This document shows positions 1 to 64,000 of a stretch of 64,000 nt of DNA, in pieces. Location: positions 299,075 through 363,074 of the forward strand of contig CABIVS010000003.1 of NCBI GenBank assembly GCA_902362375.1, read 5' to 3'. The translations under genes were made by a program, and so were the position numbers. The notes under the pieces were generated by a model. The model had not been told where the DNA came from and made no database searches. It saw only the letters and a program-made list of their open reading frames with translations. Each line of letters begins with the position of its first letter. Within the stretch, counting starts at the first letter, position 1. The stretch comes from Bacteroidaceae bacterium (GTDB lineage: Bacteria > Bacteroidota > Bacteroidia > Bacteroidales > Bacteroidaceae).

Positions 1-286
1 CTTCTTGAATCTGAAAAATAGCACACATATAGTGTCTGGAGGAGAATAGGATTGTTATATTTGCTAACTATTATATTTAAAGGTTTCCATATTTGGTTTG
101 GAAGATGTTCAATGATGTCTATAATGCTCTAATTTGTCGATGAATTGGACGATTTTAGACAAAATTGGAAGAATTATAGTAAAAATAGAACATGTGCTTT
201 CGATAACCACATCTATATTTGCGTATCGATTTCAGCAAATAAACTGGAATAAGCTTTTTAATCTTTAAATTTAATAATTTATAAAA
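1..286. other. non-coding leader upstream of susC
   Basis: No gene is supported here. A short frame open from the window edge to a TAG at 47-49 could be the tail of an upstream gene, but its 15 residues are not recognisable. The rest is AT-rich leader of the SusC gene. No regulator (hybrid two-component system or sigma/anti-sigma pair) is visible; if one exists it lies left of the window. Confidence 0.4.
214..221 (+). promoter_or_regulatory. -7 box for the susC/susD transcript
   Basis: TATATTTG matches the Bacteroides -7 consensus TAnnTTTG, 65 bp before the SusC start. No good -33 TTTG is seen at the expected distance, which could mean an activator is needed. Confidence 0.5.
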
Positions 287-3200
287 ATGACTTCTATGAA
301 GAACCTATCAAAAGTTTTTCTGCTATGTTTCATCACATTGTTTGTGTTTTCTGCGCAATCCATGGGACAAGGAAAGACCATTACCGGTCAGGTAGTGGAT
401 GCTCTAAATGAAAGTATGCCTGGTGTCAATGTACAAGTAAAAGGTACTACTAATGGAACAATTACCGACATTGATGGAAAATTCTCCATTTCCGTTCCAA
501 ACTCAAAATCTGTGTTGATCTTTACTTTTATCGGTTATTCCAAACAGGAAATCATGGTTGGAAATCAGACTAAAATGAATGTTCAATTAAAAGAAGATGC
601 ACAAAATTTGGATGAAGTAGTTGTTGTCGGTTATGGAACGGCTAAAAAGAGCGATTTAACAGGTGCCACTGCCAGTCTCCGTCCTGATGCAAATGATGCT
701 TCAAAAGCTGTATCCATCGATGGATTATTACAAGGTAAGATTGCAGGTTTAAATGTAACTGCTTCAATGTCTACTCCGGGTGCTGCTTCTTCTGTTACTA
801 TCCGCGGTGCTAACTCGTTACGTGGAGATAATCAGCCATTATATGTGATTGATAATGTGCCGCAAGCATCTACTGGTGAATTTGCCGAGTCTGCTGTAGG
901 CGGTGGTGACTTCCAAATAGCTCAAGATCCGTTGAGTGCAATCAATCCTAATGATATCGAGGATATTACCGTCCTGAAAGATGCTTCCGCTACTGCAATT
1001 TACGGCTCTCGTGGTGCTAATGGTGTAATTCTTATTACAACTAAAAAGGGAAAGGCCGGAAAGGCAAAAGTGAATGTCACAGCAAATTTTACGATAGCTA
1101 ATGCGCGTAACTTGCACGATATGTTAAATTTGGAAGAATATGCCGATTACTCAAATTCTAAATTGGACCAGCCGCGATATTATTTGCAACCTAATGGTGA
1201 AATGCGGTACGTATTTAGTGGTAATGAGTCCGCTTATCAGGCAGATCCGAATAATCCGGAATTATATAAGGTTATTACCTATCGTGACTGGCAAAAAGAG
1301 GCATATGCATCAGCTTTCTCACAAGTCTACTCGGCTTCTGTCAGTGGAGGAACTGCTGGTATGAAATATTATATATCGGGTAACTTTAAAGATATTAATG
1401 GTATTGTAGAGAATACAGGAATAAAACAGGGTGACTTGCGTGCCAATTTAACTGCTGAATTATCTAAAAAAGTAACTTTAAATTTGATATTGAGTGGTTC
1501 ATTGAAGCAGAATGACATGATGACGGGTGGTAATACAACTGGAGGCGTTGCCGGATCTTTGGCTCGTACGGTTCTCGATACAGCTCCTTATATTGTTCCT
1601 GATGATGATCCGGGTGCTTTGGAATCAAAAATGAATGTTTTTAGTTGGGTAAATGATTACGATGATATTACGAATGATAAAACATTCAACGGAAGTTTGA
1701 ATCTGAATTGGAATATTAATAAATATTTCTCGTATAGCCTGCGTGCAGGAGGAAATATTATAGTGAATGACCGTAAGCGTTGGTACGGGATTCAGTTGCC
1801 TCCGGGAGAAAACGTGAAAGGTTTATTGGCAATCAGTAATGTCAACAAGTCTAATTATACAGTGGAAAACCTGTTAAACTTTAACATGGATTTGACAAAG
1901 GATTTTCGTCTGTCGGCTACTGCCGGTATCACTTATGATGAATATCATTTTCTGACAGAGAATGTTTCAGGTAATACTTTTTCTATCTATGACTTGCGTA
2001 CAAAAGGATTATCCAATGCTGGAAAAGTAGATGTGAAACAACCTATACAAAAAGATTATCAGCTGCTTTCTTATTTAGGACGTGTTAATTTATCTGCTTA
2101 TGATAAGTACTTGTTGACAGCTTCATTGCGTGCTGACGGATCCAGTAAATTTAAAAAAGGTAATCGTTGGGCATATTTCCCTTCTTTCTCATTAGCATGG
2201 CGTATGGAACAGGAAGCTTATATGAAGAGCATCGATTGGTTAAGTCAGTTGAAGGTACGTGTGGGTTATGGTGAGACAGGTAATCAAGGTATTGATCCAT
2301 ATCAGTCTCTTTCTATTTATGAGAATAAGGTGGACTATGCTGATGGAGATGGAAATAAATTGACGTCTATGCAAATCAAAAGCCTGCAAAATGAGGGCTT
2401 GAAGTGGGAACGTACTTCTTCATGGAATGCTGGTCTTGACTTTGGTTTCTTTAATGGCCGTCTGAATGGTGCATTTGATTATTACCGTAAAAATACAAAG
2501 GATTTGTTGGTTGAACGTGCTTTGCCATATTCCAGTGGGTTTGCAACAGTGATGATAAATGAAGGATCGTTATTGAATAAAGGTTTTGAATTTAGTTTAA
2601 ATGCTGATATCATTCGTAGTAATGGATGGAAATGGAATATAGGCGGAAATATTGGTTTCAACAAGACTACTATTGAAAATTTAGGTTTGGAAATTTCTGA
2701 TATAGGTTCTTTGAAAGGAGTACGTGGTTATTTAGGAAAGACGATTGGCGATCATTTCGGACCTGCAAATATTTTTATTGAGGGTAAAGCTCCGGGACTA
2801 TTTTTCGGTTATAAGACACAAGGAATTATTCAGGAAGAAGATGTAGTTGATGGTAAAGTAGGATATATCTCATCGGATGGTTCCACTAAATATTACACTT
2901 CATCTGCAGGAAATGATATGGCAGCTGGTAATATTAAATGTGTGGATGTGAATGAAGATGGTGTAGTGGATGCTAACGATATGGTTGTGATAGGTGATCC
3001 GAATCCCGACTTCACCTATGGTTTCCAGACACGCCTGGAATGGAAGAATATCTCTCTTTCAGCTTCTTTCACAGGCGTTTATGGTAATGATATTCTGAAT
3101 ACAAATATCCGTTACGAACAAACTCCTTCCAGACAGGCCGGAAACTTGAGAAAAGATGCTTATTATAATGCATGGACTCCGGAGAATCGTTCTAATTTAT

Positions 3201-3502
3201 ATCCGTCATCTACTTCAAATGTAAAAGGCGTTGTTTATGATCGCTACATAGAAGATGGAAGTTATTTGCGCTGTTCGGATATTACGCTGAATTATGTTTT
3301 GCCTAAAGAGTGGATGACTAAGATAGGGTTTCAGAATACCAGCATTTTTGCTTCAGTGAAGAATGCATTTGTGATTACCAATTATAGTGGATATGATCCG
3401 GAAGTAAATAGTTTTGCATTTGACGGTCTGCGTCGGGGTGTTGATATGAATGCTTTCCCCAATATGCGTTCTTTTGTGTTTGGCTTGAATGTAACCTTTT
3501 AA
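287..3502 (+). CDS. SusC-like TonB-dependent outer-membrane transporter
   Basis: This is a TonB-dependent receptor of the SusC/RagA family, which imports oligosaccharides across the outer membrane in complex with a SusD lipoprotein. The 1071 residues begin with a signal peptide ending near residue 28, then a carboxypeptidase-regulatory-like domain (about 30-110, starting ITGQVVDALNESMPGVNV), a TonB-box-like stretch (DEVVVVGYG), the plug (about 120-235, with the family motif YVIDNVP and SATAIYGSRGANGVILI) and a beta barrel ending in an aromatic residue. There is no N-terminal STN domain, so signalling to an anti-sigma factor through it is unlikely. A second ATG at 296 is a possible start. SusD follows after 10 bp, so the two are co-transcribed. 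Substrate is inferred only from the neighbouring sulfatase and glycosidases. Confidence 0.95.
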   Translation: MTSMKNLSKVFLLCFITLFVFSAQSMGQGKTITGQVVDALNESMPGVNVQVKGTTNGTITDIDGKFSISVPNSKSVLIFTFIGYSKQEIMVGNQTKMNVQLKEDAQNLDEVVVVGYGTAKKSDLTGATASLRPDANDASKAVSIDGLLQGKIAGLNVTASMSTPGAASSVTIRGANSLRGDNQPLYVIDNVPQASTGEFAESAVGGGDFQIAQDPLSAINPNDIEDITVLKDASATAIYGSRGANGVILITTKKGKAGKAKVNVTANFTIANARNLHDMLNLEEYADYSNSKLDQPRYYLQPNGEMRYVFSGNESAYQADPNNPELYKVITYRDWQKEAYASAFSQVYSASVSGGTAGMKYYISGNFKDINGIVENTGIKQGDLRANLTAELSKKVTLNLILSGSLKQNDMMTGGNTTGGVAGSLARTVLDTAPYIVPDDDPGALESKMNVFSWVNDYDDITNDKTFNGSLNLNWNINKYFSYSLRAGGNIIVNDRKRWYGIQLPPGENVKGLLAISNVNKSNYTVENLLNFNMDLTKDFRLSATAGITYDEYHFLTENVSGNTFSIYDLRTKGLSNAGKVDVKQPIQKDYQLLSYLGRVNLSAYDKYLLTASLRADGSSKFKKGNRWAYFPSFSLAWRMEQEAYMKSIDWLSQLKVRVGYGETGNQGIDPYQSLSIYENKVDYADGDGNKLTSMQIKSLQNEGLKWERTSSWNAGLDFGFFNGRLNGAFDYYRKNTKDLLVERALPYSSGFATVMINEGSLLNKGFEFSLNADIIRSNGWKWNIGGNIGFNKTTIENLGLEISDIGSLKGVRGYLGKTIGDHFGPANIFIEGKAPGLFFGYKTQGIIQEEDVVDGKVGYISSDGSTKYYTSSAGNDMAAGNIKCVDVNEDGVVDANDMVVIGDPNPDFTYGFQTRLEWKNISLSASFTGVYGNDILNTNIRYEQTPSRQAGNLRKDAYYNAWTPENRSNLYPSSTSNVKGVVYDRYIEDGSYLRCSDITLNYVLPKEWMTKIGFQNTSIFASVKNAFVITNYSGYDPEVNSFAFDGLRRGVDMNAFPNMRSFVFGLNVTF

Positions 3503-3512
3503 TTTACAATAA

Positions 3513-5339
3513 ATGATTATGAAAATGAAGAAATTAACCTATATATTTTTATTGGCAAGCTGCTTATTACTGGCTTCTTGTGAATCGTGGTTGGATGAAG
3601 ATCCGCAATATACATTGAATACACAAATTCAGTTTTCTACTTCTGAAAAGGCGCGTGCAGCATTGTATGGATGCTATGGTTATTTTGCATTGACTAGTGG
3701 AGGATATGGTCAGCATTGGCAGGAAATTCCGGTACGGTATAGTGGTTTCGGATGGGCCCAGACCAATGGGGGAACAAATGATATGTGTGGATGGTTGCAA
3801 TGTGACTATACAGATGATTTGCTGACAAATGCATGGTATGTGATGTATAAAGTAATTAATGAAGCTAATGCATTTATAGCCAATGTGGAAAGCACCTCTT
3901 TAGAAGATAAAGACGAAATGGCTGCAGAAGCTCATTTCTTGCGTGCCTTGTCTTATTATAATCTTGCGGTATGTTGGGGAGATGTACCTTTGAAAACAAG
4001 CCCTTCTTCTCATGATGGAGTAGCTGTGTCTCGTTCTCCGCGTTTAGAGGTGCTGGATGTGGTACGGACGGACTTGGAATTTGCTGCGAGATATTTACCG
4101 GAAACAAATTCTGACGGATTTCCAACGAAATGGGCTGCAGAAGCATATTTAGGAAAATTATATCATACTTTAGGCTGTTTGGGTGATGCCACAGCTTGGG
4201 AAAAAGCAAGGACCTATTTTGAAGGAGTGAAAGGTAAATATGATCTGGAACCGAAATTTTCTAATTTATTTGTTGATAAGATTAAAGGTTCAAAAGAGTC
4301 TATATTCCAACTGGGATTTCAGGTGAATGGTGAGTTGTCTTCTTTCAATAGAGGGTCTTGGGTCTTTAATCCTGCTGCATCATCTTATGGTAAGAGTTTT
4401 CATAGAGTTAAGTGTACGAAAGCATTTTATGATTTTTTTGCGGGAACCTATTTCGGAGATCCTCGTATTGAAACTACATTTATGGCAAAATGGAGAAAAT
4501 GTACAAACAATGTCGGACCTGTAGCTCAAGTAGAACCTGTGCCGTCTGCCCGCGACTCCACCTATGAATATCCTTATTTCACTTATGATAGTGGTGTAAA
4601 ACCGGCAGGTTGGAAAAATAACAAGTTGTTAGTTGGTAGAATTCCTTATGAGTTATTGACTAATAAAGAGAATCCGAGCGCAGATGAAATTCTGGCTATC
4701 ACGGATGATGAAGCGAAATTTGATGAGAAATACCGTAAAGGATTGAAAGATTATCTAAATGTATGTACTGCTGCAGGTAGAACAGGAGAAAGAGCGGCAT
4801 GGCCTCATTTTGCAAAAACCTTTGATATGAATATGGCAGGTATTGCCAGTCATAAAAATCTGATTTTATATCGTTATGCAGATTTATTATTGATGTTGGC
4901 TGATGTCTATAATGAATTGGATAGAAAAGACGATGCTATTAATACGGTAGATCTCGTGTTGGCGCGTGCACGTAAGTCGGGAGCTAAGGTTTCTGCACAA
5001 CCAGCCAAATGGGAGTCAACCTTAACAAAAGATCAAGTACGTGAAAAGATATTCTTCGAAAGACTTTTTGAAGGTGCCGGTGAAACTGAAATGTATCAAA
5101 TGATGCGCTTGCGTGGAACTGAATATTTGAAAAAAGCGCTTACTGTGAATAATAATCACTCCATAACTAAAAAGTGGCAGGAAAATAATCCCAATGCAAC
5201 GGGAGTCTGGGGAGAACGTATTTACAATAATGGAAATTTGGATGATGAGACTTTCTTGAAGAAGAATCTGTTGTTCCCCATTCCGCGCGATGAAATGAAT
5301 ACTAATATAGCTATTACGGAAAATAACTTCGGCTATTAA
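3513..5339 (+). CDS. SusD/RagB-family surface glycan-binding lipoprotein
   Basis: SusD proteins are surface lipoproteins that cap the SusC barrel and bind glycan. The 608-residue protein starts with a lipoprotein signal whose lipobox LLASC puts the acylated cysteine at about residue 23. The early SWLDEDPQ stretch, TPR-like helices (AEAHFLRALSYYNLAVCWGD) and C-terminal FPIPRDEMNTN are typical of the family. Three nearby ATGs (3513, 3519, 3525) could serve as the start. It lies 10 bp after SusC and is followed by a strong terminator, so the pair forms one transcript separated from the enzyme genes. Confidence 0.95.
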   Translation: MIMKMKKLTYIFLLASCLLLASCESWLDEDPQYTLNTQIQFSTSEKARAALYGCYGYFALTSGGYGQHWQEIPVRYSGFGWAQTNGGTNDMCGWLQCDYTDDLLTNAWYVMYKVINEANAFIANVESTSLEDKDEMAAEAHFLRALSYYNLAVCWGDVPLKTSPSSHDGVAVSRSPRLEVLDVVRTDLEFAARYLPETNSDGFPTKWAAEAYLGKLYHTLGCLGDATAWEKARTYFEGVKGKYDLEPKFSNLFVDKIKGSKESIFQLGFQVNGELSSFNRGSWVFNPAASSYGKSFHRVKCTKAFYDFFAGTYFGDPRIETTFMAKWRKCTNNVGPVAQVEPVPSARDSTYEYPYFTYDSGVKPAGWKNNKLLVGRIPYELLTNKENPSADEILAITDDEAKFDEKYRKGLKDYLNVCTAAGRTGERAAWPHFAKTFDMNMAGIASHKNLILYRYADLLLMLADVYNELDRKDDAINTVDLVLARARKSGAKVSAQPAKWESTLTKDQVREKIFFERLFEGAGETEMYQMMRLRGTEYLKKALTVNNNHSITKKWQENNPNATGVWGERIYNNGNLDDETFLKKNLLFPIPRDEMNTNIAITENNFGY

Positions 5340-5372
5340 AAAAATGTAGTTATAACAGGTAATTTTAGATTT

Positions 5373-5418
5373 CCCGGATGCAGAGGAGGGGTGTTTCTGC
5401 TCTTCATTCGGGTTTTCT
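5373..5418 (+). terminator. intrinsic terminator after susD
   Basis: A 13-bp stem with one mismatch and one wobble (CCCGGATGCAGAG with CTCTTCATTCGGG) is followed by TTTTCTGTTATT. It ends the SusC/SusD transcript. Confidence 0.7.
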
Positions 5419-5580
5419 GTTATTAGTAGAAATCATTGTATATGTTTTCTAGGATTTGCTGGATTGGGAATGAGTCGTAAATAGTGTTTTTTACTACTTT
5501 TTCTTTATGAAACAGCTAGAAGTGGAGAATATTGGAAATTAATTGGTGATTTGTGAACATAGATTTGGTCGACAGCCCCC

Positions 5581-5588
5581 TACCTTTG
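5581..5588 (+). promoter_or_regulatory. -7 box for sulfatase/GH20
   Basis: TACCTTTG matches TAnnTTTG and lies 29 bp before the sulfatase ATG. With the terminator at 5373 it supports a separate transcript. Confidence 0.55.
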
Positions 5589-5617
5589 TCACAACAATCT
5601 TATACAAAATAGTATTT

Positions 5618-7201
5618 ATGGAAAAACTGCAATCAAACTTATTTTTTCCTTTAGCGGGAGTAGCTGCTATAGCTTCCCTAGCTTCTTGTGCAGGCAAGCA
5701 AAAACCTGCGGAACAGCAACCTCTGAACATTGTTTATATCATGACAGACGACCATACGGCTCAAATGATGAGCTGTTATGACACTCGCTATATGGAAACT
5801 CCGAATCTCGACCGTATTGCAGCTGACGGAGTACGTTTTACTCAAAGTTTTGTGGCCAATTCTTTAAGTGGTCCCAGCCGTGCCTGCATGATAACGGGTA
5901 AACATAGCTGTGCAAACAAATTCTATGATAATACCACTTGCGTTTTCGACAGTTCTCAGCAGACTTTCCCTAAACTCTTGAGAAAAGTCGGTTATCAGAC
6001 CGCATTAGTCGGTAAATGGCATCTTGAGAGTTTGCCATCAGGATTTGATTACTGGCAAATCGTCCCCGGACAAGGAGATTATTATAATCCGGACTTTATT
6101 ACGCAGGACAATGATACCATTCAGAAACATGGTTATATCACCAATCTTATTACGGATGATGCCATTGACTGGATGGAAAACAAGCGTGACCCACAAAAGC
6201 CTTTCTGCCTTTTGATTCATCATAAGGCTATTCATCGTAACTGGATGGCAGATACTTGCAATCTGGCTTTATATGAAGACAAGACCTTCCCGTTGCCGGA
6301 TAATTTCTTTGATGATTATGAAGGCCGTCCGGCTGCCGCTGCACAAGAAATGAGCATCGTGAAAGATATGGATATGATCTATGACCTCAAAATGCTGCGT
6401 CCTGACAAGAACTCGCGGTTAAAATCACTGTACGAAAGATTCTTAGCCCGAATGGATGAAGGACAACGTGCTGCATGGGATAAATTCTATGGTCCGATTA
6501 TCGATGACTTCTACAAACAGAATCCGCAAGGCAAAGACCTTGCCAATTGGAAATTCCAGCGTTATATGCGTGACTATATGAAGACGGTTAAATCGCTGGA
6601 TGACAATGTAGGTCGTGTACTCGATTATCTGAAAGAAAAAGGATTGCTGGATAATACACTTGTGGTCTATACTTCCGACCAGGGCTTCTATATGGGCGAA
6701 CATGGCTGGTTCGACAAACGATTTATGTATGAAGAATCCATGCGTACACCGCTTGTCATGCGCTTGCCGAAAGGCTTCGACCGTAGAGGGGATATCACCG
6801 AGATGGTACAGAATATCGACTATGCACCCACTTTCCTCGAATTGGCAGGAGCAGAGGTGCCATCGGATATTCAGGGAGTCTCGCTTGTTCCTCTGTTGAA
6901 AGGAGAACATCCGGAAAACTGGCGCAAGGCACTTTATTATCACTTCTATGAATATCCGGCCGAGCACATGGTGAAACGCCATTATGGAATACGCACAGAA
7001 CGCTATAAACTGATTCATTTCTATAATGATATCAACTGGTGGGAACTCTATGACATACAGGCAGATCCGACAGAGATGCATAACCTCTACGAGCAACCTG
7101 AATACGAGCCGGTAGTGAAGGAATTGAAAGAAGAGATGTTGAAACTACAAGAACAATATAATGACCCTGTCCGATTCTCCCCCGAAAGAGACAAGGAATA
7201 A
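5618..7201 (+). CDS. S1-family sulfatase, serine type, lipoprotein
   Basis: A sulfatase removing sulfate esters from sugars, probably in the periplasm or at the cell surface. The nucleophile site reads SGPSR (Ser84 counted from 5618), a serine that needs conversion to formylglycine by an anaerobic (anSME-type) maturase. Other family marks are the metal-binding TDDH (44-46 region), VGKWHLE, and TSDQGFYMGEHGW. The start at ATG 5618 is chosen because it lies just downstream of the TACCTTTG promoter box and gives a lipoprotein signal with lipobox LASC; the frame is open further upstream to 5543 but that would place the start before the promoter. Length is 527 aa, normal for the family. It is 15 bp from the GH20 gene. 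The sulfated sugar and position attacked cannot be read from the sequence. Confidence 0.93.
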   Translation: MEKLQSNLFFPLAGVAAIASLASCAGKQKPAEQQPLNIVYIMTDDHTAQMMSCYDTRYMETPNLDRIAADGVRFTQSFVANSLSGPSRACMITGKHSCANKFYDNTTCVFDSSQQTFPKLLRKVGYQTALVGKWHLESLPSGFDYWQIVPGQGDYYNPDFITQDNDTIQKHGYITNLITDDAIDWMENKRDPQKPFCLLIHHKAIHRNWMADTCNLALYEDKTFPLPDNFFDDYEGRPAAAAQEMSIVKDMDMIYDLKMLRPDKNSRLKSLYERFLARMDEGQRAAWDKFYGPIIDDFYKQNPQGKDLANWKFQRYMRDYMKTVKSLDDNVGRVLDYLKEKGLLDNTLVVYTSDQGFYMGEHGWFDKRFMYEESMRTPLVMRLPKGFDRRGDITEMVQNIDYAPTFLELAGAEVPSDIQGVSLVPLLKGEHPENWRKALYYHFYEYPAEHMVKRHYGIRTERYKLIHFYNDINWWELYDIQADPTEMHNLYEQPEYEPVVKELKEEMLKLQEQYNDPVRFSPERDKE

Positions 7202-7216
7202 CCCTGAAATAATATC

Positions 7217-9541
7217 ATGATAAAATATATCTTCATACTGTTGACCGGATTTCTGGCATCAATAGTGACAGGATGTGATAATACAAACTTAACACGCAGT
7301 ATTTCTATGGTTCCGCGCCCGGCACAGATGATGCCGGGCAGTGGCAACCATTTATTCTCCGATCAGACAGTTTTTGCAGTGGAGAATGAGGAGCAGGCGG
7401 AAATTGCAAGAGGTTTGATTACTTTGTTTACTCGTACAGTCGGTTTTACCCCCAAACTGAATGTAGGAGGGGAGGGGAATGTCCGTTTGCTGACAGACCC
7501 TTCTTTGAAGAGCGAAGCCTATTCTTTGGAAGTTTCTCCCCAAGAGATCGTTATTAAGGCTTCGGATAACAAAGGCTTTTTCTATGCCTTACAAACAATT
7601 CGCCAATTACTTCCTCCCTCCATTGAAAGAGAAAGTTTGTTGGACAAGAAATTGGAATGGAGCATTCCGGTCGTAATCATTCAGGATGAACCACGTTTCG
7701 GATACCGGGCATTGTTGTTGGATGCATCCCGTTTCTTTATTCCTAAAGAAAATGTATTACGTATCATTGATTGTATGTCAATGCTTAAACTGAATACACT
7801 TCATTTTCATTTGACAGACGACAATGGCTGGCGGGTGGAAATAAAGAAATATCCCCGATTGACGGAAGTCGGTGCGTGGCGGGTGGATCATCAGGATTTG
7901 CCTTTTCCTGCCCGTCGCAATCCGAAAAAGGGAGAACCTACCCCGGTAGGAGGCTTCTATACCCAAGAGGACATCCGGGAAATGGTGGCTTATGCTGCTG
8001 AACGTCAGGTTGAGATTGTGCCCGAAATAGATATGCCTGCTCATAGCAATGCTGCATTGACAGCGTATCCCAGACTGGCTTGCCCGACGGTGAAGGATTA
8101 TATTGGTGTATTGCCCGGCTTGGGAGGACGAAATTCCGAGATCATTTATTGTGCAGGAAACGACAGTGTTTTCAACTTTTTGCAAAATGTGATGGATGAA
8201 ATCATGGAATTGTTTCCCTCACGCTATATCCATATTGGTGGTGACGAGGCTCAAAAGACACATTGGAAGAAGTGTCCGTTGTGTCAGGCACGGATGAAAA
8301 AAGAAAATCTGGCTGATGAAGAGGACCTGCAAGGATATTTCATGAAGCGGATAAGTGACTATGTACGTAGCAAAGGCAGAGAGGTGATCGGTTGGGATGA
8401 ACTGACCAATAGCAGTTTTCTGCCGGAAGAGTCTATTATTCTTGGTTGGCAAGGGTTTGGACAGGCTGCATTGAAGGCGGCAGAGAAAGGACATCGTTTT
8501 ATTATGACTCCGGCACGCATCATGTATCTGATTCGTTATCAGGGACCGCAGTGGTTTGAACCGTTGACATATTTCGGGAATAATACCCTGAAAGACGTGT
8601 ATGACTACGAGCCGGTACAAAAGGATTGGAAACCGGAATATGCTTCGTTATTGATGGGTGTACAGGCTTGTATGTGGACAGAATTCTGTAATAAACCGGA
8701 AGATGTGGACTATCTTTTATTTCCTCGTTTAGCCGCGTTAGCCGAAGTAGCCTGGACACAACCGGATAAGAAAGACTGGGCTTTGTTCCTGAAAGGAATG
8801 GACAGATATAATGAGCATCTTGCAGAGAAGGGAATTGTTTATGCTCGTTCCATGTATAATATCCAGCATAAAGTGACTCCCGAAAATGGTGTGTTGCAAG
8901 TGAAGTTGGAGTGTATTCGTCCTGATGTGGAAATCCGTTATACAGTAGATGGTAGCGAGCCGACGGCTAGTTCATCTTTATATACCGATTCATTAACGGT
9001 AACGGCGACTCAAACCATTAAGAGTGCTACCTTTGCACAAGGTGAGCAGATGGGGCAGACGCTTGTATTACCTATTGTCTGGAACAAAGCGACCGGCAAA
9101 CCTATCCTCGGAAATAAACCGAATGAGAAACTCATGACGAACGGATTACGTGGTAGCTTGAAGTATACAGACTTTGAATGGTGTTGTTGGGAGAAGAGCG
9201 ACCACATATCTTTTACGATAGATTTGCTGCAAAAAGAAAAATTGAATGTTTTTACTATAGGTTGTATCACTAATTACGGCATGGCGGTACATAAACCGAA
9301 ATCAATCCGTATCGCAGTTTCAGATGATAACGAAACCTATCGTGAGGTAGCAGGTCTGAATTTTACTTTCCGGGATATATTCCGTGAAGGAACCTTTATC
9401 GAAGATTTCTCCATGGATATGAAAGGAACGGAAGCAAGATATGTCCGTGTAACGGCAGAAGGGGCGGGAGAATGTCCTGCCGACCATGTACGTCCGGGAC
9501 AAGAGGCGAGAGTTTATTTTGATGAAATAATGATTGAATAA
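7217..9541 (+). CDS. GH20 beta-N-acetylhexosaminidase lipoprotein
   Basis: An exo-acting enzyme releasing terminal beta-linked GlcNAc or GalNAc, using substrate-assisted catalysis. The catalytic Asp-Glu pair is in HIGGDEAQK (D343-E344). LHFHLTDDNGWRVEIKKYP and VPEIDMPAHSNA are also diagnostic of GH20. The protein begins with a lipoprotein signal (VTGC, Cys20), has a GH20b-type N-terminal domain (about 30-155), the TIM barrel (about 160-520), a chitobiase/hexosaminidase C-terminal domain (TVDGSEPTASSSLY, about 570-620) and a discoidin-like C-terminal region. It follows the sulfatase by 15 bp and is presumably co-transcribed, which fits sequential removal of sulfate and HexNAc from mucin-type glycans. 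Confidence 0.94.
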   Translation: MIKYIFILLTGFLASIVTGCDNTNLTRSISMVPRPAQMMPGSGNHLFSDQTVFAVENEEQAEIARGLITLFTRTVGFTPKLNVGGEGNVRLLTDPSLKSEAYSLEVSPQEIVIKASDNKGFFYALQTIRQLLPPSIERESLLDKKLEWSIPVVIIQDEPRFGYRALLLDASRFFIPKENVLRIIDCMSMLKLNTLHFHLTDDNGWRVEIKKYPRLTEVGAWRVDHQDLPFPARRNPKKGEPTPVGGFYTQEDIREMVAYAAERQVEIVPEIDMPAHSNAALTAYPRLACPTVKDYIGVLPGLGGRNSEIIYCAGNDSVFNFLQNVMDEIMELFPSRYIHIGGDEAQKTHWKKCPLCQARMKKENLADEEDLQGYFMKRISDYVRSKGREVIGWDELTNSSFLPEESIILGWQGFGQAALKAAEKGHRFIMTPARIMYLIRYQGPQWFEPLTYFGNNTLKDVYDYEPVQKDWKPEYASLLMGVQACMWTEFCNKPEDVDYLLFPRLAALAEVAWTQPDKKDWALFLKGMDRYNEHLAEKGIVYARSMYNIQHKVTPENGVLQVKLECIRPDVEIRYTVDGSEPTASSSLYTDSLTVTATQTIKSATFAQGEQMGQTLVLPIVWNKATGKPILGNKPNEKLMTNGLRGSLKYTDFEWCCWEKSDHISFTIDLLQKEKLNVFTIGCITNYGMAVHKPKSIRIAVSDDNETYREVAGLNFTFRDIFREGTFIEDFSMDMKGTEARYVRVTAEGAGECPADHVRPGQEARVYFDEIMIE

Positions 9542-9559
9542 TCAATATTGGTTATTTGA

Positions 9560-9637
9560 GGTATGGATTACACGGATTAACACTGTTGCTTTGCATAATC
9601 ATAGTACTGAAGCTGTGAAATCTGTGTAATCCGTGCC
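9560..9637. repeat. intergenic inverted repeat
   Basis: Arms 9560-9578 and 9619-9637 match at 16 of 19 positions (core GGATTACACRGATT), with a 40-bp spacer. It lies between GH20 and GH2 and may form a hairpin that terminates transcription or stabilises the 3' end. I have seen this kind of GGATTACAC inverted repeat between genes of other Bacteroides, but I cannot confirm it here. Confidence 0.55.
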
Positions 9638-9662
9638 TTAAAATAATAGCTTTAAGAAATAG

Positions 9663-12767
<3,105 letters not shown>

Positions 12768-12797
12768 ATACTGAATCAATAGGTTTTTAGATAATAT

Positions 12798-12876
12798 ATA
12801 AAGGTGGGGTTGCACTGATTGGATGGAATATCGTAAGAAAGTATTCTGTGATAATCGTTGAAATCTGCACCTTTAT
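12798..12876. repeat. short inverted repeat between GH2 and GH29
   Basis: ATAAAGGTG (12798-12806) and CACCTTTAT (12868-12876) are perfect 9-bp inverted arms 61 bp apart. Role unclear; the right arm lies just before the GH29 promoter box. Confidence 0.3.
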
Positions 12877-12886
12877 TTTATCTTTG
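12858..12886 (+). promoter_or_regulatory. sigma-70-type promoter for GH29
   Basis: TTG at 12858-12860 (-33) and TATCTTTG at 12879-12886 (-7), separated by 18 bp, match the Bacteroides housekeeping promoter, 25 bp before the GH29 ATG. Confidence 0.65.
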
Positions 12887-12910
12887 TACGATTACAATAA
12901 TGAATAGACC

Positions 12911-14728
12911 ATGAATAAACTACTAACCTCTCTTTTATTGTCTGTTACTCTCATGGGTGGAGTGCAGGCGCAGAAAAAAGAAAACTATTATGTGAAGCAT
13001 GTTGAGTTTCCTCAGGGTGCAACTCTTGAACAGAAAGTCGATATGGCAGCACGGCTGGTACCCACTCCGCAGCAATATGCCTGGCAGCAAATGGAACTGA
13101 CTGCTTTCCTTCATTTCGGAATCAACACCTTTACCGGACGTGAATGGGGCGACGGAAAAGAGGACCCCGCACTTTTTAACCCTTCGGAACTGGATGCTGA
13201 ACAATGGGTACGTACCCTCAAGGAAGCCGGCTTTAAAATGGTGCTTCTGACTGCAAAACATCACGACGGTTTCTGCCTGTGGCCTACGGCTACTACCAAA
13301 CATTCCGTAGCCTCTTCTCCCTGGAAAAACGGACAAGGCGATGTAGTGAAAGAACTTCGTGCTGCCTGTGATAAATATGATATGAAGTTTGGAGTATATC
13401 TTTCTCCCTGGGACCGGAATGCGGAATGTTATGGAGACTCTCCCCGTTACAATGATTTTTTTATCCGGCAACTGACTGAATTGCTCACTAATTATGGTGA
13501 AGTGCATGAAGTCTGGTTCGACGGAGCGAATGGAGAAGGTCCGAACGGAAAGAAACAGGTGTATGATTGGGATGCTTTCTATCAGACCATCCAACGCCTT
13601 CAACCCAGAGCTGTGATGGCAATTATGGGGGATGATGTCCGCTGGGTAGGAAACGAAAAAGGATTAGGACGTGCAACTGAATGGAGTGCAACTGTGCTAA
13701 CTCCCGGCATATATACCCGTTCACAAGAGAATAATAATCGTCTGGGAGTTTTTGGTAAAGCGGAAGATTTGGGAAGTCGTAAGATATTGGAGAAAGCTAC
13801 GGAATTATTCTGGTATCCTTCGGAGGTGGACGTATCCATTCGTCCGGGATGGTTCTATCATGTGGAAGAAGACAGCAAAGTGAAGTCTTTGAAACATTTG
13901 GCGGATATTTATTTTCAATCAGTAGGTTATAATTCCGTTTTGTTGCTGAATATTCCTCCGGATCGTAGGGGATTGATTAATGAAGCCGATGTGCAGCGAT
14001 TGAATGAATTTGCAGTTTATCGTGAGCGGGTATTCGCTTCTAACAAGGTTGTGAATGGCCGAAAATATTGGAATGCAACTTTCGGCAGTGAAAAGGTTTA
14101 TTCATTGAAGCCGAATGCAGAGATAAATGTGGTGATGCTTCAGGAGGATATAACGAAAGGGCAGCGGGTAGAAGCCTTTACGGTGGAAGCCCTGACTGAT
14201 AATGGTTGGAAGGAAGTTGGAAAAGGTACGACGATAGGATATAAGCGTATGTTGCGTTTTCCGACAGTTAAAGCCAGTAAGCTTCGCGTGAAAATAGACG
14301 AATGCCGGTTGACCGCATCTATTAGTCAGGTTGCTGCCTATTATGCGGAACCTTTGCAGGAAGAAACAAAGAAAGAAGACTGGAATAATTTGCCGCGTTC
14401 CGGATGGAAACAAGTGGCCGTCTCTCCATTAACGGTTGATTTGGGGAAGACAGTAACATTAAACAGTTTTACGTATGCTCCCGCAAAAGCCGAGGCTAAG
14501 CCAACGATGGCATTCCGTTATAAATTCTTTGTAAGTGTGGATGGTAAGAATTGGAAAGAGGTGCCTACTAGTGGGGAGTTCAGCAATATCATGCATAATC
14601 CGTTGCCACAGACGGTTGCTTTCAATCAGAAAGTGCGGGCACGTTTTATTAAACTGGAGGCCACTACACCTGATGCTGCCGTTGCTAAAGTAAATATGGA
14701 TGAAATAGGAGTGATGGTGGCTCCCTGA
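12911..14728 (+). CDS. GH29 alpha-L-fucosidase
   Basis: An exo alpha-L-fucosidase with a signal peptide ending in GVQAQ. The catalytic barrel (about 50-350) contains TAFLHFGINTF, TAKHHDGFCLWP and the nucleophile in EVWFDGANGEG (Asp204). The C-terminal third (about 360-605) looks like beta-sandwich domains of the F5/8 type C (discoidin) kind, for example VDLGKTVTLNSFTYAP and ARFIKLEAT. It has its own promoter and is followed by a strong terminator. With the sulfatase, GH20 and GH2 it completes a set suited to fucosylated, sulfated mucin-like glycans. Linkage preference cannot be deduced. Confidence 0.94.
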   Translation: MNKLLTSLLLSVTLMGGVQAQKKENYYVKHVEFPQGATLEQKVDMAARLVPTPQQYAWQQMELTAFLHFGINTFTGREWGDGKEDPALFNPSELDAEQWVRTLKEAGFKMVLLTAKHHDGFCLWPTATTKHSVASSPWKNGQGDVVKELRAACDKYDMKFGVYLSPWDRNAECYGDSPRYNDFFIRQLTELLTNYGEVHEVWFDGANGEGPNGKKQVYDWDAFYQTIQRLQPRAVMAIMGDDVRWVGNEKGLGRATEWSATVLTPGIYTRSQENNNRLGVFGKAEDLGSRKILEKATELFWYPSEVDVSIRPGWFYHVEEDSKVKSLKHLADIYFQSVGYNSVLLLNIPPDRRGLINEADVQRLNEFAVYRERVFASNKVVNGRKYWNATFGSEKVYSLKPNAEINVVMLQEDITKGQRVEAFTVEALTDNGWKEVGKGTTIGYKRMLRFPTVKASKLRVKIDECRLTASISQVAAYYAEPLQEETKKEDWNNLPRSGWKQVAVSPLTVDLGKTVTLNSFTYAPAKAEAKPTMAFRYKFFVSVDGKNWKEVPTSGEFSNIMHNPLPQTVAFNQKVRARFIKLEATTPDAAVAKVNMDEIGVMVAP

Positions 14729-14769
14729 TAGAGCCCTCATCGGAAGATATGTTTAGAGAATAGCAGTGT

Positions 14770-14819
14770 AGACCGGCCTCTTGATTTTTAATGAATCAGG
14801 TGCCGGTCTCTTTTTTTTC
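14770..14819 (+). terminator. intrinsic terminator after GH29
   Basis: AGACCGGC pairs with GCCGGTCT and the inner TGATT with AATCA, followed by eight T. A strong end to the utilisation locus. Confidence 0.85.
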
Positions 14820-14868
14820 TAAACCAAATGAATATTTTACTGTTATTAATTAAAAAAAGACAGAAGTT

Positions 14869-16044
14869 ATGTTAGTAGTAGATTTAGGAAAATGGATGAA
14901 TAAAACCCTCATAAATTGGGGAATAGATCCGGCTGTTGCCGATCGTTTTGATGAGACTATTATGGCTTTATTGATGATAGTGGTTGCCATCGTTCTGAAT
15001 TACCTCTGCCAGGCGATTCTAATCGGAGGAATGAAACAGTATACGAGGCGGAAGCCCCATCAGTGGAATACATTGCTGATGAAGCGCAAGGTGTTTCATC
15101 ATTTGATTCATACCATCCCGGCTTTTTTGGTTTATGCTTTGTTGCCGATGGCTTTTATCCGGGGAAAAGAGTTGTTGTTGATTTCTCAAAAGGTATGTGT
15201 CATTTATATTATTTTCTCTTTACTATTGGCTATCAATGGGATTCTGTTGATGATAATGGATATCTATGATGGAAAAGAAACGATGAAGGATCGCCCGATG
15301 AAAGGGTTTATTCAGGTCTTGCAGGTGCTTCTTTTCTTTGTAGGTGGAATTGTGATCGTTGCCATTATCGTGAATAAGTCTCCTGCCACTTTGTTTGCCG
15401 GGTTGGGTGCTTCGGCAGCTATTTTGATGTTGGTGTTCAAGGATTCCATATTAGGCTTTGTGGCAGGTATCCAGCTTTCTGCCAATGACATGGTCCGTCC
15501 GGGCGACTGGATAACATTGCCTTCCGGCGACGCAAATGGTACGGTACAGGAGATAACATTGAATACGGTCAAGATTCAGAATTTTGATAATACCATTTCC
15601 ACTATTCCCCCTTATACGTTAGTGAGCAGCCCTTTCCAGAATTGGCGGGGAATGGTGCAGTCGGGAGGACGACGGGTGATGAAGAATATCACTTTGGATT
15701 TAACTACACTTCAATTCTGTACGCCGGAAATGCTGGACCGTTACCGGAAAGAAATTCCATTAATGGCGGATTATCAACCGGAAGAAGGAGTGGTTCCTAC
15801 CAATTCTCAAGTGTACAGGGTGTATATTGAGCGCTATTTGTGCAGTCTGCCTGTGGTCAATCAGGATTTGGATCTGATTATCAGCCAGAAAGAAGCTACC
15901 ATGTACGGAGTACCTATTCAGGTTTACTTCTTCTCCCGCAATAAGGTTTGGAAAGAATACGAGCGTATTCAGTCCGATATCTTCGATCATTTGCTGGCAA
16001 TGGTTCCGAAGTTTGATTTAAAAGTTTATCAGTACTCGGATTAG
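14869..16044 (+). CDS. MscS-family mechanosensitive ion channel (YbdG-like)
   Basis: An inner-membrane channel protein of the MscS superfamily, releasing ions under osmotic downshock. The 391 residues contain about five hydrophobic helices in the first 200 residues. The pore-lining helix and hinge are recognisable as LFAGLGASAAILMLVFKDSILGFVAGIQL, shown here only in part as GLGASAAILMLVFKDSILGF. The cytoplasmic beta domain follows (NDMVRPGDWITLP; GTVQEITLNTVKIQNFD). The overall shape is closest to E. coli YbdG rather than the minimal MscS. It is single, with a terminator before it and a palindrome array after it. Confidence 0.9.
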   Translation: MLVVDLGKWMNKTLINWGIDPAVADRFDETIMALLMIVVAIVLNYLCQAILIGGMKQYTRRKPHQWNTLLMKRKVFHHLIHTIPAFLVYALLPMAFIRGKELLLISQKVCVIYIIFSLLLAINGILLMIMDIYDGKETMKDRPMKGFIQVLQVLLFFVGGIVIVAIIVNKSPATLFAGLGASAAILMLVFKDSILGFVAGIQLSANDMVRPGDWITLPSGDANGTVQEITLNTVKIQNFDNTISTIPPYTLVSSPFQNWRGMVQSGGRRVMKNITLDLTTLQFCTPEMLDRYRKEIPLMADYQPEEGVVPTNSQVYRVYIERYLCSLPVVNQDLDLIISQKEATMYGVPIQVYFFSRNKVWKEYERIQSDIFDHLLAMVPKFDLKVYQYSD

Positions 16045-16069
16045 TCAACCATCAACAGGGGAATATATA

Positions 16070-16163
16070 TTCTCAAGTATTCTCACCACTATGAGAATTT
16101 ATTCTCATAGTGGTGAGAACTTTTTCTCATTGCAATGAGAATATTTTCTCACTACGGTGAGAA
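16070..16163. repeat. four-unit 22-bp-period palindrome array (TTCTCAnnnnnnTGAGAA)
   Basis: Units at 16080-16097, 16102-16119, 16124-16141 and 16146-16163 all fit TTCTCAnnnnnnTGAGAA and start exactly 22 bp apart, with 4-bp spacers. An extra half-site TTCTCA begins at 16070, 10 bp before unit 1. Units 1 and 2 are exact reverse complements, and unit 3 is a perfect palindrome. It lies between convergent genes, so it could be a bidirectional terminator, but the strict period also suits a multi-site DNA-binding protein. Confidence 0.85.
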
Positions 16164-16209
16164 TGATCTCTTGTCAGAATATACTGTGACGTCGTTTAGT
16201 GAGTTCTAA

Positions 16210-17409
16210 TCAATAGGGAATCAGTTCGAAGTCTGCATAAACAGGAAGATGATCGCTGATACCTCCCTGATATTTCATTCCTTTGTAGGTGCGGAAAGGT
16301 TCTTTATCCCCATATTTCTCGTCTTCTTTCAGTAAAAAGGGGAGAAGACAGACGTTTGCTCTTTCTTCACTGGTGAAAAAATGGCTCGATTGATTTAATA
16401 GAGTGCCCGATACAATCAGGTGGTCAAGCAACCCCCATTCACTGCGATATTTGTAAGAACCGAAGCTTTTTGACTTTGCTTTCCGGGCAAGCAGATGATA
16501 TAGTTTTAATGAGGAAGGAACAATTGTTGAACGGTTGGTGGAGTTGAGTGTTGAGGCTGGATCTTGGGTAGTAATGGGAGGTGCTTCGGCTTCCAGTACT
16601 TTCTGGATAGATTGATTCGTGGGATAATCATTGAAATCTCCCATAATAATAACTTGTGGATGAGAACGAATATTCAGAATGTGATCGACTTCCGTGCGCA
16701 GAATTTGAGCTGCGTATAAACGATAGGGTTCCGATTCTTTAGCTCCACCCGAACGGCTTGGGAGATGGCAGACAAATACATCTAATGTATCTCCTGTCAG
16801 CAGAAGTCCGCTGACGTGCAGTAAATCTCTTGTCGGACGGTATTGTCCCAACGGAGGAATGGGGATAGAACGGGAAGATAATAGCTTGAATAAATCCCGT
16901 TGATAAAGCAGGGCTACGTCAATCCCTCTCAAATCAGGGGAATCAGTCATTACATAACGGTAGTTAAGCTCTTTTAAAGGAGAACGGCGGGTCAGATCAC
17001 GCAGCACCGTATCATTTTCTACTTCGCATAATCCGACTAGCGCAGGAGGATTCCATTCTCCAATAGCTGTGATTACGCGCGCCACATCAGCCAGCTTTTT
17101 CTTATATCTGCTATAATTCCAATGACGCAGCGCATCGGGAAGAAACTCACGGTCGTTCTTTAAACTATCATGATGCGTATCAAACAGGTTTTCTATGTTC
17201 CAGCTGACAACACGGAAAGGGATTCTTTCTTCCTGACAGGGAGCTTGTTTGCTATGATAGTCTTGTGCGATGACATAACAAGGAGCGAAGAAACTTACGA
17301 CAATTAAAAACATTGTGAAAAAGAGCATGGCAACAGCATTTTTTTTTCGCTTGTTACCATACTCTTCTTTGTGATATTTGGTCTGTCTGTTATTTCTTGG
17401 CAGGTACAT
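16210..17409 (-). CDS. endonuclease/exonuclease/phosphatase-family protein, secreted
   Basis: A metal-dependent phosphohydrolase of the EEP fold (nuclease, phosphodiesterase or lipid/sugar phosphatase). Visible motifs in order are VVSWNIENLFDTHHD, GLCEVEND, IMGDFNDYP and the C-terminal SDHLPVYADF, which supply the catalytic Asp/His and metal ligands. A hydrophobic segment (about 28-48) ending in VIAQ looks like a signal peptide, so it acts outside the cytoplasm. The start at 17409 overlaps the end of pepD by 20 bp and gives an unusually long basic N-terminus; an internal ATG at 17328 is an alternative but leaves no charged n-region. Co-transcribed with pepD. The substrate is unknown. Confidence 0.85.
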   Translation of the reverse strand: MYLPRNNRQTKYHKEEYGNKRKKNAVAMLFFTMFLIVVSFFAPCYVIAQDYHSKQAPCQEERIPFRVVSWNIENLFDTHHDSLKNDREFLPDALRHWNYSRYKKKLADVARVITAIGEWNPPALVGLCEVENDTVLRDLTRRSPLKELNYRYVMTDSPDLRGIDVALLYQRDLFKLLSSRSIPIPPLGQYRPTRDLLHVSGLLLTGDTLDVFVCHLPSRSGGAKESEPYRLYAAQILRTEVDHILNIRSHPQVIIMGDFNDYPTNQSIQKVLEAEAPPITTQDPASTLNSTNRSTIVPSSLKLYHLLARKAKSKSFGSYKYRSEWGLLDHLIVSGTLLNQSSHFFTSEERANVCLLPFLLKEDEKYGDKEPFRTYKGMKYQGGISDHLPVYADFELIPY

Positions 17410-18850
17410 GTGCCAAGATATCCAATAGATGTTTCCAGAACTTCTCTACGGTAGGAATAAGCATCCGTTCGTCGGGAGAGTGAACGCCTGTAAGTGTCGG
17501 TCCGAAAGAAACCATATCCAACGTTGGATACTTATCAAGGAACAGGCCGCACTCCAATCCTGCGTGGATTGCTTTTACTTTCGCATCTACGCCGAATAAA
17601 CGTTTGTATGATTCAACAGCTACTTCGAGGATGGCCGAATGTGGATTCGGTTTCCATCCCGGATAACCTTCTCCGAAAGTAACATTGGCTCCTGCCAGTT
17701 GGAATACGGCACGAACCGTGTTCGCCATATCGTTGCGTGCGGACAGTATAGAACTTCTCTGACTGGTTTCAATGCGGATGATATGGTTGGGCTTCATCTT
17801 GACAGATGCCAGATTGGTAGAAGTTTCCACCAGTCCGGGAATATCCTGGCTCATGGCATATACACCGTGAGGAGCTGCATACAGAGCTTTTAATAAACGG
17901 GCGGTAGTATCTTGGTCGATAGCCATTTTGCGTGGATTTTCCGATTCGAGAACCAGTTTTAAGTCGGGTTCTACAACGGATAATTCGTCTTCCATTTCGC
18001 TGGTGAAGATATTCAGTTCGGTGCGGACATCGTGTTTGGCATCTTCGGGAACAGCACAGATGGCATAAGCCTCGCGGGGAATAGCGTTGCGCAGGTTACC
18101 TCCGTTGATTTCACATAGGTACAGATCGTGTCTGGCAGCCATGCGGGAAAGGAAGCGGTTCAGAATTTTGTTGGCATTGCCACGTCCCAGGTGAATATCG
18201 CCACCGGAGTGACCGCCTTTCAGCCCTTTCACTTCCACCTTGAAGAAGAAATATCCGGCGGGAACTTCCACTTCCTTATAAGTAAATTCTGCAACGGAGT
18301 CAATACCTCCGGCACATCCGATAAAGATTTCCCCTTCATCTTCCGAATCGAGGTTCAGAAGGATGTCACCACTCATGAAGCCTTCTTGCAGGGCGAAAGC
18401 TCCGGTAAGTCCGGTTTCTTCGTCTACGGTAAACAGACATTCCAGCGGACCATGCTCGATGCTGTCGTCAGCCAGGATAGCCAGCTCGGTAGCTACACCG
18501 ATACCGTTGTCGGCTCCGAGGGTAGTGCCTTTGGCTTTCAGCCATTCACCGTCAATTTCCGTTTCGATGGGATCGGTGAGGAAGTCATGTTGAACGTCGT
18601 TATTCTTTTCGCATACCATGTCGATATGCGATTGCAGAACGACGGTTTGCAGATTTTCTTTTCCCGGAGTAGCGGGCTTTTTAATCAATACGTTGCCGGC
18701 TTCGTCCACCTTGGTTTCCAGATTATGTTTTGCTCCGAATGCCTTCAGGTAGGCAATCATTTTCTCTTCCTTCTTCGAAGGGCGCGGCACTTGGCAGATT
18801 TCCTCGAAATACTTGAATACGCCAGCCGGCTTTAAGTCTTTTTTTTCCAT
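17390..18850 (-). CDS. pepD: aminoacyl-histidine dipeptidase (peptidase D, M20C)
   Basis: A cytosolic zinc dipeptidase of family M20C that cleaves Xaa-His and other dipeptides. The 486 residues show the metal site SHIDMVCEKN (His75, Asp77), LGADNGIG (Asp114), the catalytic/metal pair TVDEETGL (Glu144/145 region) and the lid/dimer domain (about 200-390). The C-terminal HAGLECG and GPTLTGVHSPDERM are characteristic of PepD. It is the first gene of a two-gene transcript with the EEP protein. Confidence 0.93.
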   Translation of the reverse strand: MEKKDLKPAGVFKYFEEICQVPRPSKKEEKMIAYLKAFGAKHNLETKVDEAGNVLIKKPATPGKENLQTVVLQSHIDMVCEKNNDVQHDFLTDPIETEIDGEWLKAKGTTLGADNGIGVATELAILADDSIEHGPLECLFTVDEETGLTGAFALQEGFMSGDILLNLDSEDEGEIFIGCAGGIDSVAEFTYKEVEVPAGYFFFKVEVKGLKGGHSGGDIHLGRGNANKILNRFLSRMAARHDLYLCEINGGNLRNAIPREAYAICAVPEDAKHDVRTELNIFTSEMEDELSVVEPDLKLVLESENPRKMAIDQDTTARLLKALYAAPHGVYAMSQDIPGLVETSTNLASVKMKPNHIIRIETSQRSSILSARNDMANTVRAVFQLAGANVTFGEGYPGWKPNPHSAILEVAVESYKRLFGVDAKVKAIHAGLECGLFLDKYPTLDMVSFGPTLTGVHSPDERMLIPTVEKFWKHLLDILAHVPAKK

Positions 18851-18955
18851 GCTGTTTCTATTTTATAATAGGAATAGAAGGGCTGTTTTCGCTTCTTCTA
18901 TTGCTAAATATGGTTAATTTGATTGACTTATCTGAACTCATATCTCATTAAAGCC

Positions 18956-18963
18956 TATCTTTG
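18956..18963 (+). promoter_or_regulatory. -7 box for the small membrane protein/OmpH pair
   Basis: TATCTTTG, 20 bp before the ATG at 18984. No clear -33 TTTG. Confidence 0.6.
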
Positions 18964-18983
18964 CACTCACAAAATTAATAGAA

Positions 18984-19217
18984 ATGGTTGAGACTATACT
19001 GATAACTTTGTTAATAGTTGCTATTTCCCTGGTATTATTAGGGGTGAAAGTATTCTTTACGAAGGGTGGGAAGTTCCCGAATGGTCATGTGAGCGGGAAT
19101 AAAGCGTTGCGTCAGAAAGGAATCGGATGCGCACAATCGCAAGATCGCGAAGCACAAAAGAAACCGCGTTTTTCTATTAACGAGTTGGAAAAAGCCTTGA
19201 ACGATAGTATGAATTAA
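18984..19217 (+). CDS. small single-pass membrane protein, function unknown
   Basis: A 77-residue protein with one N-terminal transmembrane helix (about 4-27) followed by a basic, Cys-containing tail (GNKALRQKGIGCAQSQDRE) that would face the cytoplasm. I recognise the overall type as a conserved Bacteroides small membrane protein but no function. It has a TATCTTTG promoter box and lies 27 bp before the OmpH-like gene, so the two are probably co-transcribed. Confidence 0.7.
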   Translation: MVETILITLLIVAISLVLLGVKVFFTKGGKFPNGHVSGNKALRQKGIGCAQSQDREAQKKPRFSINELEKALNDSMN

Positions 19218-19244
19218 ATTTATTAAAAACAATACTTATTAATT

Positions 19245-19847
19245 ATGAATAGAATGAACTACCTCATGAACGGTTTGGCTGCTCTTGCGTTTATCGTTTT
19301 ATTTTCACAATGTGCTGGCAAAACTGACAATCAAACTACAAATGCTCCGGCGCAGGCTAATGCCGAACTGTCAGGAATGAAAATTGCCTATGTTGAAATA
19401 GATACGCTGCTTGCCAAATACAATTTCTGTATTGACTTGAATGAGGCGATGGTAAAGAAGAGCGAAAACGTTCGTATGACATTGAATCAGAAGGCTACCT
19501 CTTTGAACAAGGAAAAACAAGATTTTCAGAAGAAGTATGAGAACAACGCATTTCTTTCACCAGAAAGGGCTCAACAAGAGTATAATCGTTTGGCTAAGAT
19601 GGAACAAGATTTGCAGGAGTTGAGCAACAAACTTCAGAATGGTCTGATGGAAGAGAACAATAAGAATAGCTTGCAATTCCGCGATTCTATCAACGCTTTC
19701 CTGAAAGAATATAATAAGACTCACGGATATAGCCTGATCTTCAGCAACACTGGTTTCGATAACCTGCTTTATGCTGACAGCACTTTCAATATTACAAAAG
19801 AAATTGTTGATGGGCTGAATGCAAGATATTCACCTGTGAAGAAATAA
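19245..19847 (+). CDS. OmpH/Skp-like periplasmic lipoprotein
   Basis: A 200-residue OmpH (Skp) family protein. In this family helical arms form a cradle for unfolded outer-membrane proteins. The N-terminus has a lipoprotein signal with lipobox LFSQC, then the family strand MKIAYVEIDTLLAKY and a long coiled coil (about 70-150, rich in K, E and Q), and ends with YSLIFSNTGFDNLLYADS, the typical C-terminal strand. A lipid anchor differs from soluble Skp but is seen in Bacteroidetes relatives. A second ATG at 19254 is possible. Followed by two terminators. Confidence 0.85.
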   Translation: MNRMNYLMNGLAALAFIVLFSQCAGKTDNQTTNAPAQANAELSGMKIAYVEIDTLLAKYNFCIDLNEAMVKKSENVRMTLNQKATSLNKEKQDFQKKYENNAFLSPERAQQEYNRLAKMEQDLQELSNKLQNGLMEENNKNSLQFRDSINAFLKEYNKTHGYSLIFSNTGFDNLLYADSTFNITKEIVDGLNARYSPVKK

Positions 19848-19860
19848 ATGATATTAAACT

Positions 19861-19888
19861 GTTCCGTTCCTTATAAAAAGGACGGAAC
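19861..19888 (+). terminator. hairpin after ompH
   Basis: GTTCCGT pairs with ACGGAAC, with further TCCT/AAGG pairing inside. The following T content is weak, so it may act with the next hairpin. Confidence 0.5.
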
Positions 19889-19912
19889 ATTATCGAATTA
19901 AAAAAAGTTATG

Positions 19913-19950
19913 CCTGTTCAAGACTGCGAAGCCATGAACGGGCTTTTTTT
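19913..19950. terminator. terminator between convergent genes
   Basis: CCTGTTCA pairs with TGAACGGG and is followed by CTTTTTTT on the + strand; the other strand also has a T run (CTTTTTTT) after the stem, so it may serve both directions. Confidence 0.7.
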
Positions 19951-20290
19951 ATGATCTTTCTTTTTCTTCTTCCTGTGGAATACGGAAAGCGGTGTAAAGT
20001 TCGAGGATGGCAGCAACTGTGAGGCAGGCAATCCATTCATTGCCTCGTGTGGTAAACATAAAGGCTCCGGTCAGGATAAGTGCCAGTGCACCGAATATCT
20101 GCTGAACGCGCAGGCGTTTCAATGTTTTGCTCTTTCCTTTGACGGGTGTGTTCACTTGTGCCAATGCGATACATCCGGCTCCAACAGTATATATGTAAGG
20201 AGCGTATATCCATCCGGTGATAAATACGGCTGCTCCGGCGAGAGCCATTATGGCGCCCACGACAAAAAGGGCAGGTACTAATTGTTTCAT
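19949..20290 (-). CDS. small multi-pass membrane protein, function unknown
   Basis: A 113-residue hydrophobic protein with about four transmembrane helices (roughly 5-25, 30-47, 62-80 and 86-102) and a charged C-terminus (PQEEEKERS). I do not recognise a named family. Its start is 3 bp after the end of the DivIC/FtsB-like gene, so the two are translated from one message. Confidence 0.75.
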   Translation of the reverse strand: MKQLVPALFVVGAIMALAGAAVFITGWIYAPYIYTVGAGCIALAQVNTPVKGKSKTLKRLRVQQIFGALALILTGAFMFTTRGNEWIACLTVAAILELYTAFRIPQEEEKERS

Positions 20291-20293
20291 TTT

Positions 20294-20590
20294 TTAATCT
20301 TCAAAAACGTAAATATCTTCGTTGGGTTTCTTCATCAGATACTTTTCACGGGCGATCTGTTCGATGGCGTCCGGATTGGTACTTATTTCGTTGAGACGTT
20401 TGGTATTCTCTTCGTAATCTGTCCGGTACTTTTCTATCTCTTCTTTCAACTGGCTGATTTCCCGTTCATATCCGAAACGACGAATCAGGCTGTTCTCGTC
20501 CAGAAAGCCAATGATAACAGCAAATGCAACGACCGTAATGAGGTACTTGCGTCTGCATATGAAACTCCAGATACTGATTAGTTTACCCAT
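20294..20590 (-). CDS. septum formation initiator, DivIC/FtsB family
   Basis: A bitopic cell-division protein of the FtsB/DivIC family. The 98 residues have one transmembrane helix (about 15-33) followed by a coiled coil (EREISQLKEEIEKYRTDYEE) and the family ending REKYLMKKPNEDIYVFE. The start is set at ATG 20590 because an unusually clear Shine-Dalgarno (AAAGGAGA) sits just before it; the frame is open to 20614, but that lies at or before the transcription start predicted from the promoter box. Confidence 0.9.
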   Translation of the reverse strand: MGKLISIWSFICRRKYLITVVAFAVIIGFLDENSLIRRFGYEREISQLKEEIEKYRTDYEENTKRLNEISTNPDAIEQIAREKYLMKKPNEDIYVFED

Positions 20591-20611
20591 AATTTCTCCT
20601 TTTAATATCTG

Positions 20612-20619
20612 CAAAGATA
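20612..20619 (-). promoter_or_regulatory. -7 box for divIC-like gene
   Basis: TATCTTTG on the minus strand, 22 bp before the ATG at 20590. Confidence 0.6.
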
Positions 20620-20698
20620 AAACTAATAACTTAAAAACTTATCGCTTCGGCTTCAAAACTTCTCTCTTTATCCCTTATTACTTATCACTTTTTTTGTG

Positions 20699-20706
20699 TA
20701 CATTTG
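20699..20706 (+). promoter_or_regulatory. -7 box for dnaX
   Basis: TACATTTG, 41 bp before the dnaX ATG; divergent from the divIC-like promoter. Confidence 0.5.
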
Positions 20707-20747
20707 CAGAATAAGCGAAAATTCAAAAAACAGAGAGAATCCCGGAT

Positions 20748-22613
20748 ATGGAAAACTATATCGTTTCAGCCCGTAAATACCGTCCGTCCACGTTCGAATC
20801 GGTGGTGGGACAGCGGGCGTTGACTACTACGCTGAAAAATGCAATTGCTACCCAAAAACTGGCTCATGCTTATTTGTTTTGCGGACCGCGCGGGGTAGGA
20901 AAGACGACTTGCGCGCGTATCTTTGCCAAAACCATTAATTGTATGACGCCCACCGCTGACGGAGAGGCTTGCAATCAGTGTGAGTCATGTGTAGCTTTCA
21001 ACGAACAGCGGTCATATAATATTCACGAACTCGATGCTGCTTCCAATAACTCGGTGGATGACATTCGCCAATTGGTGGAGCAAGTACGCATCCCGCCACA
21101 GATTGGTAAGTATAAGGTATATATCATCGACGAGGTGCATATGCTCTCGGCATCTGCTTTCAATGCGTTCCTGAAAACGCTGGAAGAGCCTCCCCGCCAT
21201 GCAATCTTTATTCTGGCTACGACGGAGAAGCATAAGATTCTTCCTACTATTCTTTCCCGTTGTCAGATTTATGACTTTAACCGGATAAGTGTGGAAGATA
21301 CGGTGAGCCATCTGTCGTACGTTGCTTCGAAAGAAGGAATCACGGCAGAGCCGGAAGCGCTGAATGTGATAGCCATGAAGGCGGACGGTGGTATGCGTGA
21401 TGCTTTGTCTATCTTCGACCAGGTGGTTAGTTTCACCGGAGGAAATATCACCTATAAGAGTGTGATTGATAATCTGAATGTACTTGATTATGAATATTAT
21501 TTCCGTCTGACGGATTGCTTCCTCGAAAACAAGGTGAGTGACGCATTGTTGCTTTTCAATGATATATTGAATAAAGGTTTTGACGGAAGTCACTTTATTA
21601 CCGGATTATCGTCTCATTTCCGTGACCTGTTGGTCGGGAAAGACCCGGTGACATTGCCTTTGCTGGAAGTGGGAGCGAGCATACGCCAACGCTATCAGGA
21701 ACAGGCGCAGAAATGTCCGCTACCTTTTTTGTACCGGGCTATGAAGCTGTGTAATGAGTGCGATTTGAATTACCGCATCAGCAAAAATAAGCGTTTGCTG
21801 GTAGAACTGACCTTGATACAGGTTGCACAGCTTACCACCGAGGGGGATGACGTGAGTGGTGGGCGTGGCCCTAAGAAGACCATAAAACCCGTATTCACTC
21901 AGCCTGCCGCAGCACAGCAGCCGCAGGTAGCTTCTGCCACTCAGGTTCAGCAGGCTCCAGTTCATTCGTCTCCGTCTTCAGTTACAACACAGGCTGCTAA
22001 TGGCACTACTGCCCAGTATCCGCAGGCTTCTGCGGCTGTGCAACCGGGAGCACCGGCTTCTCCTAGGGCGGCTTCGTCTGCTCCGTCGCAAGGAGCGGGA
22101 GTTGCTCAGACTGCCAAGGAAGAACGGAAAATTCCCGTGATGAAGATGTCCAGCTTGGGGGTATCTATCAAGAATCCGCAGCGTGACCAAGTATCGCAGA
22201 ATGCGACTACAACTTATGTTCCTAAGGTGCAACAACCGGAAGAGGATTTTATGTTCAATGACCGGGATTTGAATTATTATTGGCAGGAGTATGCCGGCCA
22301 GTTGCCGAAAGAACAGGATGCTCTCGCAAAACGTATGCAAATGCTCCGTCCGGCGTTGCTTAACAACTCAACGACTTTTGAAGTGGTAGTTGATAATGAG
22401 TTTGCTGCAAAGGATTTTACAGCTTTGATTCCCGAATTGCAGGATTATCTTCGCGGCAGACTGAAGAACAGTAAAGTGATGATGACAGTGCGGGTAAGTG
22501 AGGCAACAGAAACAGTGCGTCCTGTGGGACGTGTCGAGAAATTCCAGATGATGGCTCAAAAGAATCAGGCATTGATGCAACTGAAAGATGAGTTCGGGCT
22601 GGAATTATATTAA
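20748..22613 (+). CDS. dnaX: DNA polymerase III subunit gamma/tau
   Basis: The clamp-loader ATPase of the replisome. Walker A is GPRGVGKTT (46-54), followed by zinc-binding cysteines (C65, C75, C78, C81), Walker B/DEVHML, sensor-1 and the SRC arginine-finger motif. Residues 360-480 form a Q/A/P-rich linker, and the last 120 residues form a tau-like C-terminal domain. At 621 aa it is a normal length for Bacteroidetes DnaX. No obvious A-run slippage site for a gamma form was noticed. The 3' end overlaps the convergent VOC gene by 9 bp. Confidence 0.95.
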   Translation: MENYIVSARKYRPSTFESVVGQRALTTTLKNAIATQKLAHAYLFCGPRGVGKTTCARIFAKTINCMTPTADGEACNQCESCVAFNEQRSYNIHELDAASNNSVDDIRQLVEQVRIPPQIGKYKVYIIDEVHMLSASAFNAFLKTLEEPPRHAIFILATTEKHKILPTILSRCQIYDFNRISVEDTVSHLSYVASKEGITAEPEALNVIAMKADGGMRDALSIFDQVVSFTGGNITYKSVIDNLNVLDYEYYFRLTDCFLENKVSDALLLFNDILNKGFDGSHFITGLSSHFRDLLVGKDPVTLPLLEVGASIRQRYQEQAQKCPLPFLYRAMKLCNECDLNYRISKNKRLLVELTLIQVAQLTTEGDDVSGGRGPKKTIKPVFTQPAAAQQPQVASATQVQQAPVHSSPSSVTTQAANGTTAQYPQASAAVQPGAPASPRAASSAPSQGAGVAQTAKEERKIPVMKMSSLGVSIKNPQRDQVSQNATTTYVPKVQQPEEDFMFNDRDLNYYWQEYAGQLPKEQDALAKRMQMLRPALLNNSTTFEVVVDNEFAAKDFTALIPELQDYLRGRLKNSKVMMTVRVSEATETVRPVGRVEKFQMMAQKNQALMQLKDEFGLELY

Positions 22614-22982
22614 TGTACTTACTTCTATCAGATTACCATCCGGATCTCTGAAATAAATACTCCGGATGGCATCCTGAGCACCTTGACGCTGGACTATACC
22701 TACTTCTATTTCTATTCCTTTGGATTCTACTTCGGCCTTTATTTCCTCTATGTTTCCTTCTGTCAGTAAACAGATGTCCGCACTTCCGAAAGCAGGATGC
22801 TTGGCGGCAGGAAGGAACTGTGCTTCTCCTACGTGAAGATTGATTTTCTGATTGCCGAACTTGACGGCAAAGCGTTGGTTGCTTGTATCGGCTTCCATTC
22901 CCAGGACTTTTGTGTAGAAATGTAGGCTTTTATCTATATCGGACACCGGTATGACGATATGGTCGATATTCTTGATTTTCAT
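22605..22982 (-). CDS. VOC/glyoxalase-family protein
   Basis: A 125-residue vicinal-oxygen-chelate protein built of two beta-alpha-beta-beta-beta units. IDHIVIPVSDIDKSLHFYTK and SIYFRDPDGNLIEVS are the family hallmarks, with possible metal ligands His8, His50 region and Glu121. Such proteins include glyoxalases, dioxygenases and antibiotic-binding proteins; the exact reaction cannot be told. It starts 1 bp after the PspC-domain gene and is probably co-transcribed with it. Confidence 0.85.
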   Translation of the reverse strand: MKIKNIDHIVIPVSDIDKSLHFYTKVLGMEADTSNQRFAVKFGNQKINLHVGEAQFLPAAKHPAFGSADICLLTEGNIEEIKAEVESKGIEIEVGIVQRQGAQDAIRSIYFRDPDGNLIEVSTLI

Positions 22983-22983
22983 A

Positions 22984-23217
22984 TCAATGTAGGCGTTGAT
23001 TCATGCGGTCTTCATATCCGTCTGAAGGTTTTCTTCCCGGCATGACAATCCACAGGATAATATATATAATCACTCCGGCGAAAGCGGTGAAGAATGTAGC
23101 CAATATATATACTATTCTCAATAAAGTAGCATCCCATCCGAAATATTCAGCTATTCCGGCACATACACCTGCAATCATTCGATTGGAAGAGCGGGTTAAT
23201 TTCTTTTCATTTTCCAT
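22984..23217 (-). CDS. PspC-domain membrane protein
   Basis: A 77-residue protein that is almost entirely a PspC domain: LTRSSNRMIAGVCAGIAEYF, then one long hydrophobic helix (about 35-60) ending in IILWIVMPGRKP. PspC proteins are linked to envelope stress. It is the first gene of a pair with the VOC protein. Confidence 0.88.
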   Translation of the reverse strand: MENEKKLTRSSNRMIAGVCAGIAEYFGWDATLLRIVYILATFFTAFAGVIIYIILWIVMPGRKPSDGYEDRMNQRLH

Positions 23218-23250
23218 GATATACTATGTTCTTTTAGTGCAAATGCTACA

Positions 23251-23258
23251 CAAATATA
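23251..23258 (-). promoter_or_regulatory. -7 box for pspC-like/VOC pair
   Basis: TATATTTG on the minus strand, 34 bp before the ATG at 23217. Confidence 0.5.
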
Positions 23259-23416
23259 GAGAATATATTTGGTTTATGGGTTAAACGGAAAGATTTATGT
23301 ATTATTTGTTAGCATTTTAACTTACTTAATTGGGGGTCAACAATAGACCAACAATAAGGAATATTAGGTAGGATTTAGCATGATTTACTCTCTAAGATGC
23401 CTATTTCCTGAAAGCA

Positions 23417-23453
23417 GAAAACCCTCATAAGCGATTGACTTACAAGGGTTTTT
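23417..23453 (-). terminator. terminator after tRNA-His
   Basis: Minus-strand stem AAAACCCTT/GAGGGTTTT lies 3 bp beyond the encoded CCA of tRNA-His and is followed by a short pyrimidine stretch. Confidence 0.5.
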
Positions 23454-23458
23454 GTTGG

Positions 23459-23532
23459 GGTGGAAGACCGGACTCGAACCGGCGACATTCAGAACCACAA
23501 TCTGACGCTCTAACCAACTGAACTACATCCAC
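23459..23532 (-). tRNA. tRNA-His (GTG)
   Basis: Read on the minus strand, the anticodon loop TTGTGGT is closed by CAGA/TCTG, giving anticodon GTG. The T-loop TTCGAGT is present, and CCA is encoded (23456-23458). The G at 23533 can supply the G-1 typical of tRNA-His, pairing with the discriminator C. One acceptor pair (T6-T67) is mismatched. Confidence 0.93.
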
Positions 23533-23558
23533 CATGTCTGCGTTTCTCTAACGCGGTG

Positions 23559-23566
23559 CAAAGATA
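23559..23566 (-). promoter_or_regulatory. -7 box for tRNA-His
   Basis: TATCTTTG on the minus strand, 26 bp before the tRNA 5' end. Confidence 0.6.
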
Positions 23567-23597
23567 GATATTATCTTCTAATCTCCAAAAGATTCTG

Positions 23598-24746
23598 CTA
23601 TTTTTTTTCGAAAAAAGTATATTCTTTTATTCCCCGATTGTGCTTGCTGAAAAGGGTTCGCGCATCATTTACAAAGATTTTCAGAGAGTTACGTGCTTGT
23701 AAAGGAATTGAATCAATCGGCAAATTGACAGGGAGCAATTGATGATTTTTTTTTCCTGATTGAATGGGACGGGCTGTCCATACCAAACTATAATCACAAT
23801 TATTGAGGCGGACAGTGCTGTCTTTTACTAATTCCATTCTTACCATCAGTCCTCCGTCAGTGCGGCGGGCGGACATATTGGAAATATAATTTCCCAGCGA
23901 ATAGACTACGAGATGTTTGGCATTCGTCAGGCTGTCTGTACGAACTTCGATGGGCTGAACTACGTGAGGATGGGAGCCGATGATATGGTTTACTCCTTTT
24001 TCAATCAGCCAATTGGCGAGGAATTTTTGCTCTTTGTCCGGGAGTGACTGGTATTCGATTCCCCAATGCATACAAGCTATGATGGCATCCGGCTTCATTG
24101 CTTTACTTTCTTCAATATCTTTGGCGATGATGGCTGTATCGATATAGTTCACGATATTAGGAGAGGTAACGGGGATGCCGTTTGTTCCATACGTGTAGTT
24201 GAGCAGAGCGATGCGGAATCCGTTCTTTTCTAATAAAAGAGGATATTTCTTTTCGCGTTCATCAGCGTTGATATACGTGCCTGCGTGTGGAACCTTTAAA
24301 GAGTCTATTAATTGAATGGTTCTCTCCAGTCCGGATTTACCACGATCGAGACTGTGGTTGTTGGCAGTCACTAAAACATTGAAACCTGCATCGTGAATTG
24401 CGGTCAGAAATTCGTCCGGCGCGCTGAAAGCAGGATAACCTTTGTAAGGTTTGCCTCCTAATGTCACTTCCAGGTTGGCGATAGAGAGATCGGCTTTTTT
24501 TATCTCTTCTTTGACATACGCAAAGCATGTGGAGTAATCATAACCGGTCGATGTTCGTGCAGCGTTGATTTGTCCCTGATGTTGCATGAGGTCACCTACA
24601 AAAAGGAGGCGTAGGGTGTCGGTGGGGAAGATGCTGTCGGAAAGTCCGTCCGATAGGGTGTCAATGATAGAATCTCTCTTTGCCTGCGACCGGGAGGTGC
24701 AGGACAAAGAGAGAAGCAAAATCATCAGAAACAGGGTATGTCTCAT
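23598..24746 (-). CDS. CapA-family (poly-gamma-glutamate synthesis-like) lipoprotein
   Basis: A 382-residue protein of the CapA metallophosphatase-like family. Motifs are [14 protein letters not shown] near the N-terminus, [22 protein letters not shown] and [14 protein letters not shown]. In bacilli CapA helps make or anchor polyglutamate capsule; in Bacteroides the role is not established. A lipoprotein signal ends at LSLSC. The ATG overlaps the folD stop codon (ATGA), so it is translationally coupled to folD. Confidence 0.87.
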
Positions 24747-25624
24747 TGATAAATAGCTTTCTTACCAGCTAAGAGTGTATTTTTCATTAACGATACAATC
24801 GTCATTGGTCCGACACCGCCCGGTACGGGAGTGATGAATGAGCATTTCGGTGCAACTTCGTCAAACTTTACGTCACCTGTCAGTTTAAAGCCGGATTTCT
24901 TGGTTGCATCCGGCACACGGGTAGTACCTACGTCAATAACTACCGCGCCTTCTTTCACCATTTCGGCTTTTACAAAGTTCGGTTGTCCCAAAGCAGCGAT
25001 AATAATATCAGCTTCCTGACATTCTTTTACCAGGTCTTTGCTACGGCTGTGGCATACGGTTACTGTGGCATCGCCCGGATAGGCTTTCTGCATCATCAGG
25101 GCAGCCATCGGTTTGCCGACAATATTGCTGCGTCCGAGTACGACGCATTTTTTTCCGGAAGTTTCTATGTTATAACGTTTCAACAATTCGAGGATGCCGT
25201 TGGGAGTAGCAGATACGTAACATGGAAGTCCGATGGACATACGGCCTACGTTGATCGGGTGGAAACCGTCTACGTCTTTACGGTAATCAATTGTTTCGAT
25301 TACTTTCTGTTCGGAGATATGTTTGGGTAGGGGAAGTTGTACGATAAAGCCGTCCACGTCGTTGTCTTCGTTCAGTTCACGTACTTTGGCAAGCAGTTCT
25401 TCTTCGGTCACGTCACTTTCATAACGGATGAGGGAAGACTTGAATCCACATACTTCACAGGCTTTTACTTTGGCAGCTACATAAGTCTCGCTACCACCAT
25501 CGTGTCCTACAAGAATAGCGGCCAGGTGCGGGCGTTTTTCGCCATGAGCCACCATTTCGGCTACTTCGGCTGCAATCTCTTGTTTTACTTGTTCGGAAAT
25601 TGCTTTTCCGTCTATCAGAGTCAT
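24743..25624 (-). CDS. folD: methylenetetrahydrofolate dehydrogenase/cyclohydrolase
   Basis: The bifunctional folate enzyme interconverting 5,10-methylene-THF, methenyl-THF and 10-formyl-THF. Motifs [25 protein letters not shown] and the C-terminal [10 protein letters not shown] are diagnostic. The start is set at ATG 25624 ([10 protein letters not shown]), giving 293 aa, normal for FolD. The frame can be extended to a TTG at 25654, but that codon falls inside the TACTTTTG promoter box and so cannot be in the transcript. Confidence 0.96.
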
Positions 25625-25651
25625 ATTTTCAGAGTATTTATTGGTGATGGA

Positions 25652-25659
25652 CAAAAGTA
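25652..25659 (-). promoter_or_regulatory. -7 box for folD/capA
   Basis: TACTTTTG on the minus strand, 27 bp before the folD ATG; it decides the start codon. Confidence 0.55.
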
Positions 25660-25715
25660 AAATAAATAACTGAACTCTCCAAAGGGATTGGAATTTTTGT
25701 CAAGAGATGAGTGGT

Positions 25716-25745
25716 ATAAAAAAGAGGGAGCCGAAACTCCCTCTT
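25716..25745 (-). terminator. intrinsic terminator after ffh
   Basis: Minus-strand GAGGGAG/CTCCCTC hairpin with a 6-nt loop followed by six T. Confidence 0.85.
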
Positions 25746-25779
25746 CTTACTTATCATTAGATTTGGATCTATTGAATGA

Positions 25780-27102
25780 TTACTTTTTCATCTTAGGCAT
25801 CATCTTACCCATTTTGCTGCTAGTCACCATTTTCATCATTTTGCGTGTCTGGTCGAACTGTTTCAGCAGGCGGTTTACTTCCTGGATAGTCGTTCCGCTA
25901 CCTTTGGCGATACGCGTACGGCGTGAACCGTTCAGTATTTCCGGGTTGGAACGTTCTGCCGGAGTCATGGAATAAATAATGGCTTCGATGCTCTTGAAAG
26001 CATTGTCATCAATATCAATGTCTTTGATTGCTTTTCCTACTCCCGGAATCATGGAAGCTAGGTCTTTCAGATTACCCATTTTTTTGATTTGTGCAATCTG
26101 GCTAAGGAAGTCGTTGAAGTCGAATTGGTTTTTGGCAATTTTCTTCTGTAAGCGTTTGGCTTCTTCTTCATCGTATTGTTCCTGAGCACGTTCTACCAAT
26201 GAAACGATGTCACCCATACCGAGAATACGGTCGGCCATACGGGCAGGGTGGAACTGGTCGATTGCTTCCAGTTTTTCACCTGTACCTACGAATTTAATCG
26301 GTTTGTTCACTACCGAACGGATAGAAAGAGCCGCACCACCGCGGGTATCACCATCGAGTTTGGTCAGTACCACACCGTTAAAGTCCAGACGTTCGTTGAA
26401 TTCTTTAGCAGTGTTTACAGCGTCCTGACCGGTCATGGAGTCTACCACGAACAGAATTTCGTCCGGGTTGATTGCTTTTTTGATAGCGGCGATCTCGTTC
26501 ATCATCTGCTCGTCTACTGCCAGACGTCCGGCTGTATCGACGATAACGAGATCGTATCCTTTGGCTTTGGCTTCCTGAATGGCGTGTTGTGCGATTTCTA
26601 CCGGATCCTTGCTGTCCAGTTCACAGTACATCGGTACTTCAATCTGTTCTGCCAATACACGCAACTGTTCGATAGCTGCCGGACGGTAAACGTCACAAGC
26701 GACCAATAATGGCTTACGGTTCTTCTTGGTTTTCAGCATCCGTGCCAGTTTACCGGAGAAAGTGGTCTTACCCGAACCCTGCAAACCTGACATCAGGATA
26801 ACTGCCGGACGGGCGTCGATATTGATCTCGGCTGTCTCTCCACCCATCAACTGTGTAAGTTCATCATGCACGATCTTCACCATCAACTGGCTTGGCTTCA
26901 CAGCCGTAAGAACGTTCTGGCCAAGCGCTTTTTCTTTCACTGTATCCGTGAAATTCTTTGCAACCTTGTAGTTTACGTCGGCGTCGAGAAGTGCTTTACG
27001 TACGTCTTTCAGTGTCTCCGCCACGTTGATTTCGGTGATTTTGCCTTCACCTTTCAGAATCTTGAATGACCGTTCTAGTCTTTCACTTAAATTATCGAAC
27101 AT
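25780..27102 (-). CDS. ffh: signal recognition particle protein Ffh
   Basis: The SRP54 GTPase that targets inner-membrane proteins co-translationally. The order is N domain (1-85), G domain with P-loop GLQGSGKTT (about 107-115), DTAGR and TKLDGD, then the methionine-rich M domain (about 300-440, with SMTPAERSNPEILNGSRR and a terminal KMGKMMPKMKK). At 440 aa it is full length. It has its own promoter and terminator. Confidence 0.97.
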   Translation of the reverse strand: MFDNLSERLERSFKILKGEGKITEINVAETLKDVRKALLDADVNYKVAKNFTDTVKEKALGQNVLTAVKPSQLMVKIVHDELTQLMGGETAEINIDARPAVILMSGLQGSGKTTFSGKLARMLKTKKNRKPLLVACDVYRPAAIEQLRVLAEQIEVPMYCELDSKDPVEIAQHAIQEAKAKGYDLVIVDTAGRLAVDEQMMNEIAAIKKAINPDEILFVVDSMTGQDAVNTAKEFNERLDFNGVVLTKLDGDTRGGAALSIRSVVNKPIKFVGTGEKLEAIDQFHPARMADRILGMGDIVSLVERAQEQYDEEEAKRLQKKIAKNQFDFNDFLSQIAQIKKMGNLKDLASMIPGVGKAIKDIDIDDNAFKSIEAIIYSMTPAERSNPEILNGSRRTRIAKGSGTTIQEVNRLLKQFDQTRKMMKMVTSSKMGKMMPKMKK

Positions 27103-27182
27103 AGTTATTTAATTACGAATTACTAATTACAATTTACTTGGGCAAAAGAGAGACTTTTCCGTCTACTCTTTATTTGAGCTTG

Positions 27183-27190
27183 CAAATGTA
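27183..27190 (-). promoter_or_regulatory. -7 box for ffh
   Basis: TACATTTG on the minus strand, 80 bp before the ATG, leaving a leader of about 70 nt. Confidence 0.5.
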
Positions 27191-27206
27191 CAAAAATCTC
27201 TTGTAT

Positions 27207-28529
27207 TTATATCTTTTTATTTTGCCATTTTGCTTTTTTGAGATAAATATAACTTGTGATCAACAGTAAGCTATAATACACAATCTCAATTGTAAAGCAG
27301 ATTTCGATTGGTGCTTTCAGCCACATTCCGATGAAAACAATGTAAGATCCGTAGATGATGATTGTAATTGTTTCGAGCAACAGGGCTGCTTGTGTATTTC
27401 CTGTTCCGGAAATGCCGTTGAACACCACGTTGGCTACAGATGCGATAAGCATGGCGCAACAAATAACATATACTGAGGGCACGGATTCTGTAATGAGTGC
27501 CGCCTCACTGGTGTAGATGGAGAGCAGGAACTGTGGAAATAATGCTGATACTGCTACTAATCCCAGCATGATGTAAAAGGAGAACCGGGCAATTTTATTG
27601 ATGAGCGGCATCACGTGCTGGATACCTCCCGCACCGATGGCGTTGCTGACAAGACTGTTGGTGGTAGTAGCCAATGCATTGACCGGAATCAGCAGTACGA
27701 CGTAGATACTCCGGACGATATTGGCAATCGCCAGTTCCCGTTGTCCCAACCGTTCTACGGCTACGAAGAATACGAACCAGGTAGCCATTGACAGGAAATA
27801 TTGCAGCATAGTGAAACAGGAGATACTAAGTATCCGCATCAGCAATGCCGGGTCGAATGTACGCAGACGGTTCAGACCATATTTCTTCAAATCGACGGTG
27901 AGGTATGTGTAAATGACGAAAAAGAGAATGGAGGAAGCTTCTGCCAGTACGGAGGCGATAGCCGCTCCCTTGATACCCATTTCCGGCAAACCGAACTTTC
28001 CGAAAATTAATGCGTAGTCCAGTACTACATTGGTTAATGCCATGACGATGGCATTGATCGTTAGTACTTTAGTGCGTGTAATGCCGATATACAATGCCCG
28101 GAACATGACATTGATGAACGAGAAAAAGAATCCGTAAATACGCCAGTCCAGAAACTCCATCGTTCCCTCGTAGATGGATTCTGAAGAAACCAGCAAACGC
28201 ATGATGTTTCCGCCGAATGCTTTGGTGAATCCGAATAGCAGCAGTGCCATCACGAACAGGAACATGACTCCTTGAATCATGACGGGACCGACATCCGAAT
28301 AGCGTCCTTCGCCGTTGCGTCGTGCTATGACTATCTGCGAACCGGTACTGAATCCGAATGCGATGGTGAATACGCATATATAGAATAACCCGCCCATAGC
28401 CGATGCTCCAAGGGCTACCTCACTCACGTGTCCGAGGAATGCTGTGTCGGTGACATTGATGACATTTTGTGCCAGCAAGCTTAGTAGTATCGGATAACTG
28501 ACACTCCAAATCTGTTTGTTGGTGTACAT
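27207..28529 (-). CDS. MATE-family efflux transporter
   Basis: A 440-residue, 12-helix multidrug and toxic compound extrusion transporter, probably Na+- or H+-coupled. The two homologous halves are visible, with PILLSLLAQNVINVTDTAFL at the N-terminus (first helix) and matching conserved residues near residue 245 onward. Closest in style to the DinF-like subgroup. Substrate not deducible. It has its own promoter 27 bp upstream. Confidence 0.92.
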   Translation of the reverse strand: MYTNKQIWSVSYPILLSLLAQNVINVTDTAFLGHVSEVALGASAMGGLFYICVFTIAFGFSTGSQIVIARRNGEGRYSDVGPVMIQGVMFLFVMALLLFGFTKAFGGNIMRLLVSSESIYEGTMEFLDWRIYGFFFSFINVMFRALYIGITRTKVLTINAIVMALTNVVLDYALIFGKFGLPEMGIKGAAIASVLAEASSILFFVIYTYLTVDLKKYGLNRLRTFDPALLMRILSISCFTMLQYFLSMATWFVFFVAVERLGQRELAIANIVRSIYVVLLIPVNALATTTNSLVSNAIGAGGIQHVMPLINKIARFSFYIMLGLVAVSALFPQFLLSIYTSEAALITESVPSVYVICCAMLIASVANVVFNGISGTGNTQAALLLETITIIIYGSYIVFIGMWLKAPIEICFTIEIVYYSLLLITSYIYLKKAKWQNKKI

Positions 28530-28555
28530 AATTAAGTGTTTAAGTTTACACTTTG

Positions 28556-28563
28556 CAAAGATA
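28556..28563 (-). promoter_or_regulatory. -7 box for MATE transporter
   Basis: TATCTTTG on the minus strand, 26 bp before the MATE ATG, squeezed between it and the kinase-like gene upstream. Confidence 0.6.
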
Positions 28564-28568
28564 GTGCT

Positions 28569-30524
28569 TTATTTCGATTCGGAAACGATGGGGTAGATGA
28601 AAACAATTTCCGGACCTTCGGGAGTTTTATCGTTGACGAGATAGTTTCCTCCGAAATGTTTTAGCAATAACAGGTTTATATCATGCCGGATGATGGTTTC
28701 CTGTGATACGAATGCATGGTCTGCCAAAGGTGAATTAGTGATCCGGAAACGGAGCATATCTTCATCCCGGTTTAATGTGAATCGGATGATTCGTGCTTGT
28801 CTGTGTTCTTGCGGGTATACCAGTGCGCTAAGCAAGGCCTGCGTCAGTCGTGTTATATCGGTATGGATTTGAGCGTCTGTTTCACTGGAAAACTCAATCT
28901 GGATACCTGTTTTCTCGTTTTGCATCTGCGCCATGCAACATGCTTCCTTACATAGGGTAGTGGCATCATAGTCTTGCAACTGGAACTTCATCATTTGGGC
29001 TTCCAAACGGGATAAGTCGAGAACGTCATTGACAAGTCTCATTAACTTCTCCGAACTTTTGTGGATGATGTTTGAGTATTCTTGCCTTATTTCCTTGTCT
29101 ATGTTGGGTTCACTGGCTATGAGTTGTGAGAAACCGACTACATTGTTGAGCGGGGTACGGATGTTATAGCTCATGTTGGACAGGAAGCGATTTTTTATTT
29201 CATTGGTTTTCCGCACGTTTTCTGTTGTTTTCCGGATTTCGTTTTCTGCGTATTTGAGTGCTTTCCGTACCATAAAGAGTCGCGCCATAAAGATAAAAAG
29301 CAGAAGCAGGATAACAAATATAAAGATCAGATAGGTGAGCTGGAGCCGGTTGTTTTCCCTTTTTTGATCCAGTTCTGTTTTTTCGATATTGTATTTGCTC
29401 TGTATCTGTGCCATCTGATTGTTTGAGAGTACAGTGGCTGTCGAGTCTTTGATGGCGAGTGCCTCCTCATACAGAGGGATGGCTTTTTCGCTTTGCCCTG
29501 CCTGTTTCCATATTCTGGCCTTTTCGAGTAGCTGTTCGGCATAGTCGCTTGTGAAGTCTTTCTTCAACATCGTCAGTGTCGTGTCGATATAATCCGATGC
29601 CTGTTGGTAGTCTCCAATTGCTTGGTGATATTTGGCAAATGTGTCGAAATAGAGTACTTTATACATGAAATAAGTATTCTCATCCAGATATTCTTTAGAT
29701 TTTACAAGATGTTCATAAGCTTGTTGCGGCTGATGGGTATTCAGGTAATAATAGCTGTAGAACAGTTCATTGAACAGATATACATCGGCAAACCCCGTTT
29801 TTAAAGATGGGTTCGCACTGATATGGTTATGAAGGGTGTTTTCCAGTTCCTGCAGATATTTGAGTAGTTTTTTATTATCCTTCTTTTCTTTGACAACGGA
29901 TACTAACTGTGATAATACCGAGATACGGACCACCGGATTTTCTGTCGGGGTGAGTAGCTGGTAGGCAGTCTCCAATGCTTCTATTCCTTTATCCCAGCGC
30001 TGACTGCCGATATATGCATTGCTCAGGCATTGATAGGCGGCTATACTCCCCCGGTTACTATTCCTTTGGGAGGCTTGCTGTTGCATCTTTTGAGATTCGT
30101 TGATAGCAAGTTCATATTGTTCGTTGAATGTGTACAGATCTATCTGGAAACGTTTGGCATCAAAGAAGTAATTCCATAAATCTGATTTCCGGGCATGAGG
30201 CTCCATTATGGTGAGCCATTTCGCTACACTGTCTTGATTATTACGATTGTAATAGTATAAGATATGGTAGTAAGCGGCCAGACCGGCGTATCTGTCGTTT
30301 CTCAGTTGCAATGCTTCTTTCATTAATACATCTGAATATTGGATACATTGCTGGTTGTTTTGTTCTATTCTGATGATTTTATTAAGAACATTCAGCCGTG
30401 TCGTATCGTATGGTAACGTTTGCAACACCTTTATCAGGCTATCTGATTCCAAAACAATCTCGGTACTGGCTTTTCCGGTGAAGGCGCAGCATAATAGAAG
30501 GAACAGGAGCAGGACTTGTTTCAT
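28569..30524 (-). CDS. TPR histidine-kinase-like protein, probable pseudokinase
   Basis: A 651-residue periplasmic-TPR sensor with a signal peptide, TPR-like helices (about 30-370), one transmembrane helix (about 390-415, LTYLIFIFVILLLLFIFMAR) and a cytoplasmic kinase-like region. The HisKA motif reads SYNIRTPLN, where the phospho-accepting His is replaced by Tyr453 and the next Glu by Asn. The ATPase domain lacks a recognisable N box and DxGxG box. It should not autophosphorylate. Its ATG overlaps the stop of the intact kinase gene (30521-30524), so it is translationally coupled to it and may act as a regulatory partner. Family features such as NVVGFSQLI and VLDLSRLEA are kept. Confidence 0.88.
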   Translation of the reverse strand: MKQVLLLFLLLCCAFTGKASTEIVLESDSLIKVLQTLPYDTTRLNVLNKIIRIEQNNQQCIQYSDVLMKEALQLRNDRYAGLAAYYHILYYYNRNNQDSVAKWLTIMEPHARKSDLWNYFFDAKRFQIDLYTFNEQYELAINESQKMQQQASQRNSNRGSIAAYQCLSNAYIGSQRWDKGIEALETAYQLLTPTENPVVRISVLSQLVSVVKEKKDNKKLLKYLQELENTLHNHISANPSLKTGFADVYLFNELFYSYYYLNTHQPQQAYEHLVKSKEYLDENTYFMYKVLYFDTFAKYHQAIGDYQQASDYIDTTLTMLKKDFTSDYAEQLLEKARIWKQAGQSEKAIPLYEEALAIKDSTATVLSNNQMAQIQSKYNIEKTELDQKRENNRLQLTYLIFIFVILLLLFIFMARLFMVRKALKYAENEIRKTTENVRKTNEIKNRFLSNMSYNIRTPLNNVVGFSQLIASEPNIDKEIRQEYSNIIHKSSEKLMRLVNDVLDLSRLEAQMMKFQLQDYDATTLCKEACCMAQMQNEKTGIQIEFSSETDAQIHTDITRLTQALLSALVYPQEHRQARIIRFTLNRDEDMLRFRITNSPLADHAFVSQETIIRHDINLLLLKHFGGNYLVNDKTPEGPEIVFIYPIVSESK

Positions 30525-32371
30525 TCGGCTTCCTCCTTTCCTGGTTGCTCATGGTAAATAGGGTGTGTGAACAGGAAACGGGCTCCTTCCTTATAATTGG
30601 AGTCAATCCATATTTTGCCGCCCAGCTGCTCGATAATGAGTTGGCAGATAGACAAGCCGAGTCCTGTGCCTTGAGCATTTTCATTTAGTTTCTCAAAACG
30701 GTTGAATATTTTATTCTGATTCTCCGGAGAGATACCGCAACCGGTGTCGGTCACAGAAAACAGTGCTATATCTTCTGTCTGTTTTTCCAGTTCCATGGTG
30801 ATGGAGCCTTGCGGAGTAAATTTGGTTGCGTTGATGAGAAGGTTGATTAATAATTGTTGCAACCTTGCATTGTCTGTCGTCAGTTCTAATGAATGGAGAG
30901 AGGTTGAAAAACGGACGTTTGCATTTGTCTGTTTTATTTTCTCAACCATGTCGATAACATTTCTGCATATTGCTACTGCATCACACTGCTCATATTTGAA
31001 TTTCATCTTGCCCACTTCGAGACTGGACAAGTCGATTACGTCGTTAATCAGCTTGAGTAACAGTTCTGAATTTTGCTGAATAATATCGCTACACTGTTTC
31101 CGGGTCTCGTTGTCGATGGATTCTTCCGTCAAGATAGAGGAGAAGCCGGACAACGCATTGAGTGGTGTCCGAATTTCATGGCTCATGTTGGAAAGGAAAA
31201 GGCTCTTTGCCCGGATGGAATTTTCTTCTTGCTTTTTCGCTTTTTCCAGCTCCTGTTGTGATTGGCGCAGTTTTTTATTCCCTCGTTTGACCAAAAGGAT
31301 GAAAAATACAATCAGTATGACAATGAATAGGATGGTAAACCAACTCCAGAAAAGGATTGTCTTCTGTCTGTTTAAGTTGTCCAGTTCGTTTTTGTCTATT
31401 TGGTAGAGGGTGTGTAATTCGTTGATTTGGCGAATATAATTCATTGCGTCCAAAGAGTCTTTGTACGTATTGAATATTTCATAGGCTTCACATGCTTCCT
31501 TGCCTTTTCCCATCAGGGCAAGTATGTGGGCACGATCCTTTTGTACTTGCAAGGATGTGTATGAGTTGGTAGTTCTCGTATGCGAAAGTAATTCATCAAG
31601 TGTGGTTAATGCCTGAATGTACTCTTTAGATTCAGTGTAGTAGCAAGAGTACAAGTATTTAATCATTAAATGAAAATATGGGTACAGATGCTGCTGACTG
31701 ATTTGCTTGGCTTGCTGTATGTGGTTTAATGCTTCGGGAAGATGGTGTGTCTGAATACGGTAGAATGCCTGACAGTAAACTAGATGAAAGTCGTCTTGTG
31801 GATTCCCGCCTTTGTCAGTAACAGATTCGAGTTCCCGGATATTGTCTTCTATATCTGTCATTTGATGATATTTGAGCTTGGTCAGAATGAGTTGGGGCAG
31901 AATTGTTTTGACATATTGGCTGGCATGAGGGATTTTCCGGATCACTTCTAATGCTTCCCTGTATGATTCGATGGCGGCTTGTGGCGTTGATGAACTTAAA
32001 TAAGTATTTCCAATGGCGTGTAATGCGAGTGCTGTCCCCAGAGGATAATCCATTTCTTTGGCTTTCTGGTACATCTGGTTGGCCTGATTGATGGCAAGAC
32101 TGATGTTGCCTTCTGCTATCAAGGCCTGAACGGTCAGCAAATTTATTTGAAATAGGAGTGGATATTGTTGTTTCTTTTGTAATTCCGGTTCTAAAAGTTT
32201 TTCCCAGGCAATGATGCTGTCGATAGGGATGTCCGGACTGAATGGATGATTATATTCAAGTAAAGGTTGTAATAAAGAAAGACGATCTGAATTTGTACGT
32301 GCTGCATATAAGGTGACCGATATTAATACGGTTACGACTATTGCAATTATATGACGTCTGTATTTTTTCAC
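30521..32371 (-). CDS. TPR-containing sensor histidine kinase
   Basis: A 616-residue membrane histidine kinase: N-terminal membrane segment/signal anchor (about 6-24), TPR-like sensor helices (about 50-320), a transmembrane helix (about 345-366, ILFWSWFTILFIVILIVFFI), and an intact kinase core with His398 in SHEIRTPLN, N box NLLINATKF, and DTGCGIS and GTGLGLS. No response regulator is fused or adjacent, so its partner is elsewhere or the downstream pseudokinase participates in signalling. The two form one operon. Confidence 0.92.
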   Translation of the reverse strand: MKKYRRHIIAIVVTVLISVTLYAARTNSDRLSLLQPLLEYNHPFSPDIPIDSIIAWEKLLEPELQKKQQYPLLFQINLLTVQALIAEGNISLAINQANQMYQKAKEMDYPLGTALALHAIGNTYLSSSTPQAAIESYREALEVIRKIPHASQYVKTILPQLILTKLKYHQMTDIEDNIRELESVTDKGGNPQDDFHLVYCQAFYRIQTHHLPEALNHIQQAKQISQQHLYPYFHLMIKYLYSCYYTESKEYIQALTTLDELLSHTRTTNSYTSLQVQKDRAHILALMGKGKEACEAYEIFNTYKDSLDAMNYIRQINELHTLYQIDKNELDNLNRQKTILFWSWFTILFIVILIVFFILLVKRGNKKLRQSQQELEKAKKQEENSIRAKSLFLSNMSHEIRTPLNALSGFSSILTEESIDNETRKQCSDIIQQNSELLLKLINDVIDLSSLEVGKMKFKYEQCDAVAICRNVIDMVEKIKQTNANVRFSTSLHSLELTTDNARLQQLLINLLINATKFTPQGSITMELEKQTEDIALFSVTDTGCGISPENQNKIFNRFEKLNENAQGTGLGLSICQLIIEQLGGKIWIDSNYKEGARFLFTHPIYHEQPGKEEAE

Positions 32372-32420
32372 TTGATATAAGAATTGCTTGCTTGTAAGTT
32401 TATCTGCAAAAGAACTAAAA

Positions 32421-32456
32421 AGAGTGAAGATTACAAAGAAATCTTCACTCTTTTTT
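32421..32456. terminator. bidirectional terminator between sulfatase and kinase operon
   Basis: GAGTGAAGATT pairs with AATCTTCACTC; T runs follow on both strands (TTTTTT on +, TTTTT on -). It ends the sulfatase transcript. Confidence 0.85.
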
Positions 32457-32461
32457 ATAAT

Positions 32462-33928
32462 TTATTTTCTTTTGAGTATCTCTCGTGCCCCAGGGCCCTC
32501 GTGGTTGGGGTAGCCGGGAGTATGGTTTCTGCATCGTGGATCGGCATCTACTTTCAAACTCCGGTAATCATCTTTGGTGCGGGCGATGTAATCATCAAGC
32601 ATGGCACGGTGTTCGGCGAGAACCTTACTGTATTTAGGGTCTTTGGCGAGATTCTTGCGTTCTCCCGGATCCTTTTTCATATCATATAGCTCTTCTCCGT
32701 TACCTTCCAGATAGTGAGTGTACTTGTATCTCGGTCCGCGTACCATACGTCCGGGAGTAACGACATATTCATATTCGCTATGCCATTCGGAAACTACATA
32801 AGGGTGAGTTTTTTTCTGTTTCTCCCCTTTTAATATAGGTGCAAGGCTGATTCCCGGTTTTTCGGCCGGAACGGGAATTCCTGCCAAATCACAAAGGGTA
32901 GGCAGAAGATCTAACGTAGGCTGTGTCAATACTTGGTCTACGGGCTTTTTCTGTTGTTTGATGCCAGGACCTGCAAAGATAAACGGTACGTTGGTCATTT
33001 CATCATAGAAACTGATGTGCTTGGTCACCATGCGGTGTGAAGCCATTCCATCACCATGGTCAGCCATGATAATAACGATTGTGTTTTTTCCGGCAGGAGT
33101 GGAGTAGAGGGCTTTCAATACGCTGTCTACTTGCTTGGAAACCATCTTGGTATAGTGTTGGAAAGCGGCAATGTAATGACGGTAATTCTCTTCATTCCAA
33201 TGAGCGGCCTGGGTCATGCGGCGATGGCTGCAGCAGATGTATTGCACTGGTTTAGGGATATTGCTCCAGTCTTCTACATCGAAATTGGCCGGTAGCTCCG
33301 GAAGGGTTCCACTGATGGCGCGGTCGGTATGTATTCCTTCGTTTGCTCCTACAAATCCGCAGATATTGTGAGGGTTCTGAAAATCGGCAATACAGATGAA
33401 TGGTTCTTCCGGCGGATTACTTAGATAAGCAACAGCGTCTTCACATGTTCCTACGTCCAGGAAACTGTCGTTATTAACCGGGAATTCCGGATCGGTGAAT
33501 GGCTTGGCTACCGGTTCTTTATGCTTGAATCCTCTAAGTGAACCCATGTCGTGTGTTTTTCCGAAGTGTACGGCTTCATAACCGTTTTCAGAGAAAAGGC
33601 TTCCTAATGTCGGTATGTTTTCGGGAATACGTGAGTTGATAGGTTCGCTGGAGTTGGAGCGTACATTGGTTTGATGAGGCATCATGCCACTCCATAAAGC
33701 AGCACGTGAGGGTTGGCTGAGAGGGCAGCCTACATAAGCATTGGAGAAGATAACTCCTCGTGAAGCGACTTCGTCAATAGGGAGGGTACAGCCTTGTGTT
33801 TGTCCGTAAGCTCCCACAACACGTTGTGTAAGATGGTCGCACTGAATAATCAGGAAATTGGGCTTTTCTTGAGCCTGTGCTGTCACGCTGCACAGGGCTA
33901 ATCCCATGAATGGATAAATAGTTTTCAT
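32462..33928 (-). CDS. S1-family sulfatase, serine type
   Basis: A 488-residue secreted sulfatase. The signal peptide ends near TAQAQ. The nucleophile site is CPLSQPSRAALWSG, with Ser71 as the formylglycine precursor, so an anSME maturase is needed. HFGKTHD, IIMADHGDGMASH and PHQTNVRSNS support the family. The first metal site reads QCDHL rather than DD, a variation seen in some S1 subfamilies. It is a single gene with a promoter box and terminator and lies 18 kb from the SusC/SusD locus, so its substrate is unknown. A relation to the locus at the start of the window is only inferred. Confidence 0.92.
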   Translation of the reverse strand: MKTIYPFMGLALCSVTAQAQEKPNFLIIQCDHLTQRVVGAYGQTQGCTLPIDEVASRGVIFSNAYVGCPLSQPSRAALWSGMMPHQTNVRSNSSEPINSRIPENIPTLGSLFSENGYEAVHFGKTHDMGSLRGFKHKEPVAKPFTDPEFPVNNDSFLDVGTCEDAVAYLSNPPEEPFICIADFQNPHNICGFVGANEGIHTDRAISGTLPELPANFDVEDWSNIPKPVQYICCSHRRMTQAAHWNEENYRHYIAAFQHYTKMVSKQVDSVLKALYSTPAGKNTIVIIMADHGDGMASHRMVTKHISFYDEMTNVPFIFAGPGIKQQKKPVDQVLTQPTLDLLPTLCDLAGIPVPAEKPGISLAPILKGEKQKKTHPYVVSEWHSEYEYVVTPGRMVRGPRYKYTHYLEGNGEELYDMKKDPGERKNLAKDPKYSKVLAEHRAMLDDYIARTKDDYRSLKVDADPRCRNHTPGYPNHEGPGAREILKRK

Positions 33929-33963
33929 TACTGGTTAGAATTAAGTAATATTTGATTTGGAAG

Positions 33964-33971
33964 CAAAAATA
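33964..33971 (-). promoter_or_regulatory. -7 box for second sulfatase
   Basis: TATTTTTG on the minus strand, 35 bp before the sulfatase ATG. Confidence 0.45.
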
Positions 33972-34143
33972 GGAAAAAAGGAAACGTAAAAAAGGGTGAG
34001 GTAGTGGTTTTGGACGCAAATGAAAGTATTTTGTACAAAAATGAAAGGTTGGCTGGCCGTTAGGGGGAACTATCGGTGATGGGAGTTGAATGATAAGTGA
34101 TAAACGGCAGGTGATAAGTCATAAAACGGGTTACTGAAAAAGA

Positions 34144-34190
34144 AAACGGTGAATAAACTGCACTTGTTATGGCGCGGTTTGTTCACCGTT
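34144..34190 (-). terminator. hairpin terminator after rho
   Basis: AACGGTGAA pairs with TTCACCGTT plus inner AAAC/GTTT; on the minus strand it is followed by TTCTTTTT. Confidence 0.65.
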
Positions 34191-34211
34191 CATTTATAAG
34201 TTTGCTGTTGA

Positions 34212-36509
34212 TTAGCTGTTCATGCTCATCAGGAATTCGTCGTTGTCTCTGGTTTTTTCCAGACGGTCTTTAACGAAGTCCATTGCTTCGATCGGATTCA
34301 TGTCGGCAAGATATTTGCGTAATATCCACATGCGGTCAAGGGTTGTTTTATCAAGCAACAGGTCGTCGCGACGAGTGCTGGATGCGGTAATGTTGACTGC
34401 CGGGAAGATACGTTTGTTGGACAGGTTGCGGTCGAGCTGCAACTCCATGTTACCTGTACCCTTAAATTCTTCGAAGATAACTTCGTCCATTTTAGAACCG
34501 GTATCGATCAGTGCGGTAGCAATAATGGTCAGTGAACCGCCGTTTTCAATATTACGGGCAGCACCGAAGAAGCGTTTTGGTTTATGAAGTGCATTTGCAT
34601 CCACACCACCAGAAAGAACTTTTCCGGATGCAGGAGATACTGTATTGTATGCACGAGCCAGACGAGTGATAGAATCAAGGAAGATAACTACGTCGTGACC
34701 GCATTCTACCAGACGTTTTGCCTTTTCCAATACGATACCTGCAATTTTTACGTGACGTTCTGCCGGTTCGTCAAAAGTAGAAGCGATTACTTCTGCATTA
34801 ACACTGCGAGCCATGTCAGTTACTTCTTCCGGGCGTTCGTCAATCAGCAACATAATCATGTAAACTTCCGGGTGGTTGGCTGCGATAGCATTAGCTATAT
34901 CTTTCATTAATATGGTCTTACCTGTCTTTGGCTGGGCAACGATCAATGCACGCTGACCTTTACCGATAGGAGCGAAAAGATCGACAACACGGGCAGACAT
35001 AGAGTCTGAATAACCGCCTTTGCAAAGTTTGAACTTTTCATCCGGGAAGAGAGGTGTCAGATGTTCGAAAGGAACACGGTCGCGAACGAAAGCTGCGTCA
35101 CGTCCGTTGATTTTCGAAACCTTTACCAATGGGAAATATTTTTCTCCTTCTTTGGGTGGACGGATAACTCCTTCTACTACATCACCGGTTTTCAGACCAA
35201 ATAGTTTGATTTGAGACTGTGATACATAAATATCGTCCGGAGAAGAAAGGTAGTTGTAGTCGGAAGAACGGAGGAATCCGTATCCATCCTGCATAATTTC
35301 CAGAACGCCTACTCCGTTGAGAATATCATCGAATTCATAAGGCTTTTCGCGTTCAATAACCTTGCGTTCCTGCTGCTGTTGTTGTACCGGAAGATTTTCA
35401 CCCGCATTGTTCTGCTGAGCGGCACGTGGCATCGGTAAGCGTTGTTGGTTTTGGTTCTGATTTTGATTTGGAATCTGAGCCTGATTCTGGTTATTGTTGT
35501 TACGCTGGAAATTATTATTGCTATTATTATTGGCGTTATTGCCATTGTTAGTAGCATTATTATTGCCGTTGTTATTGTCGCGTGGGCGAACAATACGCGG
35601 ACGTTGCTGCTGGGATTGCTGCTGTTGAGATTGTTGTTGCTGTTGAGGATGAGATGATTGTTCCGGTGCTGTCTGTGCTGATTCTGTTTTGGTAGCTTCG
35701 AATTTTCCGAATAGTTCGGTAGGAAGCTCTATTTTTTCAGAAGGCAGATCTTCGATTGGAATAAAATCATCGTCGTCAACGTTGGACAGGATATTACTTT
35801 CCTCGTCGATAACGGGGGCAGCTTTCTTTTGTGGTTTATCTATAACCTTTTTCTCTACAACAGGATTGTTAGGTTCTGCAGCCGGTTTATTTGTTTCTGC
35901 AACAGGCTTATTCGCTTCTGATGCAGGTTTGTTTTTTGCTTTCTTCTCGGCTGTTTGCTGTTGTACCGGAGCCGTTTTTTCCTCAGTACCAGTAGCTTTC
36001 TCTGCAACAACAGGCTTAGACTCCACTACTTTGGGTGCTGCCGGTTTTGCATTTTCTACTTCTTTTTTCTCTTCTGCGTCAGAGTTCTTACGAGGACGGC
36101 CTACTTTACGCTTGGGAGTAGCAGTGTTTTCTGCTTTAGCTTCTACAACAACAGTTTCTTTTTCTTTGTTTGTACTCTCTTCTTTTTGGGAAGGTTGTGG
36201 TGCCGCTTTTACAGGAGTGGGCTCTTTTGTCTTGTTAGCCTCTCCACTCTTTGTTGCGGAAACCACCTTGTCTTCTTTTTTGGTAGGAGCTACCCGTGAA
36301 CGCTTTTTCTTTTGTTCTTCATTTTTGCGTTCTTCTTTTAGTTTATCTGCGGCAACTTTTTTTGTAGCTCCTACAATGGCCTGTTCATCGAGTATTTTAT
36401 AAACAAGGTCTTCTTTTTTGTATGAGTCTGCTTTTTTTATGCCTAACTCTTTGGCAATAACTTGAAGTTCCGACAGATTTTTGTCGTTTAATTGGATAAT
36501 GTTATACAT
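34212..36509 (-). CDS. rho: transcription termination factor Rho with long disordered insertion
   Basis: The hexameric RNA helicase that ends transcription. It is 765 aa against about 420 in E. coli. The N-terminal Rho_N helix domain (1-45) is followed by a low-complexity region (about 50-370): first K/E/A/P rich, then Q- and N-rich with repeated NNN and QQQ. The RNA-binding domain ([20 protein letters not shown], about 390) and ATPase with Walker A AQPKTGKT (about 524-531), DERPEEV and the Q/R loops follow. From published work on B. thetaiotaomicron, the disordered region of Rho drives condensate formation and fitness in the gut; that is knowledge of the family, not shown here. Confidence 0.96.
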
Positions 36510-36718
36510 ATAGTATGGTAAGTTATTAATATTTCTTTTTTTGCTGAATTATGGACAGCATTACTACAGCTCATGGCTACAGATATGCGAGCATACGTTT
36601 TGTTTTTTATTCTGAATTAGGGATGTATATGTTGAATCGTAGAATGTTTCAACGGGGCAAAGATAATAATTTTTTTTGGTTTCATGAACAATCAAACATT
36701 TTTTTCCACGTAAAAGTG

Positions 36719-36726
36719 TATCTTTG
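36719..36726 (+). promoter_or_regulatory. -7 box for EFR1 gene
   Basis: TATCTTTG, 19 bp before the ATG at 36746; it rules out upstream in-frame starts such as 36551. Confidence 0.6.
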
Positions 36727-36745
36727 CTACATAAAAGAAAATAGT

Positions 36746-37582
36746 ATGACAGTAAATGAAGCTCATTTAATTTATTTTTCGCCTACACACACATCTAAAC
36801 AAGTTGCGGAGGCGATTGTTCACGGAGCGGGCATAAAAAATATTTTTCCTATCAATGTGACACAGCAGATTGCAGATGAAATTGTGATTCCTACATCTTC
36901 TTTGGCTATTATTGTAGTGCCTGTGTATGGAGGACATGTCGCTCCTCTGGCAATGGAGCGTTTGCAGTATATCCGTGGAGTGGATACTCCTACCGTTTTG
37001 GTAGTGGTTTATGGAAATCGTGCTTATGAAAAAGCTTTAATGGAACTGGATGCTTTTGCTATTCCTCATGGATTTAAAGTAATAGCCGGGGCAACTTTTA
37101 TTGGAGAACATTCATATAGTACCGACAAATATCCGATTGCAATGGGACGTCCTGATGAAACGGATTTAGCCTTTGCGGTGGAGTTTGGGAAGAAAATCAT
37201 GGAAAAAATACAGACAGCTGATAGCATGGATACCCTTTATCCGGTGGATGTACGTGCTATCAAGCGTCCGAGTCAGCCATTTTTTCCTTTGTTCCGTTTT
37301 TTGAGGAAAGTCATCAAGTTACGTAAAAGTGGGACACCGCTTCCCCGGGCTCCTTGGGTGGAAGATGAGAATTTGTGTACCCATTGCGGGTTGTGTGTGG
37401 TCCGTTGTCCGGCAGGGGCTATAACGAAAGGGGACGAGCTACATACGGATGAGGCTAAATGTATTAAATGTTGCGCCTGTGTAAAAGCTTGCGTTAGGAA
37501 AGCAAGGGTATATGATACCCCTTTTGCAGTTTTGTTGTCAGATTGCTTCAAGAAACAGAAGTTGCCTCAAACTATTTTGTAG
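36746..37582 (+). CDS. EFR1-type flavodoxin-ferredoxin protein
   Basis: An electron-transfer protein of the EFR1 type. An N-terminal flavodoxin-like domain ([16 protein letters not shown], about 8-25; [12 protein letters not shown], about 60) precedes a C-terminal ferredoxin with two 4Fe-4S motifs, [12 protein letters not shown] (C211, 214, 217, 221) and [14 protein letters not shown] (C239 on). The start at 36746 (278 aa) is set by the promoter box; the frame is open to 36551. It probably moves electrons in the cytosol; partners are unknown. The 3' end overlaps tilS by 16 bp. Confidence 0.9.
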
Positions 37583-38847
37583 ATCACGACGCGCTTGGTC
37601 GTTTCATCAATACGAAAGCGGTTGTCTGTTCGTTCGCCTATCAGCCATGCGATGTGTTCTCCACAGCAGAGTACCCATTGGCGTTCTTTTTGGCTGATAG
37701 AAAATTTGCGGTCGGTCAGATAATCGCTTATTTTTTTCTTTCCTTTCATTCCAAAAGGGATAAAAGTGTCTCCCGGTTGCCATTTCCGGTAATGAATTTC
37801 TCCATTCAGTTTGTCGGCATCAAAACAGGCTATTTCCTTTTCACGTGGAATGAGAAAATCCGGGGTGTACTCTCTTTCCTCTTTGGTGATTTGAAAAGGA
37901 GGAAGAACCTCATTTTCAGATTCAATGGTTTCTATTAATAAGAATTCTCTGTCTTTTATCACTCTCCATTCTTTGCTGCAGAATTGCTTGCCCGGTTGGC
38001 TATGAAGCGAATGGGCGATATCTTTGATTTGTGCGGAATTGAATCCTAGAGGATGCAGGACTTCGAATAAGATAGCTTCGGGTGCCGGTTCCTTAACCAA
38101 ATCACTGATTCGGACACCTTCTGCTGTAATGATTTTCTTTTTAGTCGCCTCTATACATTTATTATATATAGTGGCTACATCATTCAGATAATTACTCGTA
38201 TCTATCAGAGTGTTTTTGACTGACGGATTAATTTCCTGCATGAGGGGAAGGAGGTTGAGCCGGATCTTATTACGGGTATATTCGTCTTCCAGATTGGTGC
38301 TGTCTGTCACATAATCTTGTCCGATGTTTTGCAGGTAACGAATTATTTCTTCCCGGTTGATGCAAAGCAGAGGGCGTACGATGGCTCCATTACGGGGGCG
38401 GATTCCTAACAGACCGGTAATTCCTGTTCCCCGAATCAGGTTAAGTAGTATAGTTTCTATGCTATCATCTTGGTGATGGGCCACAGCGATAACATCTGCC
38501 TGACATTCTTTTCTAATTTTCTCGAACCATTGGTAGCGGAGTTCCCGTGCGGCCATTTCAATCGAAATATGTTTTTCCGTTGCATATTGGGTCGTGTTGA
38601 AATCAATGGTATGTAAATGGATTTCCATTCTTTCGCAAAGTTGGCGGACAAATAACTCGTCCCGGTCTGACTCTTTGCCTCGCAAGTGGAAATTACAATG
38701 TGCGGCTTCGCAATGATAACCTGCTGTATGCAGAATATATAGCAATGCTACCGAGTCGGCACCACCACTCAATGCGATCAGGATTTTATCATCCGGTGAG
38801 AACAAATGTTCCTTTTCTATATATTTTGTAACGCGTTGTTGTATCAT
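37567..38847 (-). CDS. tilS: tRNA(Ile)-lysidine synthetase
   Basis: It modifies C34 of tRNA-Ile(CAU) to lysidine so that AUA is read as Ile. The PP-loop SGGADS (27-32) of the N-type ATP pyrophosphatase domain is followed by [16 protein letters not shown] and RPLL. The C-terminal domain contains [20 protein letters not shown]. At 426 aa it is full length. The TATCTTTG promoter box ends only 6 bp before the ATG, so the message may be leaderless. Confidence 0.94.
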
Positions 38848-38852
38848 GCCTG

Positions 38853-38860
38853 CAAAGATA
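38853..38860 (-). promoter_or_regulatory. -7 box for tilS, almost touching the start codon
   Basis: TATCTTTG on the minus strand; its last base is 6 nt from the ATG at 38847, leaving virtually no 5' leader. Confidence 0.55.
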
Positions 38861-38943
38861 CGAGTTTATCAATAAGTTTTTTTATTTTTTTCTGAATCTT
38901 TTAGAGGATGAAAAAGGCTGCTATTTAAAAACATTCTAAATAA

Positions 38944-38975
38944 TTTGCATGCTCCGAAGTTATGAATTATCTTTG
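38944..38975 (+). promoter_or_regulatory. promoter for feoAB
   Basis: TTTG at 38944-38947 (-33) and TATCTTTG at 38968-38975 (-7), 20 bp apart: a near-ideal Bacteroides promoter, 18 bp before the ATG at 38994. Confidence 0.75.
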
Positions 38976-38993
38976 CCAAAAATTTTGAGAGTT

Positions 38994-41480
38994 ATGCGTT
39001 TGTCCGAATTAAAAACAGGAGAAAAAGGTGTTATTGTAAAGGTATTGGGGCACGGTGGTTTTCGTAAACGTATTGTGGAGATGGGCTTTATTAAAGGTAA
39101 AACGGTTGAAGTGCTGTTGAATGCCCCGCTAAAAGATCCCATAAAATATAAAGTTTTAGGTTATGAAATTTCTCTTCGTCGTCAGGAAGCTGAAATGATC
39201 GAAGTGATCAGCGAGGAGGAAGCAAAGAAGCTGGCCGAAAAGACCGTTTATCATGAAGGATTGCCTGAAGACCTTTCAGTAAAAGAAGAAGATATGAAAC
39301 GGTTGGCGTTAGGTAAACGCCGTACCATCAATGTTGCTTTGGTCGGAAACCCGAACAGTGGCAAGACTTCTCTGTTTAATCTTGCATCCGGTGCTCATGA
39401 GCATGTCGGAAACTACAGCGGTGTAACCGTGGATGCCAAAGAAGGTTATTTTGATTTCGAAGGCTATCATTTCCGTATTGTCGATTTGCCGGGAACTTAT
39501 TCTTTGTCTGCTTATACGCCGGAAGAAATCTATGTCCGTCGTCATATTATCGATGAAACTCCGGACGTGATTATTAATGTGGTCGATTCCTCCAATCTGG
39601 AGCGAAACTTATATCTGACTACCCAATTGATAGATATGAATGTCCGCATGGTAGTAGCTCTGAATATTTATGATGAGTTGGAAGCCAGTGGAAATACCTT
39701 GGATTATCATCTGTTGAGCAAGTTGTTCGGGGTGCCGATGTTGCCTACTGTCAGTAAGAAAAATCGTGGATTGGACACCTTGTTTCATGTTGTTATCAAT
39801 CTGTATGAAGGAGTAGACTTCTTCGACAAACAGGGAAATATGAATCCGGAAGTTCTTAAGGATTTGACTGAATGGCATGACTCCTTGGTGGATCGCAAGA
39901 AACATGAGGAAGAGCATTTGGAAGATTATGTGCGTGAACACAAAAAGACGGGACGTGTCTTCCGACATATTCATATTAATCATGGACCTGATATCGAAAA
40001 AGCGATTGAGGCTGTAAAAAGTGAAGTGTCTAAGAACGAATTTATCCGGCATAAATATTCTACCCGTTTCCTTTCCATTAAATTGTTGGAGAATGATCCT
40101 GATATTGAACGTATTGTGCGCACATTGCCAAATGCGGATGAGATATTCCATGTCCGTGACAAGATGTCGAAGCGTGTTCAGGACACAATGAATGAGGATT
40201 GTGAATCGGCTATTACGGATGCTAAATATGGATTTATCAGCGGTGCACTGAAAGAGACATTCACAGATAATCACTTGGAGCAGGCGCAGACAACGAAAGT
40301 GCTGGATTCGATCGTAACTCATCGTGTTTGGGGATTTCCTATTTTTTTCCTTTTTATGTATCTGATGTTTGAAGGTACGTTTGTCATTGGAGAATATCCG
40401 ATGATGGGGATTGAATGGGTTGTTGAGCAGATTGGTGACTTGTTGCGCAATAATATGGCAGAAGGTCCATTTAAAGATTTGCTGATTGATGGAATTATTG
40501 GTGGGGTAGGAGCGGTTATTGTCTTTTTGCCGAATATCTTGATTTTGTATTTCTGCATTTCTCTTATGGAAGATTCGGGTTATATGGCTCGTGCGGCTTT
40601 TATCATGGATAAGATCATGCATAAAATGGGATTGCACGGAAAATCATTCATACCTTTGATTATGGGATTTGGGTGCAATGTGCCTGCTATTATAGCTTCC
40701 CGTACTATTGAGAACCGGAAGAGCCGCCTTATTACAATGTTGGTGAATCCTTTGATGTCTTGTAGTGCGCGTCTGCCGATTTATTTATTGTTGGTGGGTG
40801 CTTTCTTTCCGAACAATGCAAGTCTGGTGTTGTTAAGTATTTATGTGATTGGTATTGTATTGGCTGTGGTAATGGCCCGCTTATTTAGCAAGTTTTTAGT
40901 GAAAGGTGATGATACTCCATTTGTGATGGAGCTTCCACCTTACCGGATGCCGACAGCGAAATCGATCTTCCGTCACACATGGGAAAAGGGAGCGCAGTAT
41001 TTGAAAAAGATGGGAGGAATTATTATGATTGCTTCTATTATAATCTGGTTCCTGGGATATTATCCGAATCATGATGCTTATGAAACGGCTGCTGAACAGC
41101 AGGAAAATTCTTATATCGGCCAGTTGGGGCGTGGCATAGAGCCGGTTATAAAACCACTGGGATTTGATTGGAAACTAGGTATTGGCTTGCTTTCCGGTGT
41201 GGGAGCGAAAGAGTTGGTAGTAAGTACATTAGGTGTCTTATATGCAGATGATCCGGATGCTGATTCGGTAAGTTTGGCAGAACGAATTCCGATTACTCCA
41301 TTGGTTGCTTTCTGTTATATGTTGTTTGTATTGATTTACTTTCCGTGTATTGCGGCGATAGCGGCTATAAAACAGGAATCGGGTAGTTGGAAATGGGCGC
41401 TCTTTGCTGCTTGTTACACAACGGGCTTGGCTTGGCTTGTATCATTTGCTGTTTATCAGATTGGAGGACTGTTTGTATGA
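38994..41480 (+). CDS. feoB: FeoA-FeoB fusion ferrous iron transporter
   Basis: The main Fe(II) uptake permease. Residues 1-75 are a FeoA SH3-like domain (GFRKRIVEMGFIKGK), fused to the FeoB G domain with P-loop GNPNSGKTS (118-126), switch I with NYSGVTVD and G3 DLPGTYSL. The membrane part has two Gate domains (GCNVPAI; NPLMSCSARLPIY) and a FeoB_C core. The start at 38994 is used because the promoter box lies at 38968-38975; the frame open to 38949 would start upstream of it. FeoA fusion is usual in Bacteroides. The small Cys-rich partner follows with an ATGA overlap. Confidence 0.96.
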   Translation: MRLSELKTGEKGVIVKVLGHGGFRKRIVEMGFIKGKTVEVLLNAPLKDPIKYKVLGYEISLRRQEAEMIEVISEEEAKKLAEKTVYHEGLPEDLSVKEEDMKRLALGKRRTINVALVGNPNSGKTSLFNLASGAHEHVGNYSGVTVDAKEGYFDFEGYHFRIVDLPGTYSLSAYTPEEIYVRRHIIDETPDVIINVVDSSNLERNLYLTTQLIDMNVRMVVALNIYDELEASGNTLDYHLLSKLFGVPMLPTVSKKNRGLDTLFHVVINLYEGVDFFDKQGNMNPEVLKDLTEWHDSLVDRKKHEEEHLEDYVREHKKTGRVFRHIHINHGPDIEKAIEAVKSEVSKNEFIRHKYSTRFLSIKLLENDPDIERIVRTLPNADEIFHVRDKMSKRVQDTMNEDCESAITDAKYGFISGALKETFTDNHLEQAQTTKVLDSIVTHRVWGFPIFFLFMYLMFEGTFVIGEYPMMGIEWVVEQIGDLLRNNMAEGPFKDLLIDGIIGGVGAVIVFLPNILILYFCISLMEDSGYMARAAFIMDKIMHKMGLHGKSFIPLIMGFGCNVPAIIASRTIENRKSRLITMLVNPLMSCSARLPIYLLLVGAFFPNNASLVLLSIYVIGIVLAVVMARLFSKFLVKGDDTPFVMELPPYRMPTAKSIFRHTWEKGAQYLKKMGGIIMIASIIIWFLGYYPNHDAYETAAEQQENSYIGQLGRGIEPVIKPLGFDWKLGIGLLSGVGAKELVVSTLGVLYADDPDADSVSLAERIPITPLVAFCYMLFVLIYFPCIAAIAAIKQESGSWKWALFAACYTTGLAWLVSFAVYQIGGLFV

Positions 41481-41692
41481 ATAATTGGCAAGATTGGGTA
41501 GTCGGAGTACTGGTTGTACTCTGTATTGCCCGCGTTATATATGGAATATTTCTTTTTTTTCGTCGTACGCGAGAAAATCAGAATCCTTGCGATAGCTGTG
41601 TAAGTGGCTGTGAACTAAAGGATATGATGGACAAGAAACGCGGAGAGTGTGATGTAAAGAAAAAAAGTACAAAGAAAAATTGCTGCGGATAG
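41477..41692 (+). CDS. FeoB-associated Cys-rich membrane protein
   Basis: A 71-residue protein: one transmembrane helix (about 7-28, WVVGVLVVLCIARVIYGIFL) and a short tail with CDSCVSGCELKD and a terminal CCG. Small Cys-rich proteins of this type commonly accompany FeoB and may handle iron or sense redox state. Its ATG overlaps the feoB stop (ATGA), so it is translationally coupled. Confidence 0.88.
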   Translation: MNNWQDWVVGVLVVLCIARVIYGIFLFFRRTRENQNPCDSCVSGCELKDMMDKKRGECDVKKKSTKKNCCG

Positions 41693-41722
41693 TTGGTAGT
41701 TTCAAAATTTGTACTACCTTTG
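41693..41722 (+). promoter_or_regulatory. promoter for tRNA-Cys
   Basis: TTG at 41693-41695 and TACCTTTG at 41715-41722, 19 bp apart, 21 bp before the tRNA. Confidence 0.65.
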
Positions 41723-41743
41723 CAACCGCAAACGAGAAATAAT

Positions 41744-41815
41744 GGTTCCTTGGATGAGTGGCTTAGTCAGCGGTCTGCAAAACCGTGTACGGCGGTTCGA
41801 ATCCGCCAGGAACCT
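41744..41815 (+). tRNA. tRNA-Cys (GCA)
   Basis: Acceptor GGTTCCT pairs with AGGAACC, the anticodon loop carries GCA, and the T-loop TTCGAAT is present. Discriminator T; CCA is not encoded. A tyrosine-recombinase gene follows, so this tRNA is the likely integration target of the element to its right. Confidence 0.95.
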
Positions 41816-41826
41816 CGAAGAAGGAA

Positions 41827-41862
41827 AAATGCCGGATACAGAAATGTGTCCGGCATTTGTTA
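41827..41862 (+). terminator. terminator after tRNA-Cys
   Basis: AAATGCCGGATAC pairs with GTGTCCGGCATTT (one wobble) and is followed by GTTATTTATT. Confidence 0.75.
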
Positions 41863-41912
41863 TTTATTGACATTCAGTTAATTAGCTACTTCTTCATTTG
41901 TGTGACAAACTG

Positions 41913-41954
41913 TGCAGGTGTAGACCGATGATCAATTCTTACCTGCAAAAAGGA
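41913..41954 (+). promoter_or_regulatory. integrase leader hairpin and ribosome-binding region
   Basis: TGCAGGT (41913-41919) and ACCTGCA (41941-41947) form a 7-bp inverted repeat just before AAAAAGGA, the likely ribosome-binding site of the integrase. AAGGAACCAT here is also the reverse complement of the first bases of the tRNA gene. Role not established. Confidence 0.35.
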
Positions 41955-41967
41955 ACCATTGTAGATT

Positions 41968-43131
41968 ATGGTAACTATAAAAATATATCTAAGAACATAT
42001 GGTAACGACCCGGAAAATGGAGTCGTGTGGTTATCCTTTTATGTCGATCGTGAAAAAGTGAACTTTTCCACGAAGGTTTCAGTTGCCATTAAGGACTGGA
42101 ATGATAAAAAGAAGTGTGTAGGAGCAGGGGATAAGTTAGCAAAAGATAAGAACTTGATTATAGAAACTATTCTAGCAAGGGTAAACAATGTTTTTGTAAA
42201 GTATCGTCTTCGTGACAGGAAACTTACTAGAGACTCTTTTCTCAAAGCATATCATCGTCCGACTGATTATAATACTTTCTTTGAGTTCGTGTCGGAGTAT
42301 CAGAAGAAGGAATCTCTCCGGCTTGAAGATTCTACGTACAAGACCAATTTGTCTGTAATCAAGAAGTTGAAGGAATACAACCCTAACCTTTATTTTGATG
42401 ATATAACCGGTGAGTGGCTTGACGAGTACTTCTTTCATTTAATGAATGAGCTGGAGAATAATCAGAATACGGCAAATAAAAACATGGCCACAATCAAAAA
42501 GTATGTCCTGGCTGCATATAACGCAGGGTATATGGATGAAAATCCTTTTAAAAACTGGAAGATAAAGAAAGGGATTCCTTCCGGAGAGTATCTGCAGGAA
42601 GATGAATTGCAGACTTTGATGGGTTTATATATGGATGGAGAATTGGATTATAAGCACCATAAAACGTTAGAGATGTTTTTGTTTTTATGCTTTAGCTCAT
42701 TACACATAGGGGATGCAAAGAAGTTGACTCTTGAACAATTTACAGATAATACGTTGACTTATTTCCGAATAAAACTGAAGAAAAGAAAACCATTTCCTAT
42801 TCAAGTACCTATATCGGATCCACTTCATACACTGCTGAAAAATATTGTTGGTACCAGAAAAAAAGGTATCGTTTTTGAGAAACTACCTGCTGATCAGACA
42901 ATGAATAGATTTCTGAAAGAAATAGCTGTGATTGCCGGAATAGAAAAGAACATTACACATAAAGTTGGCAGACATACCTTTGCGACTATTTTTTTGCGTA
43001 AGACTAAAGACATAGCTTCCTTAAAAGAGATACTAGGACATTCTGATTTAAAAGAGACTTTAGTGTATGCTCATGTATTAAATGAAAGCAAACAAGAAGG
43101 AGTACAATGCTTTAATTGTTTCGCTTTTTAA
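41968..43131 (+). CDS. tyrosine recombinase/integrase
   Basis: A 387-residue phage-type site-specific recombinase of the Bacteroidetes kind: arm-type N-terminus (about 1-90), SAM-like core-binding domain (about 100-205) and catalytic domain (about 215-380). HKVGRHTFA holds the His-x-x-Arg box and GHSDLKETLVYAHV the catalytic Tyr. The place where most relatives have the first catalytic Arg (TGLR-type motif) reads SSLHIGDAK, with His246; a missing first Arg is known from Bacteroides IntDOT. It is transcribed away from tRNA-Cys, where integration most likely took place. Confidence 0.92.
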   Translation: MVTIKIYLRTYGNDPENGVVWLSFYVDREKVNFSTKVSVAIKDWNDKKKCVGAGDKLAKDKNLIIETILARVNNVFVKYRLRDRKLTRDSFLKAYHRPTDYNTFFEFVSEYQKKESLRLEDSTYKTNLSVIKKLKEYNPNLYFDDITGEWLDEYFFHLMNELENNQNTANKNMATIKKYVLAAYNAGYMDENPFKNWKIKKGIPSGEYLQEDELQTLMGLYMDGELDYKHHKTLEMFLFLCFSSLHIGDAKKLTLEQFTDNTLTYFRIKLKKRKPFPIQVPISDPLHTLLKNIVGTRKKGIVFEKLPADQTMNRFLKEIAVIAGIEKNITHKVGRHTFATIFLRKTKDIASLKEILGHSDLKETLVYAHVLNESKQEGVQCFNCFAF

Positions 43132-43135
43132 ACTG

Positions 43136-43231
43136 TACATTTGTGCAATGGACTATTATAACTTTGATAATCAAATAATAACGAGCGTACAATCTTCGTA
43201 CACTTTAGTACAGAATACTGTACGCTCGTAC
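43136..43231. promoter_or_regulatory. intergenic GTAC-rich palindromic site
   Basis: Two + strand -7-like boxes (TACATTTG at 43136, TAACTTTG at 43159) are followed by inverted arms CGAGCGTACA (43182-43191) and TGTACGCTCG (43219-43228). GTAC occurs five times at 8-12 bp intervals. A 28-codon frame starting at ATG 43148 runs through it. It could be a terminator for the amidase transcript, a recombinase or regulator site, or a small RNA. Confidence 0.4.
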
Positions 43232-43241
43232 TAAATCGAAT

Positions 43242-43733
43242 TTAAGGGCGTATGACTATTGTAGGAGAATAACCAAATTCTGCTGCCGCATTGAAACAGG
43301 GGCAAGATTTAATCCACTCATTAGGTTCTACGATGCCATTATCGTTCAAATCAGGTGAAGTGTCTCGATGCCCTAATATTTCAGTGATATTAAATTGTTG
43401 TTTGAGACGGGACACTAGCTCCATGAGGGCTTTCTTTTGTGCTTCTGTACGTGTATCTGTAGGTTTGCCATAACTGTTTAAGCCTCCTACATAACATATT
43501 CCAATGCTGTGTTTGTTGTAAGATATGCCGGAATTTCCTTTGGTGTTACAATGTGCACCTTCCATATCGAGGGGTCTACCTTCTTCGATAGTACCATCTA
43601 GGTCAATGACATAGTGATAGCCGATCATAGAAAAGTTCCGATCTCGATGCATTTTATCAATGTCTTTTGCTTTGAAATCTTGTCCGGCACGTGTAGCGGA
43701 ACAGTGAATGATGATTGAATCAATATTGTTCAT
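43242..43733 (-). CDS. N-acetylmuramoyl-L-alanine amidase (phage endolysin type)
   Basis: A 163-residue amidase_2/PGRP-fold enzyme that cleaves the bond between MurNAc and L-Ala in peptidoglycan. Likely zinc ligands are His10 or His11 region in IIIHCSATRAG, a His in TEILGHRDTSPD and the Cys pair in KSCPCF. YHYVIDLDGTIEEGRP is typical. No signal peptide, so release would need a holin or tail delivery. It is the last gene of the tail module. Confidence 0.92.
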   Translation of the reverse strand: MNNIDSIIIHCSATRAGQDFKAKDIDKMHRDRNFSMIGYHYVIDLDGTIEEGRPLDMEGAHCNTKGNSGISYNKHSIGICYVGGLNSYGKPTDTRTEAQKKALMELVSRLKQQFNITEILGHRDTSPDLNDNGIVEPNEWIKSCPCFNAAAEFGYSPTIVIRP

Positions 43734-43762
43734 GTCTTTTATTAAAAGTGGTGGATATGGAG

Positions 43763-44020
43763 TTATTTACTTAAAAAGGCCTCATTAACCGCAATCTGTA
43801 CAACTGCGACAAAGTTAGTTCTTACGTATTCTTTGATGCGTTCCGCCTGATCCGTAGACAATTCCACCTCACCGTTCTTGTAGATTTGTTGAGCTAATTC
43901 CAACTCGCCCAAATCAGCGGTTTTCTGGTAGATAGTATTACCTAACACTTTTGCAATATCGACGGTACTGTTATTCCCTTCGATGTCTTTTACTTGAATA
44001 TTTCTAAAGTCTATTATCAT
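43763..44020 (-). CDS. small phage protein, function unknown
   Basis: An 85-residue acidic, mostly helical protein (starting MIIDFRNIQVKDIEG, with STDQAERIKEYVRTNF near the C-terminus). It is 3 bp downstream of the collagen-like fibre gene and before the amidase. I do not recognise a family; position suggests a fibre assembly or lysis accessory role. Confidence 0.65.
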   Translation of the reverse strand: MIIDFRNIQVKDIEGNNSTVDIAKVLGNTIYQKTADLGELELAQQIYKNGEVELSTDQAERIKEYVRTNFVAVVQIAVNEAFLSK

Positions 44021-44023
44021 AAT

Positions 44024-46198
<2,175 letters not shown>

Positions 46199-46202
46199 GC
46201 TA

Positions 46203-47243
46203 TTATTTTAGTGATAATTCAACAACAAACGTCGCTTTTACATCGACTTCGGCAGCAGTGACGGTAATGGTCTTTCCAGTCTTTACACCGGAAGTTCCCC
46301 AAGCCGTATCTTGTGTACCATCCTTATTGTACTTCTTCCAAGAAAATACAAATTTGGTATCAGCGGCACTATCGGTGAATGCTTCCCCATTCTGCCATAC
46401 TTTGGCATTGATAGTTGTACTTCCTTGACCATTTATTAATTTATCCCCCGTTGTAGAAGAGACTTCCACTATATACGGATCGGAAAGATCGGAGAACGAA
46501 ATAATATCGCTCACTGTTGTGTTGTAGGTCCCGGATGCTGTATCGGTATCCTTGATCTCACATTTGAAAGACTCGAAATTTAAGACAGCACTTGCCGGGA
46601 TGGTGATCTCATTAGTTGTTGTACCCGTAATGCCGTATGAGTTGGAAGCTGCCAAAGATTCCCAGGTTCCATCAGATTTCAATTTAAACCATTGATATGC
46701 AACCTTATCAGCATCGATACTACTACCCCGCCACATGTCACAATGCGCTTTTAAAGTTGAAGACTGATCGTTTTTGAAAACATTACCGGCAGGAGCATAC
46801 GCAATAGCACAAATAAGCTGTCCGGCATTTTCAGTTTTAGTGTAGTTGATAACTGCCTTGACAGGAGTTTCTAACTTCGTATCCGGATCAACATAAATAC
46901 CGGAGCATTCGACCTTCATCTGCGATACAGATGTCATATTGTTCTTAAGCGTCAACGCATACGGCGCAGTAGCGGCAACAGTACCACCGAATGCAGTGAT
47001 TGCACCTCCATTCACTGTATAGGCAGGAGCAGCTTTTAAACGACTGATTACGTTTGTTGTCGTTCCGGATACATACATTTCAGGGGTAATGACAAGGAAA
47101 GGAGAAGCCGTATAGTTCGGTACATAGGTGCTGTTTTCCTTGTTAAAGATTTGCGTCAAAGGCTGATTAGAGCCTAGATACATGTTCATTGATTTTGCGT
47201 CGTTCAAATCGACGATGGTAATTTGACCTCTTGCGATTGGCAT
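46203..47243 (-). CDS. Ig-like phage tail/fibre protein
   Basis: A 346-residue beta-rich protein. It begins PIARGQITIVDLNDAKSMNM, close to the start of the following fibre (shared ARGQITI), and contains three or so Ig-like units; the last (INGQGSTTINAKVWQNGEAF ending KATFVVELSL) resembles the C-terminal unit of the next protein upstream. Probably a structural fibre or decoration protein. 4 bp before the collagen-like fibre gene. Confidence 0.75.
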   Translation of the reverse strand: MPIARGQITIVDLNDAKSMNMYLGSNQPLTQIFNKENSTYVPNYTASPFLVITPEMYVSGTTTNVISRLKAAPAYTVNGGAITAFGGTVAATAPYALTLKNNMTSVSQMKVECSGIYVDPDTKLETPVKAVINYTKTENAGQLICAIAYAPAGNVFKNDQSSTLKAHCDMWRGSSIDADKVAYQWFKLKSDGTWESLAASNSYGITGTTTNEITIPASAVLNFESFKCEIKDTDTASGTYNTTVSDIISFSDLSDPYIVEVSSTTGDKLINGQGSTTINAKVWQNGEAFTDSAADTKFVFSWKKYNKDGTQDTAWGTSGVKTGKTITVTAAEVDVKATFVVELSLK

Positions 47244-47253
47244 AATTTATATT

Positions 47254-48627
47254 TTAAAGTGAAACAATACAGTTAAATGTAGCACGTCCCCAAACATCAT
47301 CCGAGGTAAGTGTCAACACATGTCCGTGCCCGACATGCGTCTCATTGAATATTTTATCGGTATCCGAATTACCACTTTCCTTCTCCCACGAAAAGCGAGA
47401 AGCCGGAACGCTATCTGTTATGTCCGTGTCTCCTTTTATCACGTATGCGGTTAAAGTGGTAGCTACAGAACCATTCTGAAATATATTACCGTTAGAACTC
47501 ATTATGTAAACTATTACTGCGTCCTTTCCCGCTGCCGACTTTTCAAGCCAGTCTGTAGCACCTTCCTCCGGTTCTTGCGTTGTAGGCTTATCTGAAATAC
47601 ATAGCCATGACGAACCATTGTGAGTAACCTCGTCATAATAGCAATAGCTTCCGGATGTCCATTCTCCCTTAAAGCAGGGAACTCGACTTTCTGTTATTCC
47701 ATCGTCTGAAATCTGTTTGATTACCCCTGTCATATATACATTACGGAGATACGCACTATGTCCGGTCATATCAATATCAAACAGTTTTAAGTTAGACAGG
47801 TCGCCCAACTGCATAGCGATCATTTCCTTAGTAATCTCCCAATTATTAACACCTGTCAGATAGCGGACATAGCTTTGCGTCGAATAGCTCGATCTTTGTC
47901 GCTCTTCGTTCGTGAAGTTTCCATACGCGACGAAGTGCATGGTCTTTTGTGGTGGAAGTATAGTTCCGCTACGAAGTATGTATTTAAAAGTCTTTTCATC
48001 AATTTTTTCAGAAATTCGGAAATAAGAGGTATGAAAACCAGTGACCGAATCATTGAATTTTCCTTTGCAGATGTCATCAATCTCTATTTCTGCAAGTTCT
48101 CCGGGCTCTAATTTCAAATAGATAATTCTCTCCAGTGGATCTACTTCCTCTATGATGCCCCCGCCAGGTGCATTCCAAGTTTCTCCACTAACTACCGAGA
48201 TACGATTATATCTAAATTCATCTGATTCCAAGAATCCGCGTATGTGTACAGAGTTAAACTCTGCATCTCCGATAGCCGATATTAACCATCCCAACATTTT
48301 GCAGGCATAGTCTGAAGAAGAAATATCTCCTGAAGTAGAAATGTTTCCAGTGAAAGAGGCGGTATTGGCAAGAAGTTCATTTAGCACCTCTATATTATCA
48401 GCTTTTACTCCTTTCTCAACTTCAAGTCCTCCTAGTAACTGCAATAAGAAGAGGGTGCTGTCTGGTTGCTTACGACGCAAAAAAGTATCTCCTTCAGCAA
48501 AATCTTTCAGTTTTTCATTTAGGAAAGATAGTACTGTTGCGACATGTCGGTTGGAGACACTGTTCTTCAAAATAGCCTTGTCAATGTAGTCTATCAGTTG
48601 ATCTATGAGATCCTGTTGTGTTGACAT
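47254..48627 (-). CDS. phage tail/fibre protein with carbohydrate-binding-like and Ig-like units
   Basis: A 457-residue protein with a helical N-terminus (about 1-65), a beta-rich middle, a short carbohydrate-binding-like unit (FKGEWTSGSYCYYDEVTHNG and SSWLCISDKP, about 345-375) and a C-terminal Ig-like unit ending RATFNCIVSL. Likely a baseplate-proximal fibre. It ends 10 bp before the Ig-like gene and begins 1 bp after the next tail gene. Confidence 0.75.
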   Translation of the reverse strand: MSTQQDLIDQLIDYIDKAILKNSVSNRHVATVLSFLNEKLKDFAEGDTFLRRKQPDSTLFLLQLLGGLEVEKGVKADNIEVLNELLANTASFTGNISTSGDISSSDYACKMLGWLISAIGDAEFNSVHIRGFLESDEFRYNRISVVSGETWNAPGGGIIEEVDPLERIIYLKLEPGELAEIEIDDICKGKFNDSVTGFHTSYFRISEKIDEKTFKYILRSGTILPPQKTMHFVAYGNFTNEERQRSSYSTQSYVRYLTGVNNWEITKEMIAMQLGDLSNLKLFDIDMTGHSAYLRNVYMTGVIKQISDDGITESRVPCFKGEWTSGSYCYYDEVTHNGSSWLCISDKPTTQEPEEGATDWLEKSAAGKDAVIVYIMSSNGNIFQNGSVATTLTAYVIKGDTDITDSVPASRFSWEKESGNSDTDKIFNETHVGHGHVLTLTSDDVWGRATFNCIVSL

Positions 48628-48628
48628 A

Positions 48629-49762
48629 TCAATTGAATTGTTTAGTGAATTGTTCGGTATGTATTCGTGGCGACCCTAAATCATCATCATTAAATGAACC
48701 TGTATAACGTTGTTCTGAATCCGCAAAACGTAGAGATAACTTTATACTCTCCGGAACGGTTGCACGGGATGCTCTGGTAAGATTTTCCGCTGTGACATTT
48801 ACTCTGATATTTCGTCCGTCCAGTCCAAGGAGTTTTATGTCGTCAGAAGATAACAGATCAATCAAATGTATCAGTTCGTCATTTGTGCGATATCCGGATT
48901 CTACAGTCATAGATTCGCGTCCGGATAACCTTTCCCAGGATTCAACATAATCATCTATGACTTCATCATACTTATTGAATGCATTTTCTTTTTCTGCTTC
49001 ACGCTTAATACTTCCAATGCCGGTAATTTCGATCAGCTCATAAGAACCGTATGAATTAAGAAATTGTAAGAGATACCTTTCTCTACTTATTGTTCCGGGA
49101 GTAATTACGATCGTGCAGGATTTAGTTTCTCCTACATAGATATCAAATATGGAGGCAAGAATATGGTGAGTATCGAAAAGTTGCTTCCGAAGACGATATA
49201 AGTTGAGTGCAACCGGTTGTCCGGCTACTCCGATTAGGGCGGTCTCCATTCCGTTTGCAATTACTCTTAGTATACCACCATCAGGATAGATGAAGGAGAG
49301 CGGAAGTAGTTCCGTTTCCCGGATTGTAATAAGTCTTTCGGAAGTACGGGTTGTTTGGAAGAAATTACCGTCCGGATTCATCAATTTCCAGATAAACACA
49401 TTCTTATTTTCATCATTGAGATGACGTAACATTCTTTTGCTTACTCCGCCAATAAATACTTTCAGTGAGATCGTTAGATTATTTTTTTCACTATTGGAAA
49501 CATTGATAGTAACATTACGAGAACAACCTTCTGCCTGTAGCAGAACTTCTTCCGATTCATTATATAATTGGGCCGGTTGTACTATATCAGCAAGTATGTC
49601 CTGAATAAAAACAAAGAAGTTGCCTTCTCCGCTGCCGGTGAATATTGTTTGTTCTCCTACTAAAATGGTATAAGTTGCCAGAGAACTGCTGTTGATCGAC
49701 AACTTGATTGGATTGCCGGTCAATGCCATATTGGCGGGCGATATGTTTGCAGTCAGACTCAT
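48629..49762 (-). CDS. phage tail/baseplate protein, function unknown
   Basis: A 377-residue protein, beta-rich, beginning SLTANISPANMALTGNPIKL. It lies between the large tail protein and the fibres, so it is most likely a baseplate component. I recognise no named domain. It overlaps the small gene upstream by 4 bp (ATGA). Confidence 0.7.
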   Translation of the reverse strand: MSLTANISPANMALTGNPIKLSINSSSLATYTILVGEQTIFTGSGEGNFFVFIQDILADIVQPAQLYNESEEVLLQAEGCSRNVTINVSNSEKNNLTISLKVFIGGVSKRMLRHLNDENKNVFIWKLMNPDGNFFQTTRTSERLITIRETELLPLSFIYPDGGILRVIANGMETALIGVAGQPVALNLYRLRKQLFDTHHILASIFDIYVGETKSCTIVITPGTISRERYLLQFLNSYGSYELIEITGIGSIKREAEKENAFNKYDEVIDDYVESWERLSGRESMTVESGYRTNDELIHLIDLLSSDDIKLLGLDGRNIRVNVTAENLTRASRATVPESIKLSLRFADSEQRYTGSFNDDDLGSPRIHTEQFTKQFN

Positions 49763-49983
49763 TTTACTAGATAATTAGGTGAGATAATTTGTTCTTGTAC
49801 CAGATAATTACAGGTACAATAGTCATGCAGGAATTCTTCTCTATCAGCGGTGGGGTGAGAGAGAAAAAGAAAGAGGTCATCAAACGTAATAGATGCATTT
49901 TTCATATATTTCTGATAAGTGATGAGCATCTTTTCAATATCATTTGATTGAATAGTTGATATTACTGTTTCTGATGTATTCAT
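49759..49983 (-). CDS. small phage tail protein, function unknown
   Basis: A 74-residue helical protein (MNTSETVISTIQSNDIEKML at the start, with a Cys-containing DYCTCNYLVQ). It is coupled by a 4-bp overlap to the following baseplate gene. Function unknown. Confidence 0.6.
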   Translation of the reverse strand: MNTSETVISTIQSNDIEKMLITYQKYMKNASITFDDLFLFLSHPTADREEFLHDYCTCNYLVQEQIISPNYLVK

Positions 49984-50025
49984 ATTGCAAAATTGTATGT
50001 TATATTGCGGGATATAAAGGACATT

Positions 50026-52188
50026 TTATAATAACTCTGCACGCACTGATTGGTCATATTGCAGGTCATAATGTACTCCTCCTCTCGAATTACTAATCTC
50101 ATAATGGAGGTGTCCATCGGGCGTTGTACCGAGGTAATACCTAATCCGGTAATATAGATCGAAACTATAATTGACTTTCCTTATAAAATACTCCTTTTTA
50201 TTATTGTAATCTTCTTCAGTAGGTACTGAAAGAGGGACTTTAATATCTACTGTATCAGTAGAAACATTCTTATATTGTAGGTCATATAAGCTATTCCCAT
50301 CTCTATTCGCTTCGTCTCTCCAGGCATCTTTTTGTGGTTTTACGGCAGCTTCTACGACTGAATTCTTGTTATCAAATAACGCCCACTTATATTTTTGATC
50401 GACGATGGGGACGGTTTGTTCTTCTTCCAGATTATATGGTTTGAGTAATTTGGTTGTACGCAATTTGACTGTTGCCGGGAATGAAGAGCTTTGGGGTAAC
50501 GTATAACGTATGGTATCAGGCAACATTCGTTGACCATCAAGTAAAATAGGAGAGGAGAAATCTGGATTCATACATTGTTGAGCCGATAGATGCATATCCG
50601 TTTCTATGAGATGATTGGCGTGGCGAAGAATAGCGTCATATTCCTTCCAGAAATGATTGAACAGTCCATATTTGCCAACAAATAAAAGAGAAATTTCGCA
50701 GGCTTTTCCATTTTGTTTGTTTAATACCGGTTCTCCGAAAATATCCAGACAAATTTGTGAACCATAAGTAACTCGATCTCTTGTATCGAAGAAAGAAAAG
50801 CAAAATGCCAAAGGGGTTTGGTAGTTTAAGTTTTCTGATAATTCAACATCGGAACTAGAAATTGTGGTGTATCGATGTACTTTACCGAAGAGATAGTAAG
50901 GAACTCGTATATATTTATATACGTCTCCTTTAAAACGTTCCGTTGCGGAAGGCAAAAATTCATCAATAGAGGTAATCTCTTTATATGCCATATCAGCTCC
51001 ACGATCCCAGGGGAAGAAATCCGTTGACACTAATTCTGAACGTCCGGTTATGTTATCTGTTTTATAATATAATCCGCTCTCTGTAGAATAGGTTAGGTAT
51101 CCATTTGCTTTAGTCGTGACAATATAGTGATATGGCTTTAAGAATTTATCCAGTGAATCAGCGGCAGGAGCTGCCGTCCATTTTGGATCTTCTCCCCGTA
51201 CGTTTGTTGCAGCTGATAATTTTAATTGCTGTGGGGCTTCAAAATTGATAGTTGGTTTGGACGCTTTTTGTAGCGTCCAATCAGAAGTAGTTTTGGAATT
51301 AAGGATATCACGAATGAATTTAAGTCTGACCTTACGGGTATTTCCATCTACAAAGTAAAGTAATCCAAAACGGCACCATAAGGCTTGCATGAATTCATTG
51401 ATTGTGCAGTCAGGCATGAGATCAGCATATTTTAGTTCTCCTTTTACACAGCAGTCGGCTGCATTATTAAGAACAACCAATTGACCGAGCTGGTGGTGGT
51501 TAGTAAATGGGTTCTCCGTGACAGTATATCCGTAGGTTGAGAATATAGCTTCTAATATATAGCTGACTTTTATAAATGGAACTATTCCATATCCTTCAGG
51601 AAGCGATACTTCCACGGGTTCTCCATTGATGAAAAAAGTTTCCGTCCGTGCTTTCCACCAATATCCATCACGATAATTATTTATATATTCTGCATAATCC
51701 GTAACAGTATCATTATCTTTCTTACGATTGCAAGATACAGCCACAGGAAACAGACAGAAAGGAGAATCATTCTTTTGACTATTCTCTATAATATAAGGTA
51801 TTAATTCTGATACTCCTCCAAGGCGAAGAACAGGAAGGTTGATGGACTGCAAAGAAATATCTTCCCATATACTATATAATTCAGATTCTCCAAAGCCTAC
51901 ATTAAAAGTTATTCCGTCATTCTCTGAAGCTTTTGTCGTATTCATTTTACCCACTCGATGGTAAACTCCGTCACTGATGGTCACGCGTTCATCAGCAATA
52001 GGGGCGCTGTCAATATCAGTTCTGTTAATGTAATTGTTAAGACGTAGATTATTTCTGGTACTAGGTATGGTAGCGGCAATAGATTGTGATCCCCGTTCGT
52101 TGTAGATAGGAGAGCTGTCTTCTATTTCTGTACTGAAGTCTTTCGGCAGATCAAAAGTACCGGATGTATTTGATATTCTTAGTGCCAT
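50026..52188 (-). CDS. large phage tail/baseplate hub-like protein
   Basis: A 720-residue protein directly after the tape measure gene, where distal tail or baseplate hub proteins normally lie. It starts ALRISNTSGTFDLPKDFSTE and contains YIENSQKNDSPFCLFPVAV and a tail-tip-like segment (INEFMQALWCRFGLLYFVDG). No catalytic motif is evident. Assignment rests on gene order. Confidence 0.72.
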   Translation of the reverse strand: MALRISNTSGTFDLPKDFSTEIEDSSPIYNERGSQSIAATIPSTRNNLRLNNYINRTDIDSAPIADERVTISDGVYHRVGKMNTTKASENDGITFNVGFGESELYSIWEDISLQSINLPVLRLGGVSELIPYIIENSQKNDSPFCLFPVAVSCNRKKDNDTVTDYAEYINNYRDGYWWKARTETFFINGEPVEVSLPEGYGIVPFIKVSYILEAIFSTYGYTVTENPFTNHHQLGQLVVLNNAADCCVKGELKYADLMPDCTINEFMQALWCRFGLLYFVDGNTRKVRLKFIRDILNSKTTSDWTLQKASKPTINFEAPQQLKLSAATNVRGEDPKWTAAPAADSLDKFLKPYHYIVTTKANGYLTYSTESGLYYKTDNITGRSELVSTDFFPWDRGADMAYKEITSIDEFLPSATERFKGDVYKYIRVPYYLFGKVHRYTTISSSDVELSENLNYQTPLAFCFSFFDTRDRVTYGSQICLDIFGEPVLNKQNGKACEISLLFVGKYGLFNHFWKEYDAILRHANHLIETDMHLSAQQCMNPDFSSPILLDGQRMLPDTIRYTLPQSSSFPATVKLRTTKLLKPYNLEEEQTVPIVDQKYKWALFDNKNSVVEAAVKPQKDAWRDEANRDGNSLYDLQYKNVSTDTVDIKVPLSVPTEEDYNNKKEYFIRKVNYSFDLYYRIRYYLGTTPDGHLHYEISNSRGGVHYDLQYDQSVRAELL

Positions 52189-52196
52189 AATAATTC

Positions 52197-55100
52197 TTAT
52201 TTGGTTGATCGGGTAAATGGTTTCTTGGATTTTTCATCTAGTTCTTCAGCATTTCGTATATCTCGTAGGGATACGTATGCTTTTAGATTTTTGAGGGTAT
52301 TAATCAGCATTCCGATTTCTTTTATGAGTTTATCTAGTTCTGTTGCTGATGTATCAGTTTCATGGATTTCCTGGTTATTTCGGACAGGAGTATCTATTGC
52401 TGCGTAATTACCCGAAGCTCGTTGGGGCACATGACCTTTACGGGCATCTTCAATCGCATTTAGTACCAAAGGATAATTTATATGTTTTTGTAACCGGGAT
52501 AAGTCCTCGGCGTTAATGATTAATTCTGCACCATTCTCTGAAACTAGAGAAGTGTGTCGGACGATTCCGGTTTGTGCAGCCCCAATATAAGGTATGTCCT
52601 GATAGTTCTTGCCGTCATCTTTCCCGATGACATCATACCGACCGGATGCCCATTGGGATACGCTGACGGTTGCTCGTTTGGGAGCGTCGGTCGAAGACGT
52701 GTCGGAGTCGGAAGATCCGGACGAGTGTTTGCCGCTAACCATTCCTTTCAGAGCACTTTTTGCAGTTGCAAGTGCTGCCATAATCAAGCCGGTGAGAATG
52801 GCTGCACGAGCTGCACCGGAAGCTCCGAATGATGCAACGGAATCCGGCATAGCCATTGCTTCAGCTGTAGATCTGGCCACGGCACCGGTGGCAGTGGCTG
52901 TAGCTTTTATAATTTCGGCTTCGATGATCTTTCCCAGTATATCGAATACGATATCAATCATTGTGTCTGCAAAACCCTGCATTGCATTTTCTTGTCCGGA
53001 GATAATGTTCCCCATTGCTGAACCAAGTGCTGAACCATACTGTTTGTATGTTTGCAGACGTTCCTGATATTGTTGTTGTTCTTTCTTGGTTTGTGCTGCT
53101 GTCTTCTTTTGTTCAGCATCTTTTGCTTTGGCATGTGAGGCCTGTTCTTCCTTCATGCATTTTATTTTGAAATCAAGAAGTTGTTTCTCAACTTGTTTTC
53201 GTTGTTCGGCGTTTAAACCGGCAATGGAAAGCATTCGTTCAAGATGCATGATGGTAAGTTGTTCCATAGCATCATTATAGGCTGTTTCGGAGCTTAGATT
53301 CTCATCTTTGCCGGAGGCATACAGTTCTTTTAAATCCTGTTGTTGCTTTTCATATTGAGTTGTTTCTTCGTCAAGTAGCTGTTGAGTGTGGTCTTTCTGC
53401 ATTTTTAACTTCAGATCATTAATCTGATTTTGGATTTCGGCACCTTCTTTGGATTTGGATCCAGCAACTTTAAGGGACCGTTCCAGGTATTCCATCTGCA
53501 GACATTCCATTTCTTTCTGAAATTGCTTTTCTGTCTTCAGAGTTTCATCATTACCCTCCAGAAACATTTCTTTCAGTATGGCTTGCTTTTGGGTATATAG
53601 TTTTTTTTCTTCTTCAAGTTGTTTTTTTCGCTTCTTTTCGGATTCTTTTTCATCCTCGATTGTCTTATCTCCTTCCGGTTTGTCTCCGGTAACAACAGTT
53701 TCAGGGAGAAGACTATTATTGATACGGTTTAGAAAAGGGCGGAACTTAGCTTCGGTTTGAGCAATCTTTTTTTCCATATCATATACACTTTTAATATAGT
53801 CTTCTATATATTCTCCCATTTCATCGCTAAGTGCTTGCCCTTTGAAATACTTGCGACTGATGTTGTGATAGGCTTGTCCCCAAGCCTGTTGCCATTTCAT
53901 GCCAGCTTTTTGGAATTCCGAGGTTGTTTGTTTCAGATCGTCAATTACAATATTAGTAAGCTGTCCGTTTCCGAGTGAACTGGCTACTCTGCTACGGATA
54001 CCCTCAAGTGCTGTAGCCTGTTCTTTTACGGCACTAGTCACGATTTTATCAGTAGCCTCATTTTGTACCTTGAGAGCTATTTGTGTTTGTAAAGAACCGT
54101 TTATTCGTTTGTAGGCATCATTAATCTCATCAAGTGAGCTTTTCTCGGTGAGAAGATGTGGAAGATACTGGCCATAGGTTTCATTAACAGCTTTAATCAG
54201 CCGGCGGCGGTCCTCTGTGCCTTCTCTTGCTCTTTTAAGAGCATCAAACAAATTATTGAGCGAACGTTGCTCTTTAAGTAACTCGCTTTGGAATTTCTCT
54301 TGTGCCTCCGTTGCTTCTTTGGATCGTTTAGTGAATTGATAGATTGCCATAGCTGCTGTGGCCAATAATGAAATAATGATTCCTATCATATTTCCTTTCA
54401 TTATGGCATTGAGTCGCTGCATGGCGGCTGTGGCCATCGTTGTGTTGCCGGCTAATGCATATTTGGCTGCAGATAAAGCTAGAATTGAGGCTAACCTGAT
54501 CTTACTCCATGTCTCCGCTATTTTGTCGGTTGCAATACTTAATAGTTTGGCATTTTTGAGCTTTGTCTCGTAAAATTCAGTAGCCTTTACAGCTAGGTAG
54601 TAAGTTGTAATGGCAGTTGTTAGAGTGATGATTATACCCGAATGTTTGACCATAAACCCAATCAGGTCTATAATTTTTCTGGTCCAGTTTACTGTACCGT
54701 TTACTGCACTAATGATTGAAGGATTGAGTTTTTCCATTAACTCCATTCCCATCTCATTCATTTTGTTTTTCGCTTGTGCGAGTTTGGTGGCTGCCGTATC
54801 GGATTTGGTAGCTGCCTGTTCCATGGCGACACTGGTGTCGGTGACTGCTTGGGTGTAGTATTTGACTTTTTCAGTTTCGTTGATCAGAACAGAAGCGACG
54901 TTATACCCCTCTTCACCAAACATTTTTTTGATTTGTGCTGCAGACAACTGTTTTTTCTGCAGGTTATCCAGTGCAGTCTCCAGTCCTACGATTTTAGGAT
55001 TCGTATCGTTAGCTCCGGTTTGAAGAGTAAGAAAGAATTTCTTTAGACCGGTACCGGCAATTTCATCTTTGATACCCTTTTCTGCCAAAGTTTCAATAGT

Positions 55101-56087
55101 TCCGACTAACTGCTCAATGGGGATGTTAGCGGATGAAGCGGCAACACCGGATTTGGTTATTGCATTAGTAACTGATTCAACTGCAGCAGATCCATATTTA
55201 GAACCGGCTGCCATGACATTCGCATAACGGGCTGCCTGATCAGCACCATCTCCGTATTGATTGAGTGAAAGAGTTACAGCATCAACAGCATCTTTCAATG
55301 TCATTCCTGAAGCAGATGCTAAGATGAGTGTTTGTTCTGTTACTGCGGCTAGTGCTTCCTTGTTAGATAGTAACTCCGGTTTAGCAGAACCGACCAATTT
55401 ATAAGCATCAAGAATTTCGGTTGCTGATTGTCGGATCCGGATACCGGAATCACTAATTGTAGTGGAAAGCCGGATTGCTTCTTGTTCCAGCCAATTAATG
55501 TTGTCTTTGGAAAGTCCTGTTAATGCTTCGACATCGGCTTTGGCATCTTCACGTTCATTGCGTTTTTCACGAAGTTGGTTCAGCTTTAGTGTTAAGCCTG
55601 TCACAGCTGCTATGACGGTGGTGACAACTGCAGCATATTTATTAAACAGTTCCACGGCTTTTCCTATTGGACTAGCTTGACAACCAACTTCTACACGCAT
55701 ATTTTTTTGTGCCCTGGCTACTGCTTCAGCGACGCGCCTATTTTGCTCCAGGGCTGCATTGTATTGTTCAGTACCGGGTATGGCTGCACGGAGTTCTTTA
55801 CGGACTTTTTGGCTGACAGATAATAGTTCGTCATAGGTTGCTCCAGAGAGGTTTTTCAGGATTCGGTCGGTCTCGGCTACTTTTTGCTTATAAGTATTGA
55901 GAGTTTTATATTTATTCTCCAGTTCTTTTTGCAGAGTTTTGGATTTTCTGGCATATCCTGATTCTGATTTATCAAGAGAAGATATTTTATTCTCTAGCTG
56001 GGAGATGGCATCTTCTATCTTCTTGACGCCGGCTGATGCTTCAGTTCCATCAATAAATATTTTAATACTTCGGTTTAGGTCGTTCAT
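52197..56087 (-). CDS. phage tail tape measure protein (TP901 type)
   Basis: A 1296-residue tape measure protein that sets tail length. An N-terminal coiled coil (about 10-75), the TP901-like core (about 190-420, with SGVAASSANIPIEQLVGTIE and GLKKFFLTLQTG), hydrophobic helices (about 490-515, 570-595 and 1110-1135) and long E/K/Q coiled coils (about 800-1060) are seen. Using roughly 1.5 angstrom per residue as for other tape measures, the tail would be near 190 nm; that is an estimate. It shows that the tail is long. Confidence 0.93.
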   Translation of the reverse strand: MNDLNRSIKIFIDGTEASAGVKKIEDAISQLENKISSLDKSESGYARKSKTLQKELENKYKTLNTYKQKVAETDRILKNLSGATYDELLSVSQKVRKELRAAIPGTEQYNAALEQNRRVAEAVARAQKNMRVEVGCQASPIGKAVELFNKYAAVVTTVIAAVTGLTLKLNQLREKRNEREDAKADVEALTGLSKDNINWLEQEAIRLSTTISDSGIRIRQSATEILDAYKLVGSAKPELLSNKEALAAVTEQTLILASASGMTLKDAVDAVTLSLNQYGDGADQAARYANVMAAGSKYGSAAVESVTNAITKSGVAASSANIPIEQLVGTIETLAEKGIKDEIAGTGLKKFFLTLQTGANDTNPKIVGLETALDNLQKKQLSAAQIKKMFGEEGYNVASVLINETEKVKYYTQAVTDTSVAMEQAATKSDTAATKLAQAKNKMNEMGMELMEKLNPSIISAVNGTVNWTRKIIDLIGFMVKHSGIIITLTTAITTYYLAVKATEFYETKLKNAKLLSIATDKIAETWSKIRLASILALSAAKYALAGNTTMATAAMQRLNAIMKGNMIGIIISLLATAAMAIYQFTKRSKEATEAQEKFQSELLKEQRSLNNLFDALKRAREGTEDRRRLIKAVNETYGQYLPHLLTEKSSLDEINDAYKRINGSLQTQIALKVQNEATDKIVTSAVKEQATALEGIRSRVASSLGNGQLTNIVIDDLKQTTSEFQKAGMKWQQAWGQAYHNISRKYFKGQALSDEMGEYIEDYIKSVYDMEKKIAQTEAKFRPFLNRINNSLLPETVVTGDKPEGDKTIEDEKESEKKRKKQLEEEKKLYTQKQAILKEMFLEGNDETLKTEKQFQKEMECLQMEYLERSLKVAGSKSKEGAEIQNQINDLKLKMQKDHTQQLLDEETTQYEKQQQDLKELYASGKDENLSSETAYNDAMEQLTIMHLERMLSIAGLNAEQRKQVEKQLLDFKIKCMKEEQASHAKAKDAEQKKTAAQTKKEQQQYQERLQTYKQYGSALGSAMGNIISGQENAMQGFADTMIDIVFDILGKIIEAEIIKATATATGAVARSTAEAMAMPDSVASFGASGAARAAILTGLIMAALATAKSALKGMVSGKHSSGSSDSDTSSTDAPKRATVSVSQWASGRYDVIGKDDGKNYQDIPYIGAAQTGIVRHTSLVSENGAELIINAEDLSRLQKHINYPLVLNAIEDARKGHVPQRASGNYAAIDTPVRNNQEIHETDTSATELDKLIKEIGMLINTLKNLKAYVSLRDIRNAEELDEKSKKPFTRSTK

Positions 56088-56093
56088 ATGGCT

Positions 56094-56702
56094 TTACTTT
56101 TCAATGTATATTTTGGTTGCGTCGATAAGCATAGTGTCAAAATAGCGCATACAGATATCGGCAAGTTCCGGAAGACGGTTTTTGATGACCGGATCGAACC
56201 AATGGTAAGCCTGCCGGTTACCTTCATTCTGTTTGCCAAGTGATGCGGGATTAGTATGTCGGATGATACTCGTATTGATTTCCATTCCGTTGATTCTCTT
56301 CAGATAGCTCCATTTACTTCCGATAAGACCACCTTGCCCACGTCCGGCACCTTTGTGGATATAGACACCATGACGAGGAAAAGAGAAACCAAGTCGGTTG
56401 ATTAATCCGTATTTGTCAGTATAGGCTTTAGGTTGTAGTTCACGAGCAATGCGTAAACTACGGGATGAAATGGTGGCTTTGAGTTGTTTACTGACAGCAT
56501 CCTGCCATTGTTCCACCTCTTTGTTGAATGCGGTGAGTCGGTCGGCATCCTGGGCGATGTTATAGCGTTCTATCTCCGAGATGGTTTCCATTCGGATTAG
56601 TCGGGAAGTCGGAGTAGAAGATAACTTATCCGCTTTTCGTCGGACTGCATTATAGCGTTTGATTTCCGACTGCTTGTCTGACATTCGTTTATAGAATTCC
56701 AT
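56094..56702 (-). CDS. minor tail protein, HK97-gp10-like by position
   Basis: About 202 residues from ATG 56702 (MEFYKRMSDKQSEIKRY); the next ATG at 56684 is an alternative 4 bp after the upstream stop. The frame is open to 56783 but that would be mostly inside the previous gene. It contains a helical N-terminus and RHGVYIHKGAGRGQGG, followed by HWFDPVIKNRLPELADI. The HGVYIHKGAGRG stretch resembles tail-completion proteins; assignment is mostly positional. Confidence 0.65.
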   Translation of the reverse strand: MEFYKRMSDKQSEIKRYNAVRRKADKLSSTPTSRLIRMETISEIERYNIAQDADRLTAFNKEVEQWQDAVSKQLKATISSRSLRIARELQPKAYTDKYGLINRLGFSFPRHGVYIHKGAGRGQGGLIGSKWSYLKRINGMEINTSIIRHTNPASLGKQNEGNRQAYHWFDPVIKNRLPELADICMRYFDTMLIDATKIYIEK

Positions 56703-57171
56703 TACAAAAGTAGTTTGGATCGACGATGAATTCTTCCGGAACATTAACAAAGAAGGTAAGCACGGTGCCATAGAAGTTATCACCGATCGGGCCGATACCG
56801 TTAATTTGAGTATTGCGGTCTACATATTTAATGTCTTTCAGCAATTTATTCCGGATCTGTTTACATATACTCTTGCATTGTTTGGCTGCCTGATTAATCG
56901 TTTCCGGATTTCCGGAGATTGTGTTTCTGGCCACGATGAATGAGTAGACTTGTTTGTCATTGAGTGAATCGGCTTCGTTGTCTTCGGATTCGGACTCGCA
57001 ACCATCAACGGCGATAAGGATGGTTCCATCAATGGAGGATAAGCTGTCATCGAGGCTGATCAGGTCCTCCAGTCCGAATGCTGTGAAGAACCTTTTCTTT
57101 TGAGATGTGTGTGAAATGGCTTTGAGTGCCGAAGCTAAGGCCTCACCATAAGCGAAATGGTCATACTCCAT
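56689..57171 (-). CDS. minor tail protein, function unknown
   Basis: A 160-residue protein, the first gene of the visible tail module. It starts MEYDHFAYGEALASALKAI and ends with a strand-rich GDNFYGTVLTFFVNVPEEF. Size and position suit a tail terminator or completion protein. It overlaps the next gene slightly and follows a terminator hairpin. Confidence 0.6.
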   Translation of the reverse strand: MEYDHFAYGEALASALKAISHTSQKKRFFTAFGLEDLISLDDSLSSIDGTILIAVDGCESESEDNEADSLNDKQVYSFIVARNTISGNPETINQAAKQCKSICKQIRNKLLKDIKYVDRNTQINGIGPIGDNFYGTVLTFFVNVPEEFIVDPNYFCNGIL

Positions 57172-57198
57172 AACTGTATAATGTTTAGGTTATGGAGA

Positions 57199-57226
57199 CA
57201 AAAATAGCCCGCTGCGGGCGGGCTAT
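57199..57226 (-). terminator. terminator between small-gene chain and tail module
   Basis: On the minus strand ATAGCCCGC pairs with GCGGGCTAT and is followed by TTTTTG. A -7-like TATTTTTG overlaps its end (57199-57206), so the tail genes may be transcribed from there. Confidence 0.75.
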
Positions 57227-57244
57227 AAAGGACAAAACGATAGG

Positions 57245-57382
57245 TTAGAAGAACAGGAATAGTGCTAGCAAGGCGAACATGAGCAGAAGCCAAAAAACTT
57301 TTGCAAGGATTGAGCGCGAGGCTTTAAAGAATACCAGGCACAGAAGTACTATTCCGGATATAGTTATTATCGCTAAGATCAT
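57245..57382 (-). CDS. 45-residue two-helix membrane protein
   Basis: A very small protein: MILAIITISGIVLLCLVFF, a short basic turn (KASRSILAK) and a second hydrophobic helix (VFWLLLMFALLALFLFF). Its ATG overlaps the stop of the 46-residue gene upstream (ATGA). A holin-like or membrane-accessory role is possible given size and phage context, but is not shown. Confidence 0.6.
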   Translation of the reverse strand: MILAIITISGIVLLCLVFFKASRSILAKVFWLLLMFALLALFLFF

Positions 57383-57519
57383 TTTTGTTCTTCGTCTGAT
57401 TCTGGAAGCAAGATACGAATTAATTCAGAAAGTTGTGCGGCTGCACGCTGCTTTTCGTCCATTGGTGTTTCCGGATCCAGTAATTTGTTTACTAACCGTA
57501 AGGCTTCATATCTATTCAT
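57379..57519 (-). CDS. 46-residue acidic protein
   Basis: A 46-residue helical, acidic protein (MNRYEALRLVNKLLDPETPM, ending PESDEEQK). It lies 4 bp after the 79-residue gene and is coupled by ATGA to the small membrane protein. Coding is supported by position in the chain and composition. Function unknown. Confidence 0.6.
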   Translation of the reverse strand: MNRYEALRLVNKLLDPETPMDEKQRAAAQLSELIRILLPESDEEQK

Positions 57520-57523
57520 AATG

Positions 57524-57763
57524 TTATTTTTTAGGGTGTTGAATACTGCTTATTGATTGAATATGTTTTTTTATTATTCTGATTTCAGAAATAAGTGTTA
57601 GTCGATTAGTGGAATCGATGTCCGGAGAGTCTATATCAAGAGCCAGGTCAATAGCTTTTTCCAAAGTGGTTTCCATCCATGAATGTTCTCCTTCCTGGAT
57701 AGTTTTTATTGATTCAATGCAATCATCGGTGAGGATGATGCCATTGATTTCTGTTGGTATCAT
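57524..57763 (-). CDS. 79-residue protein, function unknown
   Basis: A small helical protein (MIPTEINGIILTDDCIESIK at the start, many I, E and D). Coupled to the previous gene by ATGA overlap at 57760-57763. Not recognised. Confidence 0.6.
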   Translation of the reverse strand: MIPTEINGIILTDDCIESIKTIQEGEHSWMETTLEKAIDLALDIDSPDIDSTNRLTLISEIRIIKKHIQSISSIQHPKK

Positions 57764-58113
57764 GGCTGGTCTCCTTTCTGCTCCAGTAGGTGAGATCCTT
57801 CTCCAAAAGAATAATGACCGCGTACTTTACTGTATGAGATATAACATACAGGATTGCTATCATCGTCTCCTAGTTTTATACTCCATTGTCCACCGAAAGA
57901 GTCTCCATTATGCCCATTGAATTTGAGTTTTTTTTGATTAGGGTATTTCTCATTCAGTTCCTTGACAACTTCTTCGAATTCGCATTTTAGGGAATCCATA
58001 GCACATTCATCTTGTACTAGAATACGGTCGTATGCCTGGGCAAATTCACACATTTCCTGACCCTTACGATTGACTTTCTGATAGGTCTGTACATGATGGA
58101 TAAAGAATATCAT
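57760..58113 (-). CDS. 117-residue protein, function unknown
   Basis: A soluble mixed protein with a C-terminal beta-rich part (GQWSIKLGDDDSNPVCYISY). Starts inside the stop of the 113-residue membrane protein gene (ATGA). A second Met at residue 21 (MCEFAQAYDR) is a possible start. Not recognised. Confidence 0.55.
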   Translation of the reverse strand: MIFFIHHVQTYQKVNRKGQEMCEFAQAYDRILVQDECAMDSLKCEFEEVVKELNEKYPNQKKLKFNGHNGDSFGGQWSIKLGDDDSNPVCYISYSKVRGHYSFGEGSHLLEQKGDQP

Positions 58114-58451
58114 TTTTCACCTCCTTTCTGACACTTCTTTGCTCGATAGACACAGATGACTGCTCCGATCACAGCAGCAGGATAAACAAAAGTTAAGCAA
58201 AAACAGGCAATTGCGGATAGGTAGCAAATGTCTTTTGTCTCAAGTTTGTGTAGGCTTTTTAATAAAGGTGTATCTTCATTTGTTTCGCTTGCGCGGAATG
58301 AGGGCACGTAGTTCGTGCCCTGGGTTAATTGTTTCATATACTGTGATGTTTTGGCTGTTGAAGGCAAGTTCTCTTGCATCCATTTGGATGCAAGAACGGC
58401 TGCCAATTCCCGAGTTCGCCAAAACATCACAGTATAATCCCCGAAGAGCAT
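58110..58451 (-). CDS. 113-residue protein with C-terminal membrane helices and a palindromic coding segment
   Basis: The C-terminal half has one or two transmembrane segments (ICYLSAIACFCLTFVYPAAV, about 75-105) and a basic end (KKCQKGGEK). The N-terminal half (residues 6-38) is encoded by a 100-bp imperfect palindrome whose opposite strand reads a similar peptide. Internal Met codons leave the true start uncertain. First gene of a chain of five small coupled genes. Confidence 0.5.
   Translation of the reverse strand: MLFGDYTVMFWRTRELAAVLASKWMQENLPSTAKTSQYMKQLTQGTNYVPSFRASETNEDTPLLKSLHKLETKDICYLSAIACFCLTFVYPAAVIGAVICVYRAKKCQKGGEK
58337..58436. repeat. 100-bp inverted repeat within a small gene
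   Basis: Perfect 19-bp arms TATACTGTGATGTTTTGGC at 58337-58355 and, inverted, 58418-58436. The 62-bp interior holds a second inverted pair, CTTGCATCC and GGATGCAAG (about 58373-58394). Confidence 0.85.
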
Positions 58452-58524
58452 TATAACAATGTGGGAAAGACAGCCGTATTCGTTTATAAATAAACTTCTA
58501 CTATTTCGTATATGAATTTGCTTC

Positions 58525-58538
58525 CGACATGAATGTCG
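58525..58538. promoter_or_regulatory. palindromic operator-like site
   Basis: CGACATGAATGTCG is a 6-bp inverted repeat with a 2-bp centre, 74 bp upstream of the first small gene. A regulator site is plausible but unproven. Confidence 0.3.
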
Positions 58539-58557
58539 CTTGCAAACTGATGGACAT

Positions 58558-58597
58558 AAAAAAAGCCCAATTTCGTATTGAGCATCTAACCGGGCTC
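58558..58597 (-). terminator. terminator after the cargo operon
   Basis: On the minus strand AGCCCGGTT pairs with AATTGGGCT (wobbles), followed by seven T. It ends transcripts coming from the cargo region. Confidence 0.75.
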
Positions 58598-58620
58598 ATT
58601 CGGTACAGATATATCTGTAA

Positions 58621-58668
58621 TGTTTTGGCACTGCAAATATGAGGATAATATTTGAGAGTGCCAAACAA
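58621..58668. repeat. hairpin between terminator and small cargo gene
   Basis: GTTTTGGCACT...ATAT and ATAT...AGTGCCAAAC form a long, nearly continuous inverted repeat with a short loop. It could be an operator or an mRNA-stabilising hairpin. Confidence 0.5.
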
Positions 58669-58681
58669 AATAATGTTTATT

Positions 58682-58879
58682 TCACCAATCATCGTTGGTT
58701 TCAGAACGTGTGTTTAACATTGCGGCACGCAAACTTTCAATTATAGAAATTTCTATGTTTCGTTTGATGACCGTTAGTTCTTTCTTATGAATTGTTTTCT
58801 CACAATCATAATTTTTAAAATAGATTTCAAAAGGTTCTTTGAAAACTTTAGGAACTAAACCTGCTTTAAATCCCTGCAT
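58682..58879 (-). CDS. 65-residue protein, possibly a 5'-truncated gene
   Basis: The sequence (MQGFKAGLVPKVFKEPFEIY at its start) looks coding. The same frame stays open upstream to 58927 and reads KDGRYRYELSDFL before this Met, without an ATG, so the gene may have lost its 5' end. Ends before the 58558 terminator. Not recognised. Confidence 0.45.
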   Translation of the reverse strand: MQGFKAGLVPKVFKEPFEIYFKNYDCEKTIHKKELTVIKRNIEISIIESLRAAMLNTRSETNDDW

Positions 58880-58968
58880 AAGAAAATCAGATAGTTCATA
58901 TCGATACCTGCCATCTTTAGTTTGTATCTATCAATATCTTATTTTTTTGACGGGAAATAAAAATGGGA

Positions 58969-59532
58969 TTATTTATTGTTGATTTTGATAATTAAGCTGC
59001 GAGTTTCTTTTATAAGTCTAGTGCAACGTTGTTGGATTTCAGGGATGTCAACATCAGAAATAGGCACATCTTGAGCATCAAAGTTGGTAGCAGAAGTAAA
59101 TAAGTCATTGATACTATTTTCTAATGAGCGGATATCCATACCAAAAAGACTTGTTAGTTCTATAGCCTCCTTCATTCGATTTTTAAGCATAAATATCGAA
59201 TTTATTTTTGATGCCATATGAGTAATATTGATACTGGAAGAGGTTTCTAAAAGATCTTCTATACTATGGACTATTTCTTCAATCGATTTAAGATCATTTA
59301 TTAAAAAATCTTTTTCAAAGCGCTGTTCTGTTAGTCTTTTAGTAATATACCATGCAACTATAAGTGTCAGAAATGATGTGATAATAAGACTTACATACTC
59401 AAAAGCATTAACAGAATAATCTATCTCGCTTATAAATATGAAACCGCAAAATAGGCGTATAAAATGTATTAATAGAAATGAGGAGCAAATAATCAAAAGG
59501 ATTATCAGACCTTTCTTTATTATTTTTTCCAT
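58969..59532 (-). CDS. two-TM coiled-coil membrane protein (third gene of GHKL/STAS operon)
   Basis: A 187-residue protein from ATG 59532 (MEKIIKKGLIILLIICSSF). Two transmembrane helices (about 6-30 and 45-63) are followed by a long cytoplasmic helical region (about 65-185) with heptad-like spacing (ENSINDL, SIEEIVHSIEDLLE). The start overlaps the STAS-like gene end by 13 bp; the frame is open to 59562 but this adds residues read deeper inside the previous gene. No enzymatic motif. By position it could be the membrane effector or sensor of the module; this is inference. Confidence 0.72.
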   Translation of the reverse strand: MEKIIKKGLIILLIICSSFLLIHFIRLFCGFIFISEIDYSVNAFEYVSLIITSFLTLIVAWYITKRLTEQRFEKDFLINDLKSIEEIVHSIEDLLETSSSINITHMASKINSIFMLKNRMKEAIELTSLFGMDIRSLENSINDLFTSATNFDAQDVPISDVDIPEIQQRCTRLIKETRSLIIKINNK

Positions 59533-59840
59533 ATTTGATTTTTGATATAATCGATAACCCAATTAAAGTTATTGGTATGAAAAATAATTGTAGTAGAGAC
59601 ATTCTGTATCCCTTTTTGTCGTGCTAATTCTCCAAAAGATTGATCAAGGAAGGAACGAGGATATGAAATTACACCATCTAAATATATGTGCAGTTTTTCT
59701 GCTTGACTAAAAGCTTTCTCAAATTCTGGACATAATTTGGTCTCATAGAAATCTTCGCCTGAAAATTCTCCTAAAGATTTCCATCTACCTCCAAGGATAC
59801 GACTATAGTCGCTTGCTATTGTGATAGAGAATTTTTCCAT
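59520..59840 (-). CDS. STAS-like (DUF4325-type) protein
   Basis: A 106-residue protein with the DUF4325 pattern: a GGRWKSLGEFSGEDFYETKL segment, a central strand HIYLDGVISYPRSFLDQSFG and a final helix/strand pair. The conserved SYPRSFLDQSFGELAR corresponds to the STAS-like core where partner-switch proteins carry a phosphorylatable Ser. It overlaps the GHKL gene by 25 bp and the membrane gene by 13 bp, so the three are obligately co-translated. By analogy to SpoIIAA/SpoIIAB it may be a substrate or partner of the GHKL protein. Confidence 0.75.
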   Translation of the reverse strand: MEKFSITIASDYSRILGGRWKSLGEFSGEDFYETKLCPEFEKAFSQAEKLHIYLDGVISYPRSFLDQSFGELARQKGIQNVSTTIIFHTNNFNWVIDYIKNQIWKK

Positions 59841-60901
59841 TGTAAATAATTATTTTTACTAATTGACCATGAATAATATGTACCTATAAAAAAAGGAGTA
59901 TTGAGAATCCTAAAATCTCCTTTTATATAACGCAAAGATACACTATTTGTTATTAAAAAAAAGTTAGATATCCATTCTTTTTCTATATTCTCTAAAATTA
60001 GTGGCATCCCATTTCCTCTTCCCGGTTGTCGAGTAGTAGATCCCAATCTACCTTTTAAGGCATTTAGTAATATGTCTTTTTCGGAATTCATTTCTGTTTT
60101 GGTTAATAACATGGATTCTTTATACGAATTAATAATCCCTCCTCCCATGTCCACAAAAACATAGTGCATTGATTGTGTATGTACGTCAGAATATCTATGT
60201 ATCCACCAGTTTATATTTTTGTTTTTGATGCCATGTTCTGCTGCATTTCCAATTAGCTCAACTAATAAATCGTATAATGGTTCAAATGTATCTTCTATGT
60301 CAATATTGTTTTTTAATTCTTGGGTGAGTTCCGCTATTAAGTTAACATCTACTAATTTTGAACGTTCTATCTCTTTGTCCGTTACTTGTTCATTTTCGTG
60401 GACTAAAGGCATTTGCTCTTTTTTTCTAATATTATAGTTATGGTGGCGTAATAGGTTTAAGCCAGTTGAAGAAATAAACTTGAGATATTCGCGAAGGTTC
60501 TCTGGGTTGTCATCATCATATTTTTCAATTTCATAAACAATTTCATCTATATTTGAATATTTGTGTGCATAGTATGCAGTATCCAATCTCTTCTCTAATA
60601 ATTTGGGATTTAGTATAAGTAGATTCTTATTAGGTTGTAGGGATTCTTTTTCTAATTTTGCAATGAATATAATATAAGCTTCCTCGGATATATTTTTTAA
60701 ATCATGGCAATCTATATAGATTGGCTTTTTAAGGTCTTTTGATAGTTGCTTTATAAAAAAGAGAGACTCTTCGATATATTTTTCGTTTAACGAAAATATA
60801 ACAGGCATTTTTAATGTGCGCTTCTTTGTCGATATATGATAGTACATATATGATGCACACAAAAATAAGAAGATGCAAACTTCGATGATTAATCCTGTCA
60901 T
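59816..60901 (-). CDS. membrane-anchored GHKL ATPase with N-terminal STAS-like region
   Basis: A 361-residue protein from ATG 60901 (MTGLIIEVCIFLFLCASYMY), chosen because AAAGAG precedes it and because the longer frame (from 60940) begins inside the 122-bp repeat. One N-terminal transmembrane helix is followed by an alpha/beta segment (KPIYIDCHDLKNISEEAYII) that resembles a STAS/anti-anti-sigma core. The C-terminal half is a GHKL ATPase: N box LLVELIGNAAEHG (Asn219), G1 box VDMGGGI (Asp251) and G2 box PGRGNGMPL. There is no HisKA domain, so it resembles serine kinases of the SpoIIAB/RsbW type more than sensor kinases. First gene of a three-gene overlapping operon. Confidence 0.8.
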   Translation of the reverse strand: MTGLIIEVCIFLFLCASYMYYHISTKKRTLKMPVIFSLNEKYIEESLFFIKQLSKDLKKPIYIDCHDLKNISEEAYIIFIAKLEKESLQPNKNLLILNPKLLEKRLDTAYYAHKYSNIDEIVYEIEKYDDDNPENLREYLKFISSTGLNLLRHHNYNIRKKEQMPLVHENEQVTDKEIERSKLVDVNLIAELTQELKNNIDIEDTFEPLYDLLVELIGNAAEHGIKNKNINWWIHRYSDVHTQSMHYVFVDMGGGIINSYKESMLLTKTEMNSEKDILLNALKGRLGSTTRQPGRGNGMPLILENIEKEWISNFFLITNSVSLRYIKGDFRILNTPFFIGTYYSWSISKNNYLQWKNSLSQ

Positions 60902-60920
60902 CTCTTTACTAAATATTTTA

Positions 60921-61042
60921 ATGGGTGAATCCCTTATCATCGTGCGCCAAAAGGTTTATATATAGACCTTAATCCGATTTTACGGATTACACGACGAAAA
61001 GGGATTCATGTTTTATATAATTATTTGGCGAATGCTAAGGTA
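60921..61042 (-). repeat. 122-bp structured repeat, copy A
   Basis: Same length as copy B at 62780-62901, in the same orientation, and 112 of 122 positions identical by my alignment. On the minus strand it folds into an 18-bp closing helix (GAATCCCTTTTCGTCGTG with CACGATGATAAGGGATTC, one mismatch, one wobble), a hairpin TAATCCG-TAAAAT-CGGATTA and a hairpin beginning AAGGTCTATA. It ends 19 bp before the GHKL ATG. Confidence 0.88.
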
Positions 61043-61061
61043 CAATCTTTTCTGAATGTAA

Positions 61062-61090
61062 CAAAAAGAAAGCGGAGTTTTTTACTCCAC
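61062..61090 (-). terminator. terminator after KAP NTPase
   Basis: On the minus strand GTGGAGT pairs with ACTCCGC (one mismatch/wobble), followed by TTTCTTTTTG. Confidence 0.65.
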
Positions 61091-61140
61091 TTATTTGTGA
61101 CTAATATTGATTGAAATAATTATGTAGATTTGTAACGAAT

Positions 61141-62562
61141 TTATTCCACAGTGTTGACGAGCATGAAATTTTCCAGTAAATCAATTTTGTTAGTAAAGTA
61201 TGATAATGGTATCATTTTATTATTTTTGAATACCCATTCTAAAGCCTCGGACAATAATTCTTTATTGATAAATTTTACATTAAAGTTGATTTCTAATTTT
61301 GATTGAGATGATGTTCTAGTTAAAAGTTCATCATTATTGTCTGAATTTTGATAACTACAGACATAACATCTTAATAATAAAGCTAATGTATAGTAAAAAT
61401 AGCGGTTAGGAGAATAACTTGCGCTTAATTTAACGTTAAATATTAGTTTTGGAAGTATAGTTTCTATTTGATCTATAAGTTCTTGTATTGAGTAGCTTTT
61501 ATAACTGATTTTATCATAGCAATCAGGTTCACAAATTCGAAGATATGTGAGTAAACATACTAAATCTGAATATATGATTTGATTATAGTTATACATATTT
61601 AATGATAGACGAATATGAGTGAATATCTTTTCTATTTGTCTCAATGATAGATTTTTATACATGAATAGAATGTTAGCTATAACTAAAAAAGACTCCTTTA
61701 TTCCATCTCTTGAATCTCTCGCCTTTTCATAGCTATCAAAGCCATAATAATCATATAAATAGTTACAGAATTGTCCTATATTAGGGGCTGGTAGTATATA
61801 TTCAATATCAACAAACCTTTTCAAGTATTCATTGGCGTCTATTAGATCACTTCCATAATATCCACGTATAGAGTTACTTAATTGTTCCTTATCTATGGAT
61901 AGGACAAATACTATATTAGGTATGTTGAAAAGATGTTTAATTCGTTCTAAAGTTTTTACTGCATAATGTGGGTTGCATCGATCAAGTTCATCTATGATAA
62001 ATATCAATGGTTTTTTGTCACAGACTTCATTAACGTATTTTTCGAGTTTTTCCCGAAATTGTTTCAGGCTATATTTTTGGCTTTCATAATTTTCTATTTC
62101 TTTTTTCAACATTGAAGCACCCTCTTCAATTCCATCGCAAAGTATATCAACAGTTTCTTCACCCGCATATTTCTTTACTACTCCCTTGAACATTGCGGGA
62201 GCCGCTTTCAATACGATTTTTCCTGCTGTATTTATGACTGATGTTAGTGCTGCTTCTGCTTTTTCTTGTGGATTCATTTTTTTTATTTCCCCAAGTAATC
62301 CGACAAGGGGATCTGATATGAAATCATTTTCCCAGGCATTAAAATACAATGTGTGGAAATGATCTAATTTAAGATATGCTTTCCACATTTCTACAAATGT
62401 GGTTTTTCCTGTTCCCCATTTGCCATTTATTGCCAATACGAAGCCTTTATTATATGTAGTGATAATCGTTTTAAGGACTTCAGCATACTTCTCCCGATCC
62501 AGCTTACAATTTTTAAAAGGTTGTTCTGCTGGGATTTCTAATTTTTCAAGTTTGCATTTCAT
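61141..62562 (-). CDS. KAP-family P-loop NTPase
   Basis: A 473-residue KAP NTPase. Walker A is NGKWGTGKTT (about 46-55), the family motif YFNAWEND follows (73-80), and Walker B is IFIIDELDRCNP (about 187-198, Asp191/Asp194). A hydrophobic/amphipathic insertion (about 105-150) lies between Walker A and B, as is common in KAP proteins, which often associate with membranes. The C-terminal half is helical with no known domain. KAP proteins include the F-plasmid phage-exclusion protein PifA; an anti-phage role here is inference. It is monocistronic, with its own terminator and a 122-bp repeat on either side. Confidence 0.87.
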   Translation of the reverse strand: MKCKLEKLEIPAEQPFKNCKLDREKYAEVLKTIITTYNKGFVLAINGKWGTGKTTFVEMWKAYLKLDHFHTLYFNAWENDFISDPLVGLLGEIKKMNPQEKAEAALTSVINTAGKIVLKAAPAMFKGVVKKYAGEETVDILCDGIEEGASMLKKEIENYESQKYSLKQFREKLEKYVNEVCDKKPLIFIIDELDRCNPHYAVKTLERIKHLFNIPNIVFVLSIDKEQLSNSIRGYYGSDLIDANEYLKRFVDIEYILPAPNIGQFCNYLYDYYGFDSYEKARDSRDGIKESFLVIANILFMYKNLSLRQIEKIFTHIRLSLNMYNYNQIIYSDLVCLLTYLRICEPDCYDKISYKSYSIQELIDQIETILPKLIFNVKLSASYSPNRYFYYTLALLLRCYVCSYQNSDNNDELLTRTSSQSKLEINFNVKFINKELLSEALEWVFKNNKMIPLSYFTNKIDLLENFMLVNTVE

Positions 62563-62573
62563 AGGTTCTCGTT

Positions 62574-62792
62574 TTAGATTGTATTTATGGTAAAAACAAT
62601 AAATAAATGCTTATTTTTAGGTTTAATAAGAGTATGTGATCTATCGGATGGCCGAGTTAGATTCCATTGTTTAACTAAAACAGCTTTGTTAGTTTTATGC
62701 CATTCTCTTATTGATTTTTTGTGCTTTTTTTCAATATTGCCATTAAGCTGTTCGCAATTTTCAATTGTAAAATAGTGAAATGGGCGAATCCC
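62574..62792 (-). pseudogene. open frame without start, probable gene remnant
   Basis: A frame of 72 codons with no ATG, open from an in-frame TAA inside repeat copy B. Its composition (EWHKTNKAVLVKQWNLTRP) looks coding, so it may be the 3' end of a gene cut by the repeat, or a gene with a non-ATG start. It lies between copy B and the KAP gene. Confidence 0.4.
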
Positions 62793-62901
62793 TTATCATT
62801 GTGTGCCAAAAGGTTTATATAGAGACCTTAATCCGATTTTACAGATTACACAATGAAAAGGGATTCATATTTTATATAATTATTTGGCGAGTGCTAAGAT
62901 A
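62780..62901 (-). repeat. 122-bp structured repeat, copy B
   Basis: Counterpart of copy A. The closing helix (GAATCCCTTTTCATTGTG with CACAATGATAAGGGATTC) has only one mismatch; relative to copy A one pair changes C-G to T-A on both sides and another changes G-U to A-T. It lies 217 bp before the KAP ATG, on the same strand. Confidence 0.88.
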
Positions 62902-62912
62902 TAAATAAAAAA

Positions 62913-62934
62913 TAGATTTGGCAGACAATGTCTG
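62913..62934 (+). promoter_or_regulatory. -7 box and palindrome before the metallopeptidase-like gene
   Basis: TAGATTTG (62913-62920) matches TAnnTTTG on the + strand; immediately downstream CAGACAATGTCTG (62922-62934) is an operator-like palindrome at the probable transcription start. Confidence 0.4.
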
Positions 62935-62984
62935 ATATTTTATTTATATTTACTGAAAAATAATTATAAAATAAGAATGATGTG

Positions 62985-64000
62985 ATGAAAATGAATGATT
63001 GGATTAAGAAAATTTATGTGGAATCTTTTATGTATGATTTTGGTATTCATTTTATTAAAAGATTTCATTGGTTATTGTGGATATATGATAAAACAGAGTG
63101 GAATTGGGTTGGTAGATTATTATGTAGTTTTGAAAATTTTGAATACTACAGAGAAACTAAACGTAGGAAAGAATTTAGTAATAATTATCAAAATGTACTT
63201 GAAGAACATCTAAATGAAATAGTAACACTGTTAGAAAAAAGTTCTTTACCTTCCCCAATTTTATTAGAAGCGATAAATGATACTAGTGGTTTTGAACACT
63301 TTAATGCAGAGTCTGTACCTTGGTTTGGTGAGAATTATATAGCTGTAAATTCAGGTATTTGTTTTTATAGTCATATTTTAGTAAGATGTTTGCAACCATA
63401 TTTTATAGATATTCAGTTTGGACAAAATTCGTGGTGGGGGCAACGCTTGAATTGGTATTGGAATAGAAGGTTTGTAATATCATCCGTAGCTTATGTTAGT
63501 AAAGATTTTCAATCTGCTTTGATGCTTATGTCTTTAATTCCTGAAGATGATTCTTTATTAGAGGGTATTGAAAAATTTGTTATATCTCATGAGTATGCTC
63601 ATTTAATGATCCGAACGTATGGATATGAAAAATTTAAATTTAATTCTTATTTTAATAAAGAAACTGTTTTGATGATAATGAATGATGAGGAAGTTGCAGC
63701 TGACTCTATTGCATTGCTTATTTTATATTTTATGAGTAAAAGGGAGAGTAAGTCGTTTTATCTTTTATATGGTCCCCAATTTATTTTTGCTATATTGAGT
63801 TGTTATGAACAGGGAAAGCTGATTGAGACTCCTAAATCTCATCCTTCTTTTTTTTCTAGATATAATTATCTAAAAGATATGATTAATCAGCTTGAACCGA
63901 ATGATTTATATGAAAAATTTGATGGAGTAATTTGGAATATATGGGAGAATAATAAGGACAAAATTAAGATTCAATCAATAAAAAAAATAGATTTCCTAAA
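62985..64000 (+). CDS. HExxH metallopeptidase-like protein (runs off the window)
   Basis: At least 338 residues from ATG 62985 (MKMNDWIKKIYVESFMYDFG), open to the window end. The zinc-peptidase motif SHEYAHLM (His202, Glu203, His206) is followed about 40 residues later by NDEEVAADSIAL, which can supply the third ligand (an E-x-x-A-D pattern). No signal peptide or clear membrane helix. Lit-like (U49) phage-exclusion peptidases carry a similar HExxH, but similarity beyond the motif is not established. A good -7 box and a palindrome precede it. The C-terminus is missing. Confidence 0.75.
   Translation, partial: MKMNDWIKKIYVESFMYDFGIHFIKRFHWLLWIYDKTEWNWVGRLLCSFENFEYYRETKRRKEFSNNYQNVLEEHLNEIVTLLEKSSLPSPILLEAINDTSGFEHFNAESVPWFGENYIAVNSGICFYSHILVRCLQPYFIDIQFGQNSWWGQRLNWYWNRRFVISSVAYVSKDFQSALMLMSLIPEDDSLLEGIEKFVISHEYAHLMIRTYGYEKFKFNSYFNKETVLMIMNDEEVAADSIALLILYFMSKRESKSFYLLYGPQFIFAILSCYEQGKLIETPKSHPSFFSRYNYLKDMINQLEPNDLYEKFDGVIWNIWENNKDKIKIQSIKKIDFL

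Follow-up and report, generated by a model that had tools for sequence, protein, structure and literature searches.

VapKSC is a three-gene unit encoding a STAS–GHKL kinase, a small STAS antitoxin and the VapC toxin (Chambers et al., EMBO J 2026, PMC13373217). According to the main text of that paper, its authors propose that VapK phosphorylates VapS on Ser48 and thereby frees the VapC toxin; the phosphomimic VapS S48E loses VapC binding, and in E. coli the vapKSC operon confers about 2-log protection against phage Bas42. The same text describes a second pair, CapK, which has an HTH, and CapS, which has a winged HTH, that regulates neighbouring immune operons. A further paper (PMC12137116) describes, in its sections on this protein, a GHKL–Shedu protein with no STAS part.

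Here we analyse three genes, A, B and C, in a 64,000-nucleotide stretch of Bacteroidaceae DNA (the window). The first-pass annotation knew of no described system with this exact make-up; that view has to be revised, as vapKSC, judged by the main text of PMC13373217, is a close relative, though one with a PIN nuclease as its third component. Kinase phylogeny and gene content place A–B–C in a widespread sister branch of VapKSC whose effector is presumably another one, a membrane protein. We found no description of this branch in open-licence PMC full text, where PMC13373217 was, judged by title and abstract, the sole relevant paper; the terms ‘transmembrane’, ‘DUF4325’, ‘pore’ and ‘Bacteroid’ are absent from its main text, and a description elsewhere is possible. 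We favour, at slightly better than even, a reading of A–B–C as a VapKSC-like toxin–antitoxin or abortive-infection immune module with a membrane effector, in which phosphorylation, binding of C by B, toxicity, the trigger and the anti-phage role are all presumed.

Organization of the A–B–C locus

The three genes lie on the minus strand, A and B overlapping by 25 bp and B and C by 13 bp:

59816..60901, minus strand: gene A, STAS-like and GHKL kinase, VapK/CapK-like (profile homology, predicted fold and tree)
59520..59840, minus strand: gene B, 106-aa DUF4325 STAS-like protein, VapS-like (PF14213 above cut-off)
58969..59532, minus strand: gene C, 187-aa membrane protein, proposed effector (hydropathy and homologue alignment)

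This arrangement bears out the overlapping layout first read from the sequence, with a transmembrane (TM) helix, a STAS-like region and a GHKL domain in A, DUF4325 in B, and two TM helices followed by a cytosolic helical bundle in C. The DUF4325 pattern noted for B is upheld by the PF14213 match. Structure prediction, which the first-pass annotation had proposed as a check, gives A a GHKL fold resembling SpoIIAB, of the anti-sigma kinase type. The reading frame of A is open from an ATG at 60940 (374 aa), but the start is likely the ATG at 60901, yielding a 361-aa protein. In the 374-aa numbering, an N-terminal TM helix is followed by a low-confidence linker at about 140–175 and the GHKL domain at 177–366; the STAS part is defined by predicted secondary structure and profile alignment.

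Between 41968 and 57171, ten genes were compared with PHROGs and six had matches, including integrase, amidase, tail proteins and tape measure. The integrase gene likely lies close to one end of the prophage:

41968..43131, plus strand: phage integrase gene (phrog_1, 2.7e-35)

A sister phage from human faeces, MT835542.1 (L001), aligns at 92% over 54616 to 58665, and the alignment resumes at 80% across positions 61439 to 62576, over a KAP gene. At the site of A–B–C it has instead an exonuclease–BRCT gene and a 173-aa gene without a family. Because the sister phage holds a different cassette between the shared flanks, A–B–C is prophage cargo at an exchangeable site. The alternative cargo encodes an RNase_T exonuclease with a BRCT domain (5708-6661, minus strand of L001) and a hydrophobic 173-aa protein (6677-7198, minus strand).

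Two further features of the region are recorded here. A perfect 19-bp inverted repeat within the phage region (58337-58355 and 58418-58436) has arms 62 nt apart, and L001 has a perfect 20-bp inverted repeat of different letters at 5357-5458, again with a spacing of 62 nt; the pair at 58337-58436 and its counterpart may possibly delimit an invertible segment. A 339-aa frame without a Pfam match (62982-63998, plus strand) runs open at the end of the window and contains HEYAH, which we take to be a metallopeptidase-like motif.

Conservation of the three-gene unit

A profile search of genome contigs with A identified four loci (Paradesertivirga, two Bacteroidota MAGs and a Prevotellaceae MAG), each with the order A–B–C, a membrane protein as C, and overlaps of 19–25 and 16–35 bp. 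Downstream of each of two more A relatives (L102 and L103) in G003, one of these genomes, come a DUF4325-like gene and then a membrane gene. Among 395 Bacteroidota genomes searched with A, six matched, one of them already known; the five new matches are distant relatives, all with the three genes. All 11 further genome loci found with A carry the trio. In the plasmid collection, where 8 loci were fetched from 11 matches (three Vibrio matches like H10 were left out), a kinase, a DUF4325 protein and a membrane protein are encoded together in six: Leptospira, Vibrio alfacsensis, two Acinetobacter, Novosphingobium and Aeromonas. The kinase is short in two of these six, being cut by an insertion sequence in L016 and reduced to a 174-aa GHKL-only protein in L019. 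The remaining two of the eight are counter-examples, namely Vibrio parahaemolyticus (L018), with DUF4325 and membrane genes and no kinase, and Pseudomonas (L014), with DUF4325 and neither partner. The neighbourhood search suggested by the first-pass annotation thus finds the association conserved (11/11 genome loci and 6/8 plasmid-collection loci), and A–B–C is a conserved system rather than an isolated oddity. Separately, G003, a Bacteroidota MAG, holds three different copies of the trio (L004, L102 and L103).

The distribution of these relatives bears on whether the unit is a superinfection-exclusion or host-takeover moron, in which C in the inner membrane would block DNA entry by other phages, A and B would tune the timing and no cell would die. 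Small membrane proteins commonly act as exclusion proteins, and an exchangeable site in prophage cargo would suit such a role. The relatives examined, however, are located in genome contigs or plasmid records; viral contigs searched with A and C, and phage records searched with a distant A, yielded none. We regard this explanation as quite improbable.

PIN and membrane branches of DUF4325 loci

Searching the 395 Bacteroidota genomes with DUF4325 instead of A gave matches in 66 genomes at 76 places. Removal of 27 frames of at least 260 aa (classed as fusions by length) and of the already known G004 left 48 standalone loci. Twenty of these have a GHKL and a PIN gene, two a PIN gene with no GHKL gene detected, four a GHKL and a membrane gene, and nine a GHKL gene with neither type of third gene; the other 13 have none of these, and several are ordinary STAS antagonists. 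The third gene therefore encodes a PIN nuclease in 22 loci and a membrane protein in four, as called from motif and hydropathy. Pfam PIN was detected in seven of ten third genes tested, two of the seven lying just under the cut-off, and the PIN-motif proteins L075, L080 and L087 are assigned by motif, with no Pfam match. A hydrophobic stretch is also present in some PIN proteins (1.62 at residue 71 in L058 and L059; 1.58 at residue 85 in L065). The long frames, 27 of the 76 places at 260–432 aa, suggest fusions of DUF4325 to other domains; PHROG 5816 (441 aa) likewise has a DUF4325 domain near its end.

In the 20 GHKL–PIN loci, the GHKL gene precedes and the PIN gene follows the DUF4325 gene. 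By their make-up these loci are probably vapKSC, and VapS would accordingly be a DUF4325 protein, a name absent from the main text of PMC13373217. The window shares with VapKSC a three-gene unit with a STAS–GHKL kinase first and a small STAS protein bearing a conserved Ser/Thr second. Profile comparison shows the PIN-locus kinases to be homologues of A, with 257 aligned columns (probability 96.9, E 1.6e-10), and the second gene of those loci encodes DUF4325; with the distant membrane-locus kinases A aligns at E 1.4e-36.

A kinase tree of 37 rows (17 membrane-type kinases, 13 of the 20 GHKL–PIN kinases and seven of the nine GHKL-only kinases; L016, L019, L102 and L103 were left out, and L069 equals L011) separates the two branches. 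The 17 membrane-type rows form one clade with support 100/98, apart from the 13 PIN rows, which form another with 94/89. The three third-gene labels require two changes on this tree as opposed to 16.3 in shuffles. Given this clade-wise split and the two label changes, one ancient switch in effector type could by itself account for the distribution of third genes, although a long-branch warning, which includes the window's branch, leaves fine placements unsure. The membrane branch spans Bacteroidota, Pseudomonadota and Spirochaetota.

The two branches also differ at one kinase position. A column that is Trp or Phe in 10 of 11 PIN-locus kinases, and His in the eleventh, holds Glu, Asn or Asp in 23 of the 31 A sequences and an aromatic residue in only three, the columns being matched by profile alignment. 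This aromatic column is probably equivalent to the ssDNA-binding Phe54/Trp68 of VapK/CapK, a conserved Phe/Trp through which ssDNA would activate the VapKSC kinase. If so, the trigger of the membrane branch may be a signal other than ssDNA.

A candidate phospho-acceptor in B

In B, the candidate phospho-acceptor is Ser63, within SFLDQSFG at the start of the second helix. It is kept in 73 of 73 close B sequences and in 19 of 21 membrane-branch or plasmid rows, the exceptions being L083 (Ala) and L018 (Gly). MAFFT matches the Ser of ordinary STAS antagonists to the residue before it, Arg62 in the window, and position 62 in the 73 close sequences is Ser in 61, Arg in six and another residue in six. 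The conserved serine of B thus lies one residue further on than the Ser/Thr of PIN-type and STAS-antagonist proteins; Ser63 is nonetheless the most likely candidate acceptor.

The presumed kinase–substrate pair formed by A and B resembles CapK–CapS in combining a STAS–GHKL kinase with a STAS substrate and in its tie to immune cargo. It differs in that family scans of A and B turned up no HTH family, and B consists of only 106 aa with a STAS-like domain.

The membrane protein C

Gene C has two TM helices with a short external loop, a long helix running from TM2 into the cytosol, a conserved juxtamembrane stretch (LTEQRFEKDFLINDL) and a cytosolic helical bundle. Unlike the VapC nuclease of VapKSC, it matches no PIN family at E 1. 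Each of the 21 C proteins examined carries a membrane anchor of one or two hydrophobic segments close to the N terminus, and such N-terminal segments are absent from 12 of 12 PIN third proteins. Between the window clade and the distant clade, the C proteins can be aligned as homologues across TM2 and the juxtamembrane stretch (probability 97.8, E 8.4e-13, 55 columns). On the kinase, by comparison, a TM helix occurs in just 16 of the 31 A sequences, about half of the kinases close to A and a further difference from VapKSC, so tethering of the kinase appears to be optional. The membrane-tethering proposal of the first-pass annotation therefore stands for C and loses generality for A.

The topology of C, also seen in sensors, allows it to be read as a sensor of membrane stress or phage adsorption that acts through B or A to switch a partner elsewhere, for example a host sigma factor or regulator. 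SpoIIAB and RsbW kinases control sigma factors, and A resembles them by predicted fold; tethering in about half of the A sequences would fit as well. Generic four-helix-bundle matches of C include histidine-kinase sensor domains, which points weakly in the same direction, but these matches are at a level that the tool calls common. Kinase A also carries its own STAS-like region and its unit includes a membrane protein, in contrast to SpoIIAB–SpoIIAA and RsbW–RsbV. Among the genes scanned next to A–B–C there is no sigma factor gene, and the three-gene units examined contain neither a sigma factor gene nor a regulator gene. In the sister clade, moreover, the third slot holds a PIN protein, which in VapKSC is the toxin. 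A sensory role for C is, on this evidence, unlikely. That C instead harms the cell we infer from its position in the operon.

Neighbouring genes and a structured element

Upstream of A, the cargo continues with a KAP gene and two copies of a structured element:

60911..61045, minus strand: structured leader-like element directly upstream of A (fold, 135 nt)
61063..61092 (approximate ends), minus strand: terminator-like hairpin followed by a T run, between the KAP gene and A (fold; inference)
61141..62562, minus strand: KAP P-loop NTPase, PADLOC candidate PDC-S20 (562.7 bits to the PADLOC model)
62770..62904, minus strand: another copy of this element, lying upstream of KAP (90% identical to the copy at A)

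The element at A has a fold z-score of -6.1, and a consensus of four sequences contains 26 pairs, four of which have changes on both sides. It also lies upstream of KAP in the sister phage (L001:9473-9573, minus strand), and in an IMG/VR contig (L104:3365-3467, minus strand) it is located at the beginning of a 478-aa gene, behind which comes a D12 adenine methyltransferase gene. It had no convincing Rfam match, and its exact pattern occurred in 0 of 395 genomes. The element resembles a leader or exchange site shared among cargo cassettes.

We considered the KAP gene as a fourth member of the module and set it aside, because a hairpin resembling a terminator and a copy of the structured element set it apart from A, and because L001 has KAP with another cassette; PDC-S20 shares the cargo region with A–B–C and is judged a separate unit. 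A regulatory link to such cargo would nevertheless follow if A and B formed a two-gene switch beside an unrelated membrane gene. The nine DUF4325 loci with a GHKL gene and neither type of third gene would fit this, as does the control of adjoining immune operons by CapK–CapS described in the main text of PMC13373217. Against it, B is a STAS-like domain without a DNA-binding family, C overlaps B and is itself retained across phyla, the kinase clade is tied to C in the tree, and L001 retains KAP without A–B–C, all of which make this the most improbable of the explanations considered.

PADLOC-DB 2023 models gave no family for A, B or C of the window at E 1, nor for eight proteins of the membrane-type loci L007, L013, L015 and L072 at 0.001. 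Among 102 neighbours of 18 membrane-type loci (143 listed minus 41 removed manually, most of them short frames or frames presumed spurious), 39 PADLOC families matched at 1e-8, counted as families and not as distinct proteins; the 25 families listed for them, one member each, include restriction-modification, ThsB, PDC-S15, S31, S66 and RT-TIR. In a comparison set of 71 of the 73 listed neighbours of nine housekeeping STAS loci, which was selected differently, four families matched, one member each. Ten large neighbours scanned singly, eight of them from the 102, gave one PADLOC match, the L098 methyltransferase, which is outside the 102. Because these are family counts from unequally selected sets, with one match in ten single scans, we place little weight on defence-island enrichment, and the signal is weak.

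Proposed mechanism

The module with a membrane effector that we prefer is supported by the predicted fold of the kinase, the conserved gene order and overlaps, the grouping in one clade of the kinases that go with membrane third genes, the serine conserved in B and the prophage location. Under this model, unphosphorylated B would keep C inactive in the resting state. A stress signal, probably phage infection, would lead kinase A to phosphorylate the serine at the start of the second helix of B, most likely Ser63, and phosphorylated B would release C. Freed C, already in the inner membrane, would oligomerize or open and cause growth arrest or cell death, thereby protecting the kin of the lysogen, and the prophage, from a second phage. 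The earlier proposal of a partner-switch module in prophage cargo is retained in this form, with a GHKL kinase, a STAS protein and the third gene as the likely effector, as kinase fold, synteny and the VapKSC and CapK–CapS precedents suggest. The sensing of membrane state or phage infection that the first-pass annotation read from the prophage location would be an additional assumption.

Only tentatively do we entertain a stronger version, in which A–B–C would be an undescribed cross-phylum immune system whose STAS–GHKL kinase and DUF4325 antitoxin gate a membrane-killing effector, and whose trigger would be a membrane or phage-entry signal, not ssDNA, read jointly by the anchored kinase and the effector.

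If the preferred model is correct, the kinase–antitoxin switch of VapKSC would be a modular platform on which effectors can be swapped, an RNase being freed in one branch and a membrane protein in another. It would also give a function to DUF4325 and to an unannotated operon family present in Bacteroidota genomes, in Pseudomonadota and Spirochaetota records of the plasmid collection and in a prophage.
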